Below, piece after piece: positions 1 to 64,000 of a stretch of 64,000 bases of DNA. The stretch is from Microbacterium dauci (GTDB lineage Bacteria > Actinomycetota > Actinomycetes > Actinomycetales > Microbacteriaceae): positions 434,001 through 498,000 of the forward strand of contig NZ_JASJND010000001.1 of the NCBI RefSeq assembly GCF_030065535.1, given 5' to 3'. Made by a program: the position numbers and the translations under genes. The notes beneath the pieces are model-generated. The model was not told the DNA's origin and made no database searches. It saw only the letters and a list, made by a program, of their open reading frames with translations. How positions within the stretch are numbered: position 1 is the first letter of the stretch; each line of letters opens with the position of its first letter.

Positions 1-24
1 GTCGAGCGCGTCATCACCGACTGA
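1..24 (+). CDS. 3' end of an upstream phage gene (partial)
   Basis: Reading frame 1 gives VERVITD followed by TGA at 22-24, 12 nt before the next start codon. This is probably the tail end of the preceding phage tail gene in the same operon. Only seven codons are visible, so neither frame nor product can be confirmed. Confidence 0.35.
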   Translation, partial: VERVITD

Positions 25-36
25 TCGGGGGCGGGT

Positions 37-678
37 ATGGCTGATCTGCTGTACGGCTACGTGACGTGGTCGTTCGTCCGCGCGATCGGCGGGGACGGCG
101 AGGCCGAGGTGCCCGCGTCGGGGACGGTGCTGATCGTCCCGGTCCGCCCGGTGCGTCCGGTGTCGAACCCGTCCCGCACGGTCGCTGACGCCGGCGAAGA
201 ACTCCGCCTCGTCAACGGCGAGCTCGTCCGTGAGGGTGACCCTGCTGGGCCGGTGCGGGTTGTGGCGGGTCACTACCGGGTGACGCCGAAGATCGACGGC
301 ATCAAGTTCATCCACAAGCACGCGTTCACCGCGGTCGTCACCGCCGAGCACGACGCCGACCACCCCCTCGACTTGTCAACGGTGGTGCCCCTCACCCCGG
401 CCCCGGACGTCGAGTTCGTGGTGAACGAGCGGGTCTACCAGGACACGCTCAAGGCGAAGGCCGACGCAGTCGGGGCGGCGGGAACCGCGACGGCCGCTGC
501 GGGCACCGCGACGGATGCCGCCACCGAGGCGACCGACGCGCTGACGGAGATCCGTACCCGCACCCTCACCGCGACCATCGACCCCGACGACCCCGACGCC
601 CTCATCCTCACGTTCCCCGCCTTCATGCTCAACGCGGACGGCACCTCGATCGACCTGCCCATTGGAGGTATCGCATGA
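37..678 (+). CDS. phage minor tail/baseplate-type protein
   Basis: A 213-residue protein of unknown exact role. Its N-terminal half (about 1-125) is rich in beta-type sequence. Residues about 145-175 form an Ala/Thr-rich, probably helical segment of the kind that joins tail-tip domains, and the C-terminus returns to hydrophobic beta-type sequence. It overlaps the next gene by 4 nt (ATGA at 675-678), so the two are translationally coupled. The position immediately before a tail-fibre gene suggests a tail-tip or fibre-adaptor protein of a siphovirus. That role is inferred from position, not from a recognised domain. Confidence 0.6.
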   Translation: MADLLYGYVTWSFVRAIGGDGEAEVPASGTVLIVPVRPVRPVSNPSRTVADAGEELRLVNGELVREGDPAGPVRVVAGHYRVTPKIDGIKFIHKHAFTAVVTAEHDADHPLDLSTVVPLTPAPDVEFVVNERVYQDTLKAKADAVGAAGTATAAAGTATDAATEATDALTEIRTRTLTATIDPDDPDALILTFPAFMLNADGTSIDLPIGGIA

Positions 679-2141
679 GCGACCCGACCCCTGTGTCTGG
701 TGGCGTCCCGCTGCTCGACCCTGACACCCGCCGGTTCCCCGACAAGTACACCCCGCAGGCCGTCCTCGACGCCGTCGGCACGGTCGAGCAGGCGGTCACC
801 GATGTGAACACCGCGAAGGGCGAAGCCGAGCAGGCACGCACCGAAGCGGTCGAGGCCGCGGCATCCGTCGCACCGGGCGAGCCGGGCGGGACCGCGCAGC
901 TCGACGAGGACGGGAAGCTGTCGGAATCGCAGACCCCGGCGCACCTCACGCCGCCTGCACTAGAGGCCACGACAGAGCAGATCGTCGACGAGCGGGTGCC
1001 TGGTCAGGTCGCGGCCGTGATTGCTGATGACCCCACTGTTGCCCAAGCAGCCGCCGACCTCGCGCAGTCCGACGCTGGCCTGGTCCGGTCAGAGTGGATC
1101 GAAGCCGATGCTGTCGAGTTCGCCGTCGAGGATGACCCGGAGACCCCGATCGTTTCGTTCTCGACTCTCGACCTGAGCACCGGCTGGCGGTGGGCGTTCG
1201 CGTACCGAGACGGCGAGGTCGCGTTCGGGCAACGCGCGGATGGCTCGTTCTACCCGGATCTCGGCGAAGCTCCCGCCGAGACGCTCGCCAGCCAGGTGGT
1301 CGGCGACTCCGTGGCAGAGAACTGGGGTGCGTACGCAGCCGGATTGAGCGCGGCAACGGCGCGCACGGTGTCATTCGAGGGCATCGGAGGGCAGCGATCC
1401 CCGGCCATCGCAGCACGACAGGGCGGAGTGCCCGCCTACGTGACCGTGACGGGCAACAGCATTCCCGCGTCAGGCACCGTCGTTGTCACCTCGATCACAG
1501 AGCCGGACGGCACCGCCCTGAACCCGCTGCTCACCGTGAACGACAGCACCCGCACCCGAACCGTCGTGATCGGCGGCGCGCTGTGCACGCTGACGGGAGT
1601 GACGGTGAGCGGCAGCACGACATACACGCTCGCCCAGCAGAACGGAACGGGCGCGATCCCGTGCGCTCCCGGCACGCCGATGGTGCCGCGCGACCGCCCC
1701 TCCCGTGCCCTGACGATCTTGCTCGGCCCCCGCAACGATCTCGGGCCGTCGAGCGCCGACGCCTTTCGGCAGCCACTGGAGAAGATCCTGGCCCGCTACT
1801 CGAAGATGATCGACCGCGCGAAGCGCGACGGAGGGAAGGTCATCCTTCTGCCTGTTGTACCGCGTGCGGACGCCACAGCAGACGGGAAGGCGAACCTCGT
1901 CATCCTGAACAACGCACTCCGAGATCTCGCGCCGCAGGACTGGGCGGACTGGAATGCGTGGCTCCAATCGGATGCGGCGTTCACCGCCGCTGGCGTGACG
2001 AAGACGAGCCAGGACATCGCCGACATCGACAATGCACTTACGCCAACATCGTTCACCGGTGACGGTCTTCACCCGAACGCGGCCGGGTACGCCGCCGCGA
2101 ACCGCTTCATCGAACTCGTCCGCACCGCGAGAGGAATCTGA
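675..2141 (+). CDS. phage tail protein with C-terminal SGNH/GDSL hydrolase domain
   Basis: 488 residues. The N-terminal about 130 residues are Ala/Glu-rich and resemble the trimeric attachment regions of tail fibres. From about residue 205 there is an SGNH-hydrolase fold: block I G-D-S at 210-212 and block V D463-x-x-H466 (GDGLHPN), which supply the catalytic Ser, Asp and His. Enzymes of this fold are esterases/deacetylases, so the protein may remove acyl groups from a host surface polysaccharide during adsorption. That substrate is inferred. Residues about 240-320 look like an inserted beta domain. The gene starts by 4-nt overlap with the upstream gene and is followed 1 nt later by the next start. 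Confidence 0.75.
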   Translation: MSDPTPVSGGVPLLDPDTRRFPDKYTPQAVLDAVGTVEQAVTDVNTAKGEAEQARTEAVEAAASVAPGEPGGTAQLDEDGKLSESQTPAHLTPPALEATTEQIVDERVPGQVAAVIADDPTVAQAAADLAQSDAGLVRSEWIEADAVEFAVEDDPETPIVSFSTLDLSTGWRWAFAYRDGEVAFGQRADGSFYPDLGEAPAETLASQVVGDSVAENWGAYAAGLSAATARTVSFEGIGGQRSPAIAARQGGVPAYVTVTGNSIPASGTVVVTSITEPDGTALNPLLTVNDSTRTRTVVIGGALCTLTGVTVSGSTTYTLAQQNGTGAIPCAPGTPMVPRDRPSRALTILLGPRNDLGPSSADAFRQPLEKILARYSKMIDRAKRDGGKVILLPVVPRADATADGKANLVILNNALRDLAPQDWADWNAWLQSDAAFTAAGVTKTSQDIADIDNALTPTSFTGDGLHPNAAGYAAANRFIELVRTARGI

Positions 2142-2142
2142 C

Positions 2143-2859
2143 ATGCCCGGACTTCGCATCCTCATCCCGAGCACCGGCCCCGGAACCGGCCCCGTGATCC
2201 CCGACCCGGTGCACGACAACGGCGTCGCCGGGGCAACGCACCGCTATGTGCCCGGCTACGGCGCGACCATCGGTGACACCGTGACGGCCGTTCCCGACCT
2301 GATCGGGTCGCTTGATCTCGTCGCTGGCGCGAACACCGTGTCGCCGACGATCGCAGAAGTGTCCGGTGAGAAGGTGCTTCGGTGGGGTCCGTCCACCGAC
2401 CGCTCACTCTCTGGTTCGGTCACGCTTGGTCAGCCGACCACGGTCGCCGTGGTCACGAAGGCGACGCGCCCGTCGTTCATCATGGCGCAGGGCGGCGGCT
2501 ACCGGCTAGCCAGAGCCACGGACGGCACCTTCTCGCTCTCCGCCCGCAACGCAGGCGACACTGCGACCGGCCAGGTCACGCGCACGTACATCGACGATTA
2601 CGTCGTCGCGTTCATGCTGCTCGACCCGACCGCGACCGCCTCGCGCCTCGCCATCAACAGCACGATCACGGCGGACGCGGGAACCATCGGCGCGATCAAC
2701 TCCAGTTACGCGAGCGCGCTACAGATCGGATCTGGCAGCGCCCAGTCCGGAACGGCCGACATCGCGGAGGTCAACGTCTGGCCAAAGGTGCTCACCGAGA
2801 GCGAGCGGACGGCGCATATCGCCGCCATGAAGGCGGCCTGGGCGATGCTGCCGGCTTAA
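2143..2859 (+). CDS. phage tail-associated jelly-roll (LamG-like) protein
   Basis: 238 residues. The ATG at 2143 lies 1 nt after the stop of the preceding gene; an in-frame upstream extension would overlap that gene and is not needed. The pattern of a Pro/Gly-rich N-terminus, alternating beta strands and a C-terminal segment ending WPKVLTESE resembles concanavalin/LamG-type jelly-roll domains of phage tail fibres, which often end with such an ELTDAE-like helix. A carbohydrate-binding role at the tail tip is inferred. The last 141 nt overlap the 3' end of the antisense SGNH hydrolase gene. Confidence 0.6.
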   Translation: MPGLRILIPSTGPGTGPVIPDPVHDNGVAGATHRYVPGYGATIGDTVTAVPDLIGSLDLVAGANTVSPTIAEVSGEKVLRWGPSTDRSLSGSVTLGQPTTVAVVTKATRPSFIMAQGGGYRLARATDGTFSLSARNAGDTATGQVTRTYIDDYVVAFMLLDPTATASRLAINSTITADAGTIGAINSSYASALQIGSGSAQSGTADIAEVNVWPKVLTESERTAHIAAMKAAWAMLPA

Positions 2860-3639
2860 TCCTCGGCCCCCGAGGGCGGCGACTACAGCGCTCGCGATCG
2901 CGCTGTAGCCGTCGTCATTCGGATGGACGAGGTCGGCGGCGACCATCTCGGGGTGCCCGCCCAAGGGTTGACCGACGTCGAGGTACTCGCCGCCGACCGC
3001 CTCGACGTGCTCCTTGACGCTACGCGCGACGGCCTGCAGCCCTTCGGGCGGTTCGCGGCTGTCCCACAAAGGCGAGATGGCGATGATGCGTGCGTTAGGT
3101 AACGCCTCACGAATCGACGCGAAGACATCCTGCACTGCGCTGTCGACGGTCGCCGGGGTTGTCTTGGAGTTCACTCGTCCTCCGCTGACAACGACGATGT
3201 CGGGTGATTCTTTGAGCGCTAGAGGGATGATTTCGCGGAAGGACTCGCAGTAGTCGCGGCCACAAGCGTTCTTCGCGTTCTCCTGGGTCTGCGTGGGGTT
3301 GTCCGTGTAGCCGGTGCCACCTCGCCCCAGATTGACCGCGGCCCACTTCTGAGATCGGGCCACCGTCTTCACGAAGCCCCCCTTAGCCCCGCCGGCCCCG
3401 ACCGTGTAGGAGTCGCCGATGAACACCGCCGTAGGCCAGCTGCGATCGACAGGCGTGGGTTGAGGCTTCGGTGTGTAGCCAGCGGCGGTCGGAACGTCGG
3501 TTTCACGGTTCAGCGCCATCGCGGCCAGGACGACGACGAGAACCCCGACAACAGCTACCGCAATAAGCGCGGTCAGGCGCGCTCCTTGATTCGGTCCGCC
3601 GTACCGGCGGCGGCGGCGTTTCCCCATGCGCTCGATCAT
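2719..3639 (-). CDS. membrane-anchored SGNH/GDSL hydrolase
   Basis: 306 residues. A basic N-terminus (KRRRRR) and one hydrophobic helix (about 22-42) make a signal anchor, so the catalytic domain should face outside. Block I is G75-D76-S77 (FIGDSYTVG), block II includes G105, block III reads SGGRVN (the usual GxND Asp is replaced), and block V is D236-x-x-H239. The fold is complete by about residue 257; the remaining about 49 residues are read from the antisense of the upstream phage gene and look non-native. It may act on host wall polymers or be a prophage-borne lysogenic-conversion gene. It is antisense to the flanking phage genes. Confidence 0.75.
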   Translation of the reverse strand: MIERMGKRRRRRYGGPNQGARLTALIAVAVVGVLVVVLAAMALNRETDVPTAAGYTPKPQPTPVDRSWPTAVFIGDSYTVGAGGAKGGFVKTVARSQKWAAVNLGRGGTGYTDNPTQTQENAKNACGRDYCESFREIIPLALKESPDIVVVSGGRVNSKTTPATVDSAVQDVFASIREALPNARIIAISPLWDSREPPEGLQAVARSVKEHVEAVGGEYLDVGQPLGGHPEMVAADLVHPNDDGYSAIASAVVAALGGRGLSRQHRPGRLHGGDMRRPLALGEHLWPDVDLRDVGRSGLGAARSDL

Positions 3640-3694
3640 ATGGGCACCGTGTTACCGGCAATCGCACGTCTAGCCCGGTTATCTCGGAACGATG

Positions 3695-3741
3695 AAGCAC
3701 CCCCTTCTCAGCCATCTCACGGCTGGGGAGGGGGTGCTTTT
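3695..3741 (+). terminator. strong intrinsic terminator-like hairpin
   Basis: AAGCACCCCC at 3695-3704 pairs with GGGGGTGCTT at 3730-3739, with a second inner stem (CTCAGCC with GGCTGGG) and a T run (TTTT) after the right arm. The T run makes it work best for plus-strand transcription. It sits between the divergently placed antisense hydrolase and the integrase and could shield the integrase from tail-operon read-through. Confidence 0.75.
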
Positions 3742-3845
3742 GTCGTTGGTGCGTCGTACGCTCAAGGCTCCCGAAGATGGGAGCGCCCCCGCCGAGCTGC
3801 AACTCGACGAGGGCTAAGCCGAACCAGAAGAGAGCTGGAACGACC

Positions 3846-4784
3846 ATGAGCACTGTACCGCTGACCCCTGCCCGCCCGGTGGAGATCTCCGCCGAGACCC
3901 GCCTCGCCGCCCGCGGGTTCCTCATCCGCTACACGGGACGCACCCGCGAGCTCTACGACCTCGCCCTGCGCCTCTTCTTCGACTGGTGCGCCGAGGAGGG
4001 CCTCGAACCGCTCCGCGACGTCACGCGCATGGACGTGGAGGCGTACGGCCGGCACCTCGAAGAGGTTCGCGGCAACTCGCCCGCGACGGTCTCGCAGCGC
4101 CTCACCATCGTGCGCGGCTTCTACAAACTCGCCGAGATTGACGAGAGAATCCGCCGGTCGCCGGCAGCGCACATCAAGCTCCCGAAGTCGTGGCGCGACG
4201 GCGCCCGCACGAAGTACCTCACCCTCGTCGAGGCGATGCTCGTCCTCCGCGCCGTCGACGAGCAGCACCCCGCCGCGGCCGCGGTGATCCACATGATGAT
4301 GACGATGGGCCTCCGCGTCTCCGAGGCCCTCGCCGTGCAGGTCGAGGACTTCCGCGACGTCGTAAACGGGATGCGAGTGTTGCGGGGCGTGGGGAAGGGC
4401 GACAAGCCGTTCACGATGCCGATCCCACCCGAGGCGCTGCAGCGGATGGAGCGCGCCGCCGGCGGCCGCGCGACCGGGCACCTGCTGCTGCAGCCCGAGT
4501 GCGAGTACGAGTGGGGCGGCACGCCGCTCTCACGTGCTGCGGTGCAGACGGTCCTCACGAACGCGCTCCGCGCCGCCGGGCTCCCGAAGCGGATCACCCC
4601 GCACGCCCTCCGCCACACGTACGCGACGAACGGACTCGCGCACGGCAACGTGACGCTCGAACAGATGCAGCGCGCACTCCGCCACGCCGACCCTCGCACG
4701 ACGATGGGCTACGACCACACCCGTGAGAACCTCGCGAAGCACGCCAACCACCAGGTCGGTGCGATGTTCGCGATCGCCGGCTGA
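3846..4784 (+). CDS. tyrosine-type site-specific integrase
   Basis: 312 residues from the ATG at 3846, the first start close to a core-binding domain. The N-terminal SAM-like core-binding domain spans about 15-115 and the catalytic domain about 125-310. All catalytic residues are present: R157 (GLRVSE), K184/K187, H253-x-x-R256 (HALRH), H280 and the nucleophile Y289 (MGYDH). It catalyses integration, and with a directionality factor excision, at the phage att site, which here appears to be the 3' end of nrdF. It lies about 4.6 kb from the inferred right attachment site, with accessory genes between. Confidence 0.93.
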   Translation: MSTVPLTPARPVEISAETRLAARGFLIRYTGRTRELYDLALRLFFDWCAEEGLEPLRDVTRMDVEAYGRHLEEVRGNSPATVSQRLTIVRGFYKLAEIDERIRRSPAAHIKLPKSWRDGARTKYLTLVEAMLVLRAVDEQHPAAAAVIHMMMTMGLRVSEALAVQVEDFRDVVNGMRVLRGVGKGDKPFTMPIPPEALQRMERAAGGRATGHLLLQPECEYEWGGTPLSRAAVQTVLTNALRAAGLPKRITPHALRHTYATNGLAHGNVTLEQMQRALRHADPRTTMGYDHTRENLAKHANHQVGAMFAIAG

Positions 4785-4887
4785 ACGACGACGCCCCCGG
4801 TGTCCCTCCTCACGGAGCGGCGCTGGGGTCGCTTCGTCTTGTAGGGTCTCGACCAAACGCATCAGCAAATCCGGGGGGACTGAATCG

Positions 4888-6243
4888 ATGCCACGCTTGA
4901 GCCCAATTCCTGTCAGTGACCTGCTGCTCGATCAGAAGAACGCTCGCCTCGGCGAGGAGCAGTCGAGTCAACAGGCAACTATTCACGCCCTGGCCCAGCA
5001 GCAGGGGCGCCGTCTCGTTCGCCTCGCCGAGAGCATCGTAGATCGCGGGTTGGACATCGCTCAGCCCTTCACTGTCGTGGCCACCGGCGACAAGAAGCAG
5101 AGCTATGTCGTGCTGGAGGGTAATCGCCGAACGCTCGCGCTGAAAGCGTTGGAGACACCGACGATTGTCCAGTCCGCCCTATCGACCGGTGACTTCAAGA
5201 AGCTTCTGAGCCTGTCTGCCAGGTTTATGGCCAAACCCATCGAGGAAGTTGGGTGCGCGCTCTACGAGCCCGCCGAGGAGGCTGATGCGATCGCCTTCGT
5301 GATCAGCCGACATGGAGGTGCGCAAGAAGGCGCTGGTCTCGTCGAGTGGGACTCCGACGAGAAGGACCGGTTCCTAGCTCGACACGGCGCGGTCGGCTCG
5401 CGGTCCTACTCGGGTCAGGTCCTCGAGTTCATCGACGAGCTCGACGGGCCGAGTGAGCTCAAGACACGTATCTCCACAACTTTGCAGCGTCTACTCAAGT
5501 CCAGCGACACCCGCGCCAAGCTCGGGCTCGACGTCGTGGATGGTGAGCTTGTCTCTCATTACCCAGTCGAGCAGGTCGCCAGAGGGCTTCGGAAGATCGT
5601 CGATGATCTCCGCACCCGACGCAAGCGTGTGCCCGACCTCTATGACCAGAAGCAGCGCGAGGAGTACCTCAAGAGCTTCACATCGGCAGAACTACCAGAC
5701 CCGGCAACGAAGCTGAAGGCAGCATCCCGGCTCTCAGACCTGCCGAAAGGGAAGACGACCCCGGTCGCACCGAAGTCGAAGCCGAAGAAGACCGTCAAGG
5801 CCAAGCCTGCCCGGACCTCAGTGGCCGCCAGTGACGCAAAGATCAACCCGACCCCCCAGCGTTTGAACAGCATCTACAACGAGCTCGTTACGTTGAACGC
5901 TGACCAAGCCCCCAACGCGGGCTCGGTCCTCTTCCGAGTGTTCGTCGAGCTGTCGGTCGATGACTACATCGTGCGGCACGCGCTGATGACCGAGGAGGTT
6001 CGGCGAAATCTGCCTCTCGCCAAGCGACTGAAGGAAGCGAACGCGCATCTCCTGGCGGCGTCTGCCATACCCCCTCAACTGCACAAAACGGTCGATCAGA
6101 TCGCGAACTCAACGCACGGGCTCGCTGCCGGACTGACTACCCTGAATCAGTACGTGCACAACAGCTACTCCTTCCCCAAGCCGAGCGAGCTCAGGCTCTC
6201 CTGGGACGAGCTGCAGCCATTCTTGGAAGCGATCTGGAAATGA
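4888..6243 (+). CDS. ParB/Srx-like N-terminal domain protein
   Basis: 451 residues from the ATG at 4888, preceded by a G-rich Shine-Dalgarno (GGGGGGA). The first about 110 residues resemble the ParB/Srx N-terminal fold (IPVSDLLLDQKNARL, then a VLEGNRR stretch that matches the ParB box II-like ExxRR core). A Lys/Pro-rich linker (about 295-325) leads to a helical C-terminal domain (about 335-451) I do not recognise. It overlaps the following methyltransferase by 4 nt, so the two form a module. Such ParB-like proteins occur beside phage methyltransferases; they may bind or nick DNA or hydrolyse CTP. It is not a chromosomal partition gene, since there is no ParA partner. Function unknown. Confidence 0.65.
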   Translation: MPRLSPIPVSDLLLDQKNARLGEEQSSQQATIHALAQQQGRRLVRLAESIVDRGLDIAQPFTVVATGDKKQSYVVLEGNRRTLALKALETPTIVQSALSTGDFKKLLSLSARFMAKPIEEVGCALYEPAEEADAIAFVISRHGGAQEGAGLVEWDSDEKDRFLARHGAVGSRSYSGQVLEFIDELDGPSELKTRISTTLQRLLKSSDTRAKLGLDVVDGELVSHYPVEQVARGLRKIVDDLRTRRKRVPDLYDQKQREEYLKSFTSAELPDPATKLKAASRLSDLPKGKTTPVAPKSKPKKTVKAKPARTSVAASDAKINPTPQRLNSIYNELVTLNADQAPNAGSVLFRVFVELSVDDYIVRHALMTEEVRRNLPLAKRLKEANAHLLAASAIPPQLHKTVDQIANSTHGLAAGLTTLNQYVHNSYSFPKPSELRLSWDELQPFLEAIWK

Positions 6244-7142
6244 CTCAACTGTCTCGATACCCGTCGCCGCTACGGTACCCGGGCGGAAAGGGGAAGATCG
6301 CGAACTTCGTCAAGATGCTCATGATCGACAACGAACTCGTAGGCAGCGACTATGTCGAGCCATACGCGGGCGGGGCGTCAGTGGCGCTCACGTTGTTGTA
6401 TGAGGGTTACGCCGATCGTGCATTCATCAACGATCTGAACCCCGGGATCCACGCGTTCTGGTCCAGCGCACTCACGCGAACCGACGAGCTCTGCGCTCTG
6501 ATCGAGAACACTCCTGTGACGATGGACGTGTGGCACGAACAACGTGTGATTCTCAACTCATCGACGGCCAGTGGGATCGAGCTCGGCTTCGCCACCTTCT
6601 TCCTGAATCGCACTAACCGCTCAGGCATCATCGGAGGGGGTGCGATCGGTGGATCCGACCAGTCCGGCCCCTGGAAGATTGACGCTCGCTACAACAAGCC
6701 CGCTCTCATCGACCGGATCCGGAAGCTGGGTCGGCACCGGGGGCGCGTTACTCTCAGCAATGAGGATGCCGTTGAGTACGTGAAGCGATGGAACGATCCG
6801 GACGTCGATGCCGCTTTCCTGTACCTCGACCCGCCTTACTTCGAAAAGGGCGAGGGGCTGTACGACAACTTCTACGACGCCGCTGACCACGCCGAGATCG
6901 CGACAGCGGTTTCAGCGCTCGCGCACCCCTGGATCGTCTCCTACGACGCGCGCCCGGAGATCACTGCTCTATACCCGGACGCCGCCGCGATCCGGTACGG
7001 CCTCACGTACTCGGCAGCTGCGAAGCGCTCCAAGGGGGCCGAGATCATGTTCTTCTCCGAGGACCTTGTGATCCCGGAACTTCTGCCCGGCGGCGTGACC
7101 AGCCGAGAGGTAGACATCGCAAAACGTCGCGCGCTTGCCTGA
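6240..7142 (+). CDS. D12-class DNA N6-adenine methyltransferase
   Basis: 300 residues. The class is shown by the N-terminal YPGGKGK motif (about 13-19, SAM binding), an EPYAGGASV stretch, and the catalytic DPPY at about 197-200. It transfers methyl from SAM to adenine N6 in a short DNA sequence, as Dam-family enzymes do. The start overlaps the stop of the ParB-like gene (ATGA). With no cognate nuclease recognised, it may be an orphan phage methylase that evades restriction, or one half of a two-gene defence/epigenetic module with its neighbour. Confidence 0.88.
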   Translation: MTQLSRYPSPLRYPGGKGKIANFVKMLMIDNELVGSDYVEPYAGGASVALTLLYEGYADRAFINDLNPGIHAFWSSALTRTDELCALIENTPVTMDVWHEQRVILNSSTASGIELGFATFFLNRTNRSGIIGGGAIGGSDQSGPWKIDARYNKPALIDRIRKLGRHRGRVTLSNEDAVEYVKRWNDPDVDAAFLYLDPPYFEKGEGLYDNFYDAADHAEIATAVSALAHPWIVSYDARPEITALYPDAAAIRYGLTYSAAAKRSKGAEIMFFSEDLVIPELLPGGVTSREVDIAKRRALA

Positions 7143-7192
7143 GCGCCGGGGGGACGAGACTCCACCTACGCTCAGGCGATGTCGATGCGTTC

Positions 7193-7501
7193 TTAGGTTT
7201 CATCGATCGCGCCGACCCACACCCAGCACCGGTGCTGCACGTCGTCGATGGTGAACACGATCCCGACGGCGTCCGGCGTCCACCGCGCGGCGACCGCGTC
7301 GACCCGGACCGGGGTTTCACCGAACCGGACCCACGCCTTCACCTTCCGACGAGGCCGCGGGTCCACCGTGAGCGGGCGATCGTCGAGGCGCAGCTCGGCG
7401 ACCGTGAGCGACTGCAGCGCCCCCTTGCAGGCGATGCCCTGCAGGATGCGTTCGTCCATGCGCCGGTCGACGGCGTCCGCGTAGCGCCTGTTCGATCCCA
7501 T
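7193..7501 (-). CDS. small phage accessory protein, unknown function
   Basis: 102 residues from the ATG at 7501, which follows a purine-rich GGAGGAAGGGG tract about 10 nt upstream; in-frame starts further up lack support. The C-terminal half (AWVRFGETPVRVDA, then WVWVGAI) is beta-rich with several Trp. I recognise no domain. It is antisense to its neighbours and sits in the accessory segment between integrase and att site. Confidence 0.5.
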   Translation of the reverse strand: MGSNRRYADAVDRRMDERILQGIACKGALQSLTVAELRLDDRPLTVDPRPRRKVKAWVRFGETPVRVDAVAARWTPDAVGIVFTIDDVQHRCWVWVGAIDET

Positions 7502-7575
7502 CGGCCGGTGTCCCCTTCCTCCGGCCGAAAGACTGCCAGGATACGCCGACACCGAGTCACCGCTACGCTCGGCGC

Positions 7576-8175
7576 ATGGGGATGTGGGATGAGCTTGATG
7601 ACGATGTTGCACGGCGCGTGGGTAGCGAGAACGCCCGCAGGATCGAGGCGGTTTCGGGCATGGAGCAGCGCCGCCTTCTCTTTGCTCAGCACGTCTCGCC
7701 TCTCCTCACGGAAACGCGGGACGAGCTCATCGCGCGTGGCACGCCAACAGAGCAGGTATCCGGGGTGACCGGGTGGCCTCTTCTCCCAACGGGTCGTGGC
7801 TATGCTCCGGCGTTCTTCCTCAGCGTCGAGGGCGACCTCCATGTCGCGATCGACGGAAACTCTCGCGGCGGTCGGCGTCGCGTCCAGAATCTTGTGGGCA
7901 AGGTCAACGAGACCCTCTACTTCGGCCCCACGCCAGCAGGGTCTAAAGACTGGTCCTTCACCGCAGACGGCGCGGTGCTCCACTGGACCGTACCCGACGA
8001 GGACCCCGTCGCTCACGACTTCGGCTCCTACCTTCGGTCACAGGTCGTGAATCTCCTCGTCGAGCTCGAGAAAGCTGAGCGTGTCTCACCAGCCTCGGCC
8101 ACACCCTCACCCGCTCTTGAGGCTTCGGAACCACCGACCCACCCGGTCCGACGGCGGCGGTGGTTCGGCAGGTGA
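7576..8175 (+). CDS. hypothetical protein, lysogenic accessory gene
   Basis: 199 residues, no recognised domain. It is a soluble, mixed alpha/beta protein with a basic Arg-rich C-terminus (PVRRRRWFGR) that could contact nucleic acid or membrane. The start is supported by a leaderless promoter: TACGCT at 7564-7569 lies exactly 6 nt before the ATG. The stop overlaps the start of the next small gene (GTGA), so they are co-transcribed. Confidence 0.6.
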   Translation: MGMWDELDDDVARRVGSENARRIEAVSGMEQRRLLFAQHVSPLLTETRDELIARGTPTEQVSGVTGWPLLPTGRGYAPAFFLSVEGDLHVAIDGNSRGGRRRVQNLVGKVNETLYFGPTPAGSKDWSFTADGAVLHWTVPDEDPVAHDFGSYLRSQVVNLLVELEKAERVSPASATPSPALEASEPPTHPVRRRRWFGR

Positions 8176-8351
8176 CCCCGATCCCTCCTGACGAGTTCGA
8201 CGACGCCGCGCAGCCGTCCTGCCCGTCGTGCGGCACGGTCATGCGTGAGGTCGACGGCGGCTACGAGTGCGGGTGGGACGGGACACGCATCGACGTCCCC
8301 TGGGTGGAGCATCCTGGCGGGGATGATCTACCTGGCATCCGCGGAGGTTGA
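8172..8351 (+). CDS. small zinc-ribbon-like protein
   Basis: 59 residues from the GTG at 8172, overlapping the upstream stop by 4 nt. A CPSC knuckle (residues 15-18) and a later YECGW supply three cysteines; a fourth zinc ligand is not obvious, possibly a His. This resembles half of a zinc ribbon, as in small phage or actinobacterial nucleic-acid-binding proteins. Function unknown. Confidence 0.5.
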   Translation: MTPIPPDEFDDAAQPSCPSCGTVMREVDGGYECGWDGTRIDVPWVEHPGGDDLPGIRGG

Positions 8352-8364
8352 GTGCACCTGCCTG

Positions 8365-9003
8365 TCAGTCGTCGATGAGCTGCGGCAGCCTCTGACCGAT
8401 GATCCATGTGAGCTCGCGGCGAGGCTCTCCGTCCTGAATCGCGGTGGCGATCGGCAATCCGACGTTCTCGCGCAGTGCGTCCACGTTCCGGTTGACGAGG
8501 CGGTCCTTCGTGATGAAGAACGGGTCAGCCTGCCCGGCAGGGACGTCGGGGAGCGCGCTGAAAGCTGAGCGGAAGTACGCACCCCATCCGACCTTCGGGT
8601 GCGATCTGACGTCGTAGACGTACTGGAGCTGCTCTCCGTCCCATAGCGCACCGTTGGGCTGTAGGAGCACATTAATGGAGCGCCACCCCCGCTCGCCCAC
8701 GTGGTGCCAGCCGCGAAGCGGCCACATGAAGTCGATGAGTTCGAGACGCATGGTGCGCACGTGATCGTAGACGTGGTCGAACCCTCGAGGCGAAAGGTCC
8801 GTTACCTCAGACTCAGGGCCTTGGAGGTAGATCGGCGTCTTCTGAATGCCCCGCCCTTCCAGCGCTTCAGCGAGCTCGATGCTCCACTCCGCGACGCGCG
8901 GTAGGTGGCTCGCTTCCTTCCGGCGTGCTTCTTCTTCGGCCCTCGCCGCCGCCTTCGCGGCCAAAGTTCGCGCCAGTTCCCCACCTTCATCCATCAACCC
9001 CAT
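8365..9003 (-). CDS. hypothetical protein
   Basis: 212 residues, unrecognised. The N-terminal about 40 residues are a charged Ala/Glu/Arg helix, probably coiled coil. The rest is a globular domain with many Trp and Tyr residues (MWPLRGWHHVGERGWRS). The ATG at 9003 is preceded by TACTGT at 9016-9011, 7 nt upstream, suggesting a leaderless transcript. It is antisense to the neighbouring prophage genes, a common arrangement for genes expressed during lysogeny. Confidence 0.55.
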   Translation of the reverse strand: MGLMDEGGELARTLAAKAAARAEEEARRKEASHLPRVAEWSIELAEALEGRGIQKTPIYLQGPESEVTDLSPRGFDHVYDHVRTMRLELIDFMWPLRGWHHVGERGWRSINVLLQPNGALWDGEQLQYVYDVRSHPKVGWGAYFRSAFSALPDVPAGQADPFFITKDRLVNRNVDALRENVGLPIATAIQDGEPRRELTWIIGQRLPQLIDD

Positions 9004-9068
9004 GAGCGAGACAGTAGCGGAACCGGCAGCCGCAGGTCGATGTCGGACCCCGCGGGCAGACTCACGGG

Positions 9069-9302
9069 ATGCCCACCGACCTCGAGCTCCTCACCTTCGA
9101 AGCCACCCACGAGCGCCACACCGGTGTGAAGGAAGAGACGATCCGGACCGAGCTCGGCATGACGCCTGCACGCTACTACCAGCGCCTCGGACGGTTCATC
9201 GACACCCTCGACGCCGTGAAGCACGACCCCGTCCTCGTGCACCGGCTCCGCCGCCGGCAGGACCAGACGGAAGGGCGACGTCGGGCTCGTCTGGCATCGT
9301 GA
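9069..9302 (+). CDS. DUF3263-type small DNA-binding-like protein
   Basis: 77 residues. The pattern LLTFEATHERHTGVKEETI...GMTPARYYQRL...DPVLVHRLRRRQ matches the actinobacterial DUF3263 family, which is built on a sigma-factor-like helix-turn-helix. A leaderless promoter is likely (CAGACT 9057-9062, 6 nt before the ATG). Its place just inside the attachment site would suit a small regulator or excision-control protein, but that role is inferred. Confidence 0.7.
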   Translation: MPTDLELLTFEATHERHTGVKEETIRTELGMTPARYYQRLGRFIDTLDAVKHDPVLVHRLRRRQDQTEGRRRARLAS

Positions 9303-9318
9303 CGTGACTACATTTTGA

Positions 9319-9501
<183 letters not shown>

Positions 9502-9536
9502 TCTCGAGTTTCTGACTCCGGCCCGAAACGGCCGGT

Positions 9537-9580
9537 GAGAGGCCCGGAACCGCAAGACTCTGCGGATTCGGGCCTCTCTC
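9537..9580 (+). terminator. terminator hairpin after nrdF 3' end
   Basis: GAGAGGCCCG (9537-9546) pairs with CGGGCCTCTC (9569-9578), with inner pairing of ACCGCA with TGCGG. There is no long T run, as is common in actinobacteria. It lies 36 nt after the NrdF-type stop and was probably the original nrdF terminator. Confidence 0.65.
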
Positions 9581-9648
9581 GTGACCGCGGTCTGGACGGT
9601 GCAGATCGCCGAGACCGACTATCGACGCGTGGGCGGAGGGCACGTCCG

Positions 9649-10020
9649 TCATCCCATCGGCGTGAGAACTCCATGTCCGGGCTGTAGCACGGGATGGGTG
9701 TAGACATCCTCTTCTGATGCCACGGGTCCGTCGTGCGTGCCGTCGGCTGCCATCGCGTAGAGGTGTCTGGGGTGTCCGGTTTGATCGGTGCGCGTGTAGA
9801 TGATCGCCGTCCCGTGCTGTGTCCAGCGTGGCTGCGTCGCACGCGGGCCGTCCGCACCGAAGGCGGTGAGTGCGCGCTGATCCGTTCCGTCAATCGCCAT
9901 GGTGAACAGCTCCGAGTGCCCGGCCCCGGGGTACTGCAGCAGCGGGTAGGTGCCGAAGAGGATGCCGGTGAGGGGAACTCGGCGACTCGTCGGCCCCGGT
10001 CCCCACCTGTCCGCGTTTGA
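9649..10020 (-). pseudogene. C-terminal remnant of a PD40/TolB-like beta-propeller protein
   Basis: The frame reads ...GILFGTYPLLQYPG...HSELFTMAIDGTDQRALT...QPRWTQHGTAIIYTR...LYAMAADGT, with the repeated pattern of PD40 (WD40-like) propeller blades. Only about two and a half blades remain. The frame is open directly behind the stop codon of the dehydrogenase gene upstream, with no start codon that would include a full blade. The N-terminal part has been deleted, so I call it a remnant. Confidence 0.6.
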
Positions 10021-10896
10021 TCACGACGTGGGATGCCGCCAGTCCGCGATGGCGGCGTCGAGGGCGGCGTGCATGACCTCCCGGTCCGGGGCCAGGCCCG
10101 TCCACAGGCCGATGTTGATCGCAGCCTGGTTGACGAGCATGGCGCGCCCATCGAGGGTTTCGGTGCCTCGTTCCCGTGCTTCGCGGAGGAACGGCGTGTC
10201 GGGTGGGTTGGGGATGACGTCGCATACCAGCATCCCGGACTGCAGTGAGGCCGCTACGACATTGACCCTGGCCGAGCTGTCGGGGGCAAGTCCGACGGAG
10301 GTGGCATTGACCACGACGTCGGCGTCGGTATCCACGGTATAGGGGCCGGTCCATTCCCGTGCGGTGGCATCGGTCGCGGTGTTCTCGCGCACGATCCGTG
10401 CGATCTCCTCGGCGCGTTCGGTGCGGCGGTTGACGATGCGCAGGGATGCCACCCCTGCCAGTGCCAGCTCGACGCAGATCGCCCGTGCCGCTCCGCCGGC
10501 GCCGAAGACTACGACGTGTCGTCCCCGGGGCTCTCTCATCTCGCGCAGCGCCGCGACGAAGCCCGCGCCGTCGGTGTTGTGTCCGACAAGCCCGTCCGCT
10601 CCGGCCACGACGCAGTTGACCGCGCCGATCAGGGTCGCCGATGGGGCGAGCCCGTCGAGCAAGGGGATCACGGCCTGCTTGTGCGGCAGCGACAGGTTGA
10701 ACCCGATCCATCCCATCGCGACGGCGCCGCGCACGGCGGCTTCGAGTTGTTCGGGTGGTACGTCGCAGTTCACGAAGCGGGCGAGGACGCCGTGGTGGGC
10801 ATACGCAGCCTCGACCATCGCGCCGGTCGGGTTGCCCCCGGCGGGTGTGGAGAAGGATCCGGTAAGTGTCGGTCTGAGAGGGGTGGGCTGAGGCAT
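10021..10896 (-). CDS. shikimate/quinate dehydrogenase-like oxidoreductase (AroE superfamily)
   Basis: 291 residues from the ATG at 10896, chosen for the AAGGAG 8 nt upstream; an ATG at 10926 overlapping the upstream stop is the alternative. Family marks: NLSLPHKQAVIPL (catalytic Lys region), GHNTDGAGF (catalytic Asp), the NAD(P) loop GAGGAA and NRRTERA. The usual SxS substrate loop at the N-terminus reads GSFSTPAGG, so the substrate may not be shikimate itself. It is co-transcribed behind a GMC oxidoreductase, which fits a catabolic route for a cyclic polyol or quinate-like compound rather than aromatic amino-acid synthesis. A truncated relative lies at 24378-24572. Confidence 0.75.
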   Translation of the reverse strand: MPQPTPLRPTLTGSFSTPAGGNPTGAMVEAAYAHHGVLARFVNCDVPPEQLEAAVRGAVAMGWIGFNLSLPHKQAVIPLLDGLAPSATLIGAVNCVVAGADGLVGHNTDGAGFVAALREMREPRGRHVVVFGAGGAARAICVELALAGVASLRIVNRRTERAEEIARIVRENTATDATAREWTGPYTVDTDADVVVNATSVGLAPDSSARVNVVAASLQSGMLVCDVIPNPPDTPFLREARERGTETLDGRAMLVNQAAINIGLWTGLAPDREVMHAALDAAIADWRHPTS

Positions 10897-10922
10897 CGCG
10901 GTCTCCTTGTCTCGCGGCGTGC

Positions 10923-12425
10923 TCATGCGGCGATCTCGGTCTCGGCGACGACGCGCAGGGCCTGCGCGGCGATCGTGAGGGCGGGGTTCATCGCCGCGCT
11001 CGAGGGGAAGAACCCGGCGTCGATGATCCACAGATTGTCGGCGTCGTGCGCGCGGCACCAGCCGTCCACGACTGACCGCGCGGGATCGTGGCCGGCCACG
11101 GTCGTCCCGCACATATGGCTGTTCATCTCAATCCCGAACCATTGCGTTCCGATGACCTGGTACCCGGCGCGGCGTAGGAGACGCTTCGCCTTCCGCATGA
11201 GTCGGCGGTGATTGTCGATTCCGAGCGCGCGGCGATGGGTGACGATCCGGCCTGCGGTGTCGATGGTCACCCGGTTCCCGGCGGCGGGTAGATCTTCGGC
11301 CATGACCAGCCACTCGACGCTGCGCTTGGCGAACTCGTCCAGCGCCCCGGTTGGGGCGAATGGGACCTCGAGCTTCATCATGGAGCCGGTCACCTTGCCG
11401 ACCAGCTGCATGACCCCGGCCGGCTCGCCGTCGCCGGCGCCGTGGTACCAGTCGTTGACGGACAGAGTCTTCTGAAAGACGACGTCGTTGCGGCGGGTGG
11501 CGTCGAACGCGGCGATGTGTGCGTTGTTGTGCATCATGTAGTTCCGGCCCACCTGACCCGAGCCGTTCGCGAGACCTGCGGGGCTCTTGTCGTCGGCGGA
11601 CCGGAGCAGCAGAGCGGCGGAGTTGACCGCGCCGGCGGACACGACGAAACGGGATGCCGCGATCCGCACCTCACCGTCGGGACCGGTCCCCACCGCCGCG
11701 ACGACAGTGCTGCCGGATGGGCCGGTCTCCAGCCGATCGATGCGCACACCGGTCAGGAGACGCAGGTTCCCTGTGGCCAAGGCGGGGTCGACGGCGCACG
11801 TTTCTGCGTCGCTCTTTGCGCCGAGCAGGCAGGGGAATCCGTCGCAGGTGCTGCATCGGATGCACAGTCCACCAGGCCGGAGGTCAACGCCCATCGCGTT
11901 GGCGGCGGGCGACACTCCCAGGCCCCGCAGTCTGTCCGCGAGGTCGGCGATGTACGGCTCGTGCTCCAGGGCTGGAAAGGGAAACGCGGAGCTGCGCCAT
12001 GGCTCGGTCGGGTCCTCGCCCGAGGTCCCGTGGACTCGCAACAACTCCTCGGCCTGAGCGTAGTACGGCTCGAGGTCCGCGTACTTGAACGGCCACGCGG
12101 GCGAGAGCCCGTCCGTGTGCTCGGTCGCCTCGAAGTCCCGCTCACGGAACCGCGGCAGGCTCGCGCCGTACACCTTCGTGCTGCCGCCGACGACGTAGTG
12201 CACTCCGGGCTTGTACGGGCGGCCGCTGCCGTCGAGCCACTCCTCAGACGGCTTGTACCGGCGGCGACGGAAAACGGCGTCAGGAGACCAGTTCTCCGGC
12301 TCGCGCCGGATGCGCTCACCCCGCTCGACGAGCAGCACATCCACTCCGCGACGTGCCAGCGCGAGCGCGGTGACCCCACCGCCCATGCCCGACCCGATCA
12401 CGACGCAATCCGCGACGATCCTCAA
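10923..12425 (-). CDS. GMC-family FAD-dependent oxidoreductase
   Basis: 500 residues from a TTG start at 12425. It is chosen because AAGGAG lies 5 nt upstream and the FAD-binding Rossmann motif (CVVIGSGMGGG) follows directly; the longer frame to 12764 would run through the divergent regulator. Further marks are the ERG end of the second strand, GGSTKVYGA (FAD contact) and the C-terminal NSHMCGT plus MNPALTIAA. A Cys-rich stretch (CIRCSTCDGFPC) suggests an iron-sulfur or structural metal site seen in some sugar/polyol dehydrogenases of this family. It oxidises an alcohol group of an unknown, probably cyclic or sugar-like, substrate. It shares an ATGA overlap region with the dehydrogenase downstream. 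Confidence 0.85.
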   Translation of the reverse strand: MRIVADCVVIGSGMGGGVTALALARRGVDVLLVERGERIRREPENWSPDAVFRRRRYKPSEEWLDGSGRPYKPGVHYVVGGSTKVYGASLPRFRERDFEATEHTDGLSPAWPFKYADLEPYYAQAEELLRVHGTSGEDPTEPWRSSAFPFPALEHEPYIADLADRLRGLGVSPAANAMGVDLRPGGLCIRCSTCDGFPCLLGAKSDAETCAVDPALATGNLRLLTGVRIDRLETGPSGSTVVAAVGTGPDGEVRIAASRFVVSAGAVNSAALLLRSADDKSPAGLANGSGQVGRNYMMHNNAHIAAFDATRRNDVVFQKTLSVNDWYHGAGDGEPAGVMQLVGKVTGSMMKLEVPFAPTGALDEFAKRSVEWLVMAEDLPAAGNRVTIDTAGRIVTHRRALGIDNHRRLMRKAKRLLRRAGYQVIGTQWFGIEMNSHMCGTTVAGHDPARSVVDGWCRAHDADNLWIIDAGFFPSSAAMNPALTIAAQALRVVAETEIAA

Positions 12426-12448
12426 ACCCGCTCCTTCGCTGAATGTGT

Positions 12449-12463
12449 AACGAAGCAATCGTT
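12449..12463. promoter_or_regulatory. candidate operator, AACGA-N5-TCGTT
   Basis: An inverted repeat AACGA AGCAA TCGTT lies between the divergent GMC oxidoreductase (start 12425) and LacI-type regulator (start 12544), where an autoregulatory operator is expected. A TTGACA at 12476-12481 lies beside it, but no good -10 follows. The assignment is tentative because no second copy was found. Confidence 0.4.
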
Positions 12464-12543
12464 GACCACGCAGCCTTGACACAGCAAGCGATCCTGCCCA
12501 TCTCTTCGTGTGAATGGTTAAATATGCTGGGAAGGAGATGCTT

Positions 12544-13632
12544 ATGCCGAGACAGGCTTCGGAGGCCTCACTGCTCTCGATCGCCCGCACGCTCGGCCTG
12601 TCGACGGCGACCGTGTCGAACGCGTTCAACCGTCCCGAACGGGTGAGCGCCGGCACCCTCGCACGCATCCACGCGGAGGCCGAACGAAAGGGATACGCCG
12701 GCCCCGATCCGGCCGCGCGCCAGCTGCGCCGGGGTCGTGCGGACGCCATCGGCCTGGTGCTCACCGACGAGCTACCGTTCGCCTTCGAGGATCACGCCGC
12801 AGTAGGGTTCCTCGCCGGCGTCGCACAGTCGTGCCAGGAGTCCGGCCGAAGCCTTGTCATGCTCGCATCCACGGCAACCACGAACCCGCCGCTGGGGGCC
12901 GTGGCCATCGACGGGCTCATCATCTACTCTGTCGCCGACGGCGAGCCACTTCTGACGGCGGGAAGAGCCCGGCGGGTTCCGATGGTCGTCGTGGACCAGC
13001 CTCACGCCGATCCTGGGTGGGACTGGGTGGGCATCGACGACCACGGCGTGGGGCGGGTGGCTGGCGAGCACCTCGCTCGCCTCGGGCACCGGTCGGTGGG
13101 CGTGTTGGCCCCAAGGCTCAGTCGCACCCGCCGCAACGGCCCCTGGCCAGCGGACGAGGAACCTGCCTATGCCGTCCTCCGCGAACGCATCACGGGGTTA
13201 CGTGCGGCCCTCGCCCCGCACGGCGGGCATGCAGCAGCCATCCCCATCGAGGAGCGCACGATCTCAAGCGAGCGGGCAGGCGCCACCGGCCTGCAAGCCC
13301 TCATGTCTCGGCACCCCGAACTCACCGCCGTGTTCTGCCTCTCGGACGAACTCGCGCTCGGTGCACTTGCACGCGCCGCCGAACTCGGAATCGACGTGCC
13401 CCGTCAGCTCAGCATCGTGGGCGTCGATGACATCGAACGCGCCGAAGCGGCAGGCCTCACCACGATCGAGCAGCCGCTGCAGGCCAAGGGCGCCGTCGCC
13501 GGCCGGCTGCTCATGTCGCGGATCGAAGAGCGACTCGCAGGCCGCAAGCGTGCACCCGCACAGACCCGCACCCTCCCCACAACACTGCACGTCCGCTCGA
13601 CAACTGCGCCGCCACGGCGGATAGCTTCCTGA
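12544..13632 (+). CDS. LacI-family transcriptional regulator
   Basis: 362 residues from the ATG at 12544, supported by GAAGGAG 6 nt upstream. The N-terminal helix-turn-helix (SIARTLGLSTATVSNAFNRPERVS) with its hinge helix (about 10-60) is followed by a periplasmic-binding-protein-like effector domain (IGLVLTDELPF ... LSIVGVDDIERAEAAGLTTIEQP). It is transcribed away from the GMC oxidoreductase operon and likely represses it until a sugar-like ligand binds. Confidence 0.88.
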   Translation: MPRQASEASLLSIARTLGLSTATVSNAFNRPERVSAGTLARIHAEAERKGYAGPDPAARQLRRGRADAIGLVLTDELPFAFEDHAAVGFLAGVAQSCQESGRSLVMLASTATTNPPLGAVAIDGLIIYSVADGEPLLTAGRARRVPMVVVDQPHADPGWDWVGIDDHGVGRVAGEHLARLGHRSVGVLAPRLSRTRRNGPWPADEEPAYAVLRERITGLRAALAPHGGHAAAIPIEERTISSERAGATGLQALMSRHPELTAVFCLSDELALGALARAAELGIDVPRQLSIVGVDDIERAEAAGLTTIEQPLQAKGAVAGRLLMSRIEERLAGRKRAPAQTRTLPTTLHVRSTTAPPRRIAS

Positions 13633-13780
13633 CAGCCGACGCTGTCTGCGGAGCAGAACCGTATGGCGCCACGCGCCGCGAGTCCGGTACCCACTGGAAG
13701 CGCGCCGGGGTACCGCTCTCGGATTCAACGGCTACGGCGGTTTCCTCTCCCTTCGAGCCGTCTCGTGATGGAATCGCTCT

Positions 13781-14596
13781 ATGCCGATCCTCAACAAAGA
13801 CATGTCGCTGTGCATCTCGCTTGCCGCGCGCCCCTCGAATCTCGGGACCCGGTTCCACAACTACCTGTACGAAGAGTTCGGTCTGAACTTCATCTACAAG
13901 GCCTTCACGACCGATGACATCGACGCCGCGATCGCGGGCGTACGCGGTCTCGGGATCCGTGGATGCTCCGTCTCGATGCCCTTCAAGGAGGCGGTGATCC
14001 CCCTCGTCGACGCGATCGAGCCGTCCGCGGCGGCGATCGAGTCGGTCAACACGATCGTCAACGACGGCGGTTCGCTCACCGCGTCGAACACGGACTACGA
14101 GGCCGTTGCACAGCTCATCGAGGAGCACTCGGTCGACCCCGGCGCGTCGGTGCTGGTGCGCGGATCGGGCGGCATGGCGAAGGCCGTCGTCGCCGCCTTC
14201 CGAGGCGCGGGCTTCGACGATCTCACTCTGGTCGCCCGCAACGAGGCAGCAGGGTCGGCCATCGCTGAGAAGTACGGCTACCGCTCGACGACTGCGGATC
14301 CGGCACCGGGCCACGCCGTCATCGTCAATGTGACGCCCCTGGGCATGAACGGCCCCGACGCCGACGCGCTGTCGTTCACGCAGGCCCACATCGACGCCGC
14401 CGACACCGTCTTCGATGTCGTCGCCTTCCCCGCCGAGACGCCGCTCATCAGCGCCGCTCGCACCGCCGGAAAGCCCGTCATCACGGGCGCCGACGTGATC
14501 GCCCTGCAGGCCGCGCGCCAGTTCGAGCGCTACACCGGCGTCACCCCGACGCGCGAGCAGATCGAGCGCGCTTCGACGTTCTCCCGGGAAGGGTGA
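13781..14596 (+). CDS. shikimate 5-dehydrogenase-like protein
   Basis: 271 residues. It has GCSVSMPFKEAVIPL (catalytic Lys), TASNTDYEA (catalytic Asp), a nucleotide loop RGSGGMAKA, and an N-terminal ISLAARPSNLGTRFHNYLY that replaces the usual SxS-x-H shikimate loop. This subclass is found in actinobacteria beside the canonical enzyme. The Shine-Dalgarno is weak; an alternative start is the Met at 13802. It follows the regulator in the same direction after 148 nt, so it could be controlled by the same regulator. A housekeeping AroE role is possible but the context favours catabolism. Confidence 0.78.
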   Translation: MPILNKDMSLCISLAARPSNLGTRFHNYLYEEFGLNFIYKAFTTDDIDAAIAGVRGLGIRGCSVSMPFKEAVIPLVDAIEPSAAAIESVNTIVNDGGSLTASNTDYEAVAQLIEEHSVDPGASVLVRGSGGMAKAVVAAFRGAGFDDLTLVARNEAAGSAIAEKYGYRSTTADPAPGHAVIVNVTPLGMNGPDADALSFTQAHIDAADTVFDVVAFPAETPLISAARTAGKPVITGADVIALQAARQFERYTGVTPTREQIERASTFSREG

Positions 14597-14758
14597 GCCG
14601 GGCCAGCGCTTCAGTCAGCTCGACCTGCGCCTCACGTGCTCTGCGCGGGGTAGCTGGCCGCCCTCCGGGCCAACTACATCCCCGGCTGGGTGCGAAATCG
14701 CCGTCCCGCCGCACGGATCGCTTCGGATCGTCGCCACCGGAATCGCGGGCGAAGAGCG

Positions 14759-15030
14759 CAGGAGGGTGCCGTCGATGGAGCGGTCGGCGAGGCGGCCGCC
14801 GAGCCGGTTGCCGATGACCAGGCCGACGCCGAACAGCACGAGCAGCCAGGGCACGGTGCCAAAGGTGAAGCCGCTGACTTCGGTGAGGGTGTGGGCGATG
14901 TAGGTGAAGGCGCCGAACATGCCGCCGTAGGCGAGGATTGTGACGGTGAGGGAGGGCCAGACCTGTCCGGAGCGGAACGCGGCGAGCTCGCCGCGGATGC
15001 TGATCTTCTCCTCGGGGCTATAAAGACCCG
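14759..15030 (-). pseudogene. fragment of an MFS sugar-efflux-type transporter
   Basis: One frame reads ELAAFRSGQVWPSL...ILAYGGMFGAFTYIAHTL...FGVGLVIGNRLGGRLADRS, which matches the centre of drug/sugar efflux MFS proteins (about transmembrane helices 7-9). Sequence on both sides in frame is unrelated, and only about 85 of about 400 residues remain. It is a decayed remnant between the second dehydrogenase gene and the fructanase terminator; the rest of 14597-15055 holds nothing I recognise. Confidence 0.7.
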
Positions 15031-15055
15031 CGCGACGCGCGCAACGACATACGAC

Positions 15056-15092
15056 GTGGGTGGGATGCCGACCTCTCCGGCATCCCACCCAC
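15056..15092 (-). terminator. intrinsic terminator of the GH32 gene
   Basis: A perfect 15-bp stem: GTGGGTGGGATGCCG at 15056-15070 and its complement at 15078-15092, with a 7-nt loop. It starts 6 nt beyond the stop of the GH32 gene. Confidence 0.85.
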
Positions 15093-15097
15093 TCTGC

Positions 15098-18000
15098 TCA
15101 CTTCTTGACGGTGACCGTCACCGGCGCGCTGAGGGTCGCCCCGATCGCGTTGGAGAACTCGACGCGGTAGGTGTGCTTGCCCTTGGCAGCACCGCTGACG
15201 GTCGCCGTCGCGGTCTGCGCCCTTGGCGTCGCCGCCGTCAGCGTTCCCTGCGCGACGACCGTGTCGCCCTCGAGGAATCGGTACGCCGTTGCATTCGTAC
15301 CCCACCACAGGTTGGCGGTGAGCACGTAGCTCCCGTCGCCGTCATGGTTGTCGTGGCTCAGCACCGGTGTGGCCGGACTCGCCTGCGTCACCTTCACGGT
15401 TACGGGAGCCGTCGTGGTGACGCCCTTGCTGTTGACGAGCTCGCCTGTGTAGACGTACGTACCGTTGGAGCGACCGCCGACCGGGACCTTGGCTTGCTGT
15501 GCCGTCACGCCGCCGTAGATCAGCGGTGCGGTCGAGATGAGCTTGCCGTTCTCGTAGAGCCGGAACGTCGTCGCGTTTTGACCCCACCAGAGGTTCATCG
15601 TCACCGTATAGTCGCCGTCGGCGAGGCCCGTATCCCATCCGTTGTCGTGCGACAGGATGCCGCGACCGGGCGCCGCTGTGGCGCCGTCGGGCACCGTCAC
15701 GGCAGCGGTCCAGTCCGAGCGGGCGCCCTCTCCCGCCGAGTTGACGGCCGCCACCGCGAAGCGGGCGGACGAACCTGGCACGAGGCCGGTGACGACGCTC
15801 GACGTCCCGGACGTCGTCGCGACGGGCGCTTCGGTGCCCTCGAGGTAGACGCGGTAATCGCTCACGTCGGCTCCGCCATCCTCCAGCGGTGCCTCCCAGG
15901 TCACTTCGATGTCGGTGCCGGCGGGCGCCGCCGCGACCGACTGTGGAACGTCGGGAGCAGACACCGGAGCCGGGACCTGCCACATCGTCGGGACGAGGGG
16001 CGTGGCGGTAATGCGCACGATGCGCGCCTGACCGCCCTCCGACCATGCCGTGATCTTCGATGCACCTTCGTCGGGGAACACCTGGTCGGTCAGAGTCGTG
16101 AGCCCACCGGCAGCGAAGACCTCCACGGACGCCCGGTCGAGGTACACCTCGAACGTAACGGTGCCGTCGTCCCTCAGCGCGACGGGGGCGTCCTCGATCG
16201 ACGCGAATGCGGGGTGGAAGGAGGTGTTTCCCGAGTCGCGGCGGTCGACGAAGAGCCGGCCCAGCTCGGTGTCGTACCCGATCAGCGTCCCCGAGTCGTC
16301 ATCGCCGAAGACCGAGATCCCCGCGCGGTCGGCGCCGCCCGGCCGCAGCACGACGTCGAGCTTGACGACCTCGCCCGACAGGTCGAGGTCCGCTGCACCG
16401 TCCACCGCGACGTCGCTGCGCGTCTGCGCCCGATCGACGTCGAGCTGATCGTCGATCTGCGGCACGACCCGCTGCGACAGCCGCGGCCCTTCGGGCGTCG
16501 ACACCAGCGTCACCTCGCGCGGCAGTGCCATGGAGCTTCGCCACGTCGAAGTCGGGATGTCGTTCGCGTAGTCCCAGTTGTTCATCCAGCCCTGCATGAT
16601 GCGGGATCCGGCGGGCGTGCCGAAGTACGACACGGTGGCGTAGTAGTCCCGACCCCAGTCGAGCCAGTCATAGCTCTCGAGTCGAGTCGGCGCGGCGGCA
16701 TCCGCGAACATCACCTGGTCGAGCAGCACGTGTCCCCACCCGGCGCGGTTGTTGTCGACTACCTGGATCGCTGCCTTGCGTCCCGCGAACTCGGAGACGT
16801 TCCAGCTCGCCCAGTCGAGGGTCTCGCTGTCGGAGCCGGTGGCCGTGCGCACCACGTCGCCATCGATGACGAGGTTCACGGATGTCTCGTCTGTGCGCAC
16901 GCGCGCCTGCTCGTCGCCGACAACGACGTGGTCGAGCGTGAGATGCCCCCAGCCGCCGGTCGCCTCGTCGCGGATCCGCAGCTGGGCCTGCTGTCCGTGA
17001 AAGTCCGAGACATCCCACGAGCGCCAGTTCAGCGCGCCCGCTTCGGGCCCGGTCTGTGTCCGGACCACCTCGCCGTCGACGACGAGCTCGGCCTGCAGGG
17101 TGCCGTCGGACCGCTTCCCGCCGCCGATGAGGAACGACACGAAGTCCCCGTCGAGCGGGAATGCCGGCGAGGTGTAGGTGCCGACATTGTCGTCGCCGCG
17201 TGGACCGCCCTCCCAGGTGTTGAGGCGCTTCGCGCCGAGGTAGTAGTCGCCGCCGGAGGTGGAGGGGTTTCGCGATGGCTCGGTGGCGAAGTCGCCGGTG
17301 ATCTCCCACCCGGCCGCGGCGAGGGTCTGGTTCGCAGGAAGCTCAAAGTCGAAGACCGTGCTACCTGCCGGCGGGCTGTTGGTCAGCTGAGCGTCGGGCA
17401 CGTGCGGGTGCCGGCCGCCGCCGACGAGGAAATTGATGAACGGGCTGTCGATCGTGAACTCGGGGGAGGTGAGCGTTCCGACCGGCCAGTCTCCGTCGTT
17501 GAACCCGTTGACCAGCCCGGCGCCGGCGAACCCCGTCACCGTCTGCTGGCCGTCGATGGCGCCGGCCGCCGGAACCGAGCCCCACGGACCGTTCTTCCAG
17601 TTTCCCGGCTCGTTGGAAACCGTCCAGCCCTCGTAGTCGCCGTTGTCGAAGCCCGCGAAGACCTCGCCGTCGGGGAGCGACTGGGCGCCCTCGGTGGTCT
17701 CGCTGGTGAACGTGGTGCCGTCGAACTCGCCGACGAAGTACTGTCCGCCGCTGCCCCCGGCGACCGCGCCCGGGTTGAGGTTCACGACCATCACCCACTT
17801 GGTGTTGTCGGGATCGCCGTCGACGGGCAGCTCGAACAGGTCGGGACACTCCCAGATCCCGCTCGTCGAGTTCGCCGGTCCGAAATCGGATAGGTGCTGC
17901 CACTGCTTGAGGTCGGTGCTCTTGTACAGCACGACTTTGTGATCGGTCGCCTCGACGGCGACCATGACCCAGTACGCGCCGGCAGGGCCGTCATACCAGA

Positions 18001-18631
18001 AGACCTTCGGATCGCGGAAGTTGGCCGAGTCGCGGTCGAGCACGGGGTTGCCGTCGTACTTCGTCCAGGTGAGTCCGCCGTCGGTACTGTAGGCGAGCGA
18101 CTGCGCCTGCTTGCCTGCGTGCGTCGGGTGCGCGGGCGTGTAGGCGCTCGTGTAGACGGCGACCAGTGGCGGGTTCTCGGCCGTGCCGAAGCCGCTGGAG
18201 TTGTTCTCGTCGACGACCACGGAGCCCGAGAAGATGTCCTCGATCGCCTGGCCGTCCTCGGCGAACGTCTGGGGGATCGCCAGAGGCTGCTCCTCCCAAT
18301 GCAGGAGGTCGGTGGATGTCGCGTGTCCCCAGCTCATGTTCCCCCAGCGATTGCCTGAGGGGTTGTGCTGGTAGTACAGGTGATACGTGCCGTCCACGTA
18401 CACGAGCCCGTTCGGATCGTTCATCCAGTTCCTCTCCGGGGAGAAGTGGACAAGCGGCCGGTACTGCTCGTCGCCCGGTGACGACTCTGCGCCGTTGGCG
18501 CCGGTCGTGCCGGCACCGACCAGACAGGTCGCGAGCATCGAGGCCGCCACCGTCAGGGTCGCCGCCCGCCGACTGCGGCGCTCGTTGCGCCGTTCGCGTG
18601 CACCATGCAGGTGCATCCGGAAATGTGTCAA
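15098..18631 (-). CDS. secreted multidomain GH32 fructanase (levanase/inulinase type)
   Basis: 1177 residues. A TTG start at 18631 is chosen because AAGGAGG lies 5 nt upstream; an ATG follows at 18616. A Tat/Sec-like basic region and a hydrophobic segment (about 23-45) form the signal peptide. The GH32 propeller has its three catalytic signatures: nucleophile D72 in WMNDPNG, R206-D207-P208, and acid/base E261 in ECPDLF. The five-bladed propeller is interrupted at about 320-640 by repeated beta-sandwich modules and resumes with DWGRDYYATVSY. Then come the GH32 C-terminal sandwich, one fibronectin-III domain (about 880-975) and two copies of a domain carrying LSHDNxxDGxY and LWWGxNAT. It hydrolyses fructans outside the cell. 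No sortase signal is seen. Confidence 0.9.
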   Translation of the reverse strand: MTHFRMHLHGARERRNERRSRRAATLTVAASMLATCLVGAGTTGANGAESSPGDEQYRPLVHFSPERNWMNDPNGLVYVDGTYHLYYQHNPSGNRWGNMSWGHATSTDLLHWEEQPLAIPQTFAEDGQAIEDIFSGSVVVDENNSSGFGTAENPPLVAVYTSAYTPAHPTHAGKQAQSLAYSTDGGLTWTKYDGNPVLDRDSANFRDPKVFWYDGPAGAYWVMVAVEATDHKVVLYKSTDLKQWQHLSDFGPANSTSGIWECPDLFELPVDGDPDNTKWVMVVNLNPGAVAGGSGGQYFVGEFDGTTFTSETTEGAQSLPDGEVFAGFDNGDYEGWTVSNEPGNWKNGPWGSVPAAGAIDGQQTVTGFAGAGLVNGFNDGDWPVGTLTSPEFTIDSPFINFLVGGGRHPHVPDAQLTNSPPAGSTVFDFELPANQTLAAAGWEITGDFATEPSRNPSTSGGDYYLGAKRLNTWEGGPRGDDNVGTYTSPAFPLDGDFVSFLIGGGKRSDGTLQAELVVDGEVVRTQTGPEAGALNWRSWDVSDFHGQQAQLRIRDEATGGWGHLTLDHVVVGDEQARVRTDETSVNLVIDGDVVRTATGSDSETLDWASWNVSEFAGRKAAIQVVDNNRAGWGHVLLDQVMFADAAAPTRLESYDWLDWGRDYYATVSYFGTPAGSRIMQGWMNNWDYANDIPTSTWRSSMALPREVTLVSTPEGPRLSQRVVPQIDDQLDVDRAQTRSDVAVDGAADLDLSGEVVKLDVVLRPGGADRAGISVFGDDDSGTLIGYDTELGRLFVDRRDSGNTSFHPAFASIEDAPVALRDDGTVTFEVYLDRASVEVFAAGGLTTLTDQVFPDEGASKITAWSEGGQARIVRITATPLVPTMWQVPAPVSAPDVPQSVAAAPAGTDIEVTWEAPLEDGGADVSDYRVYLEGTEAPVATTSGTSSVVTGLVPGSSARFAVAAVNSAGEGARSDWTAAVTVPDGATAAPGRGILSHDNGWDTGLADGDYTVTMNLWWGQNATTFRLYENGKLISTAPLIYGGVTAQQAKVPVGGRSNGTYVYTGELVNSKGVTTTAPVTVKVTQASPATPVLSHDNHDGDGSYVLTANLWWGTNATAYRFLEGDTVVAQGTLTAATPRAQTATATVSGAAKGKHTYRVEFSNAIGATLSAPVTVTVKK

Positions 18632-18671
18632 TTCGCCCTCCTTCGCGCGCGCTCGGGTTCCCCCGAGCGAC

Positions 18672-18685
18672 TGACATCGATGTCA
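18672..18685. promoter_or_regulatory. operator TGACATCGATGTCA upstream of GH32
   Basis: A perfect 14-nt palindrome centred on CG, as LacI-family operators are. It lies just downstream of the -10 hexamer at 18705-18700 of the GH32 promoter. The same sequence recurs at 19841 and, with small changes, at 18750 and 19920. Confidence 0.85.
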
Positions 18686-18699
18686 GCACTCGGTCGGCG

Positions 18700-18729
18700 A
18701 TCATACGGAGTGTCTGCAGGACATCGCAA
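18700..18729 (-). promoter_or_regulatory. promoter of the GH32 gene
   Basis: On the minus strand TTGCGA (18729-18724) and TATGAT (18705-18700) are separated by 18 nt. The promoter lies between two operator copies (18672 and 18750), which suggests repression by looping or by blocking initiation. Confidence 0.6.
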
Positions 18730-18749
18730 TGCTTGGCCCCGTGCGACGC

Positions 18750-18763
18750 TGACATCGGTGTCG
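18750..18763. promoter_or_regulatory. second operator copy TGACATCGGTGTCG
   Basis: A variant with two changes from the perfect palindrome found at 18672. It lies about 20 bp upstream of the GH32 -35 hexamer; the two sites are 78 bp apart. Confidence 0.65.
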
Positions 18764-18802
18764 GCGAGTGCCTCGACAATCGCATCGAGCGGCCGAGAGT
18801 GG

Positions 18803-19855
18803 TTATGCGCGCGCCGGGATCTCGCCGCTGCCGCGGGGGATGAGCGTTGTGGGGACGATGATGTGCGCGGGGGCAAGATCCTGACCCTCCAGCCGCGCGA
18901 ACAACCGTGTCACCGCGACCCGGCCGATCTCTTGCGGGTCTTGGGCCACCACGGTCACGCCTGGGTCGACGAGGTCGGCGAGTGGCAGGTCGTCGAACCC
19001 GACGAGTGCCACCGAACGCTGCGCCCCGGCATCGCGCAGGGCGTGCAGCGCCCCGACGGTGAGCAGGTTCTGGGAGCTGAAGACCGCTGTGGGCGGCTGA
19101 TCCGATGCCAGCAGCCGCGCCAGCGCATGCTGGGCGGCGCCCGAGTCGTGCAGCTCGGTGATCACGGGGGTGCTCGTCGTCGCGATACCGGCGTGGCCGA
19201 GGGCTTCGAAGAAGCCCTGCTGTCGATCGGCGGCGGTTTGGATGTCGAGTCGGTCGGTCAGCAGCGCGATCCTGCGGTGTCCGTGTCTGATGAGGTGCTC
19301 CGTCGCTTTGCGCGCGCCCTCCCGGTTGTCGCTCGTGACCGAATCGTAGGTCGCGTCCAGCGGTCGACGGTCGACGTAGACCACGGGGATGCCCTGGGCG
19401 CGCAACGATGCGTCGTAGTCCGGATGCCGCTTCACGCTGGTAAGGATTAGTCCGTCGACGCGCCGCCGCAAGAACGCGTTCACGGCGCGCAACTCGCGTT
19501 CGGGGTCGTCGTCGAAGCTCGAGGCGAAAACGGCGACTTCGCGCTTGATGGCGGTGTCTTCCACCGCCCGGTGGATCGCTCCGGCGAACGGGTTGTCGAC
19601 GCTGCCCACGAGCAGACCGAGCGTGCGCGTGCGTCCGTCTGCGCGGCGAAGACTGCCGGCCTGTAGATCGACGTGATAATCCAAAGACCGCACTGCGTGC
19701 CACACACGTTCCGCGGTCGCGGCGGCGACGTTCGGCTCGTTGTTGATCACCCGCGAGACGGTCTTGGTGCCGACCCCAGCGAGGGTCGCGACTTGCCGCA
19801 TCGTCGCGCGTGGGCGTCGTTGCCGTGGCGGTTGTTCCTCTGACATCGATGTCAC
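18803..19855 (-). CDS. LacI-family regulator of the fructan locus
   Basis: 350 residues from the GTG at 19855; an ATG at 19846 (MSEEQ) is equally possible and neither has a clear Shine-Dalgarno. Helix-turn-helix MRQVATLAGVGTKTVSRVINNE (about 18-40) with hinge helix, then a sugar-sensing domain (LGLLVGSVDNPFA ... VALVGFDDLPLADLVDPGVTVV). The perfect operator palindrome covers its start codon, so it should repress itself. Identical or similar operators precede the GH32 gene and the ABC operon, so it is very likely their common repressor, induced by fructose or a fructan breakdown product. Confidence 0.9.
   Translation of the reverse strand: MTSMSEEQPPRQRRPRATMRQVATLAGVGTKTVSRVINNEPNVAAATAERVWHAVRSLDYHVDLQAGSLRRADGRTRTLGLLVGSVDNPFAGAIHRAVEDTAIKREVAVFASSFDDDPERELRAVNAFLRRRVDGLILTSVKRHPDYDASLRAQGIPVVYVDRRPLDATYDSVTSDNREGARKATEHLIRHGHRRIALLTDRLDIQTAADRQQGFFEALGHAGIATTSTPVITELHDSGAAQHALARLLASDQPPTAVFSSQNLLTVGALHALRDAGAQRSVALVGFDDLPLADLVDPGVTVVAQDPQEIGRVAVTRLFARLEGQDLAPAHIIVPTTLIPRGSGEIPARA
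19841..19854. promoter_or_regulatory. operator TGACATCGATGTCA over the regulator start
   Basis: A perfect palindrome that includes the ATG start codon option (19846-19844) of the LacI-family gene. It fits autoregulation and possibly a leaderless or very short-leader mRNA. Confidence 0.85.
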
Positions 19856-19883
19856 AATTTCATCTCGACGGACTCTTTGCCGC

Positions 19884-19912
19884 TTGACTGTATCGCATGG
19901 CGTGGGGTAGAA
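19884..19912 (+). promoter_or_regulatory. promoter of the sugar ABC operon
   Basis: TTGACT at 19884-19889, and either GTAGAA at 19907-19912 (17-nt spacer) or TAGAAC at 19908-19913 (18-nt spacer). The operator at 19920-19933 covers the expected transcription start, so a bound repressor would block initiation. Confidence 0.6.
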
Positions 19913-19919
19913 CCGCTCT

Positions 19920-19933
19920 TGACATCGTTGTCA
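19920..19933. promoter_or_regulatory. operator TGACATCGTTGTCA before the ABC operon
   Basis: One mismatch from the perfect palindrome at 18672 and 19841. It sits 31 nt upstream of the substrate-binding-protein start and just downstream of the promoter. Confidence 0.8.
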
Positions 19934-19964
19934 GACGCGGCAACGACAGCCCGAGAGGAATTCA

Positions 19965-21074
19965 ATGAAGAATCACAACACCCGTGGACGCCGGTCGACC
20001 ATGCTGACCGCGTTCGCCTTCTCCGCCGCAGCAGCGCTCACGCTCACCGGCTGCGCAGGCGGATCCAACTCCGACGCGACGCCCGACGGCGACTCCGACG
20101 AGATCGGCGTCTCGCTGATCGTCAAGACCAACTCGAACCCCTTCTTCATCGCAATGCAGAACGGTGCTCAGACCGCCGCCGAAGCGAACGGCGTGAACCT
20201 CACGCTCGCCGCGGGCAAGGAAGACGGTGACGAAGATACGCAGATTCAGGCGATCGAGGCGGCGATCTCCAAGGGGGATGCCGGCATCCTCATCACGCCG
20301 AACGGCCCCGCGGTACTCGACGCGATCGAGAAGGCCCGTGATGCCGGACTCTTCGTCATCGCGCTGGACACGGTGCCTGACCCCGCCGACGCCGTCGACA
20401 TTACGTTCGCGACCGACAACTATCTCGCCGGCCAGTACATCGGCCAGTGGACGGCTGAGACGCTCGGCGACGGCGACGCGGTGATCGGTCTCATCGACCT
20501 GTTCGACGACAAGGCCGTGACGGTTGACTACAACCGCGACCAGGGCTTCCTCAACGGGCTGGGCGTGGAGCTCGGCGACGACCAGGTCAACGGTGACGAG
20601 GAGCCCACCGGAACCCTCCCGGGCGGCGGCAGCTACGAGATCGTCGGCAACGAGGCGTCGCAGGGCGCCGAGGACGGCGGCCGCACCGCGATGGAGAACC
20701 TGCTCGCAAAGAACCCCGACATCAATGTCGTGTACACGATCAATGAGCCGGCGGCGTACGGTGCGTTCCAGGCGCTCGAAGCGGCAGGCAAGAGCGGCGA
20801 CGATGTGATCATCGTCTCGGTCGACGGCGGTTGCGCCGGCGTCGGGCAGGTCGCCGACGGCATCATCGACGCGACCAGCCAGCAGTACCCGGTCAAGATG
20901 GCCGAGCTCGGCGTCGAGGCGATCGTCAAGCTCGTCGAGACCGGCGAAGCGCCAGAGACGAGTGACGGCCTCGACTTCTTCAACACCGGCGTTGCGCTCG
21001 TCACCGACCAGCCGGCGGAAGGCGTGGAGTCGATCGACACCACGGAGGCCACCGAGATCTGCTGGGGCGAGTAA
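19965..21074 (+). CDS. sugar ABC transporter substrate-binding lipoprotein
   Basis: 369 residues, with GAGAGGA 6 nt upstream of the ATG. A signal peptide with lipobox LTGC (acylated Cys near residue 30) anchors it to the membrane. The rest is a type I periplasmic-binding fold of the ribose/fructose class (SLIVKTNSNPFFIAMQNGA ... ITPNGPAVLDAIEKARDAG ... YTINEPAAYGAFQALEAAGK). It captures a monosaccharide, most likely fructose released by the GH32 enzyme. It is first in a five-gene operon with the permease, ATPase, ABM protein and PfkB kinase. Confidence 0.9.
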   Translation: MKNHNTRGRRSTMLTAFAFSAAAALTLTGCAGGSNSDATPDGDSDEIGVSLIVKTNSNPFFIAMQNGAQTAAEANGVNLTLAAGKEDGDEDTQIQAIEAAISKGDAGILITPNGPAVLDAIEKARDAGLFVIALDTVPDPADAVDITFATDNYLAGQYIGQWTAETLGDGDAVIGLIDLFDDKAVTVDYNRDQGFLNGLGVELGDDQVNGDEEPTGTLPGGGSYEIVGNEASQGAEDGGRTAMENLLAKNPDINVVYTINEPAAYGAFQALEAAGKSGDDVIIVSVDGGCAGVGQVADGIIDATSQQYPVKMAELGVEAIVKLVETGEAPETSDGLDFFNTGVALVTDQPAEGVESIDTTEATEICWGE

Positions 21075-21154
21075 GACACACCGAAGGATGCTGCGGTCCA
21101 GAGTCGCACGGACACCGGGCCGCAGCATCCCACCAATCCGACGGAAGTGAACCC

Positions 21155-22189
21155 GTGACCCAACCAGCCCCGCCCACGTCCACCCTCGACCTTGCCGCCG
21201 AGTTCCTCGATCGCCGCACCCCAGTTGATCGAATTCGTGGTGTCCTGCATCGATATCCGGCGATCAGCCCCGCGATCGTGCTCGTCCTCGCGATCATCGT
21301 GTTCGGCAGCGTCAATCCGCGATTCTTCGCGCCGGCCAATCTGTCGCTCGTCCTCGACCAGGTGTCGGTCGTCGGCACCGTCGCGATCGCGCAGACCCTC
21401 ATCATCCTCACCGCCGGCATCGACCTCTCGGTCGGGGCGTCGATGATCCTCGCGTCGATGGTGATGGCGCAGACCGCATTCCACAATGGACTCCCCGCGC
21501 CGCTTGCCCTGTTCGCCGGCCTCGTTGCGGCGCTCGCAGCGGGCGCACTCAACGGCTTCCTCGTCACGCGAGTGAAACTGCCGCCGTTCATCGCGACGCT
21601 CGGTACCCTCAACGTCTTCATCGCGTTGACGCTGCTCTACAGCGGTGGGCAGACGGTCCGGAAGGCCGAGATGCCCGAACTGCTGACGTGGACCGCGACC
21701 GCGTTCCCGATCGGCGATGTGCGTCTGACCGTCGGTGTGATCATCATGATCGGTCTCTATGTGCTCATGGCGTACATCCTCGGGAGAACGGCGTGGGGAC
21801 GGCACGTCTACGCGGTCGGCGACGATGCCGAGGCTGCGCGCCTCGCGGGCATCTCGACAAGTCGCGTGCTGATGAGTGTGTATGTCGCAGCTGGAGCCGT
21901 GCTCGCGGTGGCCGCTTGGATCCAGATCGGCCGCTCCGGTGCGGCGAGCCCGAACGCCGGTGCGGACCTCAACCTCGACTCGATCACCGCCGTGGTGATC
22001 GGTGGAACCTCGCTGTTTGGCGGGCGGGGCGTCATCTGGGGGACCCTTCTCGGTGCCATCATCGTCGGCGTGTTCCGCAACGGGCTGTTCCTTGCCGGAG
22101 TCGATGGCCTCTACCAAACCCTCGCGATCGGCATTCTCGTTATCGTCGCCGTCGCCGTCGACCAGTGGATCAGGAAGGTACGCAAATGA
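21155..22189 (+). CDS. sugar ABC transporter permease (RbsC/FrcC-like)
   Basis: 344 residues from the GTG at 21155, about ten predicted membrane helices. The BPD_transp_2 family is shown by TAGIDLSVGASMILASM, GTLNVFIALTLLYSGGQTV and GGTSLFGGRGVIWGTLLGA, the conserved cytoplasmic contacts with the ATPase. It forms the transmembrane channel of a CUT2 sugar importer. It follows the binding protein after an 80-nt gap and overlaps the ATPase start by 4 nt. Confidence 0.92.
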   Translation: MTQPAPPTSTLDLAAEFLDRRTPVDRIRGVLHRYPAISPAIVLVLAIIVFGSVNPRFFAPANLSLVLDQVSVVGTVAIAQTLIILTAGIDLSVGASMILASMVMAQTAFHNGLPAPLALFAGLVAALAAGALNGFLVTRVKLPPFIATLGTLNVFIALTLLYSGGQTVRKAEMPELLTWTATAFPIGDVRLTVGVIIMIGLYVLMAYILGRTAWGRHVYAVGDDAEAARLAGISTSRVLMSVYVAAGAVLAVAAWIQIGRSGAASPNAGADLNLDSITAVVIGGTSLFGGRGVIWGTLLGAIIVGVFRNGLFLAGVDGLYQTLAIGILVIVAVAVDQWIRKVRK

Positions 22190-22986
22190 GCCTCATCGAA
22201 GACGCGGTGACTCCCGCGCCCACACCGGCCGGCACGCCCGTGCTCGAGGCGAAGCGCCTCGTGAAGACGTTCGGGCGTGTTGTCGGGCTCGACGGCGTGA
22301 GCCTGCGGCTGCATGCGGGCGAGGTGCTCGCCGTCATCGGAGACAACGGAGCGGGCAAGTCCACGCTCATCAAGTGCCTGACGGGTGCATACATCCCCGA
22401 CGAAGGGCAGCTGCTGCTCGACGGCGAGGAAGTGCACTTCAAGCGTCCGCAGGACGCCCGCTCCGCAGGCATCGAGACGGTCTACCAGAACCTCGCGGTG
22501 TCGCCCGCGCTCGATGTCGCGTCCAATCTGTTCCTCGGCCGAGAGCGGCGCAAGCCCGGGATCGCGGGGTCGCTGTTCCGCGTCCTCGACTCGTCGGGCA
22601 TGCGCAGGGAAGCCCGCGAGCAGGTGCACAGGCTCGGCATCTCGACGCTGCAGGACGTCACCGTCGCGGTCGAGAACCTGTCGGGAGGTCAGCGGCAGGC
22701 CGTTGCGGTGGCACGCGCGGCGGCATTCGGCTCGAAGGTCGTCATCCTCGACGAGCCGACGGCGGCCCTCGGCGTGCGCGAGTCGAACCAGGTGCTCGAG
22801 CTCATCGTTCGCCTCCGCGAGAACGGAGTGCCGGTGATCCTTATCTCACACAACATGCCGCACGTGTTCCAGGTCGCCGACCGCATCCATGTGCAGCGTC
22901 TCGGCAAGCGCGCCGCGACCATCACCCCGCAGTCTCACTCGATGACGGATGCTGTCGCGATCATGACCGGCGCGGCTCAGGCATGA
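22186..22986 (+). CDS. sugar ABC transporter ATPase, single domain (FrcA-like)
   Basis: 266 residues. It has one nucleotide-binding domain: Walker A GDNGAGKST (about 48-56), Q-loop in TVYQNLAVS, signature LSGGQRQ, Walker B VVILDEP and H-loop ISHNM. The single domain, unlike the duplicated RbsA form, is typical of FrcA-type fructose importers, so two copies should pair on the permease. ATGA overlaps on both sides show tight operon coupling. Confidence 0.92.
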   Translation: MSLIEDAVTPAPTPAGTPVLEAKRLVKTFGRVVGLDGVSLRLHAGEVLAVIGDNGAGKSTLIKCLTGAYIPDEGQLLLDGEEVHFKRPQDARSAGIETVYQNLAVSPALDVASNLFLGRERRKPGIAGSLFRVLDSSGMRREAREQVHRLGISTLQDVTVAVENLSGGQRQAVAVARAAAFGSKVVILDEPTAALGVRESNQVLELIVRLRENGVPVILISHNMPHVFQVADRIHVQRLGKRAATITPQSHSMTDAVAIMTGAAQA

Positions 22987-23285
22987 CTGGCGTCGTTCTG
23001 TTCGCGGAGTTCACCGCGAAGCCGGGGGCAGCCGACAGCGTCGCGGAGCTCATCGTCGGGTTCGCCGAGACCGTGCGCGCGGAGCCGGGCAACACCACCT
23101 TCGAGGTCTACCGCCGCGCGGAGGACTCGGACCGGTTCTTCGTCTTCGAGGAGTATCGGGACCGGGCTGCATTCGAGGAGCACATCGGCGCGGAGGCCGG
23201 ACGCGTGTTCAACGCGGCGCTGGGGCCGCTGATCGTCGAGCCCGCGAGTCAGCTCACGTTCTTGCATGCGGCGGCGGGCGCGTGA
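22983..23285 (+). CDS. antibiotic-biosynthesis-monooxygenase (ABM/YgiN-like) domain protein
   Basis: 100 residues, a single ferredoxin-like ABM domain: an N-terminal VVLFAEFTAKPG strand, then EPGNTTFEVYRRAEDSDRFFVFEEYRDRAAFEEHI. Family members are small dimers acting as quinol monooxygenases, heme-degrading enzymes or rhamnose-mutarotase-like sugar isomerases. Here, sandwiched by 4-nt overlaps between a sugar ATPase and a sugar kinase, a mutarotase- or isomerase-type role on the imported sugar is an attractive guess, with no direct evidence. Confidence 0.8.
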   Translation: MTGVVLFAEFTAKPGAADSVAELIVGFAETVRAEPGNTTFEVYRRAEDSDRFFVFEEYRDRAAFEEHIGAEAGRVFNAALGPLIVEPASQLTFLHAAAGA

Positions 23286-24238
23286 CCGCTCACGCATCCG
23301 CCGATCAGAGCACTGCGCGCGTCCTTGTCATCGGCGAGGCGCTCGTCGATGTCGTCGTCCGCGACGATGGCAGCGTCGACGAGGCGCCCGGGGGGAGTCC
23401 GGCCAATGTCGCGCTGACCCTCGGGCGGCTGGGACACGCTCCGAAGCTCATCACGCGGCTCGCGGACGACGAGCACGGCCGCGCCATTCGGGCATGGCTG
23501 GTCGAGTCCAATGTGGATGTCGTGGCCGCCCCGGCGAGCCGCACCTCCACGGCGACAGCGCGGCTGGATACTTCGGGCTCGGCGACCTACGAGTTCGACC
23601 TGGAGTGGAATCTGACAGGAGTGGCCGAGGGCCGGGCCGACGTCGTCCACACCGGGTCGATCGCGGCGCTCCTGGAGCCGGGCGCGGCCGACGTGACCGA
23701 GATGATCGATCGGCTGCGGTGCGACGCGCTCGTCACCTACGACCCGAACATCAGACCCGCTCTGCTGTCGGATCACGGCGATGCGCGCACGCGTGTCGAG
23801 TCGTTCGTCGCGCGTTCCGACCTCGTCAAGGCGAGCGACGAGGATCTGCGCTGGCTGTACCCGGATGTCGAGCCGCTCGACGTTGCTCGCACGTGGCTGC
23901 AGAGCGGGCCGTCGGTCGTGATCGTGACCGCCGGTGCCGGTGGCGCCACCGCCGTCTCGTGGGCAGGCGTCGTCGCCGTTGCGTCGGATCGGGCCGCCGT
24001 GGTCGACACGGTGGGGGCCGGGGATACCTTCATGGGGGCACTCATCGACGGGTTGGTGCGCTCGTCGTTCGCGGGCGCCGCCGCACGCTCGGAGCTTTCG
24101 CGGATCGGGTTGTCCGAGTTGGAAGCGATCCTGGAGTTCGCGGCGATCGCCGCAGCGGTGACGGTCTCGCGGCCGGGTGCAGACCCGCCGCGACGCGCGG
24201 AACTACTCCACAGAGCTGGGGCGCCTGGCGCGATCTAG
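23282..24238 (+). CDS. PfkB-family sugar kinase (probable fructokinase)
   Basis: 318 residues from a GTG overlapping the previous stop. Ribokinase/PfkB marks: GEALVDVVV, then GGSPANVALTLGRLG (substrate binding), TYDPNIRP, and the C-terminal signature DTVGAGDTFMGALIDGL with the catalytic Asp and anion hole. It phosphorylates the imported hexose with ATP, and in this fructan locus fructose to fructose 6-phosphate is the likely reaction. It is the last gene of the operon, with a terminator 16 nt later. Confidence 0.88.
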   Translation: MTAHASADQSTARVLVIGEALVDVVVRDDGSVDEAPGGSPANVALTLGRLGHAPKLITRLADDEHGRAIRAWLVESNVDVVAAPASRTSTATARLDTSGSATYEFDLEWNLTGVAEGRADVVHTGSIAALLEPGAADVTEMIDRLRCDALVTYDPNIRPALLSDHGDARTRVESFVARSDLVKASDEDLRWLYPDVEPLDVARTWLQSGPSVVIVTAGAGGATAVSWAGVVAVASDRAAVVDTVGAGDTFMGALIDGLVRSSFAGAAARSELSRIGLSELEAILEFAAIAAAVTVSRPGADPPRRAELLHRAGAPGAI

Positions 24239-24253
24239 TAGACCGCCCGCACC

Positions 24254-24297
24254 GGAAGGCGGCGTCTCGAGGCTGGAAGCCTCGGGCGTCGCCTTCG
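24254..24297 (+). terminator. terminator of the fructose operon
   Basis: GAAGGCGGCG (from 24255) pairs with CGTCGCCTTC (to 24296), enclosing an inner GAGGCT/AGCCTC stem. It lies just after the PfkB stop at 24238. Confidence 0.75.
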
Positions 24298-24377
24298 TTC
24301 GGTACTGCCAGTCGGGAACGGTGAAGTCACATCCCGCCCGCGCTCCTCGGAGGAGGGCGAGTGCGACTCGCAGCGGG

Positions 24378-24572
24378 TCATTGCATGATGGCGCGGTCCA
24401 GTGCCGCACGCATGACGCTCCGGTCGACGTCGATTCCCGTCCAAAGGCGCACATTGATCGCGGCCTGATTCACCAGCATTGCGCGCCCGTCGAGCGTGTC
24501 CGCTCCACGCTCGCGCGCACGCACCAGGAAGGCGGTGGTGGCTGGGTTGGGGATGACGTCGCGCACCAGCAT
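24378..24572 (-). pseudogene. truncated C-terminus of a shikimate-dehydrogenase-like gene
   Basis: 64 codons reading LVRDVIPNPATTAF...RGADTLDGRAMLVNQAAIN...LWTGIDVDRSVMRAALD. This aligns closely with the last about 66 residues of the complete gene at 10021-10896 (LVCDVIPNPPDTPF, TLDGRAMLVNQAAIN), but the upstream three quarters are missing. It cannot bind NAD(P) and is a remnant of a paralogue or rearrangement. In-frame similarity may extend upstream to about 24600. The rest of 24298-24741 has no gene I can support. Confidence 0.8.
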
Positions 24573-24741
24573 GGGGTCGTGGATGGTTTCGGTCGCGACG
24601 TCACGACGAGAACTGGGACTTCTGAGGCCCTTGTAAGGTTCGCGTCGTGCCTGGGCGTGAGGAGCCGGCTGGCGACAGGTTGACTGTGCCCCACAGCCGA
24701 AAAGTGATCGGTGGACGCAGGGGCGGTTCGCCCCGACCTCG

Positions 24742-25713
24742 TCAGCGCGCATTCGCCGGAACGGGAGCGGTCGAGCCACGCACGATGAGGCTCGGCGGCA
24801 GCACCTCCCGGCGCGGCGGCTCACCGTCCTGCAGCTCGGCGAGCGCAGCGTACGCGCGCTCGCCGAGGAGGTGCCGCGGCTGCTCGACCGTCGTCAACGC
24901 CGGGCGCACCCACGTCGCGAGCTGAGTGTCGTCGTAGCCCACCACGCTGAGGTTTTCGGGCACCCGCCTGCCGGAGTCGATGATCGCGCCCATCGACTCC
25001 GCCGCGATCCGGTCGGTCGCGCAGAACACCGCCGTCACATCGGACCCGATGAGTTCCGCCACCGATCCCAGAACGAGCGGTGTGAGCCCCAGCTCTGTCA
25101 TGGTCTGCTCGTACGAGCTCGCCCGCTGGCGCGCGGCGACGCGCCCCGATCCGGCGACATGCGCGATGCGCCGGTGACCGAGTCCCAGCAGATGATGCAC
25201 CGCCATCCGGGCACCGAGGCGGTCGTCGTTGCTCACCTGCGACGCCGAGTCCGGCACCTCATCGGGCCGGCCGACGATGACGACCGGAGCGGCTGAGGCA
25301 CGCACCGCCGAAACGGGGATCTGACCCGTCACCGCGATGATCCCGTCGACGCCGAATCCGCCGAGGCGCTCCACACCTCGCGCGAGCAGGTCGCGGTCGC
25401 CGCGGCCGTCGACCAGCACGACGCCCACGCCGTGGCGGTCGGCGCTGGCCTCGATGCCGTGTACGACGTCGACCGCGTACCCGCGCAGGTCGCCGACGAG
25501 CACCCCCACCGATCCGCTCCGCCCGCGCACCAGCGACCGCGCCCACGGATTCGAGCGGTACCCGAGCTCGTCTGCGACGGCCAGGATGCGTTGCCGCGTG
25601 GCATCCCCGACCCCGGCCTGCCCGCGGATCGCGAGCGAGACGAGCGACTTCGACACGCCGGCGGCCCCGGCGACGTCGTAGAGAGTCGGGCGGCGGCGCG
25701 GCGAGTCGGTCAC
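24742..25713 (-). CDS. LacI-family regulator of the ECF-transporter operon
   Basis: 323 residues from the GTG at 25713, just before the DNA-binding domain; the longer frame to 25779 would run through the operators. Helix-turn-helix PTLYDVAGAAGVSKSLVSLAIRG and hinge helix (about 8-60), then a sugar-sensor-like domain (VGVLVGDLRGYAVDVV ... LSVVGYDDTQLATWVRPALTTVEQP). Two inverted copies of a TGGARCGYTCCA operator lie between it and the divergent HAD/ECF operon, which it presumably represses. A LacI regulator suggests a sugar-related ligand. Confidence 0.87.
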   Translation of the reverse strand: MTDSPRRRPTLYDVAGAAGVSKSLVSLAIRGQAGVGDATRQRILAVADELGYRSNPWARSLVRGRSGSVGVLVGDLRGYAVDVVHGIEASADRHGVGVVLVDGRGDRDLLARGVERLGGFGVDGIIAVTGQIPVSAVRASAAPVVIVGRPDEVPDSASQVSNDDRLGARMAVHHLLGLGHRRIAHVAGSGRVAARQRASSYEQTMTELGLTPLVLGSVAELIGSDVTAVFCATDRIAAESMGAIIDSGRRVPENLSVVGYDDTQLATWVRPALTTVEQPRHLLGERAYAALAELQDGEPPRREVLPPSLIVRGSTAPVPANAR

Positions 25714-25732
25714 CCCTCCGTCATAGCAGCGC

Positions 25733-25744
25733 TGGAACGCTCCA
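25733..25744. promoter_or_regulatory. LacI operator copy 1, TGGAACGCTCCA
   Basis: A near-palindrome with central CG, extended to GCTGGAACGCTCCAGC at 25731-25746. It lies 20 nt before the regulator start. Its reverse complement recurs at 25757-25768, giving two sites 24 nt apart. Confidence 0.75.
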
Positions 25745-25756
25745 GCGTCTTCCAGC

Positions 25757-25768
25757 TGGAGCGTTCCA
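25757..25768. promoter_or_regulatory. LacI operator copy 2, TGGAGCGTTCCA
   Basis: Reverse complement of the copy at 25733-25744. Together they fill the regulatory gap between the regulator (start 25713) and the divergent tandem-HAD gene (start 25850). Confidence 0.75.
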
Positions 25769-25849
25769 CAAGCGTTCACTGGCGGTCGACTGCCGTGTCA
25801 CCTGCTCTCCCTACCGTCGAAGCACATCGCTCGACAGACAGGACCCGCA

Positions 25850-27451
25850 GTGCCCGACTCCGCTCTCACCGTCGCCCCTCACGCGCTCCTGCTCGACTTC
25901 GGCGGTGTCATCTTCCAGACGAAGAAGCGCCCGACCGGGCGCGACGAGTTCGCCACCCGGATCGTCGAGCGCGCCGCCCGTGGCGGGTGGGAGATCGAGC
26001 ATGAACGCGTCCGAGCCTCGCTCGACGCGGCGCTCACCGCGCTCCGGCACTGGAAGCATGCCTCGAGCCGCCGCCGGGCGCCGCGGGAGATGACCCACCG
26101 CGAGATCATCGGGGACTTCCTCGCGGCCGACCTGCCGGGCCGGGTGCGCGCGCTCCTGGTCGCCGAGGCGGGGGAGGTGCTCGAGGAGATGAACTTGACG
26201 CTCTCCGATCACACGCTTCGCCCCGGCATCCGCGACGTCATCACCGAGGCGACGGGCCGTGGCATCCGCCTGGGCATCGTGAGCAACGCACACGCCGGAC
26301 GCAGCCATCGCGCGATCCTCGCCGAGCACGGTCTCGACACCGCCTTCGGCGTGCAGGTGTACAGCGACGAGGTGGGAATGCGCAAACCCCACCCCGGCAT
26401 GATCGAGCTGGCCGCGACCGCGCTCGGGGTGACGCCCGCGCAGTGCTGGTATGTCGGCGACACGCAGGATCGCGACGTCGTCGCCGGGCGTCGCGCCGGG
26501 GTCGGCGGCATGATCCTCACGACAAGCGGGCACACCGACAATCCGCCCTTCGCGATCGCGGAGACGGCGGACGCCGTGTTCCCCACGCCCGAGGGGCTGG
26601 CAGAGCTGCTGCGGTCGGCGGCGGCGCCCGCTTCGGCAGCACCCGCGGCGACCACCGAACCCGAACCCACGGGGGCGCCCGTCCTGATGATCGACCACGG
26701 CGGCGTCATCTCCACAACAGCTCCGGATGCCGCGCTGCTGGACGCGTTCGCGTCACACCTCGCCCGGCTGCTGGACGGGCCCGATGAGCCTGTCGAGCTC
26801 GCCCGCGCACACCTGCTCATCGCGGAGGGGCGGGCCCGGCACGCCGAACGCAAGCGCGCGCAACGGCAGAACCTCGCCGGCGGCGGCGCGAACCGCGAAG
26901 TCGGCGCCCGCGAGTTCTGGCGCGACCTGGTCGGCGCCGACCTCAGCGTGCGCGCGCGCGCCGTGCTGACCGCCGAAGCCGAGGACCTGATGTTCCGGTA
27001 CGGCCGCGCGAAGAGCCGCCGCACCCTCCGCACCGGCATGGCGGAGCTGCTCGAGCACTGCCGCGCCGAAGGCGTCCGGGTCGTCGTGGTCTCCAACACG
27101 GTCAGCGGTCGGGCGGTGCGTGCCGAGTGCACCGCGCAGGGAATCGATCCGCTCATCGGGGCCTACGTCTGCTCCGACGAGAACGGCTACCGCAAGCCCG
27201 ACCCACGCATCGTCGAGGAGGCCCTGCGGATCACCGCCGCAGATCCCGCCCGCACCTGGTTCCTCGGCGACAAGCCACAGAACGACGCCCTTGCGGCGCA
27301 ATCGATGGGCATCGCCCGCCGCGTCATCGTCCGCGGCGGCACGACGGACGACGACGCCATCGACGCGGCGGTCCGCTCCGGCGACGTCACCGACGTCGTC
27401 TCCGAACCCGGCGACCTCATCGACCTGCTCGCCGCCCCCGCCCGCATCTGA
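25850..27451 (+). CDS. tandem HAD-superfamily phosphatase-like protein
   Basis: 533 residues from the GTG at 25850. It holds two complete HAD domains (about 8-260 and 280-528) joined by an Ala/Pro/Glu linker. Domain 1: motif I LLDFGGVIF, motif II VSNAHAG, motif III MRKPHP, motif IV VGDTQDRD. Domain 2: LMIDHGGVIS, VSNTVSG, YRKPDP, LGDKPQND. The nucleophile Asp is kept in both, but the second motif-I Asp (acid/base) is Gly in both. It probably acts on, or senses, a phosphorylated form of the compound imported by the ECF transporter encoded next. Two-domain fusions of this kind are not ones I can match to a characterised enzyme. Confidence 0.8.
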   Translation: MPDSALTVAPHALLLDFGGVIFQTKKRPTGRDEFATRIVERAARGGWEIEHERVRASLDAALTALRHWKHASSRRRAPREMTHREIIGDFLAADLPGRVRALLVAEAGEVLEEMNLTLSDHTLRPGIRDVITEATGRGIRLGIVSNAHAGRSHRAILAEHGLDTAFGVQVYSDEVGMRKPHPGMIELAATALGVTPAQCWYVGDTQDRDVVAGRRAGVGGMILTTSGHTDNPPFAIAETADAVFPTPEGLAELLRSAAAPASAAPAATTEPEPTGAPVLMIDHGGVISTTAPDAALLDAFASHLARLLDGPDEPVELARAHLLIAEGRARHAERKRAQRQNLAGGGANREVGAREFWRDLVGADLSVRARAVLTAEAEDLMFRYGRAKSRRTLRTGMAELLEHCRAEGVRVVVVSNTVSGRAVRAECTAQGIDPLIGAYVCSDENGYRKPDPRIVEEALRITAADPARTWFLGDKPQNDALAAQSMGIARRVIVRGGTTDDDAIDAAVRSGDVTDVVSEPGDLIDLLAAPARI

Positions 27452-27489
27452 CCCGACCGCCTCACCCGACCCCGAAGACAGAGGACGCC

Positions 27490-28386
27490 ATGACCGACAC
27501 CCGCACCTACGAACGCGCCGGAACGCTCCGCGGCATCGGCGCACCCGGCGGAGAACTGACCACTCCGCAGAAGCTCATGATCTTCGTGCTATCGATGTCG
27601 CTGTTCGGGCTGTCGAACATCATCCTGGAGATCATTCCCGATGTGACGCTCGGCCCCGTTGACATCTCGGTGTCGTACTTCGTCTTCGTCCCGCTGACGA
27701 TGGTGGCCCTGTTCAGCCCGTTCTGGGCAGCGCTGGGCGCGCCGCTCGGTGAGATCATCTTCACTGACCTGCTCATGGGCGATTTCTCGGGCCTGGCGGA
27801 GGTGGAGGGCTTCATCCAGATGTTCCTCGCTCTGTACATCGCCGGCACGCTTATCCGTGACCCGCGCAGTCGCGGTCAAATCTGGCTCGGCGCCATCATG
27901 GTCGTCGTCATCGACAAGGTGCTGTCCGCCCTCGTCGACCTCACGAAGGTCTGGGTCGGTCTGGAGGAGGCCGAACTCGTCGAGGGTCTGCCCGAGTCGA
28001 TTCTCGCGATCGAGGGAATCGGTCTCGGTGTCGACCTGCTGGTGAGCGGCATCCTCTTCGGAGCCATCCCCGCCATGTGGCTGATCCCGGCGCTGCACGG
28101 CAAGATCGAGCCGCTCCTCGGCATCCGACCGCGCGTCAAGGGAGAGCCGATCCCGGGAGCAGCCCCCAAGGCCGGCTGGTTCGTGATCGCCGCGATCCTG
28201 CTGTCGATCGCCTCCTTCTTCTTCGCCTTCCTCGAAGCGTGGGACATCGCGATCGGAACGGTCGACACCGAGCTCCGCGACCAGTACGGCGACGGCTTCC
28301 TCTGGGTGAGCGTGGGCGCGATCGTCGTGCTGACCACCATCGCCATCGCGCTCTTCGCTGCACACCGTCGCCGGACCCGTCCGTGA
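27490..28386 (+). CDS. ECF-type transporter substrate-specific (S) component
   Basis: 298 residues from the ATG at 27490 (GAGGA upstream). About seven or eight membrane helices; the first helices include LFGLSNIILEIIPDV, and the region APLGEIIFTDLLMGDF is typical of an S-component gate. It is longer than usual S components (about 180-220 residues), with an extra C-terminal helix pair. It binds a small solute and works with the ATPase pair and T component encoded next. The substrate cannot be named from sequence; LacI control hints at a polyol or sugar derivative. Confidence 0.75.
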   Translation: MTDTRTYERAGTLRGIGAPGGELTTPQKLMIFVLSMSLFGLSNIILEIIPDVTLGPVDISVSYFVFVPLTMVALFSPFWAALGAPLGEIIFTDLLMGDFSGLAEVEGFIQMFLALYIAGTLIRDPRSRGQIWLGAIMVVVIDKVLSALVDLTKVWVGLEEAELVEGLPESILAIEGIGLGVDLLVSGILFGAIPAMWLIPALHGKIEPLLGIRPRVKGEPIPGAAPKAGWFVIAAILLSIASFFFAFLEAWDIAIGTVDTELRDQYGDGFLWVSVGAIVVLTTIAIALFAAHRRRTRP

Positions 28387-30083
28387 CCGACGACCCCATC
28401 ATCCGGGTCGAGAACCTCTCGTTCCGCTACCCGGGCGCCACCGAGGACACGCTCCGCAACGTCTCGATCTCGATTCACCGCGGCGACTTCGTCGCGGTGG
28501 TCGGGGGTAACGGGGCCGCCAAGACCACGCTCTGCAAGACGTTCAACGGACTGATCCCGCACTACTGGGCAGGCGAGTTCGCGGGCTCGGTGCACGTCGA
28601 CGGTGTCGATACATATACCTCGAGCGTCGCCGACCTCTCCACCACGGTCGGGTACGTGTACCAGGACTTCCAGAATCAGCTGGTGCGTCCCACCGTCTCG
28701 GACGAAGTCGCTTTCGGTCCGCTGAACTTCGGCTGGGACGACCATGCCGAACGGGCGCAGGCGGCTCTGGGCGCGCTGGGGATCGGCGACCTCGGGGGCC
28801 GGTTCATCTGGCAGCTCTCCGGCGGCCAGGCGCACCTGACCGCGCTCGCCGGAGCGGTCGCCCTCGCCCCGGCCGTCATCATCGTCGACGAGCCGGTGGC
28901 CGAGTTGGACCCCGCGCGCGCCGAGGAGATCTACGAGCGACTCACCTTCCTCAACCGCGAGCACGGCACGACCGTGATCACGATCGAGCATCACGCCGAG
29001 TTCATCGCCCGGTACGCCAAAACCGTGCTCCTCATGGCGCACGGCACTCCCGTCTGGCACCTCCCGGTCGAGGAGGCGCTGCTGCGCTCGGCAGAGCTCG
29101 AGGAGCACGGCATCCCTGCGCCGCAACCGGTCTCGGCGCTGCACCGCCTCGGCATCCGTTCCGCTCCGCGCACACCGGAGGAGGCGGCCGACGTGCTCCG
29201 AGCGCACGACGTGCACGTCGACGGGGCTGCGGTTGTCGTCGCCTCGGACCGGGCCGCCGAGCGCGTCGTCGCCCACATCGAGGGCGTCTCGCACGGCTAC
29301 CGCTCGGTGGGAGGCGGGATCACCCCCGTCCTCGAGGATCTCGATCTGACCGTGTACGAGGGCGATCGGGTTGCGCTCGTCGGCGGCAACGGCGCCGGCA
29401 AGTCCACGCTCATGAAGCTGCTCGCCGGCATAACCGTCGCACGGACGGGAGAAGTGACGGTCGAGGGGCGGAACACCCGGGCCGTCTCCGCGCGTCGCAT
29501 GGCGGAGACGGTCGCGTACCTCCCGCAGCACCCGGAGACGATGTTCCTGCGCAGCAGCGTGCGCGAAGACGTCGCGCTGACCCCGCGCACACGGAGAACC
29601 CCCGACGCCGACCGCATCGTCGAGCAGGTGCTCGCGCGCGTGCGGCTGGAGGAGCTCGCCGACCGCGACGGGCGGATGCTCTCCGGCGGACAGCAGCGCC
29701 GCGCGGCGCTCGCGATCGGCCTCGCGATGCGCCCCCGTCTGCTGCTCCTCGACGAACCGACCGCGAGCCTCGACGTGCGCAGCCGCGACGACGTCACCGC
29801 GATGCTCGCGGAGCTCGCCGACACGATCTCCTGCGCCATCGTCGCGACGCACGACATGCAGCTCGTCGCCGAGTGGGCGAACCGTGTGATCGTCCTGGAA
29901 GGTGGCCGGGTGCGCGCCGACCTGACTCCGCGTGAGCTGTTCGCCCACCCCGAGCTGGCGCAGACACTCCGCCCGCCGCACATCACCCGACTCGGCACCC
30001 TGTTGCGGGTCGACCCCGTCCCGCTGTCGGTCGACGAGTTCGTCGCCGCCGTGTCGGTCCCGGTCCGGACCGCGGTCGCTTGA
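28383..30083 (+). CDS. ECF transporter ATPase, two fused domains (EcfA-EcfA')
   Basis: 566 residues from a GTG overlapping the previous stop. Two nucleotide-binding domains are fused. Domain 1 has signature LSGGQAHLTAL and Walker B VIIVDEP, but its Walker A reads GGNGAAKTT (G41-T49), with Ala for the Gly before the catalytic Lys. Domain 2 has canonical GGNGAGKST (about 334), signature LSGGQQRR, Walker B LLLLDEP and H-loop ATHDM. It energises uptake by coupling to the T component. The degenerate site suggests asymmetric ATP use, as in many heterodimeric ABC ATPases. Confidence 0.88.
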   Translation: MTDDPIIRVENLSFRYPGATEDTLRNVSISIHRGDFVAVVGGNGAAKTTLCKTFNGLIPHYWAGEFAGSVHVDGVDTYTSSVADLSTTVGYVYQDFQNQLVRPTVSDEVAFGPLNFGWDDHAERAQAALGALGIGDLGGRFIWQLSGGQAHLTALAGAVALAPAVIIVDEPVAELDPARAEEIYERLTFLNREHGTTVITIEHHAEFIARYAKTVLLMAHGTPVWHLPVEEALLRSAELEEHGIPAPQPVSALHRLGIRSAPRTPEEAADVLRAHDVHVDGAAVVVASDRAAERVVAHIEGVSHGYRSVGGGITPVLEDLDLTVYEGDRVALVGGNGAGKSTLMKLLAGITVARTGEVTVEGRNTRAVSARRMAETVAYLPQHPETMFLRSSVREDVALTPRTRRTPDADRIVEQVLARVRLEELADRDGRMLSGGQQRRAALAIGLAMRPRLLLLDEPTASLDVRSRDDVTAMLAELADTISCAIVATHDMQLVAEWANRVIVLEGGRVRADLTPRELFAHPELAQTLRPPHITRLGTLLRVDPVPLSVDEFVAAVSVPVRTAVA

Positions 30084-30907
30084 TGGCTCGCGCGCACCAC
30101 GACGTCCTGTCGGTCCAGTGGATCAAACTGGAACTCATCCGCACGGCGTACGCGACCCGCGGCGGACTGTTCGCCGCCATGGACCCCCGCGCGGTGGTCG
30201 TCTGGTACATCGGCCTCGCGCTCGTGCCTTGGTTCACCCACAACGTGACCGTGCTCGCCGGACTGTTCGTGCTCGGGGTGATCTCCGTCGCGCTCGCCCG
30301 CGTCGGCCCCCTGATCCTCGGCCTGTTCGTGATCGGTGCCGGGTTCGAGATCCTCTACCTGTTCATCGCGGCGTGGCTCTTCGGCGGCAACCTCGACACC
30401 CTCATCGCCCTCGCCGTACTGAACCTCAAACTCGGCGTCGTCGCGCTCGCGAGCATGGCGGCGTTCGTGTCGCTCGATCCCGAGAAGCTGTCCGACGCAC
30501 TGCTGGCGTTCCGTGCCCCGCAGATGCTCGCGTTCGGCGTCAGCTACGGCTACCGGATGCTGCCGATCCTCGTCGAGCAGTTCAGTGACGTCTTCGAGAG
30601 CTACCGCCTGCGCGTCGCGCCGCCGGAACGACCGGGACTGCTGGGGTGGCGTAGCGGCATCCAATTCGTGCAGATGGCGGTGCTGTCGTTCTATCCGATC
30701 TTCCTCAACACCGCCCGGTCGGTGCGCACGACCGTCGAAGCGCTCGAGACGCGCGGCTTCACCCGTTCGACGGATGCCGGGTCCTCCCGGCGCCTCCGCC
30801 TCGCCCGGCTGCGCATCACCCCGCGCGATGTCATCGTCCCCATCGTGACGGCGGTCGGGATCGTGACCGCGTTCAGCGTGGGGGAGATGTACCCGCTCTA
30901 CCGCTGA
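30083..30907 (+). CDS. ECF transporter transmembrane (T) component
   Basis: 274 residues from the ATG in a TGATG stop-start overlap. Five or so membrane helices; EcfT marks are the N-terminal MDPRAVVVWY, and the coupling-helix motif NTARSVRTTVEALETRGF (Ala-Arg-Ser). It joins the S component to the ATPase pair. It ends the four-gene operon with the tandem HAD, S and ATPase genes. Confidence 0.87.
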   Translation: MARAHHDVLSVQWIKLELIRTAYATRGGLFAAMDPRAVVVWYIGLALVPWFTHNVTVLAGLFVLGVISVALARVGPLILGLFVIGAGFEILYLFIAAWLFGGNLDTLIALAVLNLKLGVVALASMAAFVSLDPEKLSDALLAFRAPQMLAFGVSYGYRMLPILVEQFSDVFESYRLRVAPPERPGLLGWRSGIQFVQMAVLSFYPIFLNTARSVRTTVEALETRGFTRSTDAGSSRRLRLARLRITPRDVIVPIVTAVGIVTAFSVGEMYPLYR

Positions 30908-30920
30908 GCCCGGCCTCCGC

Positions 30921-30944
30921 GGGGAACCTGTGACATCGTTCCCC
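30921..30944 (+). terminator. possible terminator after the ECF operon
   Basis: GGGGAAC (30921-30927) pairs with GTTCCCC (30938-30944) around a 10-nt loop, 14 nt after the operon stop. There is no T run, so strength is uncertain. Confidence 0.5.
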
Positions 30945-30977
30945 ACCATGCGGCGCACGGACTCCTAGACTCGTGCC

Positions 30978-31403
30978 GTGGCAGATACCCCGTCCGGCGA
31001 CGCACCGCGCTTCAGTCCCGTCATCGCGCTGCTGGCCGTGTCCGCATCGTGGGAGGCGCAACTGGCGGCCGAACTGCGCACCCTCGGGATCTCCACCCGC
31101 AAGTTCGCCCTGCTCGGTCACATCGGTGCCGAGCCGGGCATCTCGTTCTCCGAGCTCGCCCGACGCTCGCACATCACCGTGCAATCCGCCCACGCCGCGG
31201 TGCACACCCTCGTCGACGACGGCTTCGTCGCCGACGCGACCGCCCAGGCCGGCGCCGCCAGCGACCTCAGCGTGACCGCGAAGGGCGCCGCCGTGCTGCG
31301 AGACGCGCAGGCGCGCCTCGGCGACCTCGACCGTGCCCTCACGCATACGCTCCCTGATGTTGCGGCATCCCTCGGCGGTGTCCGGGCGGGCGTGCTCGAG
31401 TGA
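30978..31403 (+). CDS. MarR-family winged-helix regulator
   Basis: 141 residues. The winged-helix core is LRTLGISTRKFALLGHIGAEPGISFSELARRSHITVQSAHAAVHTLVDDGFV (about 36-90), with flanking dimerisation helices. TAGACT at 30966-30971 lies 6 nt before the GTG, so the mRNA is probably leaderless. It overlaps the DoxX-like gene by 4 nt and may control it in response to an aromatic or oxidative signal. Confidence 0.82.
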   Translation: MADTPSGDAPRFSPVIALLAVSASWEAQLAAELRTLGISTRKFALLGHIGAEPGISFSELARRSHITVQSAHAAVHTLVDDGFVADATAQAGAASDLSVTAKGAAVLRDAQARLGDLDRALTHTLPDVAASLGGVRAGVLE

Positions 31404-31786
31404 CGTTCCGCGTGGTCGCCCGCTTCGTGCTCGCCACGGCCCTCGGGGCCATCGGCGCCGCACACCTCGGGCCGCTGCGGCGCGGGTTCCGCATCGTCGT
31501 GCCCGACTGGGCGACGCGGATGCTGCGCACCGACAAAGACACGATCGTCGTCGCGTCCGGCGTGGTCGAGATCATGCTCGCCGCAGCCCTGCTCTTCCTG
31601 CCGGGGGAGCGGCGACGCGTCGGCCTCGCGATCGCCGGCCTGTTCGTCGCGGTCTGGCCGGGCAATATCCACCAGTGGCGCACCGGGCGGGACGCACCCG
31701 GTCTCGACACCGACCGCAAGCGGTTCATCCGCATCCTGCTGCAGCCGATCCTCATCGTCTGGGCGCTCTGGTCGACCCGGCGTTGA
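31400..31786 (+). CDS. DoxX-like membrane protein (paralogue 1)
   Basis: 128 residues, about four membrane helices. The pattern VVEIMLAAALLFLPGERRRVGLAIAGLFVAVWPGNIHQ and C-terminal LLQPILIVWALWSTRR is shared with the gene at 33459-33848. DoxX-family proteins are small inner-membrane proteins; some work with superoxide dismutase or thiosulfate oxidation, most are uncharacterised. It is coupled to a MarR regulator by a GTGA overlap. Confidence 0.75.
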   Translation: MTFRVVARFVLATALGAIGAAHLGPLRRGFRIVVPDWATRMLRTDKDTIVVASGVVEIMLAAALLFLPGERRRVGLAIAGLFVAVWPGNIHQWRTGRDAPGLDTDRKRFIRILLQPILIVWALWSTRR

Positions 31787-31803
31787 CGTATTTGGGCTGA
31801 CAC

Positions 31804-31822
31804 CCTTCAGGTAGTCTGAAGG
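31804..31822. promoter_or_regulatory. palindrome over the -10 of the DUF3817 gene
   Basis: CCTTCAG (31804-31810) and CTGAAGG (31816-31822) form a perfect 7-bp inverted repeat with 5-nt spacer. It overlaps the -10 hexamer TAGTCT (31812-31817) and ends 1 nt before the GTG. A regulator bound here would block transcription. Confidence 0.5.
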
Positions 31823-31823
31823 C

Positions 31824-32282
31824 GTGTTTCGCGCCCCCGTCTCGATCTACCGCACGCTCGCGTTCGCCGAAGCCGTCTCCTGGACGCTCCTCATCGGCGG
31901 CCTGATCATCCGCGGCGTCGGTGGGCCCGCCGTCGCGGTGACCATCGGTGGCGGCATCCACGGCTTCGTCTTCCTCGCCTACGCGGCGACGGCGCTGCTC
32001 GTCGCGCTCAACAACCGCTGGAGCGTCGGTGTCGGCGTGCTCGCCGTCGGCGCAGCGGTGGTGCCGTACGCGACCATTCCCGTCGAGATGTGGCTGCGCC
32101 GCTCGGGTCGACTCGCGGGCGCCTGGCGACTCGAGGCCACCGACGACCCCCGCGACGCCCGACCGATCGACCGGCTGCTGCGCTGGTTCCTCCGCCGCGC
32201 CGCACTGCTCATCACCCTGCTGGTCGTCGGCGTCGTGGCGCTGTACGTCGTCCTGCTGATCGTCGGCCCGCCGGGCCGCTGA
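31824..32282 (+). CDS. DUF3817-family membrane protein
   Basis: 152 residues. Residues about 5-90 match DUF3817 (RTLAFAEAVSWTLLIGGLIIR ... GGGIHGFVFLAYAATALL), with three to four membrane helices and a C-terminal extra helix (LLITLLVVGVVALYVVLLIV). These actinobacterial proteins are of unknown role. The GTG start lies 6 nt after TAGTCT, giving a leaderless mRNA. Confidence 0.8.
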   Translation: MFRAPVSIYRTLAFAEAVSWTLLIGGLIIRGVGGPAVAVTIGGGIHGFVFLAYAATALLVALNNRWSVGVGVLAVGAAVVPYATIPVEMWLRRSGRLAGAWRLEATDDPRDARPIDRLLRWFLRRAALLITLLVVGVVALYVVLLIVGPPGR

Positions 32283-32283
32283 G

Positions 32284-33408
32284 TCAGCGCCGGGTCGAGA
32301 CCGTGACCGTGAACTTGCGGTCGCGGGCGACCTGCCGGGTCGGTCCGACGATCCGTTCCAGTTCGCTGCGGTAGCGCAACGCGGAATTCCACACGCACCA
32401 GAGCGCGCCGCCTTGGCGCAGCGCCCGCGCGGCGTCGGCGAACAGCCGCGGCGCGATGAGGTCCGACACCGCCGCGCCGCTGTGGAACGGCGGATTCAGC
32501 GCGACGAACGACACCGAGGCATCCGGCAGCCGGTGGAGTGCATCGTCCTGCACGACCTCCACCCGATCCGCGACGCCGTTCGCGACCATCGTCGCCCGTG
32601 CCGACGCGACCGCGACGGCGGATTGGTCAGACGCCGAGACGACGGCCGACGGATGCCGCAACGCGAGGTGCGCCGCCACGGCGCCGGTGCCGCACGCCAG
32701 GTCGATGAGTGGGTCGTCGGGCGTCCCACCCGGCGGGGTCGAGGGCAGGTGCGCGAGGAGCAGGCGTGTGCCGATGTCGAGCTTTGCCCCCGCGAAGGCG
32801 CCGCCGAACGCGCGGAGTTCGAGGTCGCCGTCGCGCCCGGCGGCGGGGACGGGATCGCCGCCGTCGTGCGGACCGCGGGCGATGAGGACGCGCGACTTCT
32901 GGCGGGCGTGCGTCACGTCGACACGGTCGAACACCTCGCGCAGCACGTCGTTCATCGCGACGCTCATGTGCTTGATGCGGCCGCCCGCGAACACGACGAC
33001 AGCCGGGTCGGCGTACGCGGCGATCAGCCCGGCGATGTCGCGGAGCGCGTCGAGCGACCGGGGGAGTCGCAGCAGCACGACACGCGCGGCGCGCACAGCG
33101 TCGGCATCCAGCGGGACCGAGATCACGTCGAGCCCGACCTCGGCCGCGTTGCGCGCGAGCGCCTGCTCGCCGACGAGGCCGTCCTGGTGCACGCGCACGC
33201 CCACCGCGCCGTCGTGGGCGGCGCCGAGCGCGAGCGCGCCGTAGGCGTCGCCGATGACGACGATGGTGCCGGGCGCGGCATCCGATCGGGCATTCTCCGA
33301 CTCGTCGAGCAGCAACCGGTCCGCCGCGTCGACCGCGACGAGACCGGGTCCTTCGGCGTCGGGGGTCCGCCGCAACCGCTCGAACGGGAACGGCGCTTCG
33401 GGACTCAC
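32284..33408 (-). CDS. class I SAM methyltransferase, RsmC/RlmG-like
   Basis: 374 residues, the length of RsmC/RlmG rRNA guanine-N2 methyltransferases. A degenerate N-terminal methyltransferase-like domain (about 30-180) is followed by an active C-terminal domain with SAM loop LIDLACGTGAVAA (about 238-250) and catalytic NPPFHSG (about 308). It probably methylates a guanine in ribosomal RNA. The GTG start is preceded by TACCCT (33420-33415) with a 6-nt gap: leaderless. Confidence 0.83.
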   Translation of the reverse strand: MSPEAPFPFERLRRTPDAEGPGLVAVDAADRLLLDESENARSDAAPGTIVVIGDAYGALALGAAHDGAVGVRVHQDGLVGEQALARNAAEVGLDVISVPLDADAVRAARVVLLRLPRSLDALRDIAGLIAAYADPAVVVFAGGRIKHMSVAMNDVLREVFDRVDVTHARQKSRVLIARGPHDGGDPVPAAGRDGDLELRAFGGAFAGAKLDIGTRLLLAHLPSTPPGGTPDDPLIDLACGTGAVAAHLALRHPSAVVSASDQSAVAVASARATMVANGVADRVEVVQDDALHRLPDASVSFVALNPPFHSGAAVSDLIAPRLFADAARALRQGGALWCVWNSALRYRSELERIVGPTRQVARDRKFTVTVSTRR

Positions 33409-33458
33409 CTCACCAGGGTACGGCCCACACCTCGCCGTGCCGGGGGCATACTCGGACC

Positions 33459-33848
33459 ATGAAGACGATCGCGCGGTGGCTGCTCGCCGGAGGCATGGTG
33501 TTCGCGGGGCTCAGTCACCTGTTCTGGGCACGCAAGGAGTTCCAGGCGCAAGTGCCCGACCTCGTCACCGAGGTGCTGCCCATCGACAAGGACGGCGTCG
33601 TGGTGGCATCCGGCGCGGTCGAGATGATGCTCGGTGCGGCGCTCGTCGCGCTCCCGAAGGAACGTCGCCGGGTCGGCGTGATCCTCGCCGCATTCTTCGT
33701 GGCGATCTTCCCGGGCAACATCGCGCAGGCGACCGGGAAGCGCAGCGGATTCGGCCTCGACAGCGACCGCGCTCGCTGGGTGCGGCTGCTGTTCCAGCCG
33801 GTACTGATCGTCTGGGCGCTGTGGTCGACGTCGCGGGGGCGCGCCTGA
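33459..33848 (+). CDS. DoxX-like membrane protein (paralogue 2)
   Basis: 129 residues, four membrane helices. It is clearly related to the protein at 31400-31786: shared KDGVVVASGAVEMMLGAALV, RRRVGVILAAFFVAIFPGNI and LLFQPVLIVWALWSTSR. CATACT at 33447-33452 lies 6 nt before the ATG, so it is probably leaderless. Function unknown beyond the DoxX family. Confidence 0.78.
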   Translation: MKTIARWLLAGGMVFAGLSHLFWARKEFQAQVPDLVTEVLPIDKDGVVVASGAVEMMLGAALVALPKERRRVGVILAAFFVAIFPGNIAQATGKRSGFGLDSDRARWVRLLFQPVLIVWALWSTSRGRA

Positions 33849-33851
33849 CGC

Positions 33852-34718
33852 TCAGTCGTCGGTGTCGACCGCCCGGACGCGGACGATGTTCGTCGACTCG
33901 TCGAGCTCGGCGACTTTCGGGTAGGCCTTCACGAAGTCGCTGAACGAGCGGTGCCCGCGCGCCTTCTCGCTGAACGACGGGTCCATGCGTTTGAGTAGGT
34001 TCTTCACCGCCGACAGGTGCACCCACTCCTCGTCGGTGCGCACGTACTCCAGCTTGAGTGCGCGCGAGAGCAGCTGCGCCGACGGATCGACCGACTTGCG
34101 ACGGCGGCGTCCGCTCGACGTCGGCGCCTCGGGTGCCGGTTCGGGCTCGGGCATCGCGATGCCCGGCAGCGCGTCGTAGGCGTCGAACTGGTCGCACGCG
34201 GCCGCCAGCGACTTCGCCGTCGAGCCCGCGACGCCCACGGCCACCACGTAGCGACCGAGCCGCTTGCACCGCTGGGCGAGGGGCACGTAGTCGCTGTCAC
34301 CGGCGACAATGACGACGTGGGTGAGGTCTTCGAGGCGGAAGAGGTCTTCCACCGTGTCGACCGCGAGGCGGATGTCGGCGCCGTTCTTCGCGTACGCGGC
34401 GGCGGGGAAGAGCTGCACGAGGTCGACGGCGCGCGCGACGAGCTGCTCGCGGTACTGCGCGTTGACCGGCGAGGACCAGTCCGCATACGCCCGGGTGAGG
34501 ACGAGGGTGCCGAAGGATGCCGCGTAGTCCATGATCGCGCCGACATCGATCGTCGCGGCGGCGAGACGGCCCGCGATCTCGGCCTCGGTCGGGTCGGCGG
34601 CGATGCGCTGACGGTCCCGCGAGTAGCTGTTGCGCCCGTGCACGCGGTCGTACCAGCTCATGACGATGTTGTCGAAGTCGAGGTACACCGCGACGCGGGG
34701 AGTCTGCAGATCCGGCAT
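33852..34718 (-). CDS. NYN-domain RNase-like protein with C-terminal OST-HTH/LOTUS-like domain
   Basis: 288 residues from the ATG at 34718, 6 nt after CAGACT (34730-34725). The NYN (PIN-like) domain has its acidic metal ligands in VYLDFDNIV (about 10-18), GADIRLAVDTVEDL and VAGDSDYVPL. A Pro/Glu linker with a basic GRRRRK patch joins it to a C-terminal domain (about 215-285, WVHLSAVKNLLKRMDPSF ... FSDFVKAYP) that resembles OST-HTH/LOTUS RNA-binding domains. It likely cuts RNA. Bacterial members have little assigned function. Confidence 0.82.
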   Translation of the reverse strand: MPDLQTPRVAVYLDFDNIVMSWYDRVHGRNSYSRDRQRIAADPTEAEIAGRLAAATIDVGAIMDYAASFGTLVLTRAYADWSSPVNAQYREQLVARAVDLVQLFPAAAYAKNGADIRLAVDTVEDLFRLEDLTHVVIVAGDSDYVPLAQRCKRLGRYVVAVGVAGSTAKSLAAACDQFDAYDALPGIAMPEPEPAPEAPTSSGRRRRKSVDPSAQLLSRALKLEYVRTDEEWVHLSAVKNLLKRMDPSFSEKARGHRSFSDFVKAYPKVAELDESTNIVRVRAVDTDD

Positions 34719-34794
34719 CCACCCAGTCTGACAGCGGATGCCGCCGACGCGCCCGGGCTGGTTCTGGAGTTCAGCTTCCTCATAGACTCCGGGC

Positions 34795-35148
34795 ATGCCC
34801 TACGCCGTCTCCCTGCTCGTGCTCGCGGGCATGATCTTCGCGCTGGTCGACATCATCATCCGCGACCAGAGTCAGGTGAAGCACCTGCCGAAGGTGGCTT
34901 GGGTGTTCCTCGTCGTCCTGCTGCCGTTCCTCGGCACGGTGCTGTGGTTCGCGATCGGCCGCGAGTACGCCGCGCGGCGCGCGCCGCGGCCGTCGGCCTT
35001 CGCGCCGTGGGCGTCCGAGCCGGCAGCGCCCTCTCCGCGCGACGCGCGATCCACCGAGCAGCAGCTCGCCGACCTCGAACGCGAGATCGAGGAAGACCGC
35101 CTGCGGAGCGAGATCGCCCGGCGACGCGCGGCAGACGAGCAGGCCTGA
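34795..35148 (+). CDS. PLDc_N (cardiolipin-synthase N-terminal-like) membrane protein
   Basis: 117 residues. Two membrane helices (about 4-22 and 34-54) match the PLDc_N domain: ALVDIIIRD ... KHLPKVAWVFLVVLLPFLGTVLWFAIGR. A cytoplasmic charged tail with a helical Glu/Arg region follows. No phospholipase domain is present, so it is not an enzyme itself. TAGACT at 34783-34788, 6 nt before ATG, gives a leaderless mRNA. Confidence 0.8.
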   Translation: MPYAVSLLVLAGMIFALVDIIIRDQSQVKHLPKVAWVFLVVLLPFLGTVLWFAIGREYAARRAPRPSAFAPWASEPAAPSPRDARSTEQQLADLEREIEEDRLRSEIARRRAADEQA

Positions 35149-35152
35149 CCGC

Positions 35153-36130
35153 TCAGCCCGGGTAGACGACCCCGAGCTGTCGACGGATCTCGTCGAGCGT
35201 GCCCATGATCGCGACGGACTCCTCGATGCCGAGCAGGTCGCCGTCGGTTCGACCGGCGGCGATGAGCTCTTCGGCGTAGAGCGCCTGGAATTGCATACCG
35301 CGACCGTCGACCTGCGATGTGTACTCCTCGCGTACGGTGCCGTCCGGGGCGTACACGCGGAACGACGTCGGGGTGTACCAGACACGGTCGATCGAGATGC
35401 GGCCCTCGGTGCCGACGATCTCGGCGGTGTTGGGGCCGACCGCGCGCGAAGACGTCACGAGCGACGACACCGCACCCGACGCGTGCGTCAGCGAGATCGC
35501 GGCCTCGGTGTCGGAGCCGGTCTCACCGAGCCGGCCGACGGCGCGGACCTCGACTGGCGCGCCCAGGATGTCCCACGCGAACGACACCGGGTAGATGCCG
35601 AGATCGAGCAGCGCGCCGCCGCCGAGCTCCAGCGCGTTCAGTCGGTGGGTCGGGTCGCTCGAGATGCGCTGCGTGTGGTCGGCGATGAGCACGCGCGGCT
35701 CACCGATCGCTCCCTCCGCAAGCAGTTCGCGAATGCGCACCATGTGCGGCAGGTAGCGGGTCCACATCGCCTCCATGGCGAGGAGGCCCTGAGCTGCGGC
35801 GGCGTCGCGGATCGCGATCGCCTGCCCCTCGTCGAGCGTCAGCGGCTTCTCGATCAGGACGTGCTTGCCGTGCCCGAGTGCGAGCACCGCATTCTCGGCG
35901 TGCGCGCTGTGCGGCGTGGCGATGTAGATGATGTCGACCTCGGGGTCGCTCACAAGCGCCTCGTACGAGCCGTGCGCGCGCGGGATGCCGTGTGTGCGGG
36001 CGAACTCCTCGGCCGCCTCGGGGCGCCGGGAGCCGACCGCGGTGACGGTCCGTCCGGCGGTGAGCAGGTCGGAGGTGAACGCCTGCGCGATTCCTCCCGT
36101 GGCAAGGATTCCCCATCGAAGTGCGCTCAT
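35153..36130 (-). CDS. Gfo/Idh/MocA-family NAD(P)-dependent oxidoreductase
   Basis: 325 residues. Rossmann N-terminus WGILATGGIAQAFTSDL, cofactor-domain end IATPHSAHAENAVLALGHGKHVLIEKP (Lys of the EKP motif is catalytic/NAD-binding), then a beta-sheet substrate domain. It oxidises or reduces a cyclic polyol, sugar or dihydrodiol, substrate unknown. TAGGCT (36143-36138) lies 7 nt before the ATG; the promoter shares a 38-nt gap with the divergent M20 gene. Confidence 0.88.
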   Translation of the reverse strand: MSALRWGILATGGIAQAFTSDLLTAGRTVTAVGSRRPEAAEEFARTHGIPRAHGSYEALVSDPEVDIIYIATPHSAHAENAVLALGHGKHVLIEKPLTLDEGQAIAIRDAAAAQGLLAMEAMWTRYLPHMVRIRELLAEGAIGEPRVLIADHTQRISSDPTHRLNALELGGGALLDLGIYPVSFAWDILGAPVEVRAVGRLGETGSDTEAAISLTHASGAVSSLVTSSRAVGPNTAEIVGTEGRISIDRVWYTPTSFRVYAPDGTVREEYTSQVDGRGMQFQALYAEELIAAGRTDGDLLGIEESVAIMGTLDEIRRQLGVVYPG

Positions 36131-36168
36131 GCTCCCGAGCCTAGCGGCGGGGGACGTAGGCTCGGCTC

Positions 36169-37506
36169 GTGGAACCCGAAGCCTCCGCCGCGCTCGCGCG
36201 GCTGCGTGAACTCCTGCGCATTCCGACCGTGTCGTACGCGGACGAATCGCTGATCGACTGGAGCAGCTTCGACGCGTTCCACGCCGCCCTCGAGCGCCTC
36301 TACCCGGGCGTGCACCGCGTGCTCGAGCGCGAGGTCATCGGTGGACACTCGCTCCTCTACCGCTGGCGTGGAGCGGATGCCGCGGACCCGCTCGTCCTCA
36401 TGGCGCACATGGACGTCGTGCCGGTCGTCCCCTCCGAGTGGGACCACGAGCCGTTCGCAGCCGACCTCGTCGGCGAGGGCGAGGCGCAGACGGTCCACGC
36501 CCGCGGCGCCGTTGATGACAAGGGTGCGCTTGTCGCGATCCTCGAGGCCGTGGAGGCGCTCGTCGCCGACGGCGTGACGCCGGCGCATGACGTCTATCTC
36601 TCGTTCGGGCACAACGAGGAGACCGCGGGCGGTGGCGCGCAGGCGATCGTCTCGGTTCTCGAGGCCCGCGGCATCCGTCCGTCACTCGTCCTCGACGAGG
36701 GCGGCGCGGTCGTCGACGGCGTGGTGCCCGGCGTGACCGTGAAGACCGCGATGATCGGTGTCGCCGAACGCGGCGTCATGACGGTGCACCTCACCGCCCG
36801 CGAACAGGGCGGGCACGCGTCGACGCCGCCCGCCGACCCCGCGACCGCCCGGCTCGCACGCGCCGTCCTGCGCCTCCACCGTCGCCCGTTCCCGACCCGG
36901 CTCGTGGCGCCGGTGCGCGCGATGTTCGAGACCGTCGCGCCGTATACCCGCGGCCCGCTGCAGGCTGTGTTCCGCAGCATCCGCTACACGGGTCCCGCGC
37001 TCGTGAAAGTCTTCCCGAAGCTCGGCCCCGAGCTGAACGCGCTCGTCCGGACGACCGCCGTCGTGACCGAGATGGCCGGTGCCGCCGGCGCGAACGTCCT
37101 CGCGACGACCGCCCGAGCGACCGTCAACGTCCGGCTGCTGCCGGGCGACACGGTGGCATCCGCGCACCGTCGTATCCGCAGGATCGTCGCAGACCGCGAG
37201 GTCGACGTCGACGTCGCGTCGGCATCCGAGGCCTCGCCCCTGTCGGCGTGGGATGGACCGGCCTGGGGCCGCCTCGTCGACGCGGGCCGCGCGACCCTCG
37301 GCGCCGACGTCGTCGCGACGCCCTACATCCAGCTCGGTGCGAGCGACAGCCGATGGTTCTGCGCCATCAGCGACAACGTCTATCGCTTCACGCCGTTCCA
37401 CCTGTCGCTGTCGGAGCGCGAGGCGCTGCACTCGCACAACGAGCGCATCCGTGTGCAGGTGTGGCTGCGGGGGATCGAGTTCTACCGGGCGCTCATCACA
37501 GGCTGA
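36169..37506 (+). CDS. M20-family metallopeptidase
   Basis: 445 residues. M20 marks: H80 and D82 in AHMDVVP, bridging D116 in GAVDDKG, catalytic pair E150-E151 in GHNEE, and a late His in ALHSHNER. A lid/dimerisation domain spans about 215-350. It removes an amino acid from short peptides or hydrolyses an acyl-amino acid, using two zinc ions. TAGGCT at 36157-36162, 6 nt before the GTG, indicates a leaderless mRNA. Confidence 0.88.
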   Translation: MEPEASAALARLRELLRIPTVSYADESLIDWSSFDAFHAALERLYPGVHRVLEREVIGGHSLLYRWRGADAADPLVLMAHMDVVPVVPSEWDHEPFAADLVGEGEAQTVHARGAVDDKGALVAILEAVEALVADGVTPAHDVYLSFGHNEETAGGGAQAIVSVLEARGIRPSLVLDEGGAVVDGVVPGVTVKTAMIGVAERGVMTVHLTAREQGGHASTPPADPATARLARAVLRLHRRPFPTRLVAPVRAMFETVAPYTRGPLQAVFRSIRYTGPALVKVFPKLGPELNALVRTTAVVTEMAGAAGANVLATTARATVNVRLLPGDTVASAHRRIRRIVADREVDVDVASASEASPLSAWDGPAWGRLVDAGRATLGADVVATPYIQLGASDSRWFCAISDNVYRFTPFHLSLSEREALHSHNERIRVQVWLRGIEFYRALITG

Positions 37507-37606
37507 GCCGTCGCGGGCACCCGCATCCTCAGCTGACTGCTTCGCCGGCGGGTCTCTGCGCCGGCGGGTGCGGGTACGTCGATTGCCCGCCATAATGAAG
37601 TAACGA

Positions 37607-37620
37607 TGTGACCGTGCACA
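37607..37620. promoter_or_regulatory. operator TGTGACCGTGCACA before the LacI gene
   Basis: A near-palindrome, extended to ATGTG...CACAT at 37606-37621, immediately upstream of the AAGGAGG of the regulator gene. A matching site, TGTGAACGGTCACA, lies at 38712 before the sugar importer. Confidence 0.75.
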
Positions 37621-37636
37621 TGCAAGGAGGCCTGCC

Positions 37637-38650
37637 GTGTCCACCGCCTCCGACCGTGTCAGGATGCCCAGCATCCGTGACGTCGCCAGGCTCGCGGGGG
37701 TGTCGCACCAGACGGTGTCGCGCGTGCTCAACGACCATCCGAGTATCCGCCCCGAGACGAAGGCCAAGGTCCTCGACGCGATATCGGTCCTCGACTATCG
37801 GCCGAATCTGGCCGCGAGGGCGCTCGTCACCAGCAAGTCGAACATCCTGGGTGTGCTCTCGGCGACGATCGGCGAGTTCGGCCCGACCTCCTCGATCGCC
37901 GGGATCGAGGATGCCGCCCGCGAAGAGGGCTACTCGGTCTCGACACTGAACCTCGGAGCGACGACCCCCGAGGCCATCGGCAACGCGGTGCGGCAACTCG
38001 CACGAGAGCAGGTGGACGGGATCGTGGTGCTGGCGCCGCAGGTTCGCGTCTTCCATGTCCTGCGGGGCATGACCGTCGAGATGCCTTTCGTGTCGCTGCA
38101 GACGGCGTCCGGATCCGATGGCGTGACCCTCTCGGCCGATCAGGTCGCCGGGGCGCGTGCCGCGACCGAGCATCTGATCTCGCTCGGACATTCGGACATC
38201 CTGCACCTCGCAGGTCCGCAGGACTGGATCGAGGCGGAGTCCCGGATGCGGGGCTACCTCGACGGTCTGCGCGAGGCCGATCTGCCCACGTTCCCACCCA
38301 TCCGGGGCGACTGGACCGCCGATTTCGGCTATTTCGCCGGCCAGGAGCTCTCGCGCCGCCGCGACTTCACGGCGGTGTTCGCGGCCAACGACCTCATGGC
38401 GATCGGGCTCATGCACGGGTTCCGGGATGCCGGCGTGCGTGTTCCGCACGATGTGAGTGTGATCGGGTTCGATGACATCCCCGTCGCGGCACATGTCGCA
38501 CCGACACTGAGCACGGTTCACCAGGACTTCCCGGAACTCGGCCGCCGCGCTGTGCGCATCCTCCTCGCGCAGATCCGCGGTGAGGCCGTGCCCGAGTTCG
38601 GGCCGTTGCAGACGCTGCTGCGCACGCGCGAGTCGACCGCGTCGCGGTAG
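37637..38650 (+). CDS. LacI-family regulator of the multiple-sugar importer
   Basis: 337 residues from the GTG at 37637 with AAGGAGG 7 nt upstream. Helix-turn-helix SIRDVARLAGVSHQTVSRVLNDH (about 12-34) with hinge helix, then an effector domain (LGVLSATIGEFGPTSSIAGIE ... VSVIGFDDIPVAAHVAPTLSTV). Operators of one consensus precede both itself and the ABC operon downstream, so it should repress both until a sugar is present. Confidence 0.9.
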   Translation: MSTASDRVRMPSIRDVARLAGVSHQTVSRVLNDHPSIRPETKAKVLDAISVLDYRPNLAARALVTSKSNILGVLSATIGEFGPTSSIAGIEDAAREEGYSVSTLNLGATTPEAIGNAVRQLAREQVDGIVVLAPQVRVFHVLRGMTVEMPFVSLQTASGSDGVTLSADQVAGARAATEHLISLGHSDILHLAGPQDWIEAESRMRGYLDGLREADLPTFPPIRGDWTADFGYFAGQELSRRRDFTAVFAANDLMAIGLMHGFRDAGVRVPHDVSVIGFDDIPVAAHVAPTLSTVHQDFPELGRRAVRILLAQIRGEAVPEFGPLQTLLRTRESTASR

Positions 38651-38673
38651 CGACACGGATTCGCCGGGCGCAC

Positions 38674-38702
38674 TTGACAGCGCCTCAGCATCCGAGCACT
38701 AT
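38674..38702 (+). promoter_or_regulatory. promoter of the multiple-sugar ABC operon
   Basis: TTGACA at 38674-38679 and, 17 nt on, a weak CACTAT at 38697-38702. The operator at 38712-38725 follows directly, over the expected start of transcription. Confidence 0.55.
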
Positions 38703-38711
38703 GGACTCCAA

Positions 38712-38725
38712 TGTGAACGGTCACA
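38712..38725. promoter_or_regulatory. operator TGTGAACGGTCACA before the ABC operon
   Basis: Near-perfect palindrome (one mismatched pair), extended to ATGTG...CACAT at 38711-38726. It matches the site before the LacI gene at 37607. Confidence 0.8.
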
Positions 38726-38755
38726 TCGACGGTGGCCGCACGTCAAGGAAGATTC

Positions 38756-40324
38756 GTGACCACCACAGCAACGTTGCCTACCGTGTCCGGCCCGATCCTC
38801 GAGATGCAGAACATCACGAAGGAGTTCCCGGGAGTCAAAGCGCTCGCCGACGTGTCCATCACCGTCCGTGCAGGTGAGATCCACGCCATCTGCGGCGAGA
38901 ACGGTGCGGGCAAGTCCACCTTGATGAAGGTGCTCTCCGGGGTGTACCCCTTCGGCACGTACACGGGCGACATCCGTCTCTACGGCGAAGAGCAGCGGTT
39001 CCGTGACATCGCCGCGAGCGAGCAGGCCGGCATCGTCATCATCCACCAGGAGCTTGCGCTCATCCCCGAGCTCTCGGTGACTGAGAACATCTTCCTCGGG
39101 AACGAGATCAAGCGGTTCGGTCGGATCGACTGGCCGGCGCAGAAGCTCCGCGCCACCGAGCTCCTCGCCCGCGTCGGGCTGGCAGAAGATCCCGACGTCC
39201 CCATCAAGACCCTCGGCGTGGGGAAGCAGCAGCTCATCGAGATCGCGAAGGCGCTGAATAAGGACGTCAAGCTCCTCATTCTCGACGAGCCGACGGCAGC
39301 GCTGAACGAGAACGACTCGCAGCACCTGCTCGACCTGATCCTCGGCCTCAAGGCGAAGGGGATCGCGTCGATCATCATCAGCCACAAGCTCAACGAGATC
39401 GAGCAGATCGCCGACGAGATCACGATCATCCGCGACGGGCGCACCGTAGAGACCCTCGACATCTCGCGCGGCGAGATCAACGAGGACCGCATCATCCGCG
39501 GCATGGTCGGCCGGTCGCTCGAAAGCCGGTACCCCGACCGCACTCCCGAGATCGGCGAGGTCTTCTTCGAAGTCAAGGACTGGTGGGTGCAGCATCCGAC
39601 CGTCACCGAGCGCATGGTCGTGAAGGGTTCGAGCATCAACGTCCGGCGCGGCGAAGTGGTCGGCATCGCGGGCCTCATGGGCGCGGGGCGCACCGAGTTC
39701 GCCATGAGCATGTTCGGCCGGTCGTACGGCACGTTCCTCGGCGGCACCATGATCAAGGACGGCCGGGAGATCGTGCTGCCCGACGTCGCGTCGGCGATCA
39801 AGCACGGCCTCGCGTACGTGAGCGAGGACCGCAAGGTGCTCGGTCTCAACCTGCTCGACACGATCAAGCGCTCCATCGTCGCCGCCAAGCTGTCGAAGAT
39901 CGCGCACAACGGCGTCGTCGACGACCGCGAGGAGTTCACGATCGCCGAACAGTACCGAAAGGCGCTCCGCATCAAGACGCCGTCCGTCGATGAGGGCGTC
40001 GGCAAGCTCTCCGGCGGCAATCAGCAGAAGGTCGTGCTCGCGCGCTGGATGTTCACCGATCCCGACATCCTCATCCTCGACGAGCCGACCCGCGGCATCG
40101 ACGTCGGCGCCAAGTACGAGATCTACGCGATCATCAACGAGCTCGCGGCGCAGGGCAAGGGCGTCATCGTCATCTCCAGCGAGCTGCCCGAACTGCTCGG
40201 CATCTCCGACCGCATCTACACCGTTTTCGAAGGTCGGGTCACCGACTGCATCCCGGCCGACCAGGCGACACCCGAGGCACTCATGCGCAGCATGACCTCC
40301 GCGACTCAGAGAGCAACCGCATGA
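38756..40324 (+). CDS. mmsA: multiple-sugar ABC transporter ATPase (MmsA/GguA-type)
   Basis: 522 residues from the GTG at 38756, chosen for AAGGA 7 nt upstream; a GTG at 38732 overlaps the operator region less plausibly. Two domains as in RbsA: domain 1 has Walker [10 protein letters not shown] and Walker B LLILDEP; domain 2 has a degenerate Walker A (GLMGAGRTE), signature LSGGNQQK and Walker [15 protein letters not shown], normal for this class. It powers uptake of aldoses such as xylose, arabinose or galactose. Overlaps the permease start by 4 nt. Confidence 0.92.
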
Positions 40325-41676
40325 CCACCGAATCCACCCCGGCGAAGCGCGGGTTCCACTTCAAGGACATCACGAAGATGTTCGGCGGCGCCGGAACATC
40401 GACGCTGCGCCAGTTCGGAATCCTCGGCAGCTTGATCGTCATCATCGTCCTGTTCGAGATCCTGACGCTGATACGCAACGGTCCCAACGGCGCGACCCTG
40501 ACGTCGGGAAACCTGATCAACGTCATCAATCAGTATTCGTTCATCCTGATCCTCGCGATCGGCATGGTGATGGTCATCATCATGGGGCACATCGACCTCT
40601 CGGTCGGCTCTGTCGCCGCATTCACCGGCATCATCGTGGCGAAATCGATGACCGAGTGGAACTTCCCCTGGCCGCTCGCGATCCTGCTCGGCCTCGGTGT
40701 CGGCGCGGCGGTCGGCGCATGGCAGGGCTTCTGGGTGGCCTACGTCGGCGTGCCGGCGTTCATCGTGACGCTTGCGGGAATGCTGTTCTTCCGTGGGGCG
40801 CAGCAGTGGATCGGCGACGCGCAGACCATCCCGGTGCCGAAGGGCTTCCAGATTATCGGCACGGGCTATCTCCCTGAGATCGGGCTGCCGCTGCCGTTCA
40901 ACATCCCGACCATGCTGCTCGCACTCGTCGCGGTCGCCTGGCTCGTGTTCTGGGAGATCCGCACGCGTCGGGTCCAGAAGAAGATGGGCTCCGACCGTGC
41001 GCCCCTCTGGGTGAGCGTGACCAAGGTCGTGCTGCTCTCGGTCGTCGTGCTCGTGGCGGCGTGGATGTTCGCGACAGGGCGCCCCGGGACCAGCTTCCCG
41101 GTTCCCGGCCTGATCCTGCTCGCGCTCGTCATCGTCTACACGTTCGTCACGAGCAACACGGTCTTCGGTCGGCACATCTATGCGGTCGGCGGCAACCGGC
41201 AGGCCGCGCGCCTGTCGGGTGTGAAAGACCGCTGGGTCGACTTCTTCGTGATGATGAACATGTCGGTCCTCGCGGCCCTCGCCGGAATGATCTTCGTCGC
41301 CCGCTCGCAGGCCTCCGGTCCGAACGATGGCACCGGCTGGGAGCTCGACGCCATCGCCTCGGTGTTCATCGGCGGCGCGGCCGTCGCGGGAGGCATCGGC
41401 ACCGTGATCGGATCGATCATCGGTGGCCTCGTGATGGCCTTCCTCAACAACGGCCTCGCGCTGCTCGGCCAGGGTTCCGACGTCGTCTCGATGATCAAGG
41501 GACTCGTGCTCCTGATCGCGGTCGGGATCGACGTCTGGAACAAGCAGCAGGGCCGCCCGTCGCTCATCGGTTTCATGACGCGCCGCTTCGGCCGCACGGA
41601 GGACCCGGCGACGCAGACCTTCGAGCCCAACAAGACCTACCAAGCCCCACCCGTCGACAAGACGAGCGGACAGTAG
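40321..41676 (+). CDS. mmsB: multiple-sugar ABC transporter permease (MmsB/GguB-type)
   Basis: 451 residues, about eleven or twelve membrane helices. [33 protein letters not shown] and [20 protein letters not shown] are the CUT2 permease marks. The extra length against RbsC (an inserted pair of helices in about 195-255) is characteristic of the GguB/MmsB and XylH group. It forms the membrane channel for the sugar bound by the lipoprotein encoded next. Confidence 0.92.
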
Positions 41677-41734
41677 GGGCCTCGTCGCGCTCGCACGCGT
41701 GACGAGACCTTCACACACCATAGAAAGAGATCAC

Positions 41735-42859
41735 ATGAAGAAGATGCTTCTGACGGCGACAGCGATCGTCGCCGTGGGTGCTTTCGCCCTCACCGGATGC
41801 TCCTCCGAGCGCGGCGGTGGCGACACCGGGACCGGCGGCAGCGACGAGGCTGCAGTGGGCTTCGCGGCCGACGCGACGATCGGTGTCGCGCTTCCCGACA
41901 AGACGTCGGAGAACTGGGTCCTCGCGGGCAAGCTGTTCGAGGACGGTCTCGCAGAGGCCGGCTTCCAGGCCGACGTGCAGTACGCTCCGGCGTCGAACAC
42001 GGTCGCCGAGCAGCAGAACCAGATCCAGGCGATGGTGACGAACGGCGCCAAGGTCATCATCATCGGTGCGAAGGACGGCAAGCAGCTCGCCACGCAGGTG
42101 CAGGCGGCGAAAGACGCCGGCGCCACCGTGATCGCGTACGACCGCCTGATCGAGAACACCGACGCGGTCGACTACTACGCCGCGTTCGACAACTTCAAGG
42201 TCGGCAACCTGCAGGGCCAGGCGCTGCTCGACGGTCTTGCCGAGCGCGCGGGCCACGAAGCTCCGTACAACATCGAGCTCTTCTCGGGCTCGCCGGACGA
42301 CGCGAACTCCGCGGTGTTCTTCGATGGCGCCATGGAGGTTCTGCAGCCAAAGATCGACGACGGCACGCTGAACGTCGTCTCCGGCCAGACCGAGATCGCC
42401 CAGACGGCAACCGAGGGCTGGCTGGCCGAGAACGCGCAGAACCGCATGGACACGATCCTCACGGGCTCGTACAGCGGCGACACCGTGATCGACGGCGTCC
42501 TGTCCCCGAACGACACGCTGGCCCGCGCCATCATCACCTCTGTGCAGCAGGCAGGCAAGCCGGTCCCGGTCGTCACCGGCCAGGACTCCGAGGTCGAGTC
42601 GGTCAAGTCGATCATGGAGGGCGTGCAGTACTCCACGATCAACAAGGACACCTCGCTTCTCGTCGCGCAGGCCATCAAGATGGCCCAGCAGTTGCAGAAG
42701 GGCGAGGAGGTCGAGGTCAACGACACCGAGTCCTACGACAACGGCGTCAAGGTCGTCCCGGCCTACCTGCTCGACCCGGTCATCGTCACCAAGGAGAACG
42801 CCGCCGAGGCGTACGAGAACGTTCCGAGCCTCCTCGAGATCGTCAAGTCCTACGAGTAA
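41735..42859 (+). CDS. chvE: multiple-sugar-binding lipoprotein (ChvE-type)
   Basis: 374 residues from the ATG at 41735 with AAAGAGA upstream. Signal peptide with lipobox ALTGC (Cys near residue 23). The mature domain carries ChvE-family features: VALPDKTSENWVLAGKLFEDGL, IIIGAKDGKQLATQVQAAKDAGATVIAYDRLI, and a C-terminal SYDNGVKVVPAYLLDPVIVTKEN. It presents aldoses to the permease. Confidence 0.9.
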   Translation: MKKMLLTATAIVAVGAFALTGCSSERGGGDTGTGGSDEAAVGFAADATIGVALPDKTSENWVLAGKLFEDGLAEAGFQADVQYAPASNTVAEQQNQIQAMVTNGAKVIIIGAKDGKQLATQVQAAKDAGATVIAYDRLIENTDAVDYYAAFDNFKVGNLQGQALLDGLAERAGHEAPYNIELFSGSPDDANSAVFFDGAMEVLQPKIDDGTLNVVSGQTEIAQTATEGWLAENAQNRMDTILTGSYSGDTVIDGVLSPNDTLARAIITSVQQAGKPVPVVTGQDSEVESVKSIMEGVQYSTINKDTSLLVAQAIKMAQQLQKGEEVEVNDTESYDNGVKVVPAYLLDPVIVTKENAAEAYENVPSLLEIVKSYE

Positions 42860-42885
42860 CACTCTCGCCCTCATCGAGGGCTGAG

Positions 42886-42933
42886 CGAGCCGTCCGGCCG
42901 ATCCTCCTCGCGGGGGTCGCTCCGGGCGGCTCG
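42886..42933 (+). terminator. terminator between convergent genes
   Basis: CGAGCCGTCCGG (42886-42897) pairs with CCGGGCGGCTCG (42922-42933) with one G-U pair and a 24-nt loop. It lies between the sugar operon and the convergent oxidoreductase and may serve both strands. Confidence 0.65.
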
Positions 42934-42973
42934 TTCGCGTACTGGGCGCTCGTTGCCGCCGGAGCCGGCTCGC

Positions 42974-43915
42974 TCAGGGAACCAGCACGATCTTGCCGTC
43001 GACGCCGTCTGCGAGGGCACGGTGCGCGTCGGCGGCATCGGCGAGTGCGAACGTCGGGCCGAGTTCCACATCGAGTGCGCCCGCGGCGATGAGCTGCAGG
43101 CTCACCGGCACCGCCTCTGCGCGCAGGGCCAGCTGCTGCGCGGTGAGCGGTTCAGGACTGCCGCCCGAGAACGCGCGTATACCGAGGCCCGCGGCATCCA
43201 CTCCTCGGACGAGGGTCACGATACGACCGCGGTCGTCGACGAGCTCGATCGACGTGCGGAGGGCCTCATCAGTGCCGGCTGCGTCGATCGCGACGGTGAC
43301 GCCCTGGGGTGCAGCCGCGCGGACTCGATCGGCGAGGCCTTCGCCGTACGCGACGGGTGTCGCGCCGAGTGCTCGCACACGCTCGGCGCGGCGCTCGCTC
43401 GTGGTTGCGATCACCGTCGCACCCCAGAGGACGGCGAACTGGATGAGGAACTGCCCGACCGCACCGGAACCGGCGTGCACGAGGACGACGTCGGACGGTC
43501 CCACCGCCATCGACCGGAGCGTCTGGTAGGCGGTGCCGGCCGGGATGCCGAGCGCAGCAGCCTGCGCAGCGCTCACCTGCGGCGGGCGAGGAGTGAGGGT
43601 GGATGCGGCGACGACGACGTCGGTCGCATACAGCCCTGTCGCGCCCGCGATCGCGACCGCATCGCCCACGCGCAGCCCGTCGACGTCTGCGCCGAGCGCC
43701 GTCACGACGCCGGCGCCGTCGAATCCGATACGACGTGGCGAGGTGATCGGCGGCGAGGGGCGGGTGCCGGCGCGGAGCTTCGCGTCGAGAGGATTCACAC
43801 CCGCAGCTTGAATGCGGACGGCCACGTCGCCCGGACCGGGAGCGGGGATGTCGATGTCGCCGAAGGTGAGGACCTCCGGGCCGCCGAGTGCGAGGTACGT
43901 GATCGCGGATGCCAT
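42974..43915 (-). CDS. NADPH:quinone reductase-like medium-chain dehydrogenase
   Basis: 313 residues. The zinc-free quinone-oxidoreductase branch of the MDR family: GroES-like N-terminus (AAGVNPLDAKLRAG, GFDGAGVV), NADPH motif GSGAVGQFLIQFA (about 148-160) and a Rossmann domain. No zinc-ligand cysteines are seen. It reduces quinones or enones with NADPH. Convergent with the sugar operon and not obviously linked to it. Confidence 0.88.
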   Translation of the reverse strand: MASAITYLALGGPEVLTFGDIDIPAPGPGDVAVRIQAAGVNPLDAKLRAGTRPSPPITSPRRIGFDGAGVVTALGADVDGLRVGDAVAIAGATGLYATDVVVAASTLTPRPPQVSAAQAAALGIPAGTAYQTLRSMAVGPSDVVLVHAGSGAVGQFLIQFAVLWGATVIATTSERRAERVRALGATPVAYGEGLADRVRAAAPQGVTVAIDAAGTDEALRTSIELVDDRGRIVTLVRGVDAAGLGIRAFSGGSPEPLTAQQLALRAEAVPVSLQLIAAGALDVELGPTFALADAADAHRALADGVDGKIVLVP

Positions 43916-43940
43916 AGTGCCGCCAGCTTACGACGCTGTC

Positions 43941-46900
43941 TCAGTCCGTTGCGGCGAGGGCCTTCGTGATGCGCTGCAGCGAGACGGGCTCTGCGGTGCC
44001 GAGGCGCTGGGCGAACAGGCTCACGCGCAACTCCTCGAGTAGCCATCGTGCGTGGACGAGCCGGGCGGGCGCGCCCGCGGGGAGCGGCGTCGCGCCACCG
44101 GCATCCGCGAAGGCAGTCGCCGCGCGCTCGAACTCGGTCATCCGCTGGCGGTCGCGACCCGGGTTGTCGGCGAGGGTGGTCACCCGCTCGAGCGCGCCCT
44201 GCAGGTAGCGAGGGAGGCGCGCGAGGCGCGCGGTGCCGGTGCGCGAGACGAACCCGGGGTGGATGAGCCCGGCGACCTGCGCCTTGAGGTCGCCGAGGGC
44301 GGCGAGGAGCGTCATCGAGTTCTGCGAGCGGATGCCGCGTTCAACGTCGCGCTGCAGGGTGAGGATCTTCGCCGTCAGCGACACCGTCTGGAAGAGCTCA
44401 TCGACGACCCGGGCAGAGAACGCGTCACGGGCGGCGGCGAAGCCCGCCTCGTCACGGACGACGGTGTCGCCGAGGACGGCATCGGCGACGGCGACACGGG
44501 CGTCTTCGATGAGCGCCTTCGCCGACGGATACGGCGATGCCGCGAGCGCGAGCTTCTCGGGCGCGGTGAGGTGCTCGAGCACGTACGCGGCCGGCGACGG
44601 CACGGCGAGGAGCAGCAGTCGGCGGACGCCCGCGCGGGTGAGGGCTGCGGCACGCTCGGGGGTGGCCTCGATGCGGAGTGCAACCGACTCCTTCTCGTCG
44701 ACCAGTGCGGGGTAGCCGCGCACGACGCCGCCGGCGACCTTCGTGTCGACAACGGTCGGAAGCGTGCCGACGTCCCACGTCGTGATCCCGGTGCGCTCGG
44801 CGGGCGCGGCCGCTCCGGATGCCGCGGGCGCGGCCCGCTGCGGGCCGCGTCCCGGTGCTGGCGGGCGGGACACCGACCGGGCGACGGACTCCCGCGCCCG
44901 GCCGGCGAGACGCTGCTGGAGCTCGGCGAGGTCTCGCGAGGATCCCACGGCGCGGCCGCGGTGGTCGACGGCACGGAACGAGACGAGGAGGTGTCCGGGG
45001 ACGCGCTCGAGCTCGAAGTCGGCACCGGTGACGGGCTGGTGCGCGACGCGCTGGATGCGTGCGGCCAGAGCCGCGCGGAGCGTCGAGGCGGGCAGCCCGT
45101 CGGTGTCTTCAGGGCCGGTGCCGGCGAGCTCGTCGCCGAGGGTGTTCGCCCAGTCGGCGGCGGGGACGACGTGGCGGCGGATCGTCTTCGGCAGCGCCTT
45201 GATGAGCGCCGTGATGAGCTCGGCGCGCATGCCGGGCACCTGCCAGTCGAAGCCGTCCGGTCGCAGCTGCGCCAGGAGCGCGAGCGGCACGACGACGCTG
45301 ACGCCGTCATCGGGTGCCCCGGGCTCGAACCGGTACGCGAGGGAGAGCACCTGGTCGCCCTGCCGCCAGCGCGCCGGGAAGTCGCTTTCGTCGGTGCGGG
45401 CGGACTCGCCGAGAAGATCGGCCTCGGTCATGTCGAGCAGCTTCGGCGTCTGCGACTGCACACCGCGCCACCACGTCTCGAACGAGCGGACGTCGAACAC
45501 GTCGCGCGGCAGGCGGGTGTCGTAGAAGCGGTAGACGGCTTCGTCGCCGACGAGGATGTCGCGACGGCGCTCGCGTTCCTCGATGCGCTCGAGACGTCGA
45601 CGGAGGTCGGCGTTGCGCCGCTCGAACGCGGTGAGGCGCTTGTCGAGGTGCGAGACGTTCCACTCGCCCTCGACGAGCGCGTGCCGCAGGAACAGCTCGC
45701 GCGCGAGCTCGCGGTCGAGGCGTGCCAGCTGCACCCGGCGGCGCGGGATGATCTCTATGCCGAAGAGCGTGACCTTCTCGGCGGCGACGGCGGCACCGGC
45801 ATCCTTCGACCAGTGCGGATCACTGATGCTCCGATGCGCGAGGTCGCCGGCGAGCTCTTCGGCCCAGGCCGGGTCGACCTGCGCGACGGTGCGTCCGAAC
45901 AGGCGCGAGGTCTCGACGAGCTCGGCCGCCATGACCGCGTCGGGCGACGCCTTCTTGAGGCCGGACCCGGGGAAGATCGCGAACGATGCACCCCGCGCAC
46001 CGCGGTACTGGGCGAGCGGCTTGCGCGCACCCTTCTTCTTGGGGTCAGCGATGACCGAGCGGGTATCGAGGATGCCGAGGTGCGAGAGCAGCCCCGACAG
46101 GATGGCGCGGTGAACGGCGTCGGGATCTGCGGAGCCTTCGCCTGTGGCCGCCTTCGCCCGGGAGAGGGCGTGCAACTGGCGGTGGACGTCGAACCATTCG
46201 CGCACCCGCACGTAGTTGAGGTGCTCGCTGCGGCAGAGGCGCCGGAACGCGCTGGAACCGAGCTCGCGCTGCTGCTCGCGGAGGTGGTTCCAGAGGTTCA
46301 AGAGCGAGAGGAAGTCGCTTGTCGGGTCGGTGAACCGGGCGTGGAACCGATCCGCCTCCTCGCGGCGCTCCTCGGGGCGCTCGCGGACGTCCTGGATCGA
46401 GAGGCCGGCGACGATCGCGAGGACGTCGCGGGAGACGCCGAGCTTCTCGGCCTCGAGCAGCATTCGGGCGAAGCGCGGGTCGATCGGGAGGCGTGAGATG
46501 CGCCGACCGAGCGGCGTGAGCTTCAGCGCGCCGGTCTTGCCGGTGACGGCGCGGAGCTCGGTGAGGAGCTCGACGGCTGCCTTCACGCCGCGGGAGTCGG
46601 GCTTTGTGAGGAATGGGAACTCGGTGACGTCGCCGAAGCCGAGCGCGAGCATCTGCAGGATGACCGAGGCGAGCGATGTGCGCAGGATCTCGGGCTCGGT
46701 GAACTCCGGGCGGCCGCGGAAGTCCTCTTCGGCGTAGAGGCGTATCGCGATGCCGGGGGAGGTGCGGCCGGCGCGACCGCTGCGCTGCTGCGCCGACGCT
46801 TGCGACACCGCCTCGATCGGCAGGCGCTGCACCTTGGAGCGGACGCTGTAGCGCGAGATGCGCGCGGTGCCGGTGTCGACGACGTAGCGGATGCCGGGCA

Positions 46901-47804
46901 CCGTGAGGCTCGTCTCGGCGACGTTGGTCGCGAGGATGATCCGGCGCCGGACGCCCGCGATGCGCGAGGGCTCGAAGACGCGGTGCTGCTCGGCCGCAGA
47001 GAGGCGGCCGTAGAGGGGGAGGACCTCGGTCGGGCGCGCGTCGCCGCGGTACATGCCGTTCACGGCATCGGCGGCATCCCGGATCTCGGCTTCGCCGGGG
47101 AAGAAGACGAGGACGTCGCCGTCGGGCTCGCGGTCGAGTTCGCGGAGGGCGGCGACGAGGCCATCGACGTCGTCTTCGGTCTCGTCGTGCGCGCGGTAGC
47201 GGATTTCGACCGGGAACGTTCGCCCGGAGACTTCGATGATGGGCGCCGGCGTGCGCGTGCCGTCGCGCGCGGTGGACGCGAAGTGCGCCGCGAAGCTCTC
47301 GGGGTCGATCGTCGCCGAGGTGATGACGACTTTGAGGTCGGGGCGTTCGGGCAGGATGCGGGCGAGGTAGCCGAGCAGGAAGTCGACGTTGAGGGACCGC
47401 TCGTGGGCCTCGTCGACGATGATCGTGTCGTAGCGACGGAGCAGTCGGTCGCGGTGGATCTCGTTCAGCAGGATGCCGTCGGTCATGAGGGTGACCTGGG
47501 TGGCATCCGTCACCTCGTCGGTGAACCGGACCTTGTAGCCGATCGCGCCGCCGAGCGGCACCTGGACTTCGTGCGCGAGGCGCTCGGCGATGGAGCGGGC
47601 GGCGATGCGGCGGGGCTGGGTGTGCGCGATCTTGGTGCGGCCGAGCTCGAGGCAGATCTTCGGCAGCTGCGTCGTCTTGCCCGACCCGGTCGCGCCGGCG
47701 ACGATGACCACCTGCGAGGTCTCGATGGCGCGCGCGATCTCGTCCCGCGCGGCGCTGACGGGCAGCTCCGGGGGATACGAGATGACGGGGACGGGTGCGG
47801 ACAC
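43941..47804 (-). CDS. hrpA: ATP-dependent RNA helicase HrpA
   Basis: 1287 residues from the GTG at 47804; the longer frame to 48014 would run into the HNH gene. The size and order match HrpA: Walker A AGATGSGKTTQ (about 36-46), motif II DEAH (about 131-134), motif III SAT, motif VI QRSGRAGR, then the HA2/OB-fold region and the long HrpA-specific C-terminal half. It unwinds RNA or rescues collided ribosomes, as shown for E. coli HrpA. A possible TACGAT -10 lies 8 nt before the start. Confidence 0.94.
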   Translation of the reverse strand: MSAPVPVISYPPELPVSAARDEIARAIETSQVVIVAGATGSGKTTQLPKICLELGRTKIAHTQPRRIAARSIAERLAHEVQVPLGGAIGYKVRFTDEVTDATQVTLMTDGILLNEIHRDRLLRRYDTIIVDEAHERSLNVDFLLGYLARILPERPDLKVVITSATIDPESFAAHFASTARDGTRTPAPIIEVSGRTFPVEIRYRAHDETEDDVDGLVAALRELDREPDGDVLVFFPGEAEIRDAADAVNGMYRGDARPTEVLPLYGRLSAAEQHRVFEPSRIAGVRRRIILATNVAETSLTVPGIRYVVDTGTARISRYSVRSKVQRLPIEAVSQASAQQRSGRAGRTSPGIAIRLYAEEDFRGRPEFTEPEILRTSLASVILQMLALGFGDVTEFPFLTKPDSRGVKAAVELLTELRAVTGKTGALKLTPLGRRISRLPIDPRFARMLLEAEKLGVSRDVLAIVAGLSIQDVRERPEERREEADRFHARFTDPTSDFLSLLNLWNHLREQQRELGSSAFRRLCRSEHLNYVRVREWFDVHRQLHALSRAKAATGEGSADPDAVHRAILSGLLSHLGILDTRSVIADPKKKGARKPLAQYRGARGASFAIFPGSGLKKASPDAVMAAELVETSRLFGRTVAQVDPAWAEELAGDLAHRSISDPHWSKDAGAAVAAEKVTLFGIEIIPRRRVQLARLDRELARELFLRHALVEGEWNVSHLDKRLTAFERRNADLRRRLERIEERERRRDILVGDEAVYRFYDTRLPRDVFDVRSFETWWRGVQSQTPKLLDMTEADLLGESARTDESDFPARWRQGDQVLSLAYRFEPGAPDDGVSVVVPLALLAQLRPDGFDWQVPGMRAELITALIKALPKTIRRHVVPAADWANTLGDELAGTGPEDTDGLPASTLRAALAARIQRVAHQPVTGADFELERVPGHLLVSFRAVDHRGRAVGSSRDLAELQQRLAGRARESVARSVSRPPAPGRGPQRAAPAASGAAAPAERTGITTWDVGTLPTVVDTKVAGGVVRGYPALVDEKESVALRIEATPERAAALTRAGVRRLLLLAVPSPAAYVLEHLTAPEKLALAASPYPSAKALIEDARVAVADAVLGDTVVRDEAGFAAARDAFSARVVDELFQTVSLTAKILTLQRDVERGIRSQNSMTLLAALGDLKAQVAGLIHPGFVSRTGTARLARLPRYLQGALERVTTLADNPGRDRQRMTEFERAATAFADAGGATPLPAGAPARLVHARWLLEELRVSLFAQRLGTAEPVSLQRITKALAATD

Positions 47805-47907
47805 AGCCCTCGATCGTATCGCGGCGGCGCGGGTGAGGGAGCGCCGATCGAATCCCCTGCTCGCCCCGCGAGCGCAGCGAGTCGAAACGCCCGAACGGAG
47901 TGGGCCG

Positions 47908-49257
47908 TCAGAACGGCGGGAGGGTGACGTCGGCAGGGGTGAACGCGACGGCCGGTACCGGTGCGTCTTCTCTGTAGATCCTGCCGAGGGGTGAGGTCCA
48001 TTCGAGGACGCCACCCGACAGTTGTCGGACCCTCCAACACGTGAACTGCTTCATCGAGTGATGTCGCTGACAGAGATGACAGAGATTGCAGGTGTGGGTC
48101 TTGCCGCCGAGCGCGTGATCCACGTTGTGGTCGACCTCACACCGGACGGCGGCTTGCCGGCACCCGGGGAAACGGCAGTGCTGGTCGCGAGCTTGCAGAT
48201 ATCGGCGCATCTTCTCCGGCGCCCGGTACGAATCGACCGCAAGCACGGCTCCGGTAATCGGGTGGGTGACGAGCCGCTCCCACCGGCTGTTTCCTGCCGC
48301 GAGTTGACGAGCGGCGGCCGCATCGATGGGGGAGCGGCCGACGAGGTCGCACGCGTCGTGGTCGTCGCCGGCGAGTGCGTGCGCGGGGATCACGACCTGG
48401 ATGCGTGCGCGAATCTTCCCGAGCGGGCCGGCCGAGGTGTCGCGCGTGTCGTCGAGCGCTGGCGTTCCGGCGAGGAGCAGGTCGGCGAAGAGGTCGGCGC
48501 GAACCTGGTCCATGGTGCGGGCGTCGGTGGAGACGATCTCAGCGCGGGATTCGTCACTGCCGTCAATCCCGAGGGTCAGGCCACCACCGGCCGCGCGCTC
48601 GCCACGCGTGTCGATGATCGCGCGGCCCATCTGGGTGAGCCGGTCGTGGATGCCCTCCGCGATCGCGGTCGGCATCTTCGCGATCAGCTCGCTCATCCCG
48701 TCGCTGCCGGGCACGATCCGCACGCACCGACCGGCCGCGGCTGCTTCGTGACGCTCCGCGAACGACCGCGGGTGCAGGTGCTGCGCGAGCATCTCCAACG
48801 CCGGGCGAACCCGGTTGGGGGTGTCGCGTTCGCACGTCGGGATCGCGGCATCCGCGAACGTGCCCCGCAACTCGGGTGGCAGCACCGAGCCGGCGGCGAC
48901 GATCGTGAGGACATGCCCGCGCACGATCCGGCCCGACTCCCACGCGTCGACCACGCTCGGGTAGTCCTCGACGATCGTGCGGGCCTCATCGATCCGGCGT
49001 TGCATGGTCCGGTCGGCGACCCGCATGATCCCGCCGAGCTCCGCGGCGATCGACCTGAGCACCATGTCGTGTTCGCGGACCCGCGCGGGGGACCCGGCGG
49101 CGGTCTTCTCGGCCAGCGCAGCCGCGGCGGCGAGGAGCCGGACTTCGCGGATCTGCACGGCCGCGGCATCCCGAGCCAGACCCTCCATCCCGTGCGCGAG
49201 CCCGGCGAGCGACGCCATGAAGGCGTCCGATCCGGGAGTCTCTGCGGGGCTGGTCAT
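47908..49257 (-). CDS. DUF222 and HNH endonuclease-domain protein
   Basis: 449 residues from the ATG at 49257; the GGAGG is only 1 nt away, so the ATG at 49323 remains possible. The large DUF222 domain (about 15-300) is followed by an HNH domain (about 375-430): CRFPGCRQ, EVDHNVDHALGG, LCHLCQRHHSMK, with zinc cysteines and catalytic His. This family occurs in many copies in actinobacterial genomes. It is a putative DNA nuclease of unknown biological role, sometimes seen with inteins or mobile elements. Confidence 0.88.
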   Translation of the reverse strand: MTSPAETPGSDAFMASLAGLAHGMEGLARDAAAVQIREVRLLAAAAALAEKTAAGSPARVREHDMVLRSIAAELGGIMRVADRTMQRRIDEARTIVEDYPSVVDAWESGRIVRGHVLTIVAAGSVLPPELRGTFADAAIPTCERDTPNRVRPALEMLAQHLHPRSFAERHEAAAAGRCVRIVPGSDGMSELIAKMPTAIAEGIHDRLTQMGRAIIDTRGERAAGGGLTLGIDGSDESRAEIVSTDARTMDQVRADLFADLLLAGTPALDDTRDTSAGPLGKIRARIQVVIPAHALAGDDHDACDLVGRSPIDAAAARQLAAGNSRWERLVTHPITGAVLAVDSYRAPEKMRRYLQARDQHCRFPGCRQAAVRCEVDHNVDHALGGKTHTCNLCHLCQRHHSMKQFTCWRVRQLSGGVLEWTSPLGRIYREDAPVPAVAFTPADVTLPPF

Positions 49258-49463
49258 ACCTCCATTCTGGTGAGGGGGTACGACATTGAGGGGGTCGATT
49301 CGGATTTGTGAACCCCAGGTCAATATGAGAAAACGTTCATGCTTCGTGGGTCGATCGCCCCTGTCCTGGCGGGTGTTCGAGGGTGTGGCATCCGCTGATC
49401 GTCAGGCGTTTCGTCTCGGTCGCTCTGCTCCCTCGCTCAACGACCGGATCTCCGCCGGGCGGG

Positions 49464-50204
49464 TCAGCGGTCGCCGGCGTCCTCGTCGAGGAGCGGCAGG
49501 TCGGCGGCCGTCACGAGGCGCGAGAGGATCGCGTGCTCGACGAGCCGCGCACGGCGGTTGGTGGCGAGCTTGCCGCCGCCGCCGCGGAGCCCCTGCACGC
49601 CCTCGCGGTCGAACTTGTCGCAGACGTTGTCGAGCTTGCGGTTGAAGGTCGTGAGCGGCCAGCCGAGCCGCTGCGCCGCGGCCGCAGACGACGGGATCTG
49701 GCTCGAACCCATCATCCCGCCGCGCAGGATCGGCTCGCACAGTGCGACAAGCAGCTGCTTCTGGCTGATCGTCAGCGGCACCGCACCGATCGTCGTGCCG
49801 CCGTCGGTCGCGTCGTCGGCCGGCAGCTCACGACCGGTGAACCGCGCCGCGTCGTTGCGGATCGTGAACTCGTACGTGTACGAGCCCGCGGTGAACATGA
49901 CGAGCAGCTCCGGAAACACGAGCGGCACCCGTGTGCCCGGACCGAGCATCGCCTGGTACGCGCCGTCGGCGGTGGCGAGGGCGACCGAGATCGACTTGCC
50001 CGTGTTCGCGAGCCACCACAGATCCTGCGCCGACTCGACCTCGAGCAACCGCCGGTGCAGGTACGGGTTCGTGTCGATCACGAGGTCGGCATCACGACCG
50101 ATCGAGTACACGGTGCCCGGCACGGGGTAGAACCACTCGCCACAGAATTCGATCCCGAGTTTCGCGGTCGTGTGCTCGGCCGTCTGTTCGATGTCGCCCG
50201 TCAT
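49464..50204 (-). CDS. FHA-like domain protein with C-terminal helix-turn-helix-like domain
   Basis: 246 residues from the ATG in an ATGA overlap with the upstream gene. Residues about 18-100 resemble a forkhead-associated domain (VYSIGRDADLVIDTNPYLHRRLLEVE, the GR and HRRL positions that bind phospho-threonine), then LANTGKS. Residues about 140-235 form a helical domain (ISQKQLLVALCEPIL ... SSAAAAQRLGWPLTTFNRKLDNVCDKF) that looks like a winged helix used for DNA or protein binding. Last gene of the minus-strand operon, directly after the threonine-motif scaffold that it may bind. Confidence 0.7.
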   Translation of the reverse strand: MTGDIEQTAEHTTAKLGIEFCGEWFYPVPGTVYSIGRDADLVIDTNPYLHRRLLEVESAQDLWWLANTGKSISVALATADGAYQAMLGPGTRVPLVFPELLVMFTAGSYTYEFTIRNDAARFTGRELPADDATDGGTTIGAVPLTISQKQLLVALCEPILRGGMMGSSQIPSSAAAAQRLGWPLTTFNRKLDNVCDKFDREGVQGLRGGGGKLATNRRARLVEHAILSRLVTAADLPLLDEDAGDR

Positions 50205-51010
50205 CCGGGTCCCCCTCCGATGATCCAAAGGATGCCGGTGACCGCCCCTCCTGCGATCACCACACCGCCCGCCACCACGGCGAACAGCACCCCGCGCCGC
50301 GGTCGCGGCGGGGGAGTGGACGAACCGACCGCCTCGGGCGCGGTCGGCGGTGCCACGGGATTGCGGGTGACCGGCGCCGGGGCGTCGGCACGCGGCCGGT
50401 AGATCGCCCGCGCAGCGACCACACCAGGGACGGTCGCCGCGCGCGGCGTGTCCGCGCGACCGTGCGCGACGCCGGTGTCGACCTCGCTGATGCTGCGGGC
50501 GTCGACGGCGCGGCGCTGCACGATTGTTTCGTCGTCTGCAGGCGTCTCGTCGGCCGCAGGGGTCTCGTCGGCCGTGGGTGGCTCGTCGACCTGCGGCGCA
50601 TCGGCGGTGCGCTCCGGGACGTCGGTGTCCTCGATCAGCCGCTCGACGCGCCGGGCCACCAGCGCGGTGCGGTCGTCCGGCACCTCGGGAACGTCGGTCG
50701 TCTCGATGACCGGGTCGAGGCGACGGCGAGAGAGCGTCGTGCGCTCGTCCGCGGCATCCGCGTCGGCAGCGTCAGGGACAGCCGTATCGTCGATCAGTTC
50801 GGATCGCCGGGCGGACAGGACGGTGTGCTCGTCCGTCAGCGGGACGTCGTCCGAGGTGATCGGCGCGAACCGGGGCGCCGCGATGCTCGTACGGTCGTCG
50901 ACCTCTTCGGCCGCCCGCCGTGCGGACAGCGTCGTGTGGTCGTCGGGCTCCTCCGCGGCGCGCCGGGCCGACAGGGTGGTGCGCTCGTCGGGCGAGAACG
51001 GGTCAGTCAT
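50201..51010 (-). CDS. tail-anchored protein with repeated threonine motifs (possible FHA scaffold)
   Basis: 269 residues, no known domain. Residues 8-170 carry about seven copies of an acidic-x-T-x-[LIV]-x-x-R-R motif: T11 (DERTTLSARR), T26 (DDHTTLSARR), T41, T63 (DEHTVLSARR), T91 (DERTTLSRRR), T115 (DDRTALVARR) and a shorter one at T162 (DETIVQRR). They resemble the ETTS phospho-site of GarA/OdhI. A single C-terminal hydrophobic helix (about 243-265) makes it tail-anchored with the motifs in the cytoplasm. Genes for a PP2C phosphatase and FHA proteins flank it with overlaps, so phosphorylated threonines may recruit FHA domains. Inference; no kinase is visible. Confidence 0.75.
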   Translation of the reverse strand: MTDPFSPDERTTLSARRAAEEPDDHTTLSARRAAEEVDDRTSIAAPRFAPITSDDVPLTDEHTVLSARRSELIDDTAVPDAADADAADERTTLSRRRLDPVIETTDVPEVPDDRTALVARRVERLIEDTDVPERTADAPQVDEPPTADETPAADETPADDETIVQRRAVDARSISEVDTGVAHGRADTPRAATVPGVVAARAIYRPRADAPAPVTRNPVAPPTAPEAVGSSTPPPRPRRGVLFAVVAGGVVIAGGAVTGILWIIGGGPG

Positions 51011-51854
51011 GTGCCCGCCTCCGCGCCGAGGGCACCGTCGACACCTCGATCGTGCCGGTCGCCAACCCGCTCGTCATGAGGCCGCCGGTCGTGTCTTCGA
51101 GACTCGGATGGATGCCGCCGCCGACGACGTCCACCACGATCGCGGTCACGTTGTCGCGGCCGCCGTGCGCCAGCGCCTGCGCGACGAGCGACCCCGCCGT
51201 ATGGATGGGGGAGCCGCCCACGAGAAGACCGGCGCGGATCGCTTCGTCGGTGATCTCGCCCGACAGGCCGTCCGAGCAGATGAGCAGCCGCTCGCCGGTG
51301 ACGGCTGGCAGCAACCAGTAATCGGCGGGGCTGCGCTCGCCGCCGACGGCCCGGGTGATGACGTTGCGCGCCCCGTACCCCGACACCTGCTCGCGGGTGA
51401 GTCGACCGGCATCCACCATCTCCTGCGCGATGGAGTGGTCGATGGTCAGCTGCTCGAGACGCTCCGACAGCAGGCGGTAGACGCGGGAGTCGCCGATGTT
51501 GACGACGAGCCATCGCGGGTGGCCGTCTTGGACGACCGCGACGATGCCGGTCACGGTCGATCCGGCGCCACGGGTCGTTCCGGCAGCGATCGCGGCGACG
51601 GCGGCGTGCGCCGCGTACACCGCTTGCGAGACCTCTTCGGGCGCGACGTCGCTGCGGCCGACGAGCGGGCGGAACGCGTCGATGACGGCGGCCGAGGCCC
51701 GGTCGCCGGCTTCGTGCCCGCCCATCCCGTCGGCAACGAGGTAGACCGGGAAGCTCGCGAGGTACGAGTCTTCGTTGACCGGCCGGCGCAGCCCGGGGTC
51801 GGTCAGCGCGCCGCTGATCACCTCGAGATGCGTGCTCGGCTCCGGTCCCCGCAT
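51003..51854 (-). CDS. PP2C-family serine/threonine phosphatase
   Basis: 283 residues from the ATG at 51854, 1 nt after the upstream stop; the long frame to 52517 is not real. PPM motifs: RRPVNEDSYL (metal Asp), LVADGMGGHEAGDRASA, VNIGDSRVYRL, TRAVGGE, LICSDGLSGEI and GGRDNVTAIVV, so all metal-binding aspartates are present. It removes phosphate from Ser/Thr in proteins; likely targets are the threonine motifs of the gene downstream and the motif in the FHA protein upstream. Soluble, no membrane helix. Confidence 0.92.
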   Translation of the reverse strand: MRGPEPSTHLEVISGALTDPGLRRPVNEDSYLASFPVYLVADGMGGHEAGDRASAAVIDAFRPLVGRSDVAPEEVSQAVYAAHAAVAAIAAGTTRGAGSTVTGIVAVVQDGHPRWLVVNIGDSRVYRLLSERLEQLTIDHSIAQEMVDAGRLTREQVSGYGARNVITRAVGGERSPADYWLLPAVTGERLLICSDGLSGEITDEAIRAGLLVGGSPIHTAGSLVAQALAHGGRDNVTAIVVDVVGGGIHPSLEDTTGGLMTSGLATGTIEVSTVPSARRRAHD

Positions 51855-51855
51855 G

Positions 51856-53073
51856 TCAGCCTTCCGAGAGGTGCAGTTCGGCGTCGCCGAGCAGGAACCG
51901 GCCGGTGACGACGGTCGGCGCGGTGACCTCGGTTTCGGCGTCGCTCGCGCCGACGAAGACGCCGTTGGTGGATGCCAGGTCGCTGACGAGCCAGCGGTCG
52001 CCGTCGCGGCGGAGCAGGGCGTGGGTCTTCGACACAGTGCGGGTGACGTCGTCGATCGGGACCCGCTGCGCGCCGGGCGTCTCGGCGGGTGCGACCGGGT
52101 TGCGCCCCAGCACGGCGGTGTCACCGAGCAGGGACACGGTCGTACCGCCGGGGAGCGTGAGGGTCGTCGTGGCCGTGCGCCGGTGCGCCGCGAGGATCGT
52201 GTGGTCCTCGACCTCGTCGAATGCCGCGGCCGGCGCGGGCGTCGGAGCCGGCGCGGGGGTCGGAGGTGCAGCCGGGGGCATCGGCGCGGGAGCGGCCGGT
52301 GCAGGAGCGGCCGGGGCAGGAGCCGCGGGCGCAGGTCCCGCCGCTGCAGGAGCCGCCGCAGCCGGTGCCGGTGGCAGCCACGGGTTCGCGCCGGCGGCCG
52401 GCGTCGGGAGCGGCGCGCCGCCGGGCGGGACGGGCAGCGCGGCGGTGGCGGCGCCGGGTGCGAACCCCGCCGCGGCCGGGACGGTCGCCGGTGCGCCGGG
52501 GACGATCGGCGCGCCACCGCGGCCGTGCCACGCAGCGGTGCCCCAGCCGACGATGCTCGCCCACACCGGGAAGAGCAGCACGCCGAGGAACGTGAACGGC
52601 AGGCCGAGCGCGAAGCCGCGATTCAGCGCGGTGAACATCCGCACCGCCAGGATGAGGACGAAGATCGCGAACGCCGTCCACAGCACGAGGGGGACGATCG
52701 TCGCAAGCACCATGACGCCGGTGGCGGACGTGCTGCCGCTGAACGCGGCATCCACGACGGCATCGGCGAGCAGCGCGGCCATGATCGCCGACACGACGAG
52801 GACCACCGCCCCGGCGGCCGCCTGGACGACCGCCCACCAGCCCTTCATGCCGGCGAGCTCGAACAGGGTCCACATGTTCACGACCGGCACCCACGCCTTC
52901 CAGGCGGGCTGCCCCACCTTACGGAAGACCGCGGTGAGGGCGAGCGCGAGCCAGACGTAGACGCCGGCGAGGAGGACGAGTTGCACGAGGTTCGCCACGA
53001 TCGAGAGCCCGTCGAACGCGGCACCGCCGATTCCCGTCGCGACTGCTTGGACCATCTCCGTCATCTCGCCCAC
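51856..53073 (-). CDS. DUF5684-like membrane protein with C-terminal FHA domain
   Basis: 405 residues from the GTG at 53073 (ATGs at 53064 and 53055 are alternatives). About four or five membrane helices (15-190), with the WKAWVPVVNMWTLFELAG pattern of DUF5684. A long Ala/Pro linker (about 195-290) leads to a phospho-site-like EDHTILAAHRR, close to the motif repeated in the gene at 50201, and then a complete FHA domain (about 310-405: VLGRNPV, RTVSKTHALLRRD, DLASTNGVFVG). It can both carry and bind a phospho-threonine, so it may switch between self-binding and partner binding. Confidence 0.85.
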   Translation of the reverse strand: MGEMTEMVQAVATGIGGAAFDGLSIVANLVQLVLLAGVYVWLALALTAVFRKVGQPAWKAWVPVVNMWTLFELAGMKGWWAVVQAAAGAVVLVVSAIMAALLADAVVDAAFSGSTSATGVMVLATIVPLVLWTAFAIFVLILAVRMFTALNRGFALGLPFTFLGVLLFPVWASIVGWGTAAWHGRGGAPIVPGAPATVPAAAGFAPGAATAALPVPPGGAPLPTPAAGANPWLPPAPAAAAPAAAGPAPAAPAPAAPAPAAPAPMPPAAPPTPAPAPTPAPAAAFDEVEDHTILAAHRRTATTTLTLPGGTTVSLLGDTAVLGRNPVAPAETPGAQRVPIDDVTRTVSKTHALLRRDGDRWLVSDLASTNGVFVGASDAETEVTAPTVVTGRFLLGDAELHLSEG

Positions 53074-53109
53074 CGTTCTTCCCGATCCCGCATGCCCGTC
53101 TCCGACACC

Positions 53110-55605
53110 CTATCCACGTCGTCCGCGCCCCTTCCGGCGGCCGCGGCGCTCATCACGGCGTCGGAGCGAGCGCAGCGAGGCGCGCGCGCGCCACCGCCGC
53201 CACCAGCCCAACTCACCGGCGAAGCGGGCCCGCTCGGCGTCGACGATCCGCCAGAACTCCGCGTTCTCGGCATCCGAGGGCGGCGTCGCATCGAACACCG
53301 AGCGGTCTGCCAACGTCGCCAGTCGTGCGCCCTCGCCCGCATAGAGCGCCGCGAGCTCCTGCCGGGTCTGCGTCTGCGGCACCGGGTAGCCGTGGTCGAC
53401 GGCGGTGTCGACGAACTCCTGCCAGCCGCCGGTGAATCGGTCGACGACGTGCGCGGCGCGTCGGCGCGAGCGGCGCCTGACCGCCTTCGCGATCAGGACG
53501 ACCAGGAGCGGGCCGAACAGCACGACGAGGCCCAGCAGCGAGATCCCCGTCACCCGGAGCGCGAACCACAGGCCGCTGAGGTCGGCCTGCTCCTCGGTCG
53601 TGTCCTCCGCACGCTCGGTGCCGTCCGACGGACTCGCATCGGCGGGGAGCACCGACTCGGCGTTCTCCCGCCGGACATCGGTGGGGTTCTCGGGATCCTG
53701 ACGCTGCTCGAGGTCGGGGGACGGGAACGACTCGGACTGCGGCGTCGCGTCGATCGCGGTCCAGGTGCCCGCGGCATCCTGCACCTCCACCCACGCCGCA
53801 AGATCCCCGCCGCGGCACGTGCCGTCGTCGTCGCACGCGGGCAGGCCGTCGTCCCCGCGCAGGCGCGTCCCCACGACGACACGGGACTCGAACCCGAGCT
53901 GATCGGCGATGAGCATCGCGGCGACCGCGAACTGCTCATCGTCGCCGATGCCCGACACGAGCGCGGCATCCGAGGCGTCACCCATCTCGCGTTGGCGCGC
54001 GAGGAGTTCGCTGAACAGTACGCCGATGCGGTCGGTGGAGTGCCCCGCGCGGCTGGGCTGGAAGTCCTCGATGCCGAGATCGCGCATCCAGACGGGCGCG
54101 GCATCGGCGTCGGCATCGGCGGACAGCGCGTGGCTGAGGTAGCCGCGCGCCCGCAGTCGGTCGATGAGCGTCTCGAGTCCGGCGCCACCGGTCGGTGCCC
54201 CCTGCGCCTCGATCCATTCGGTGAGCGACTCGGGGACGAGGTCGGTGGGCAGGCTCGGTCCGCTGCGCGCGGGGACGAGGGATGCCACGGCCGTGGCATC
54301 CGCCTCGACGACGGCTTCGAGCCGGTACGCATCACCGGGCTCGAGGCCACCGCCCTCGAGTTCCACGGCAGTGCCGGTGGCGGCGTTGTGGAAGAACCCG
54401 TCCGCGAGGGCTGATGCGCGCGCACCGTCGAACGCGATCGTGTGCAGCTGTCCGACCGTCGGCACCCAGATCCCGCCGAGGTCGCCGACGCCGACCTCGA
54501 TCGTGGTGGTCGCGCTGGCCGTGTCGATCTGGGATGGCACCCGGGTGAACGCGGTGGTCGGGTCGAGGAGGCCGGCGTCGGGGTCGACGGCGCGGACCGT
54601 GCGACCGTCGTAGAACGGCAGTGTCGCGATGCGCACCCGGTCGACCTGCTCGGGAGCGGCCACCGTGAACAACGTCGCTTCGTAGGCGTCATCGCCGAAC
54701 GACGCCCGGTACTCGGCGAGTGGACTGAGGGTCTGCGCGACCTCGAGGAAGGGGTCGACGGCGGCGCGGGCGACGTCGCGGGAACGATCCGCGAGCGCCC
54801 ACGGCGCCCAGAGCGCGGCGCCGGCGACGGATGCCACGACCATCGCAACCGCGACAGCGGCGCGTCCGGCGAGGCCGCGGGTCGCGCGGCCGGTCGTGCG
54901 CACGCCGCTCGCGGCGGCGGTCTGGCGCAGCGCGCGGCGGCGGTCGTCGCGCATCCGCCAGATGACGACCGCGAGCGCCGCGACGAGCGCCGCGGCGCCG
55001 ACGAGTGTCTCGATCTGCACGGCGAACCCGGCGAAGCGGAGGGGGGCGGACAGGCCGCGGGCACCGAACACGACGCCGAACACCGTCAGTCCGAGCGCGG
55101 CCGGGACGGCGAGCCACCACCACCGCCGCGACCGCCACGCCAGCGAGAGCGCCGCGGTCGGGAGGGCGATGAACAGGAACAGGACGGGCGCGAGGGTGGT
55201 CTGGTAACTGCCGAGCGGAAGCTCGAGGGTGAGGAGGTCCTTCCACCCGGTCGCCGGGGCGATGAGGATGCCCACGAGTGCGCGGAGCGCCGTGGGCACC
55301 GAGACGAGGCTGCCGGGCGCCGCCACCGGCAGCCCGAGCACGGCATACGCGCCGAGTGCGGCGAGCGCGGTCCACCAGCCCGACCAGCGCCAGCGCGTGC
55401 CGAGGGCCGCGACGGCGTGCGCGGCGACGAGCCCGGCCCCGACCGCGATGAGGAACACGGGACTGCGGTAGATCGGCCAGGCGGCGACGGCGCCGACCGC
55501 GAAGAGGACGTTCAGGAGCGCGGCCTGCACGAGCAGGAACCGCCAGCGGTCGGCGGTCGCCCGCGCGGTGCGGGTCTCGCGGAGCGCCCGGCGCGAATCG
55601 TTCAC
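53110..55605 (-). CDS. membrane transglutaminase-fold protein, probably inactive
   Basis: 831 residues. Six or so N-terminal membrane helices (about 20-265), a large outer domain, a transglutaminase-like core (about 545-620) and one more helix (about 660-685) before a cytoplasmic basic tail. Aligned by eye to GYCEQFA...RVVVG...HAWVEV...DATP of the family, it reads GDDEQFA...RVVVG...AAWVEV...DATP. The catalytic Cys is Asp556 and the His is Ala604, while the Asp is kept, so it is unlikely to be an active transglutaminase or protease. It belongs to the MoxR-DUF58-transglutaminase gene set common in bacteria. Overlaps the DUF58 gene by 4 nt. Confidence 0.82.
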   Translation of the reverse strand: MNDSRRALRETRTARATADRWRFLLVQAALLNVLFAVGAVAAWPIYRSPVFLIAVGAGLVAAHAVAALGTRWRWSGWWTALAALGAYAVLGLPVAAPGSLVSVPTALRALVGILIAPATGWKDLLTLELPLGSYQTTLAPVLFLFIALPTAALSLAWRSRRWWWLAVPAALGLTVFGVVFGARGLSAPLRFAGFAVQIETLVGAAALVAALAVVIWRMRDDRRRALRQTAAASGVRTTGRATRGLAGRAAVAVAMVVASVAGAALWAPWALADRSRDVARAAVDPFLEVAQTLSPLAEYRASFGDDAYEATLFTVAAPEQVDRVRIATLPFYDGRTVRAVDPDAGLLDPTTAFTRVPSQIDTASATTTIEVGVGDLGGIWVPTVGQLHTIAFDGARASALADGFFHNAATGTAVELEGGGLEPGDAYRLEAVVEADATAVASLVPARSGPSLPTDLVPESLTEWIEAQGAPTGGAGLETLIDRLRARGYLSHALSADADADAAPVWMRDLGIEDFQPSRAGHSTDRIGVLFSELLARQREMGDASDAALVSGIGDDEQFAVAAMLIADQLGFESRVVVGTRLRGDDGLPACDDDGTCRGGDLAAWVEVQDAAGTWTAIDATPQSESFPSPDLEQRQDPENPTDVRRENAESVLPADASPSDGTERAEDTTEEQADLSGLWFALRVTGISLLGLVVLFGPLLVVLIAKAVRRRSRRRAAHVVDRFTGGWQEFVDTAVDHGYPVPQTQTRQELAALYAGEGARLATLADRSVFDATPPSDAENAEFWRIVDAERARFAGELGWWRRWRARASLRSLRRRDERRGRRKGRGRRG

Positions 55606-56954
55606 GACTGCGCCCCCTTCGCGAGGAGCTGCCGCAGGTCATCGAGCAGGCCGATCGAGATGACGGTCATCGCGCCGAGTCGCTTGATGCCGGGCTGCGC
55701 GGTCGGCGCGCAGACGAGCGCGGCGACCGTAACTTCGGGTCCGAACGCGAGGGCCGCGGTCTGCAGCTGCGTCGGCGTCAGCGTCGAACCGCAGATCAGG
55801 AAGGCGATCGACACGTCGGGGTGCGCTTCAGCGGCGAGCGCCGCCACGTCGCGCAGGGGATTCACCCGCTCGGACCGGTCGACGCCGGAGAGGTCGTCGA
55901 GCAGGGTGCGCGACGACACCGTGGTGAGTTCGCGGATGCTGCGGACGGCGCGGCGCGCGAACTCGGGCACGTCGCCGCCGACGATGACGTCGACGTCGCG
56001 TCCGTCGCGGATGCCGCGGACCCCGACGGATGCCGCGGCGCTGACGGCCAGCTCGAACTCGTCGTCGCTCTCGTACTCGTCGTCCCCGAGGGAGAGGGCG
56101 ATGACCATGCGGGAGCGCCGGGTCTCTTCGTACTGGCGCACCATCAGATCGCCGGTCTTCGCCGTCGACTTCCAGTGGATCTGGCGGGGGGAGTCGCCGG
56201 GGACGTAGGGGCGGAGCGCGTGGAACGAGAAGTCCGCGTCGACGATCGTGCGGGATGCCGCGCCCTCGAGGTCACGGACGAAGCCGGCGGCCGTGCTGCG
56301 CAGCGCCGTCGTCATCGGGTGGATGTAGAGCGTGTGGGTGTCCTCCCACGTCGCTTCGCGGGTCAGGATGCCGAGGGGGTCGCCCCGCACCGTGCGGGCG
56401 GGCCCGATGGTGAGCACACCGCGCCGCATCGTGGGGATCACGACGGGCTCGCGGATCTCGTGCGTCGGGCGCAGGAGCGGGACGTGCACGTCGACGAGCC
56501 CGTCACCGACCGGGACGTCGACACGGCCAGGCAGAGCGGTGCTCCGCCCGACGTTCGTGACGACGAGTTCACCCTCGACCGGCGTTCCTGCGACGACCCG
56601 GTCGTGCTCGAGGAGCAGGCGGACGTCGTACGCTCGCGCGCTGAACAGGAACGGCACCGAGCACACCAGCAGCACGGTTGCGGCTGCACCGGCGACCGCG
56701 AACTCGAGCAGCCCGAATCCGAGGCCGAGCCCGAGTCCCGCCACCGCGACGCCGAGTGCGATCCACCCGGCGGGCGTGACCGTCTCGACGATCCACCGAC
56801 CCGTCCGCTCAGCGACCGCCCGGACGCGTCGCCACGTCTGCACGCCACGGACCGCGAGGACCGTCGTGGACCTCGCGGTGTCGCCGTAGCGGGTGCGGGC
56901 GAATCCCGTGGACGTCGCCGTCCGCGTGAGTCGCGACTCGGTGTGGAAGCTCAC
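55602..56954 (-). CDS. DUF58-family membrane protein
   Basis: 450 residues. Two membrane helices (about 62-105) and then the DUF58 domain with its hallmark FHALRPYVPGDSPRQIHWKST (about 248-268) and a VWA-like fold afterwards. DUF58 proteins are MoxR clients with unknown exact function, often tied to envelope stress or secretion. Starts in a GTGA overlap with the MoxR stop and ends overlapping the transglutaminase-like start. Confidence 0.9.
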   Translation of the reverse strand: MSFHTESRLTRTATSTGFARTRYGDTARSTTVLAVRGVQTWRRVRAVAERTGRWIVETVTPAGWIALGVAVAGLGLGLGFGLLEFAVAGAAATVLLVCSVPFLFSARAYDVRLLLEHDRVVAGTPVEGELVVTNVGRSTALPGRVDVPVGDGLVDVHVPLLRPTHEIREPVVIPTMRRGVLTIGPARTVRGDPLGILTREATWEDTHTLYIHPMTTALRSTAAGFVRDLEGAASRTIVDADFSFHALRPYVPGDSPRQIHWKSTAKTGDLMVRQYEETRRSRMVIALSLGDDEYESDDEFELAVSAAASVGVRGIRDGRDVDVIVGGDVPEFARRAVRSIRELTTVSSRTLLDDLSGVDRSERVNPLRDVAALAAEAHPDVSIAFLICGSTLTPTQLQTAALAFGPEVTVAALVCAPTAQPGIKRLGAMTVISIGLLDDLRQLLAKGAQS

Positions 56955-57946
56955 GCCCCCTCTTTCCGAGCGGCATCCGCCTGGCCCTGTTCACGGGCGC
57001 TGGGCGGGGCGACATCGAGGAGCACCTGGCCGATGACCGCGCCCGGGGTGACACCGTCGAACTCGGCTTCGGGGTCGAGGATGAGTCGGTGCGCGAGCAC
57101 GGGCCCGGCGAGCGCCTTCACGTCATCGGGGGTCACGTAGCTGCGCCCGTGTGCGAGCGCCCACGTGCGCGAGGCCTTCGTCAGCGCGAGTGCACCGCGC
57201 ACGCTCACGCCGAGGCGCACTTCGGTCGCCAATCGCGTCGCTTCGACGAGGCGGGCGATGTAGTCGAGGACGAGCGGGCCGAGGTACGCGCCGCGGGCGA
57301 TGTCGGCCATGCTCACGACTCCCTGCGGCGTGATGACGGGCCCGACGTCGCGGCGTCCGCCGCTCGACCCCTCGAGGATCCGCACGGTCGCGGCGTGGTC
57401 GGGGTAGCCGAGACTCGCTTTCATGAGGAAGCGGTCGAGCTGCGCTTCGGGGAGGCGGTACGTGCCCGCCTGCTCCACGGGGTTCTGCGTCGCGACGACG
57501 AGGAACGGGATGCCGACCGGTCGGCTGACCCCGTCGACCGTGACCTGGCCCTCCTCCATCACCTCGAGCAGCGCCGACTGGGTCTTAGGGGAGGCGCGGT
57601 TGATCTCGTCGGCGAGGACGACGTTGGCGAAGATCGGACCCTGGTGGAACTCGAACTCGCCGCGACGCTGGTCGTAGACGGTGATGCCGGTCACGTCGCC
57701 GGGCAGCAGGTCGGGCGTGAACTGGATGCGCGAGCTCGTGCCCTGCACGGACTGCCCCATCGCACGCGCGAGCGACGTCTTGCCGGTGCCGGGGTAGTCC
57801 TCGAGCAGCAGGTGCCCCTCCGAGACCATTGCGGTGAACGCGAGCTCGATCACGTGGCGCTTGCCGAGCACGACCTGGTCGACGTTGTCGACGAGCCTCG
57901 TGAAGGTCTCGTGGAACCAGGTGCTCTGGTCCTGGGTGATCGTCAT
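56951..57946 (-). CDS. MoxR-family AAA+ ATPase
   Basis: 331 residues from the ATG at 57946 (GAGAGGAA upstream); the extra N-terminus in the longer frame is basic and not MoxR-like. Walker A EDYPGTGKT (about 48-56), Walker B VVLADEINRASPKTQSALLE, sensor 1 VATQNP and sensor 2 region VRGALALTKASR. A cytoplasmic chaperone-like ATPase acting on VWA/DUF58 partners, here the gene 4 nt downstream. Confidence 0.94.
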   Translation of the reverse strand: MTITQDQSTWFHETFTRLVDNVDQVVLGKRHVIELAFTAMVSEGHLLLEDYPGTGKTSLARAMGQSVQGTSSRIQFTPDLLPGDVTGITVYDQRRGEFEFHQGPIFANVVLADEINRASPKTQSALLEVMEEGQVTVDGVSRPVGIPFLVVATQNPVEQAGTYRLPEAQLDRFLMKASLGYPDHAATVRILEGSSGGRRDVGPVITPQGVVSMADIARGAYLGPLVLDYIARLVEATRLATEVRLGVSVRGALALTKASRTWALAHGRSYVTPDDVKALAGPVLAHRLILDPEAEFDGVTPGAVIGQVLLDVAPPSAREQGQADAARKEGA

Positions 57947-57974
57947 CGTGTTCCTCTCGGTGTCCTCATCGGCC

Positions 57975-60900
57975 TTACGGCTCGACGGGAGCGTCGGTGG
58001 TCTCTTCGGGGGTCGGCTCGGGGTCGGGCGTCGGCGTGGGGTCGGGCGTCGGCTCGGGCTCCGGCGGCGGGAGCGCACAGGTCTTCGAGTGCGAGGTCGT
58101 GCCGAGCGCGGACAGTGCGCCCTCCCATTGCACCGAGAAGGTGTACGTGCGAGACAGCAGGCTGTCCTCGGTCTGCACCGGCCGGATGGTGTAGTCGGTT
58201 TCCGCGGCGGTCACCTCGACGGAGCCGCGGGGCGCCTCGCCGACACGGCAGCTGTCGGGGAAGCGGACGCGCGCGGTGTAGACGGGCCCGGCGGGATCCG
58301 CGGTCACTTCTCGTGCGTTGGGCGTCCCGCAGCCGAACGAGTCGTTGCAGAGCGCCGCGATGATCCGGCCGGGCGGGACGCCGAGCGTGAACAGACTCGC
58401 GAAGTCGCGGGTGTACGTCTCGCCGTCATCCACCGAGTAGCGCACGTCGAAGCGGCCGCTGCCGCGCAGGTTCGGTGCCCGGACGTCATCCCACCGGTGG
58501 ACGAACATCCCGTTGTCGCTGAACCGATCGGCGTTCGACCCGATGCGGTACGTCGCGTCGCCGTCCGGTGCGTCGATCTCGCCGACGGGCGTGATTTCCT
58601 GCGAGACGGGCGCGCCATCGCCGAACTGGGTGCCCTCGTTCAGGGTTTTCGCGCAGGCACGGATGGTCACGCGCTCCCACAGCGGCAGGTCGCGATACTC
58701 CTTGGTGACCGTGCCACCGCCTCCGCCCGTCCGTTGCTCACTGGGGCTGCAGTTCTGCCCGCCGAGCGAGAACCCGACGAGGATCGCCTCGCCGACGCCG
58801 TTCGGTGCGACGGTGGCCCGCGCGGTGACGACCGATCCGTCGGGGTTCTGGGTCACCTCGAGCGTGATGCTCGGTGCGCCGATGCCGTGCGCGCGGAATT
58901 CCAGCGACCGACCCTCGCTCGACCCGCCCGCGATCGGCGGCAGGTCGAACTGCGTCAGGGGGGTGGCGACGAGCGCCGTCGGCTGGTTCGCCCCGATCTG
59001 GTAGCCCGTGAACGTCGCGGTGCCGTTCGATGCGGACTGCGTCGATCCGCCGGCGGCGCCGCCGGTGAGCCGCACGCTGCCGGTCGTGGCATCCAATCCC
59101 GAGACGACGATCGTCGCGACCCCGCCGCCGTTCCCGGCGGGAACCGGGGTGAACGTCGCCGTGCGCGGCTGCGCCGGCGGGCGGTACGCCCACGCCTCGA
59201 CGCGGACGCTCCCGCGCGACGTGCCGACGGCGTTGACGGCGTGCGCCTCGTACGTGCGCTTCTCGCCGACGGGCGCCGAGATCGGGGCGCAGATGCCCGA
59301 CGCCGGGCAGGTCGCGACCTCGCGGCCGCCGGTCGTGATGCGGTAACTGTCGACACCGGGGTACGAGCCCGCATCCGACGTCACTCGCAGGGTCACCGAG
59401 TCTTCGCTGTAGGCGGTCCACTCGAGGCGGGTGGGGTTCGCGGGGAGCCCGCGCAGATCGAGCACGACCTGACCGTCGCGGTCGCCGCTGGACTGGCGCC
59501 CCTGCGCGTCTTCTACGGTGAACGTTCCGACGCAGCGTGCGGCGCCCTCGGCATCCGAGGCCCACGTCGCCCGCACCGAGGTGTCGCCCGCCCGCGCGAA
59601 CGACACGCCTGCGCAGTTGTCGGGTCCGTTCGCGCCGACGACTCGCAGCGGGGTGCCCGGCAGGGGATTCACTTCCCCGGCGGTGCCGATGACGTCGATC
59701 ACGCACGAGGTCGACCCGCCCGACTGGGAACACGTCTGGATCGTCGAACCGCCGCGCGGGAGCGCAGACGGGGCCGGCCCCACGGTGACGACCAGGCTCG
59801 CCGCCGGCGCGTCGGGGTGGCTCGGCAGTGTGATGGTCAGCGGCTCCTCGCGGCCGGGACGGGCGGCATCCTTCGCCGTCACGGTAACCGTCGCGCCGGA
59901 TGCCTCGACCTCGAACTGGTCGCCGCGGTAGGCAGTCGCGTACTCGAGTGCGTCCCACGCCTCGCGTCCGGCCCACTGCACCATCCGGGCGAGGTCGTAC
60001 GTCGCGGTGTCGCCCGGACGCACGGCGAGCGAGGCGCTACGCAGCGACGGCTGCGGCGTCTCTGCTTCGACCTGCACGACGAGCGCGAGGTAGGTGTACT
60101 CGTCCTGGATGGCGAGCCGCGCCGGCACGATGCAGGTGTCGTTCCACGGCGCCCCGCGTCCCGCCGTGTACCGGATGGTCGTGCCGGAGGTGACCCGGCA
60201 GGATGCCTCGGCGCGGGCACCGCCGGTCTCCACGTCGCCCCGACCGAGGACGAGCGTCTGCCCCTCGGGGAGGACCACCGCATCGGCGAGGTCGAGGTCG
60301 ACGGACTCGTTCTCGACGACCTGCATCGGATCGAGCCCTGCCCGGAGGGTGAGACGGATGTCGGCGGTGCCGGGGACGCGGAGGAAGCCGTACGTCGTCA
60401 CCTCGGTGCCGTCGAACGCCGTGCCGGACACCTCGAACGGGACGAGGAGCGCGGACTCGGGCAGGTCTCCCGAGATCCGCCACCCGTCGGCCTCGATGCC
60501 TTCGGGGTCACCCCACAGGCGCAGCTCGAGGGACGACGGGTCGCCCGCGTTCCAGCTGACCATGTCGGTGAGGACGTCGACGCCGGTCGGGAAGTCCTCG
60601 CGGTTCTCGAGGGTGAGGATCGTGTCGCGGACGGCCGGGTGATCGGGCACCGGATCGCGGACGACCTTGAGGACGAGGAGACCGATCGCGGTGTCGCCCG
60701 TGGTGTTCGTCACCGTGTAGCTGTACGAGAAGGTGCCGAGCGCGTCGCCCGCGCGGAGGGTGACGGCGCCGTCCTCGACGGATGCCACACGATCCGCGAG
60801 CGCCGCGTACTCATCGCTGCCTGCAGGCGCGTTCGGCACCACATCGCCCAACTCGAGCTCGCTGCCGAACGGGTCGACGTCGTTGTCTGCGGGACGCACG

Positions 60901-63900
60901 ATCACCGTGCCGTCCGTGCCGGCCTGCACCTGGACGTAGTCGCTGAAGGTCACGGGGCTCGGATCGCTCTGGGTGGCGATGACGCCGACGCGGACGTCGG
61001 CGACGCCGGTCGCGCCGAGGGCATCGCGCACCTGGTACGAGAACCGCACCTGTCCCGAGAAGCGCTCCGGGCTGGTGTAGACGATCGACTCGCCGTCCGC
61101 GGAGACCGATGCGGAGCCGACGCGCGGCTGCGAGACGATCGCATCGAGGACGACCGCGTCCCCGTCGGGGTCGACGGCGTACGTGTCCAGGGGGACGGTG
61201 ACGCTCTGCCCGGCGACGACCCGACCCTGGAGTGGGCGGGGGAGCGGCGCCGCGTTCTCCTCGCCGCCGACGACCGTGACGGTCACGCGCGCGGTGTCGA
61301 CGACTTCGGGGGAGCCGAGCGGGGAGACCGTGTAGGTGAGCGCGTACGTCCCGGCCTCGTCGGGTGCCAGATAGCGCAGCATCCGTCCCGACGCGAACGC
61401 CAGTCCGCCGCCCGTCTCGTTGACGATCGAAGACGGGTCGAGGGCGAGCAGCGCGCCGGCCGGTGCGTGGTCGTTCTCGAGGATCGGGATGTCGACCTGC
61501 GCGCCCGCGCGGACCGTGACGAGGTCGTCGACCGCGATCGGCGCCTGCGCGGTGCCGGCGGGCAGCAGGATGACCGTGAGCGCGCCCTCCGCGGTCGTCG
61601 CCGCATCGGCGGCGCCGTCCGTGAGGCGATACCGCACGACGCCGAGCAGCCCCGGCTGTCCGTCGTCGGTCGACCCGCTGACGCGGAGCAGACTCTGACC
61701 GACGAGGTCGACGCCGAGACTCGCGCGCGGGTCGCTCTCGGGGCGGATGTCGTCGAGGAGCAGCACGACGCCGGCGGGGTTCGCGGCGGCCGCCGCGACG
61801 TCGATCGTGGCGTCCTCGTTCGGCCGCACGAACGCGGTCAGCGGCGGCGTCGACACCGTGGTGTCTTCGGCGGCGCGCATCGTCACCCTGACGGTGGCGC
61901 CGACTTCGCCCGCGTCGTCGCGCACCCCGTACTGGACGAGGTAGGAACCCGGCTCGGTCGCTGAGAACGTCATGCTGAGCGCGGACGGATTGGCGGTCGC
62001 GGTCGAGCGCGTCGTGTCGAGGGTGACCAGTGAACTGAGGCTCACCCGGCCGCTGACCCCGGTCACGTACGGAGCCATCGACACGTCGAGCGGCTCGTCC
62101 ACGACACCGGTCACCGCGAACGACTCGGCGTGCAGTTCGGGGGCCGCAGTCACGTCGATCGTGAGCGGACGCGTCGCCGATGCGCCCCGGGCGTCGGTCA
62201 CGACGACCTCGAGCTGCACGCTCATCGCGTCGGTGGCCTGCGGGTCGGGATGCTGGTAGGTCAGCTCGCCCTCGGGCGAGGTCGTCACCGTGCCGACGCG
62301 CGGCTGCACGGTGACGCCGGACAGGTACATCGGGTCGCCGTCGGGATCGACCCACCCTTTCAGCACGTCGGCCGACACGGTCCCGCCGGGAGCGACCGAG
62401 AGGGTCGGCCACGGTGCGAGACAGCCGTCCACGCCGCACCACTCCGGTTCGGCGTTCTCGGTCTCGGGGACCACCCGGAGGGTGACCGTCGCGACCTCCG
62501 ACAGGAGCCCCGCGCTCGACGTGCCGTCGGTGACGCGGTAGCGCAGGGTCGCCGTGCCGGTCGCATCCGGTGCGACCGTGACGGCGACCTGCTGCTCGGC
62601 GCCGGTGATCGTCGCCGAACCGAACGCGGCATCCGGTCCGTCGAAGGATGCCGGATCGATGCTGAGGACGTCCTCGTTGGGGTCGTGGTCGTTGAGGAGC
62701 ACCGGGAGGAGCACGACGCTGCCCGCGCGGACCCCGAACGCATCGTCGACGGCCACCGGCGGCTTCGGGTCGAGGACGCGGTCGGCGCGCTGATCGTTCT
62801 CTTGCGCGACGTCGGACGTGGGGTCGAGCTCCCACTCCTGCGAGGACGGGACGAGGGCGCCGTCGGGGACGCGCCACACCCAGCCCGAGCCTCGGTCGTT
62901 GAGCGCGAGCCGCGAGCCATTGCCGACGAAGGTGGGGTCGACCGCGTCGCCGATGTCGGCGCCGCCGTAGTCCAGCGGGGTGACCTCGTCGGGCGCGTCG
63001 CTCGACCAGAGCGCGCCGCCGGCGGTGCCGTCGGCGAGCCAGGCGGCGTGGACCCGGCCGTCGAGCGGCGTCGGCGCGGCGGGGACGCCGAGGCCGCCGG
63101 CGTCGAGGACGCGGTCGACCTCACCGCCGTCGAGCACGACCCGGGTGACGCCGTCGGTGTCGGCGATGTAGGCCGCGTCTCCCGTTGTGGCGGCCCGCTG
63201 CACGAGCGAGCCGGTGCCGGGCGTCGTCTGCACGACCTCCTCGCGGTCCTCGATCGCGAGGTCGCCGGTGCCGACGTCGTAGAGCACCCAGCGACCGCCG
63301 ATCGACGTGAGCTGCGCGTCGACGGGCGTGATCGGCGCCGTCTCCTGATCGAGCACCCGGCCGGTCGAAGCCTCGGCGCGGACGACGAGGCCGTCGGTCG
63401 CGGAGTAGGCGAACACGATGCCCGCGGCATCCACCGAGACACTCGTCGCGACGAATCTCGGGGCCTCTTCGCCCTCGGCGGCGGTGGCCCCCGCGTACGG
63501 GTCGATCTGCGCGGCGGCACCGCCGCTCGAGAGCGTGGCGCCGAAGACCGCGCCGCCCTCGGTGCGGTAGACGATGCTGTCGCCGGCCGAGACGATGTCG
63601 ACCGTGCCTGGTGGGGTCGACGCGAACACGTCCTCGGCGTCGGCGGTGAGGTCGGCGGGCGTCGCCAGGTCGACGTCGGAGAACTGCGTGCCGCCGTCGC
63701 TGTAGACGAAGAGGCGGTCGGCGGTCTGCGCGAGCTGCGTGCCGTTCTCGACCTGTTTGACCGTGTCGACCTCGTTCAGCTCGAGGTTGACGCGCGCGTA
63801 CCCGCTGCCGGTGCCGGTCTGCAATGCCCAGACGGTCGGATCGTCAACCGGCGTCTGCTGGGCGTCGTACCCCGGCCAGACGACCGCGAGGGTCGCTACC

Positions 63901-63983
63901 AGCGCGAGCGTCGCGGTGACCGCGCCCGCGCCGATCCACGTGGACGGGCGCACACGGGTGCGGATGCCCTCGGTGCGTGCCAT
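57975..63983 (-). CDS. giant membrane-anchored Ig/cadherin-repeat protein with fibronectin-III-like domains
   Basis: 2002 residues. One N-terminal membrane helix (about 16-38) preceded by Arg, so a signal anchor with the rest outside. About 40-400 looks like a beta-propeller; from about 425 there are repeated Ig/cadherin-like units (PVAVDDAFGVRAGSVVLLPVLLNDHD; PIAVDDLVTVRAGAQVDIPILENDH) with VDPDGD calcium-type turns; about 1520-1750 holds fibronectin-III-like units. The last 40 residues are a Pro/Glu/Thr-rich tail. The size and Ig repeats suggest an adhesin or wall-spanning structural protein. The start lies just after a TGA of an upstream gene. MoxR follows after 28 nt, so they share one mRNA. 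Confidence 0.88.
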   Translation of the reverse strand: MARTEGIRTRVRPSTWIGAGAVTATLALVATLAVVWPGYDAQQTPVDDPTVWALQTGTGSGYARVNLELNEVDTVKQVENGTQLAQTADRLFVYSDGGTQFSDVDLATPADLTADAEDVFASTPPGTVDIVSAGDSIVYRTEGGAVFGATLSSGGAAAQIDPYAGATAAEGEEAPRFVATSVSVDAAGIVFAYSATDGLVVRAEASTGRVLDQETAPITPVDAQLTSIGGRWVLYDVGTGDLAIEDREEVVQTTPGTGSLVQRAATTGDAAYIADTDGVTRVVLDGGEVDRVLDAGGLGVPAAPTPLDGRVHAAWLADGTAGGALWSSDAPDEVTPLDYGGADIGDAVDPTFVGNGSRLALNDRGSGWVWRVPDGALVPSSQEWELDPTSDVAQENDQRADRVLDPKPPVAVDDAFGVRAGSVVLLPVLLNDHDPNEDVLSIDPASFDGPDAAFGSATITGAEQQVAVTVAPDATGTATLRYRVTDGTSSAGLLSEVATVTLRVVPETENAEPEWCGVDGCLAPWPTLSVAPGGTVSADVLKGWVDPDGDPMYLSGVTVQPRVGTVTTSPEGELTYQHPDPQATDAMSVQLEVVVTDARGASATRPLTIDVTAAPELHAESFAVTGVVDEPLDVSMAPYVTGVSGRVSLSSLVTLDTTRSTATANPSALSMTFSATEPGSYLVQYGVRDDAGEVGATVRVTMRAAEDTTVSTPPLTAFVRPNEDATIDVAAAAANPAGVVLLLDDIRPESDPRASLGVDLVGQSLLRVSGSTDDGQPGLLGVVRYRLTDGAADAATTAEGALTVILLPAGTAQAPIAVDDLVTVRAGAQVDIPILENDHAPAGALLALDPSSIVNETGGGLAFASGRMLRYLAPDEAGTYALTYTVSPLGSPEVVDTARVTVTVVGGEENAAPLPRPLQGRVVAGQSVTVPLDTYAVDPDGDAVVLDAIVSQPRVGSASVSADGESIVYTSPERFSGQVRFSYQVRDALGATGVADVRVGVIATQSDPSPVTFSDYVQVQAGTDGTVIVRPADNDVDPFGSELELGDVVPNAPAGSDEYAALADRVASVEDGAVTLRAGDALGTFSYSYTVTNTTGDTAIGLLVLKVVRDPVPDHPAVRDTILTLENREDFPTGVDVLTDMVSWNAGDPSSLELRLWGDPEGIEADGWRISGDLPESALLVPFEVSGTAFDGTEVTTYGFLRVPGTADIRLTLRAGLDPMQVVENESVDLDLADAVVLPEGQTLVLGRGDVETGGARAEASCRVTSGTTIRYTAGRGAPWNDTCIVPARLAIQDEYTYLALVVQVEAETPQPSLRSASLAVRPGDTATYDLARMVQWAGREAWDALEYATAYRGDQFEVEASGATVTVTAKDAARPGREEPLTITLPSHPDAPAASLVVTVGPAPSALPRGGSTIQTCSQSGGSTSCVIDVIGTAGEVNPLPGTPLRVVGANGPDNCAGVSFARAGDTSVRATWASDAEGAARCVGTFTVEDAQGRQSSGDRDGQVVLDLRGLPANPTRLEWTAYSEDSVTLRVTSDAGSYPGVDSYRITTGGREVATCPASGICAPISAPVGEKRTYEAHAVNAVGTSRGSVRVEAWAYRPPAQPRTATFTPVPAGNGGGVATIVVSGLDATTGSVRLTGGAAGGSTQSASNGTATFTGYQIGANQPTALVATPLTQFDLPPIAGGSSEGRSLEFRAHGIGAPSITLEVTQNPDGSVVTARATVAPNGVGEAILVGFSLGGQNCSPSEQRTGGGGGTVTKEYRDLPLWERVTIRACAKTLNEGTQFGDGAPVSQEITPVGEIDAPDGDATYRIGSNADRFSDNGMFVHRWDDVRAPNLRGSGRFDVRYSVDDGETYTRDFASLFTLGVPPGRIIAALCNDSFGCGTPNAREVTADPAGPVYTARVRFPDSCRVGEAPRGSVEVTAAETDYTIRPVQTEDSLLSRTYTFSVQWEGALSALGTTSHSKTCALPPPEPEPTPDPTPTPDPEPTPEETTDAPVEP

Positions 63984-63984
63984 C

Positions 63985-64000
63985 TCAGCTGCCGCCCAGC
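63985..64000 (-). CDS. 3' end of an upstream operon gene (partial)
   Basis: The minus strand reads L-G-G-S and then TGA at 63987-63985, one nucleotide before the ATG of the giant Ig-repeat protein. This spacing suggests that the operon begins further upstream, outside the window. Identity unknown. Confidence 0.3.

Follow-up and report, generated by a model that had tools for sequence, protein, structure and literature searches.

In mycobacteria, the juxtamembrane domain of PknB and the pseudokinase tail of MviN/MurJ recruit FhaA, as described in the available sections of PMC6180346, PMC12599244 and PMC12077195. Known FHA self-peptides favour a hydrophobic residue at +3 relative to the threonine (available text of PMC6733907), and PknA-dependent sites of mycobacteria carry upstream acidic residues, a hydrophobic residue at +3 and a basic one at +4 (available text of PMC7164672). 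The PFNA operon of Bifidobacterium, as outlined in the available part of PMC8430577, runs pkb2-fn3-aaa-duf58-tgm, followed by prpC, an unknown gene and fha. Among the open-access matches listed, titles and abstract openings mention no bacterial multivalent phosphothreonine membrane adaptor read by FHA domains, and none for Microbacterium.

We compared these systems with a minus-strand operon of Microbacterium dauci that runs past the end of the window, the 64,000-nucleotide stretch analysed here (NZ_JASJND010000001.1, positions 434,001 to 498,000). Its gene order is FHA2, Ser/Thr kinase, FN3/Ig-like protein, MoxR ATPase, DUF58, transglutaminase, DUF5684-FHA (P0002), PP2C, a small strip protein (P0001), and P0003 (Table 1). 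The first 8 bp of the P0001 gene lie within the end of the PP2C gene, and the P0001 stop overlaps an ATG at 50204 (ATGA); if that ATG is the P0003 start, coupling of strip and P0003 is likely. From sequence comparison, we propose that P0001 is a LAT-like, membrane-anchored, catalysis-free phosphothreonine adaptor that is phosphorylated in trans and has FHA domains as its readers, a function that we regard as fairly probable. LAT itself is a transmembrane adaptor of T cells that is based on phosphotyrosine and SH2 domains.

Table 1. Features of the strip protein and its operon (positions are those of the window unless a contig is named).
Feature	Position	Strand	Basis or remark
P0003, weak FHA-like fold and helical C-terminal half	49464..50204	-	structure-model matches; by eye without the usual SxxH, NG[TS]
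Strip protein P0001, 269 aa, ATG start	50201..51010	-	ORF list; no Pfam/NCBIfam match at E up to 0.1
C-terminal membrane helix of P0001, about residues 240-264	50219..50293	-	hydropathy and alignment
Juxtamembrane element of P0001, residues about 182-222	50345..50467	-	aligns with slot kinases and pseudokinases of relatives
Variant motif T162 DDETIVQRR	50510..50536	-	Arg pair one place early
Motif T115 DDRTALVARR	50648..50677	-	strict match
Motif T91 DERTTLSRRR	50720..50749	-	strict match
Motif T63 DEHTVLSARR	50804..50833	-	strict match
Variant motif T41 DDRTSIAAPR	50870..50899	-	one Arg only
Motif T26 DDHTTLSARR	50915..50944	-	strict match
Motif T11 DERTTLSARR	50960..50989	-	strict match
PP2C phosphatase	51003..51854	-	best NCBIfam match Stp1/IreP family, below its cut-off
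DUF5684-FHA protein P0002	51856..53073	-	domain search
P0002 FHA domain, canonical GR, SKTH, STNG	51946..52110	-	domain search, alignment, AF2 model
Single motif EDHTILAAHRR (T292) before P0002 FHA	52177..52209	-	T invariant in 26/26 aligned rows, the window's own included
Transglutaminase-like membrane protein	53110..55605	-	named by comparison with PFNA operon
DUF58-like protein	55602..56954	-	named by comparison with PFNA operon
MoxR-type AAA ATPase	56951..58078	-	named by comparison with PFNA operon
2002-aa FN3/Ig-like protein	57975..63983	-	named by comparison
Operon kinase, kinase domain	G000:C1:498333-499082		just past window end
FHA2, FHA domain	C1:499311		just past window end

The first-pass annotation had described P0001 as a tail-anchored chain with about seven repeats, and its coordinates, strand, reading frame and C-terminal helix all agree with the ORF list and with hydropathy (a mean Kyte-Doolittle value above 1.6 in 12 windows, each 19 residues long, whose first residues are 239-250). 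Threonines do stand at positions 11, 26, 41, 63, 91, 115 and 162, all N-terminal to the helix; five of the seven sites carry the full acidic-x-T-x-[LIV]-x-x-R-R consensus and T41 and T162 are variants. Residues 1-235 contain 50 D+E, 27 K+R and 17% order-promoting residues, a judgement of disorder from composition only. The juxtamembrane element reads GRADTPR..A.YRPR...P.V.R.PVAPP, and RPRR followed by the helix would keep the sites in the cytoplasm. Pfam searches returned no kinase domain with HRD and DFG and no FHA domain in P0001, and the window's slot, the interval between PP2C and P0003, gave no kinase hit; P0002, by comparison, has an FHA domain and the Thr motif in one chain. A second interspersed repeat is also visible in P0001 (IDDTAVP at T76, IETTDVP at T105 and IEDTDVP at T129).

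The five strict sites compare with a mean of 0.02 in 2000 composition-preserving shuffles of P0001. At the DNA level, D/E-x-T-x-[LIMVF]-x-x-R-R matched the genome 49 times (either strand, any frame) against 19 in a reversed control. Five of the 49 matches lie inside the P0001 gene, and the list holds no second same-strand cluster.

P0001 as a query gave only 3 weak matches besides the window's own genome in 150 family genomes. Being too variable to be found by itself, it was traced through synteny with P0003 and the DUF58 gene. Homologues of P0003 occur in 58/150 family, 129/198 genus and 170/396 order genomes, and 80 named loci were fetched. The common arrangement is a full Ser/Thr kinase ending just ahead of P0003, with 53 kinases in 57 family loci; a kinase with HRD and DFG fills the slot in 46 of 63 named loci (L173-L235), and a kinase does so in 25 of 40 further loci fetched from the 170 order genomes. 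For Microbacterium, we assembled 25 window-type loci: 13 from genus genomes whose P0003 is at least 62% identical, the window counting as one of them, and a further 12 named loci. Among the 129 genus genomes with P0003, the slot was read in those 13, L154, L155 and L074. L154, L155 and L173, whose operon is not of the window type, stand outside the set, and duplicates of other loci (L158, L159, L161, L162, L170, L241, L288 and L292) were dropped.

These 25 loci hold three forms of the slot protein: an active-looking kinase in four (L146, L148, L150, L151), a pseudokinase in seven (L147, L163-L168) and a kinase-less strip in 14, the window among them. All seven pseudokinases have HRD changed to HGR and DFG to GFD while keeping the VAVK lysine, and all seven keep the strip, with 1 to 4 strict sites in the tail. 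The tails of kinases L146 and L150 carry 4 strict sites each; those of L148 and L151 have no strict site (1 and 3 by the looser pattern), which weighs against an adaptor role. Strips without a kinase are present in Demequina as well (L225, L227, L238, L239). Among 20 further window-type operons collected through DUF58 regardless of P0003, 16 carry, after PP2C or FHA, an ORF with multiple motifs and a helix at its end; two of these loci are duplicates. In the remaining four of the 20 no strip was found, though the FHA protein keeps its motif there, a second point against the adaptor proposal. The juxtamembrane element and helix align across 32 strips, the 4 slot kinases and the 7 pseudokinases, and 40 of the 43 rows, counted by eye, have a YxxR-type Tyr. 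The claim that the motifs are the only conserved parts of the chain was thus mistaken, the other two elements aligning with homologues as well. By sequence, the sites, the juxtamembrane element and the helix are what kinase, pseudokinase and bare-strip forms have in common, and the strip would seem to be a signalling-kinase tail with no kinase attached.

The 32 stand-alone strips, from Microbacterium, other Microbacteriaceae and Demequina, contain 137 sites of the form [DE]xTx[LIVM]xx[RHK] against 2.3 expected from shuffles, eighteen of them having been trimmed to begin 25 residues before the first motif prior to shuffling. The 14 Microbacterium and four Demequina strips were first recognised by position; the 14 of L276-L295 were recognised by at least two motifs plus a helix, and their site counts are not independent of that choice. 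By the loose pattern the number per strip ranges from 0 to 8, with 8 in L149, none in L152 and L171 and one in L153; these three few-site strips of 32 speak against the adaptor function. Across 115 sites from 23 of the 25 slot proteins, under a pattern that fixes T and limits -2, +2 and +5, the most informative positions are acidic -3/-2, T, Leu at +2, Ser/Ala at +3, Arg at +5 and Arg/His at +6.

One rival explanation is that the strip is a decaying relic, the functionless remainder of a Ser/Thr kinase whose catalytic domain was lost, the repeats being tandem-duplication noise. Such a relic would occupy the same slot and share an alignable juxtamembrane element and helix with kinases and pseudokinases, as the strips do, and both the variable site number and the four operons without a strip fit it. 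The substitutions point the other way. In ten pairs of related slot tails, nonsynonymous/synonymous differences number 20/56 at core positions, 91/69 at other motif positions, 77/48 in the helix region and 454/287 in linkers; these are crude counts, not rates, from pairs that are partly non-independent (L163 and L167 each enter twice), and the core alone stands out. The motif core positions therefore look constrained, as far as such counts go. Codons differ at 56 of 152 core positions having the same residue, so the copies are not just recent duplicates. Also at odds with decay are the 32 reading frames, spread over two families, that are open and encode a helix, and the DUF58 tree, in which the strip is the common state and the kinase forms are nested. 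Overall, we consider a relic very unlikely.

The direction of the change between forms can be read in more than one way. In the kinase tree, a 100/100 branch separates slot kinases and pseudokinases from the 13 operon and 53 family kinases; the pseudokinases sit on a long branch, and certain joins of the tree are flagged as unsure. In a four-protein tree (P0003, PP2C, transglutaminase, DUF58; 25 loci) the strips fall into three groups: L169/L152/L153/L171 adjoin the kinase clade, L149 lies next to the pseudokinases, and the third group is the clade that holds the window. An unordered count gives 2 changes only and would need kinase gains; with the kinase ancestral and never regained, our own reading of the tree is at least three losses. 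An old kinase form is supported because the kinase of a metagenome-assembled genome (L174) is closest to the slot kinases (63-66% identity, against at most 55% for slot pseudokinases, 54% for family and 47% for operon kinases). In the DUF58 tree, strips are widespread (30 of 45 ingroup rows) and the nested kinase forms lie in Microbacterium. The bare strip may have arisen either by repeated kinase loss or by a kinase joining a pre-existing strip.

The candidate readers lie in the same operon. Both of its FHA proteins, P0002 and FHA2, have one like motif before a canonical FHA domain, and the single EDHTILAAHRR copy that had been reported ahead of the FHA domain of the neighbouring P0002 is indeed there. 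Homologues of P0002 have the motif about 30 residues before GR in 26/26 aligned loci (25 Microbacterium and L174), and T, which is never Ser, GR, SKTH and TNG are invariant in all 26, although the ORFs were picked by a pattern requiring SxxH and NG, so that invariance of those residues is partly by choice (no Microbacterium locus failed). In L168 and L172 the regular expression took a later match, the motif before FHA being visible in the sequences, and the L169 motif has one Arg only. The motif also precedes the FHA domain of DUF5684-FHA in 4/4 Demequina loci with P0003 (ADDRTVLAARRR or like) and in 19 of the 20 further operons (two of them duplicate Demequina ones), including the four without a strip. 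FHA2 of the window's operon has LPDERTLLGGRR before its FHA domain. By eye, acidic-x-T-x-hydrophobic precedes FHA in 11 of 13 FHA2 loci: the consensus is full in four (window, L142, L147, L149), +2 is Phe in three (L143-L145) and the Arg pair is shifted in four (L148, L151, L152, L153). FHA2 of L146 and L150 has no motif there, which tells against the adaptor proposal. Elsewhere in the genome, a second DUF5684-FHA protein has DDVDQTVMVRRRR before its FHA domain. Two Bifidobacteriaceae-like FHA proteins show IEDWDSTVLS 35 residues before GR (by eye).

Docking of the P0002 motif onto its own FHA domain in cis was not seen with confidence in the AF2 model (pLDDT below 50 at residues 9-12 and 14-17), models of this kind including no phosphate. 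The domain itself has mean pLDDT 84.4, the motif region is of low confidence, and the motif threonine (T17 of the model) lies about 12 residues ahead of the first strand, which starts from residue 29. P0003 is unlikely as a phosphothreonine reader, its FHA-like fold coming from weak matches and the usual Ser and His being absent by eye. Its best FHA match was 6ccd (Foldseek E 0.0043, target TM 0.65; model mean pLDDT 67.6), and Foldseek gave no match at E 0.001 or better.

The +3 residue is often the specificity position of FHA domains. Here it is mostly small (S 0.44, A 0.37 of the 115 sites), unlike GarA/OdhI and against the adaptor proposal, so the GarA/OdhI likeness drawn in the first-pass annotation holds only in part: the acidic -2 and hydrophobic +2 of the motif do agree with known FHA self-peptides (available text of PMC6733907).

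A second rival takes the acidic-T-hydrophobic-Arg motif as a docking element that binds its partner (FHA face, PP2C or lipid head groups) without phosphate. Although the pattern permitted His at +5, Arg stands there in all 115 sites, and 72% have Arg or His at +6, a preference that this reading would accommodate and that the adaptor proposal does not explain. GarA-type FHA domains also have phospho-independent partners, which lends it further credit. The available text of PMC6733907 does not describe FHA self-peptides with such arginines. A phosphothreonine-specific FHA domain, by contrast, would require Thr, and the 26 aligned FHA proteins have Thr always and Ser never; the strips do not bear on this question, their patterns demanding Thr. 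We judge docking without phosphate unlikely.

The motif extends to the enzymes. The tail of the operon kinase has RRPDEGTILAGAEPRRR just before its helix, and [DE]GT[IV]LAG recurs in 13/13 operon kinase tails; this copy is without Arg at +5/+6, a further point against the adaptor proposal. By the looser pattern, four other kinases that were scanned have 0, 0, 0 and 1 match. Demequina PP2C tails have DDTT..RRR-like ends in 7 of 10 loci printed, and those of Microbacterium (10 loci printed) show a weaker likeness, T[IV]E then later Arg runs without acidic -2. At the sequence level, the strip has its motif core in common with the operon kinase tail, the FHA proteins and a part of the PP2C tails.

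This distribution would also suit a sink or decoy, in which the strip absorbs kinase or PP2C activity, or stores FHA proteins inactive, and no assembly is built. With a kinase and a phosphatase encoded next to it in its own operon, the strip is a candidate multisite substrate, and everything that bears a like motif (the FHA proteins, the tails of kinases and those of some PP2Cs) could compete. Yet a sink needs neither a membrane anchor nor a conserved juxtamembrane element, and by itself it leaves the same motif before FHA domains unexplained; we think it improbable.

Under the proposed adaptor function, the operon kinase (own tail PDEGTILAG) would phosphorylate the strip in trans and PP2C would remove the phosphates. 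The FHA domains of DUF5684-FHA and FHA2 would dock on the strip phosphothreonines and in this way bring several FHA molecules together at the membrane, next to the FN3/transglutaminase/MoxR machinery. The single motif of each FHA protein would compete with the strip, through cis closure or head-to-tail chains, and could make recruitment switch-like. Conservation of the motif in homologues had been named as the check on the docking idea, which survived it: core differences are mostly synonymous, strips of up to eight copies occur in two families, and strips come together with one copy that precedes the canonical FHA domain in the DUF5684-FHA protein of the operon. Comparison thus leaves the idea of a docking strip well supported at the sequence level, and the strip protein probably gathers phosphothreonine-reading proteins at the membrane. 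A larger claim is more tentative, a possibility we rate well below the adaptor function itself: that P0001 is a bacterial LAT counterpart, a kinase-free transmembrane phospho-adaptor nucleating FHA-protein assemblies, with the motif core as an operon-wide address and the docking tail as the conserved module.

Relatives that bear the strip on an active-looking or a dead kinase form a natural series with the bare strip and, since all three forms exist, the docking tail rather than the catalytic domain would be the conserved module. One compact, genetically tractable operon holds kinase, phosphatase, readers and a multivalent strip, a test case for bacterial multivalent phospho-scaffolds. The strip also suggests a role for kinase, PP2C and FHA in the poorly understood PFNA/T7SSd-like surface operons.

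Compared with PFNA (available part of PMC8430577), the window operon keeps PFNA order over five genes counted from the kinase (kinase-fn3-AAA-DUF58-transglutaminase, gene names by comparison, not domain search), and phosphatase and FHA follow; it differs in its extra DUF5684-FHA and P0003. P0001 was rejected as the unknown seventh gene of the Bifidobacterium operon for five of eight Bifidobacteriaceae-like loci (L297-L301), where a different sort of gene follows the phosphatase and, by eye, its product shows neither a strip nor a membrane helix. T7SSd (TsdA, C, D, H, I; available text of PMC11217815) shares the kinase, an Ig-like giant protein and FHA readers. Its cluster includes the WXG100 protein TsdA and the FtsK-like TsdC; no FtsK-like ATPase is found among the window-operon ORFs read, and an FHA-FtsK ORF lies elsewhere in the genome (G000:C1:4052-8644). 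The T6SS pathway PpkA-PppA-Fha-TssL likewise combines kinase, phosphatase, FHA reader and phosphothreonine on a membrane component, but with a single site on a structural component, and the available text of PMC3953482 describes no multivalent adaptor.

At the level of single sites, the GarA/OdhI/DgcB self-peptides (available text of PMC6733907) share with the partner DUF5684-FHA the acidic -2, Thr, hydrophobic +2 and a position N-terminal to FHA. They differ at +3, mostly small here, and P0001 has no FHA domain, the motif being multiplied in a separate membrane protein. PknA-dependent sites (available text of PMC7164672) are alike in kind to the strip motif, though exact positions differ. In TIFA (available text of PMC13283784), an FHA protein's own nearby phosphothreonine drives intermolecular assembly, and the DUF5684-FHA motif copy may, by analogy and not homology, form head-to-tail chains in trans, seeded by the strip. 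The likeness of P0001 to LAT, a catalysis-free multi-phosphosite membrane strip, is again one of analogy only, with no homology. Also close are PknB and MviN, where, in the available sections of the papers cited above, an FHA protein is drawn to phosphothreonine in the tail of a kinase or pseudokinase and MviN is phosphorylated in trans. Their tails are attached to a kinase or pseudokinase domain, whereas P0001 is free-standing and many-site, with no kinase fold. Bacterial kinase tails recruiting FHA proteins were thus already known; new here is a tail that is its own gene, in at least two families.

The slot between the PP2C phosphatase gene and the P0003 gene, held in the window by the strip protein P0001, is occupied by a kinase in most of the relatives read and by a pseudokinase in some. 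In the Actinomycetales MAG locus L174, the slot kinase appears active from its sequence, shares 63-66% identity in the kinase domain with the Microbacterium slot kinases, and carries six sites in its tail as LDDRTALASRG-like repeats. Seven Microbacterium loci (L147 and L163-L168) form a small pseudokinase group with HGR and GFD, and their tails also bear the motif.

A second repeat is interspersed in P0001, and the same type occurs three times, as VEDTDVPQ, in the window-type Microbacterium locus L142.

DDTT..RRR-like C-terminal tails are found on operon PP2C phosphatases of Demequina (L277, L278, L284, L289, L290, L292 and L295), as if these enzymes, too, might be addressed by FHA domains; Microbacterium PP2C tails resemble them more weakly. 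In the Bifidobacteriaceae-like PFNA loci (L297-L301), the product of the gene next after the phosphatase begins V[DS]YDxAVAxxQDPxADP. Its two ends are similar, and no membrane helix was seen in it by eye.

P0003, present in 170 of 396 order genomes, has no match in Pfam or NCBIfam. Its FHA-like part, which by eye lacks the canonical Ser and His, is fused to a helical half, very conserved. A near-identical copy of the P0003 of G604 lies in L173, an actinobacterial locus in a record labelled Sporosarcina beigongshangi (Bacillota); this record is probably mislabelled or contaminated.

Features of the M. dauci genome (G000)
Feature	Position	Strand	Detail
P0003	window 49464-50204	(-)	FHA-like fold by Foldseek, weak matches
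Second repeat of P0001, [IV]-[DE]-x-T-[DA]-V-P	window 50615-50794	(-)	T76 IDDTAVP, T105 IETTDVP, T129 IEDTDVP
L106	G000:C9:169301-170711		DUF5684-FHA-like protein
L105	G000:C1:2584-8644		FHA protein, then FHA-FtsK ORF

Elsewhere in this genome, a second DUF5684-FHA-like protein (L106) is encoded outside the operon, and the main threonine motif of P0001 likewise precedes its FHA domain. A possible additional reader lies at L105, where an FHA protein is followed by an FHA-FtsK ORF that retains canonical FHA residues and is EssC/TsdC-like.
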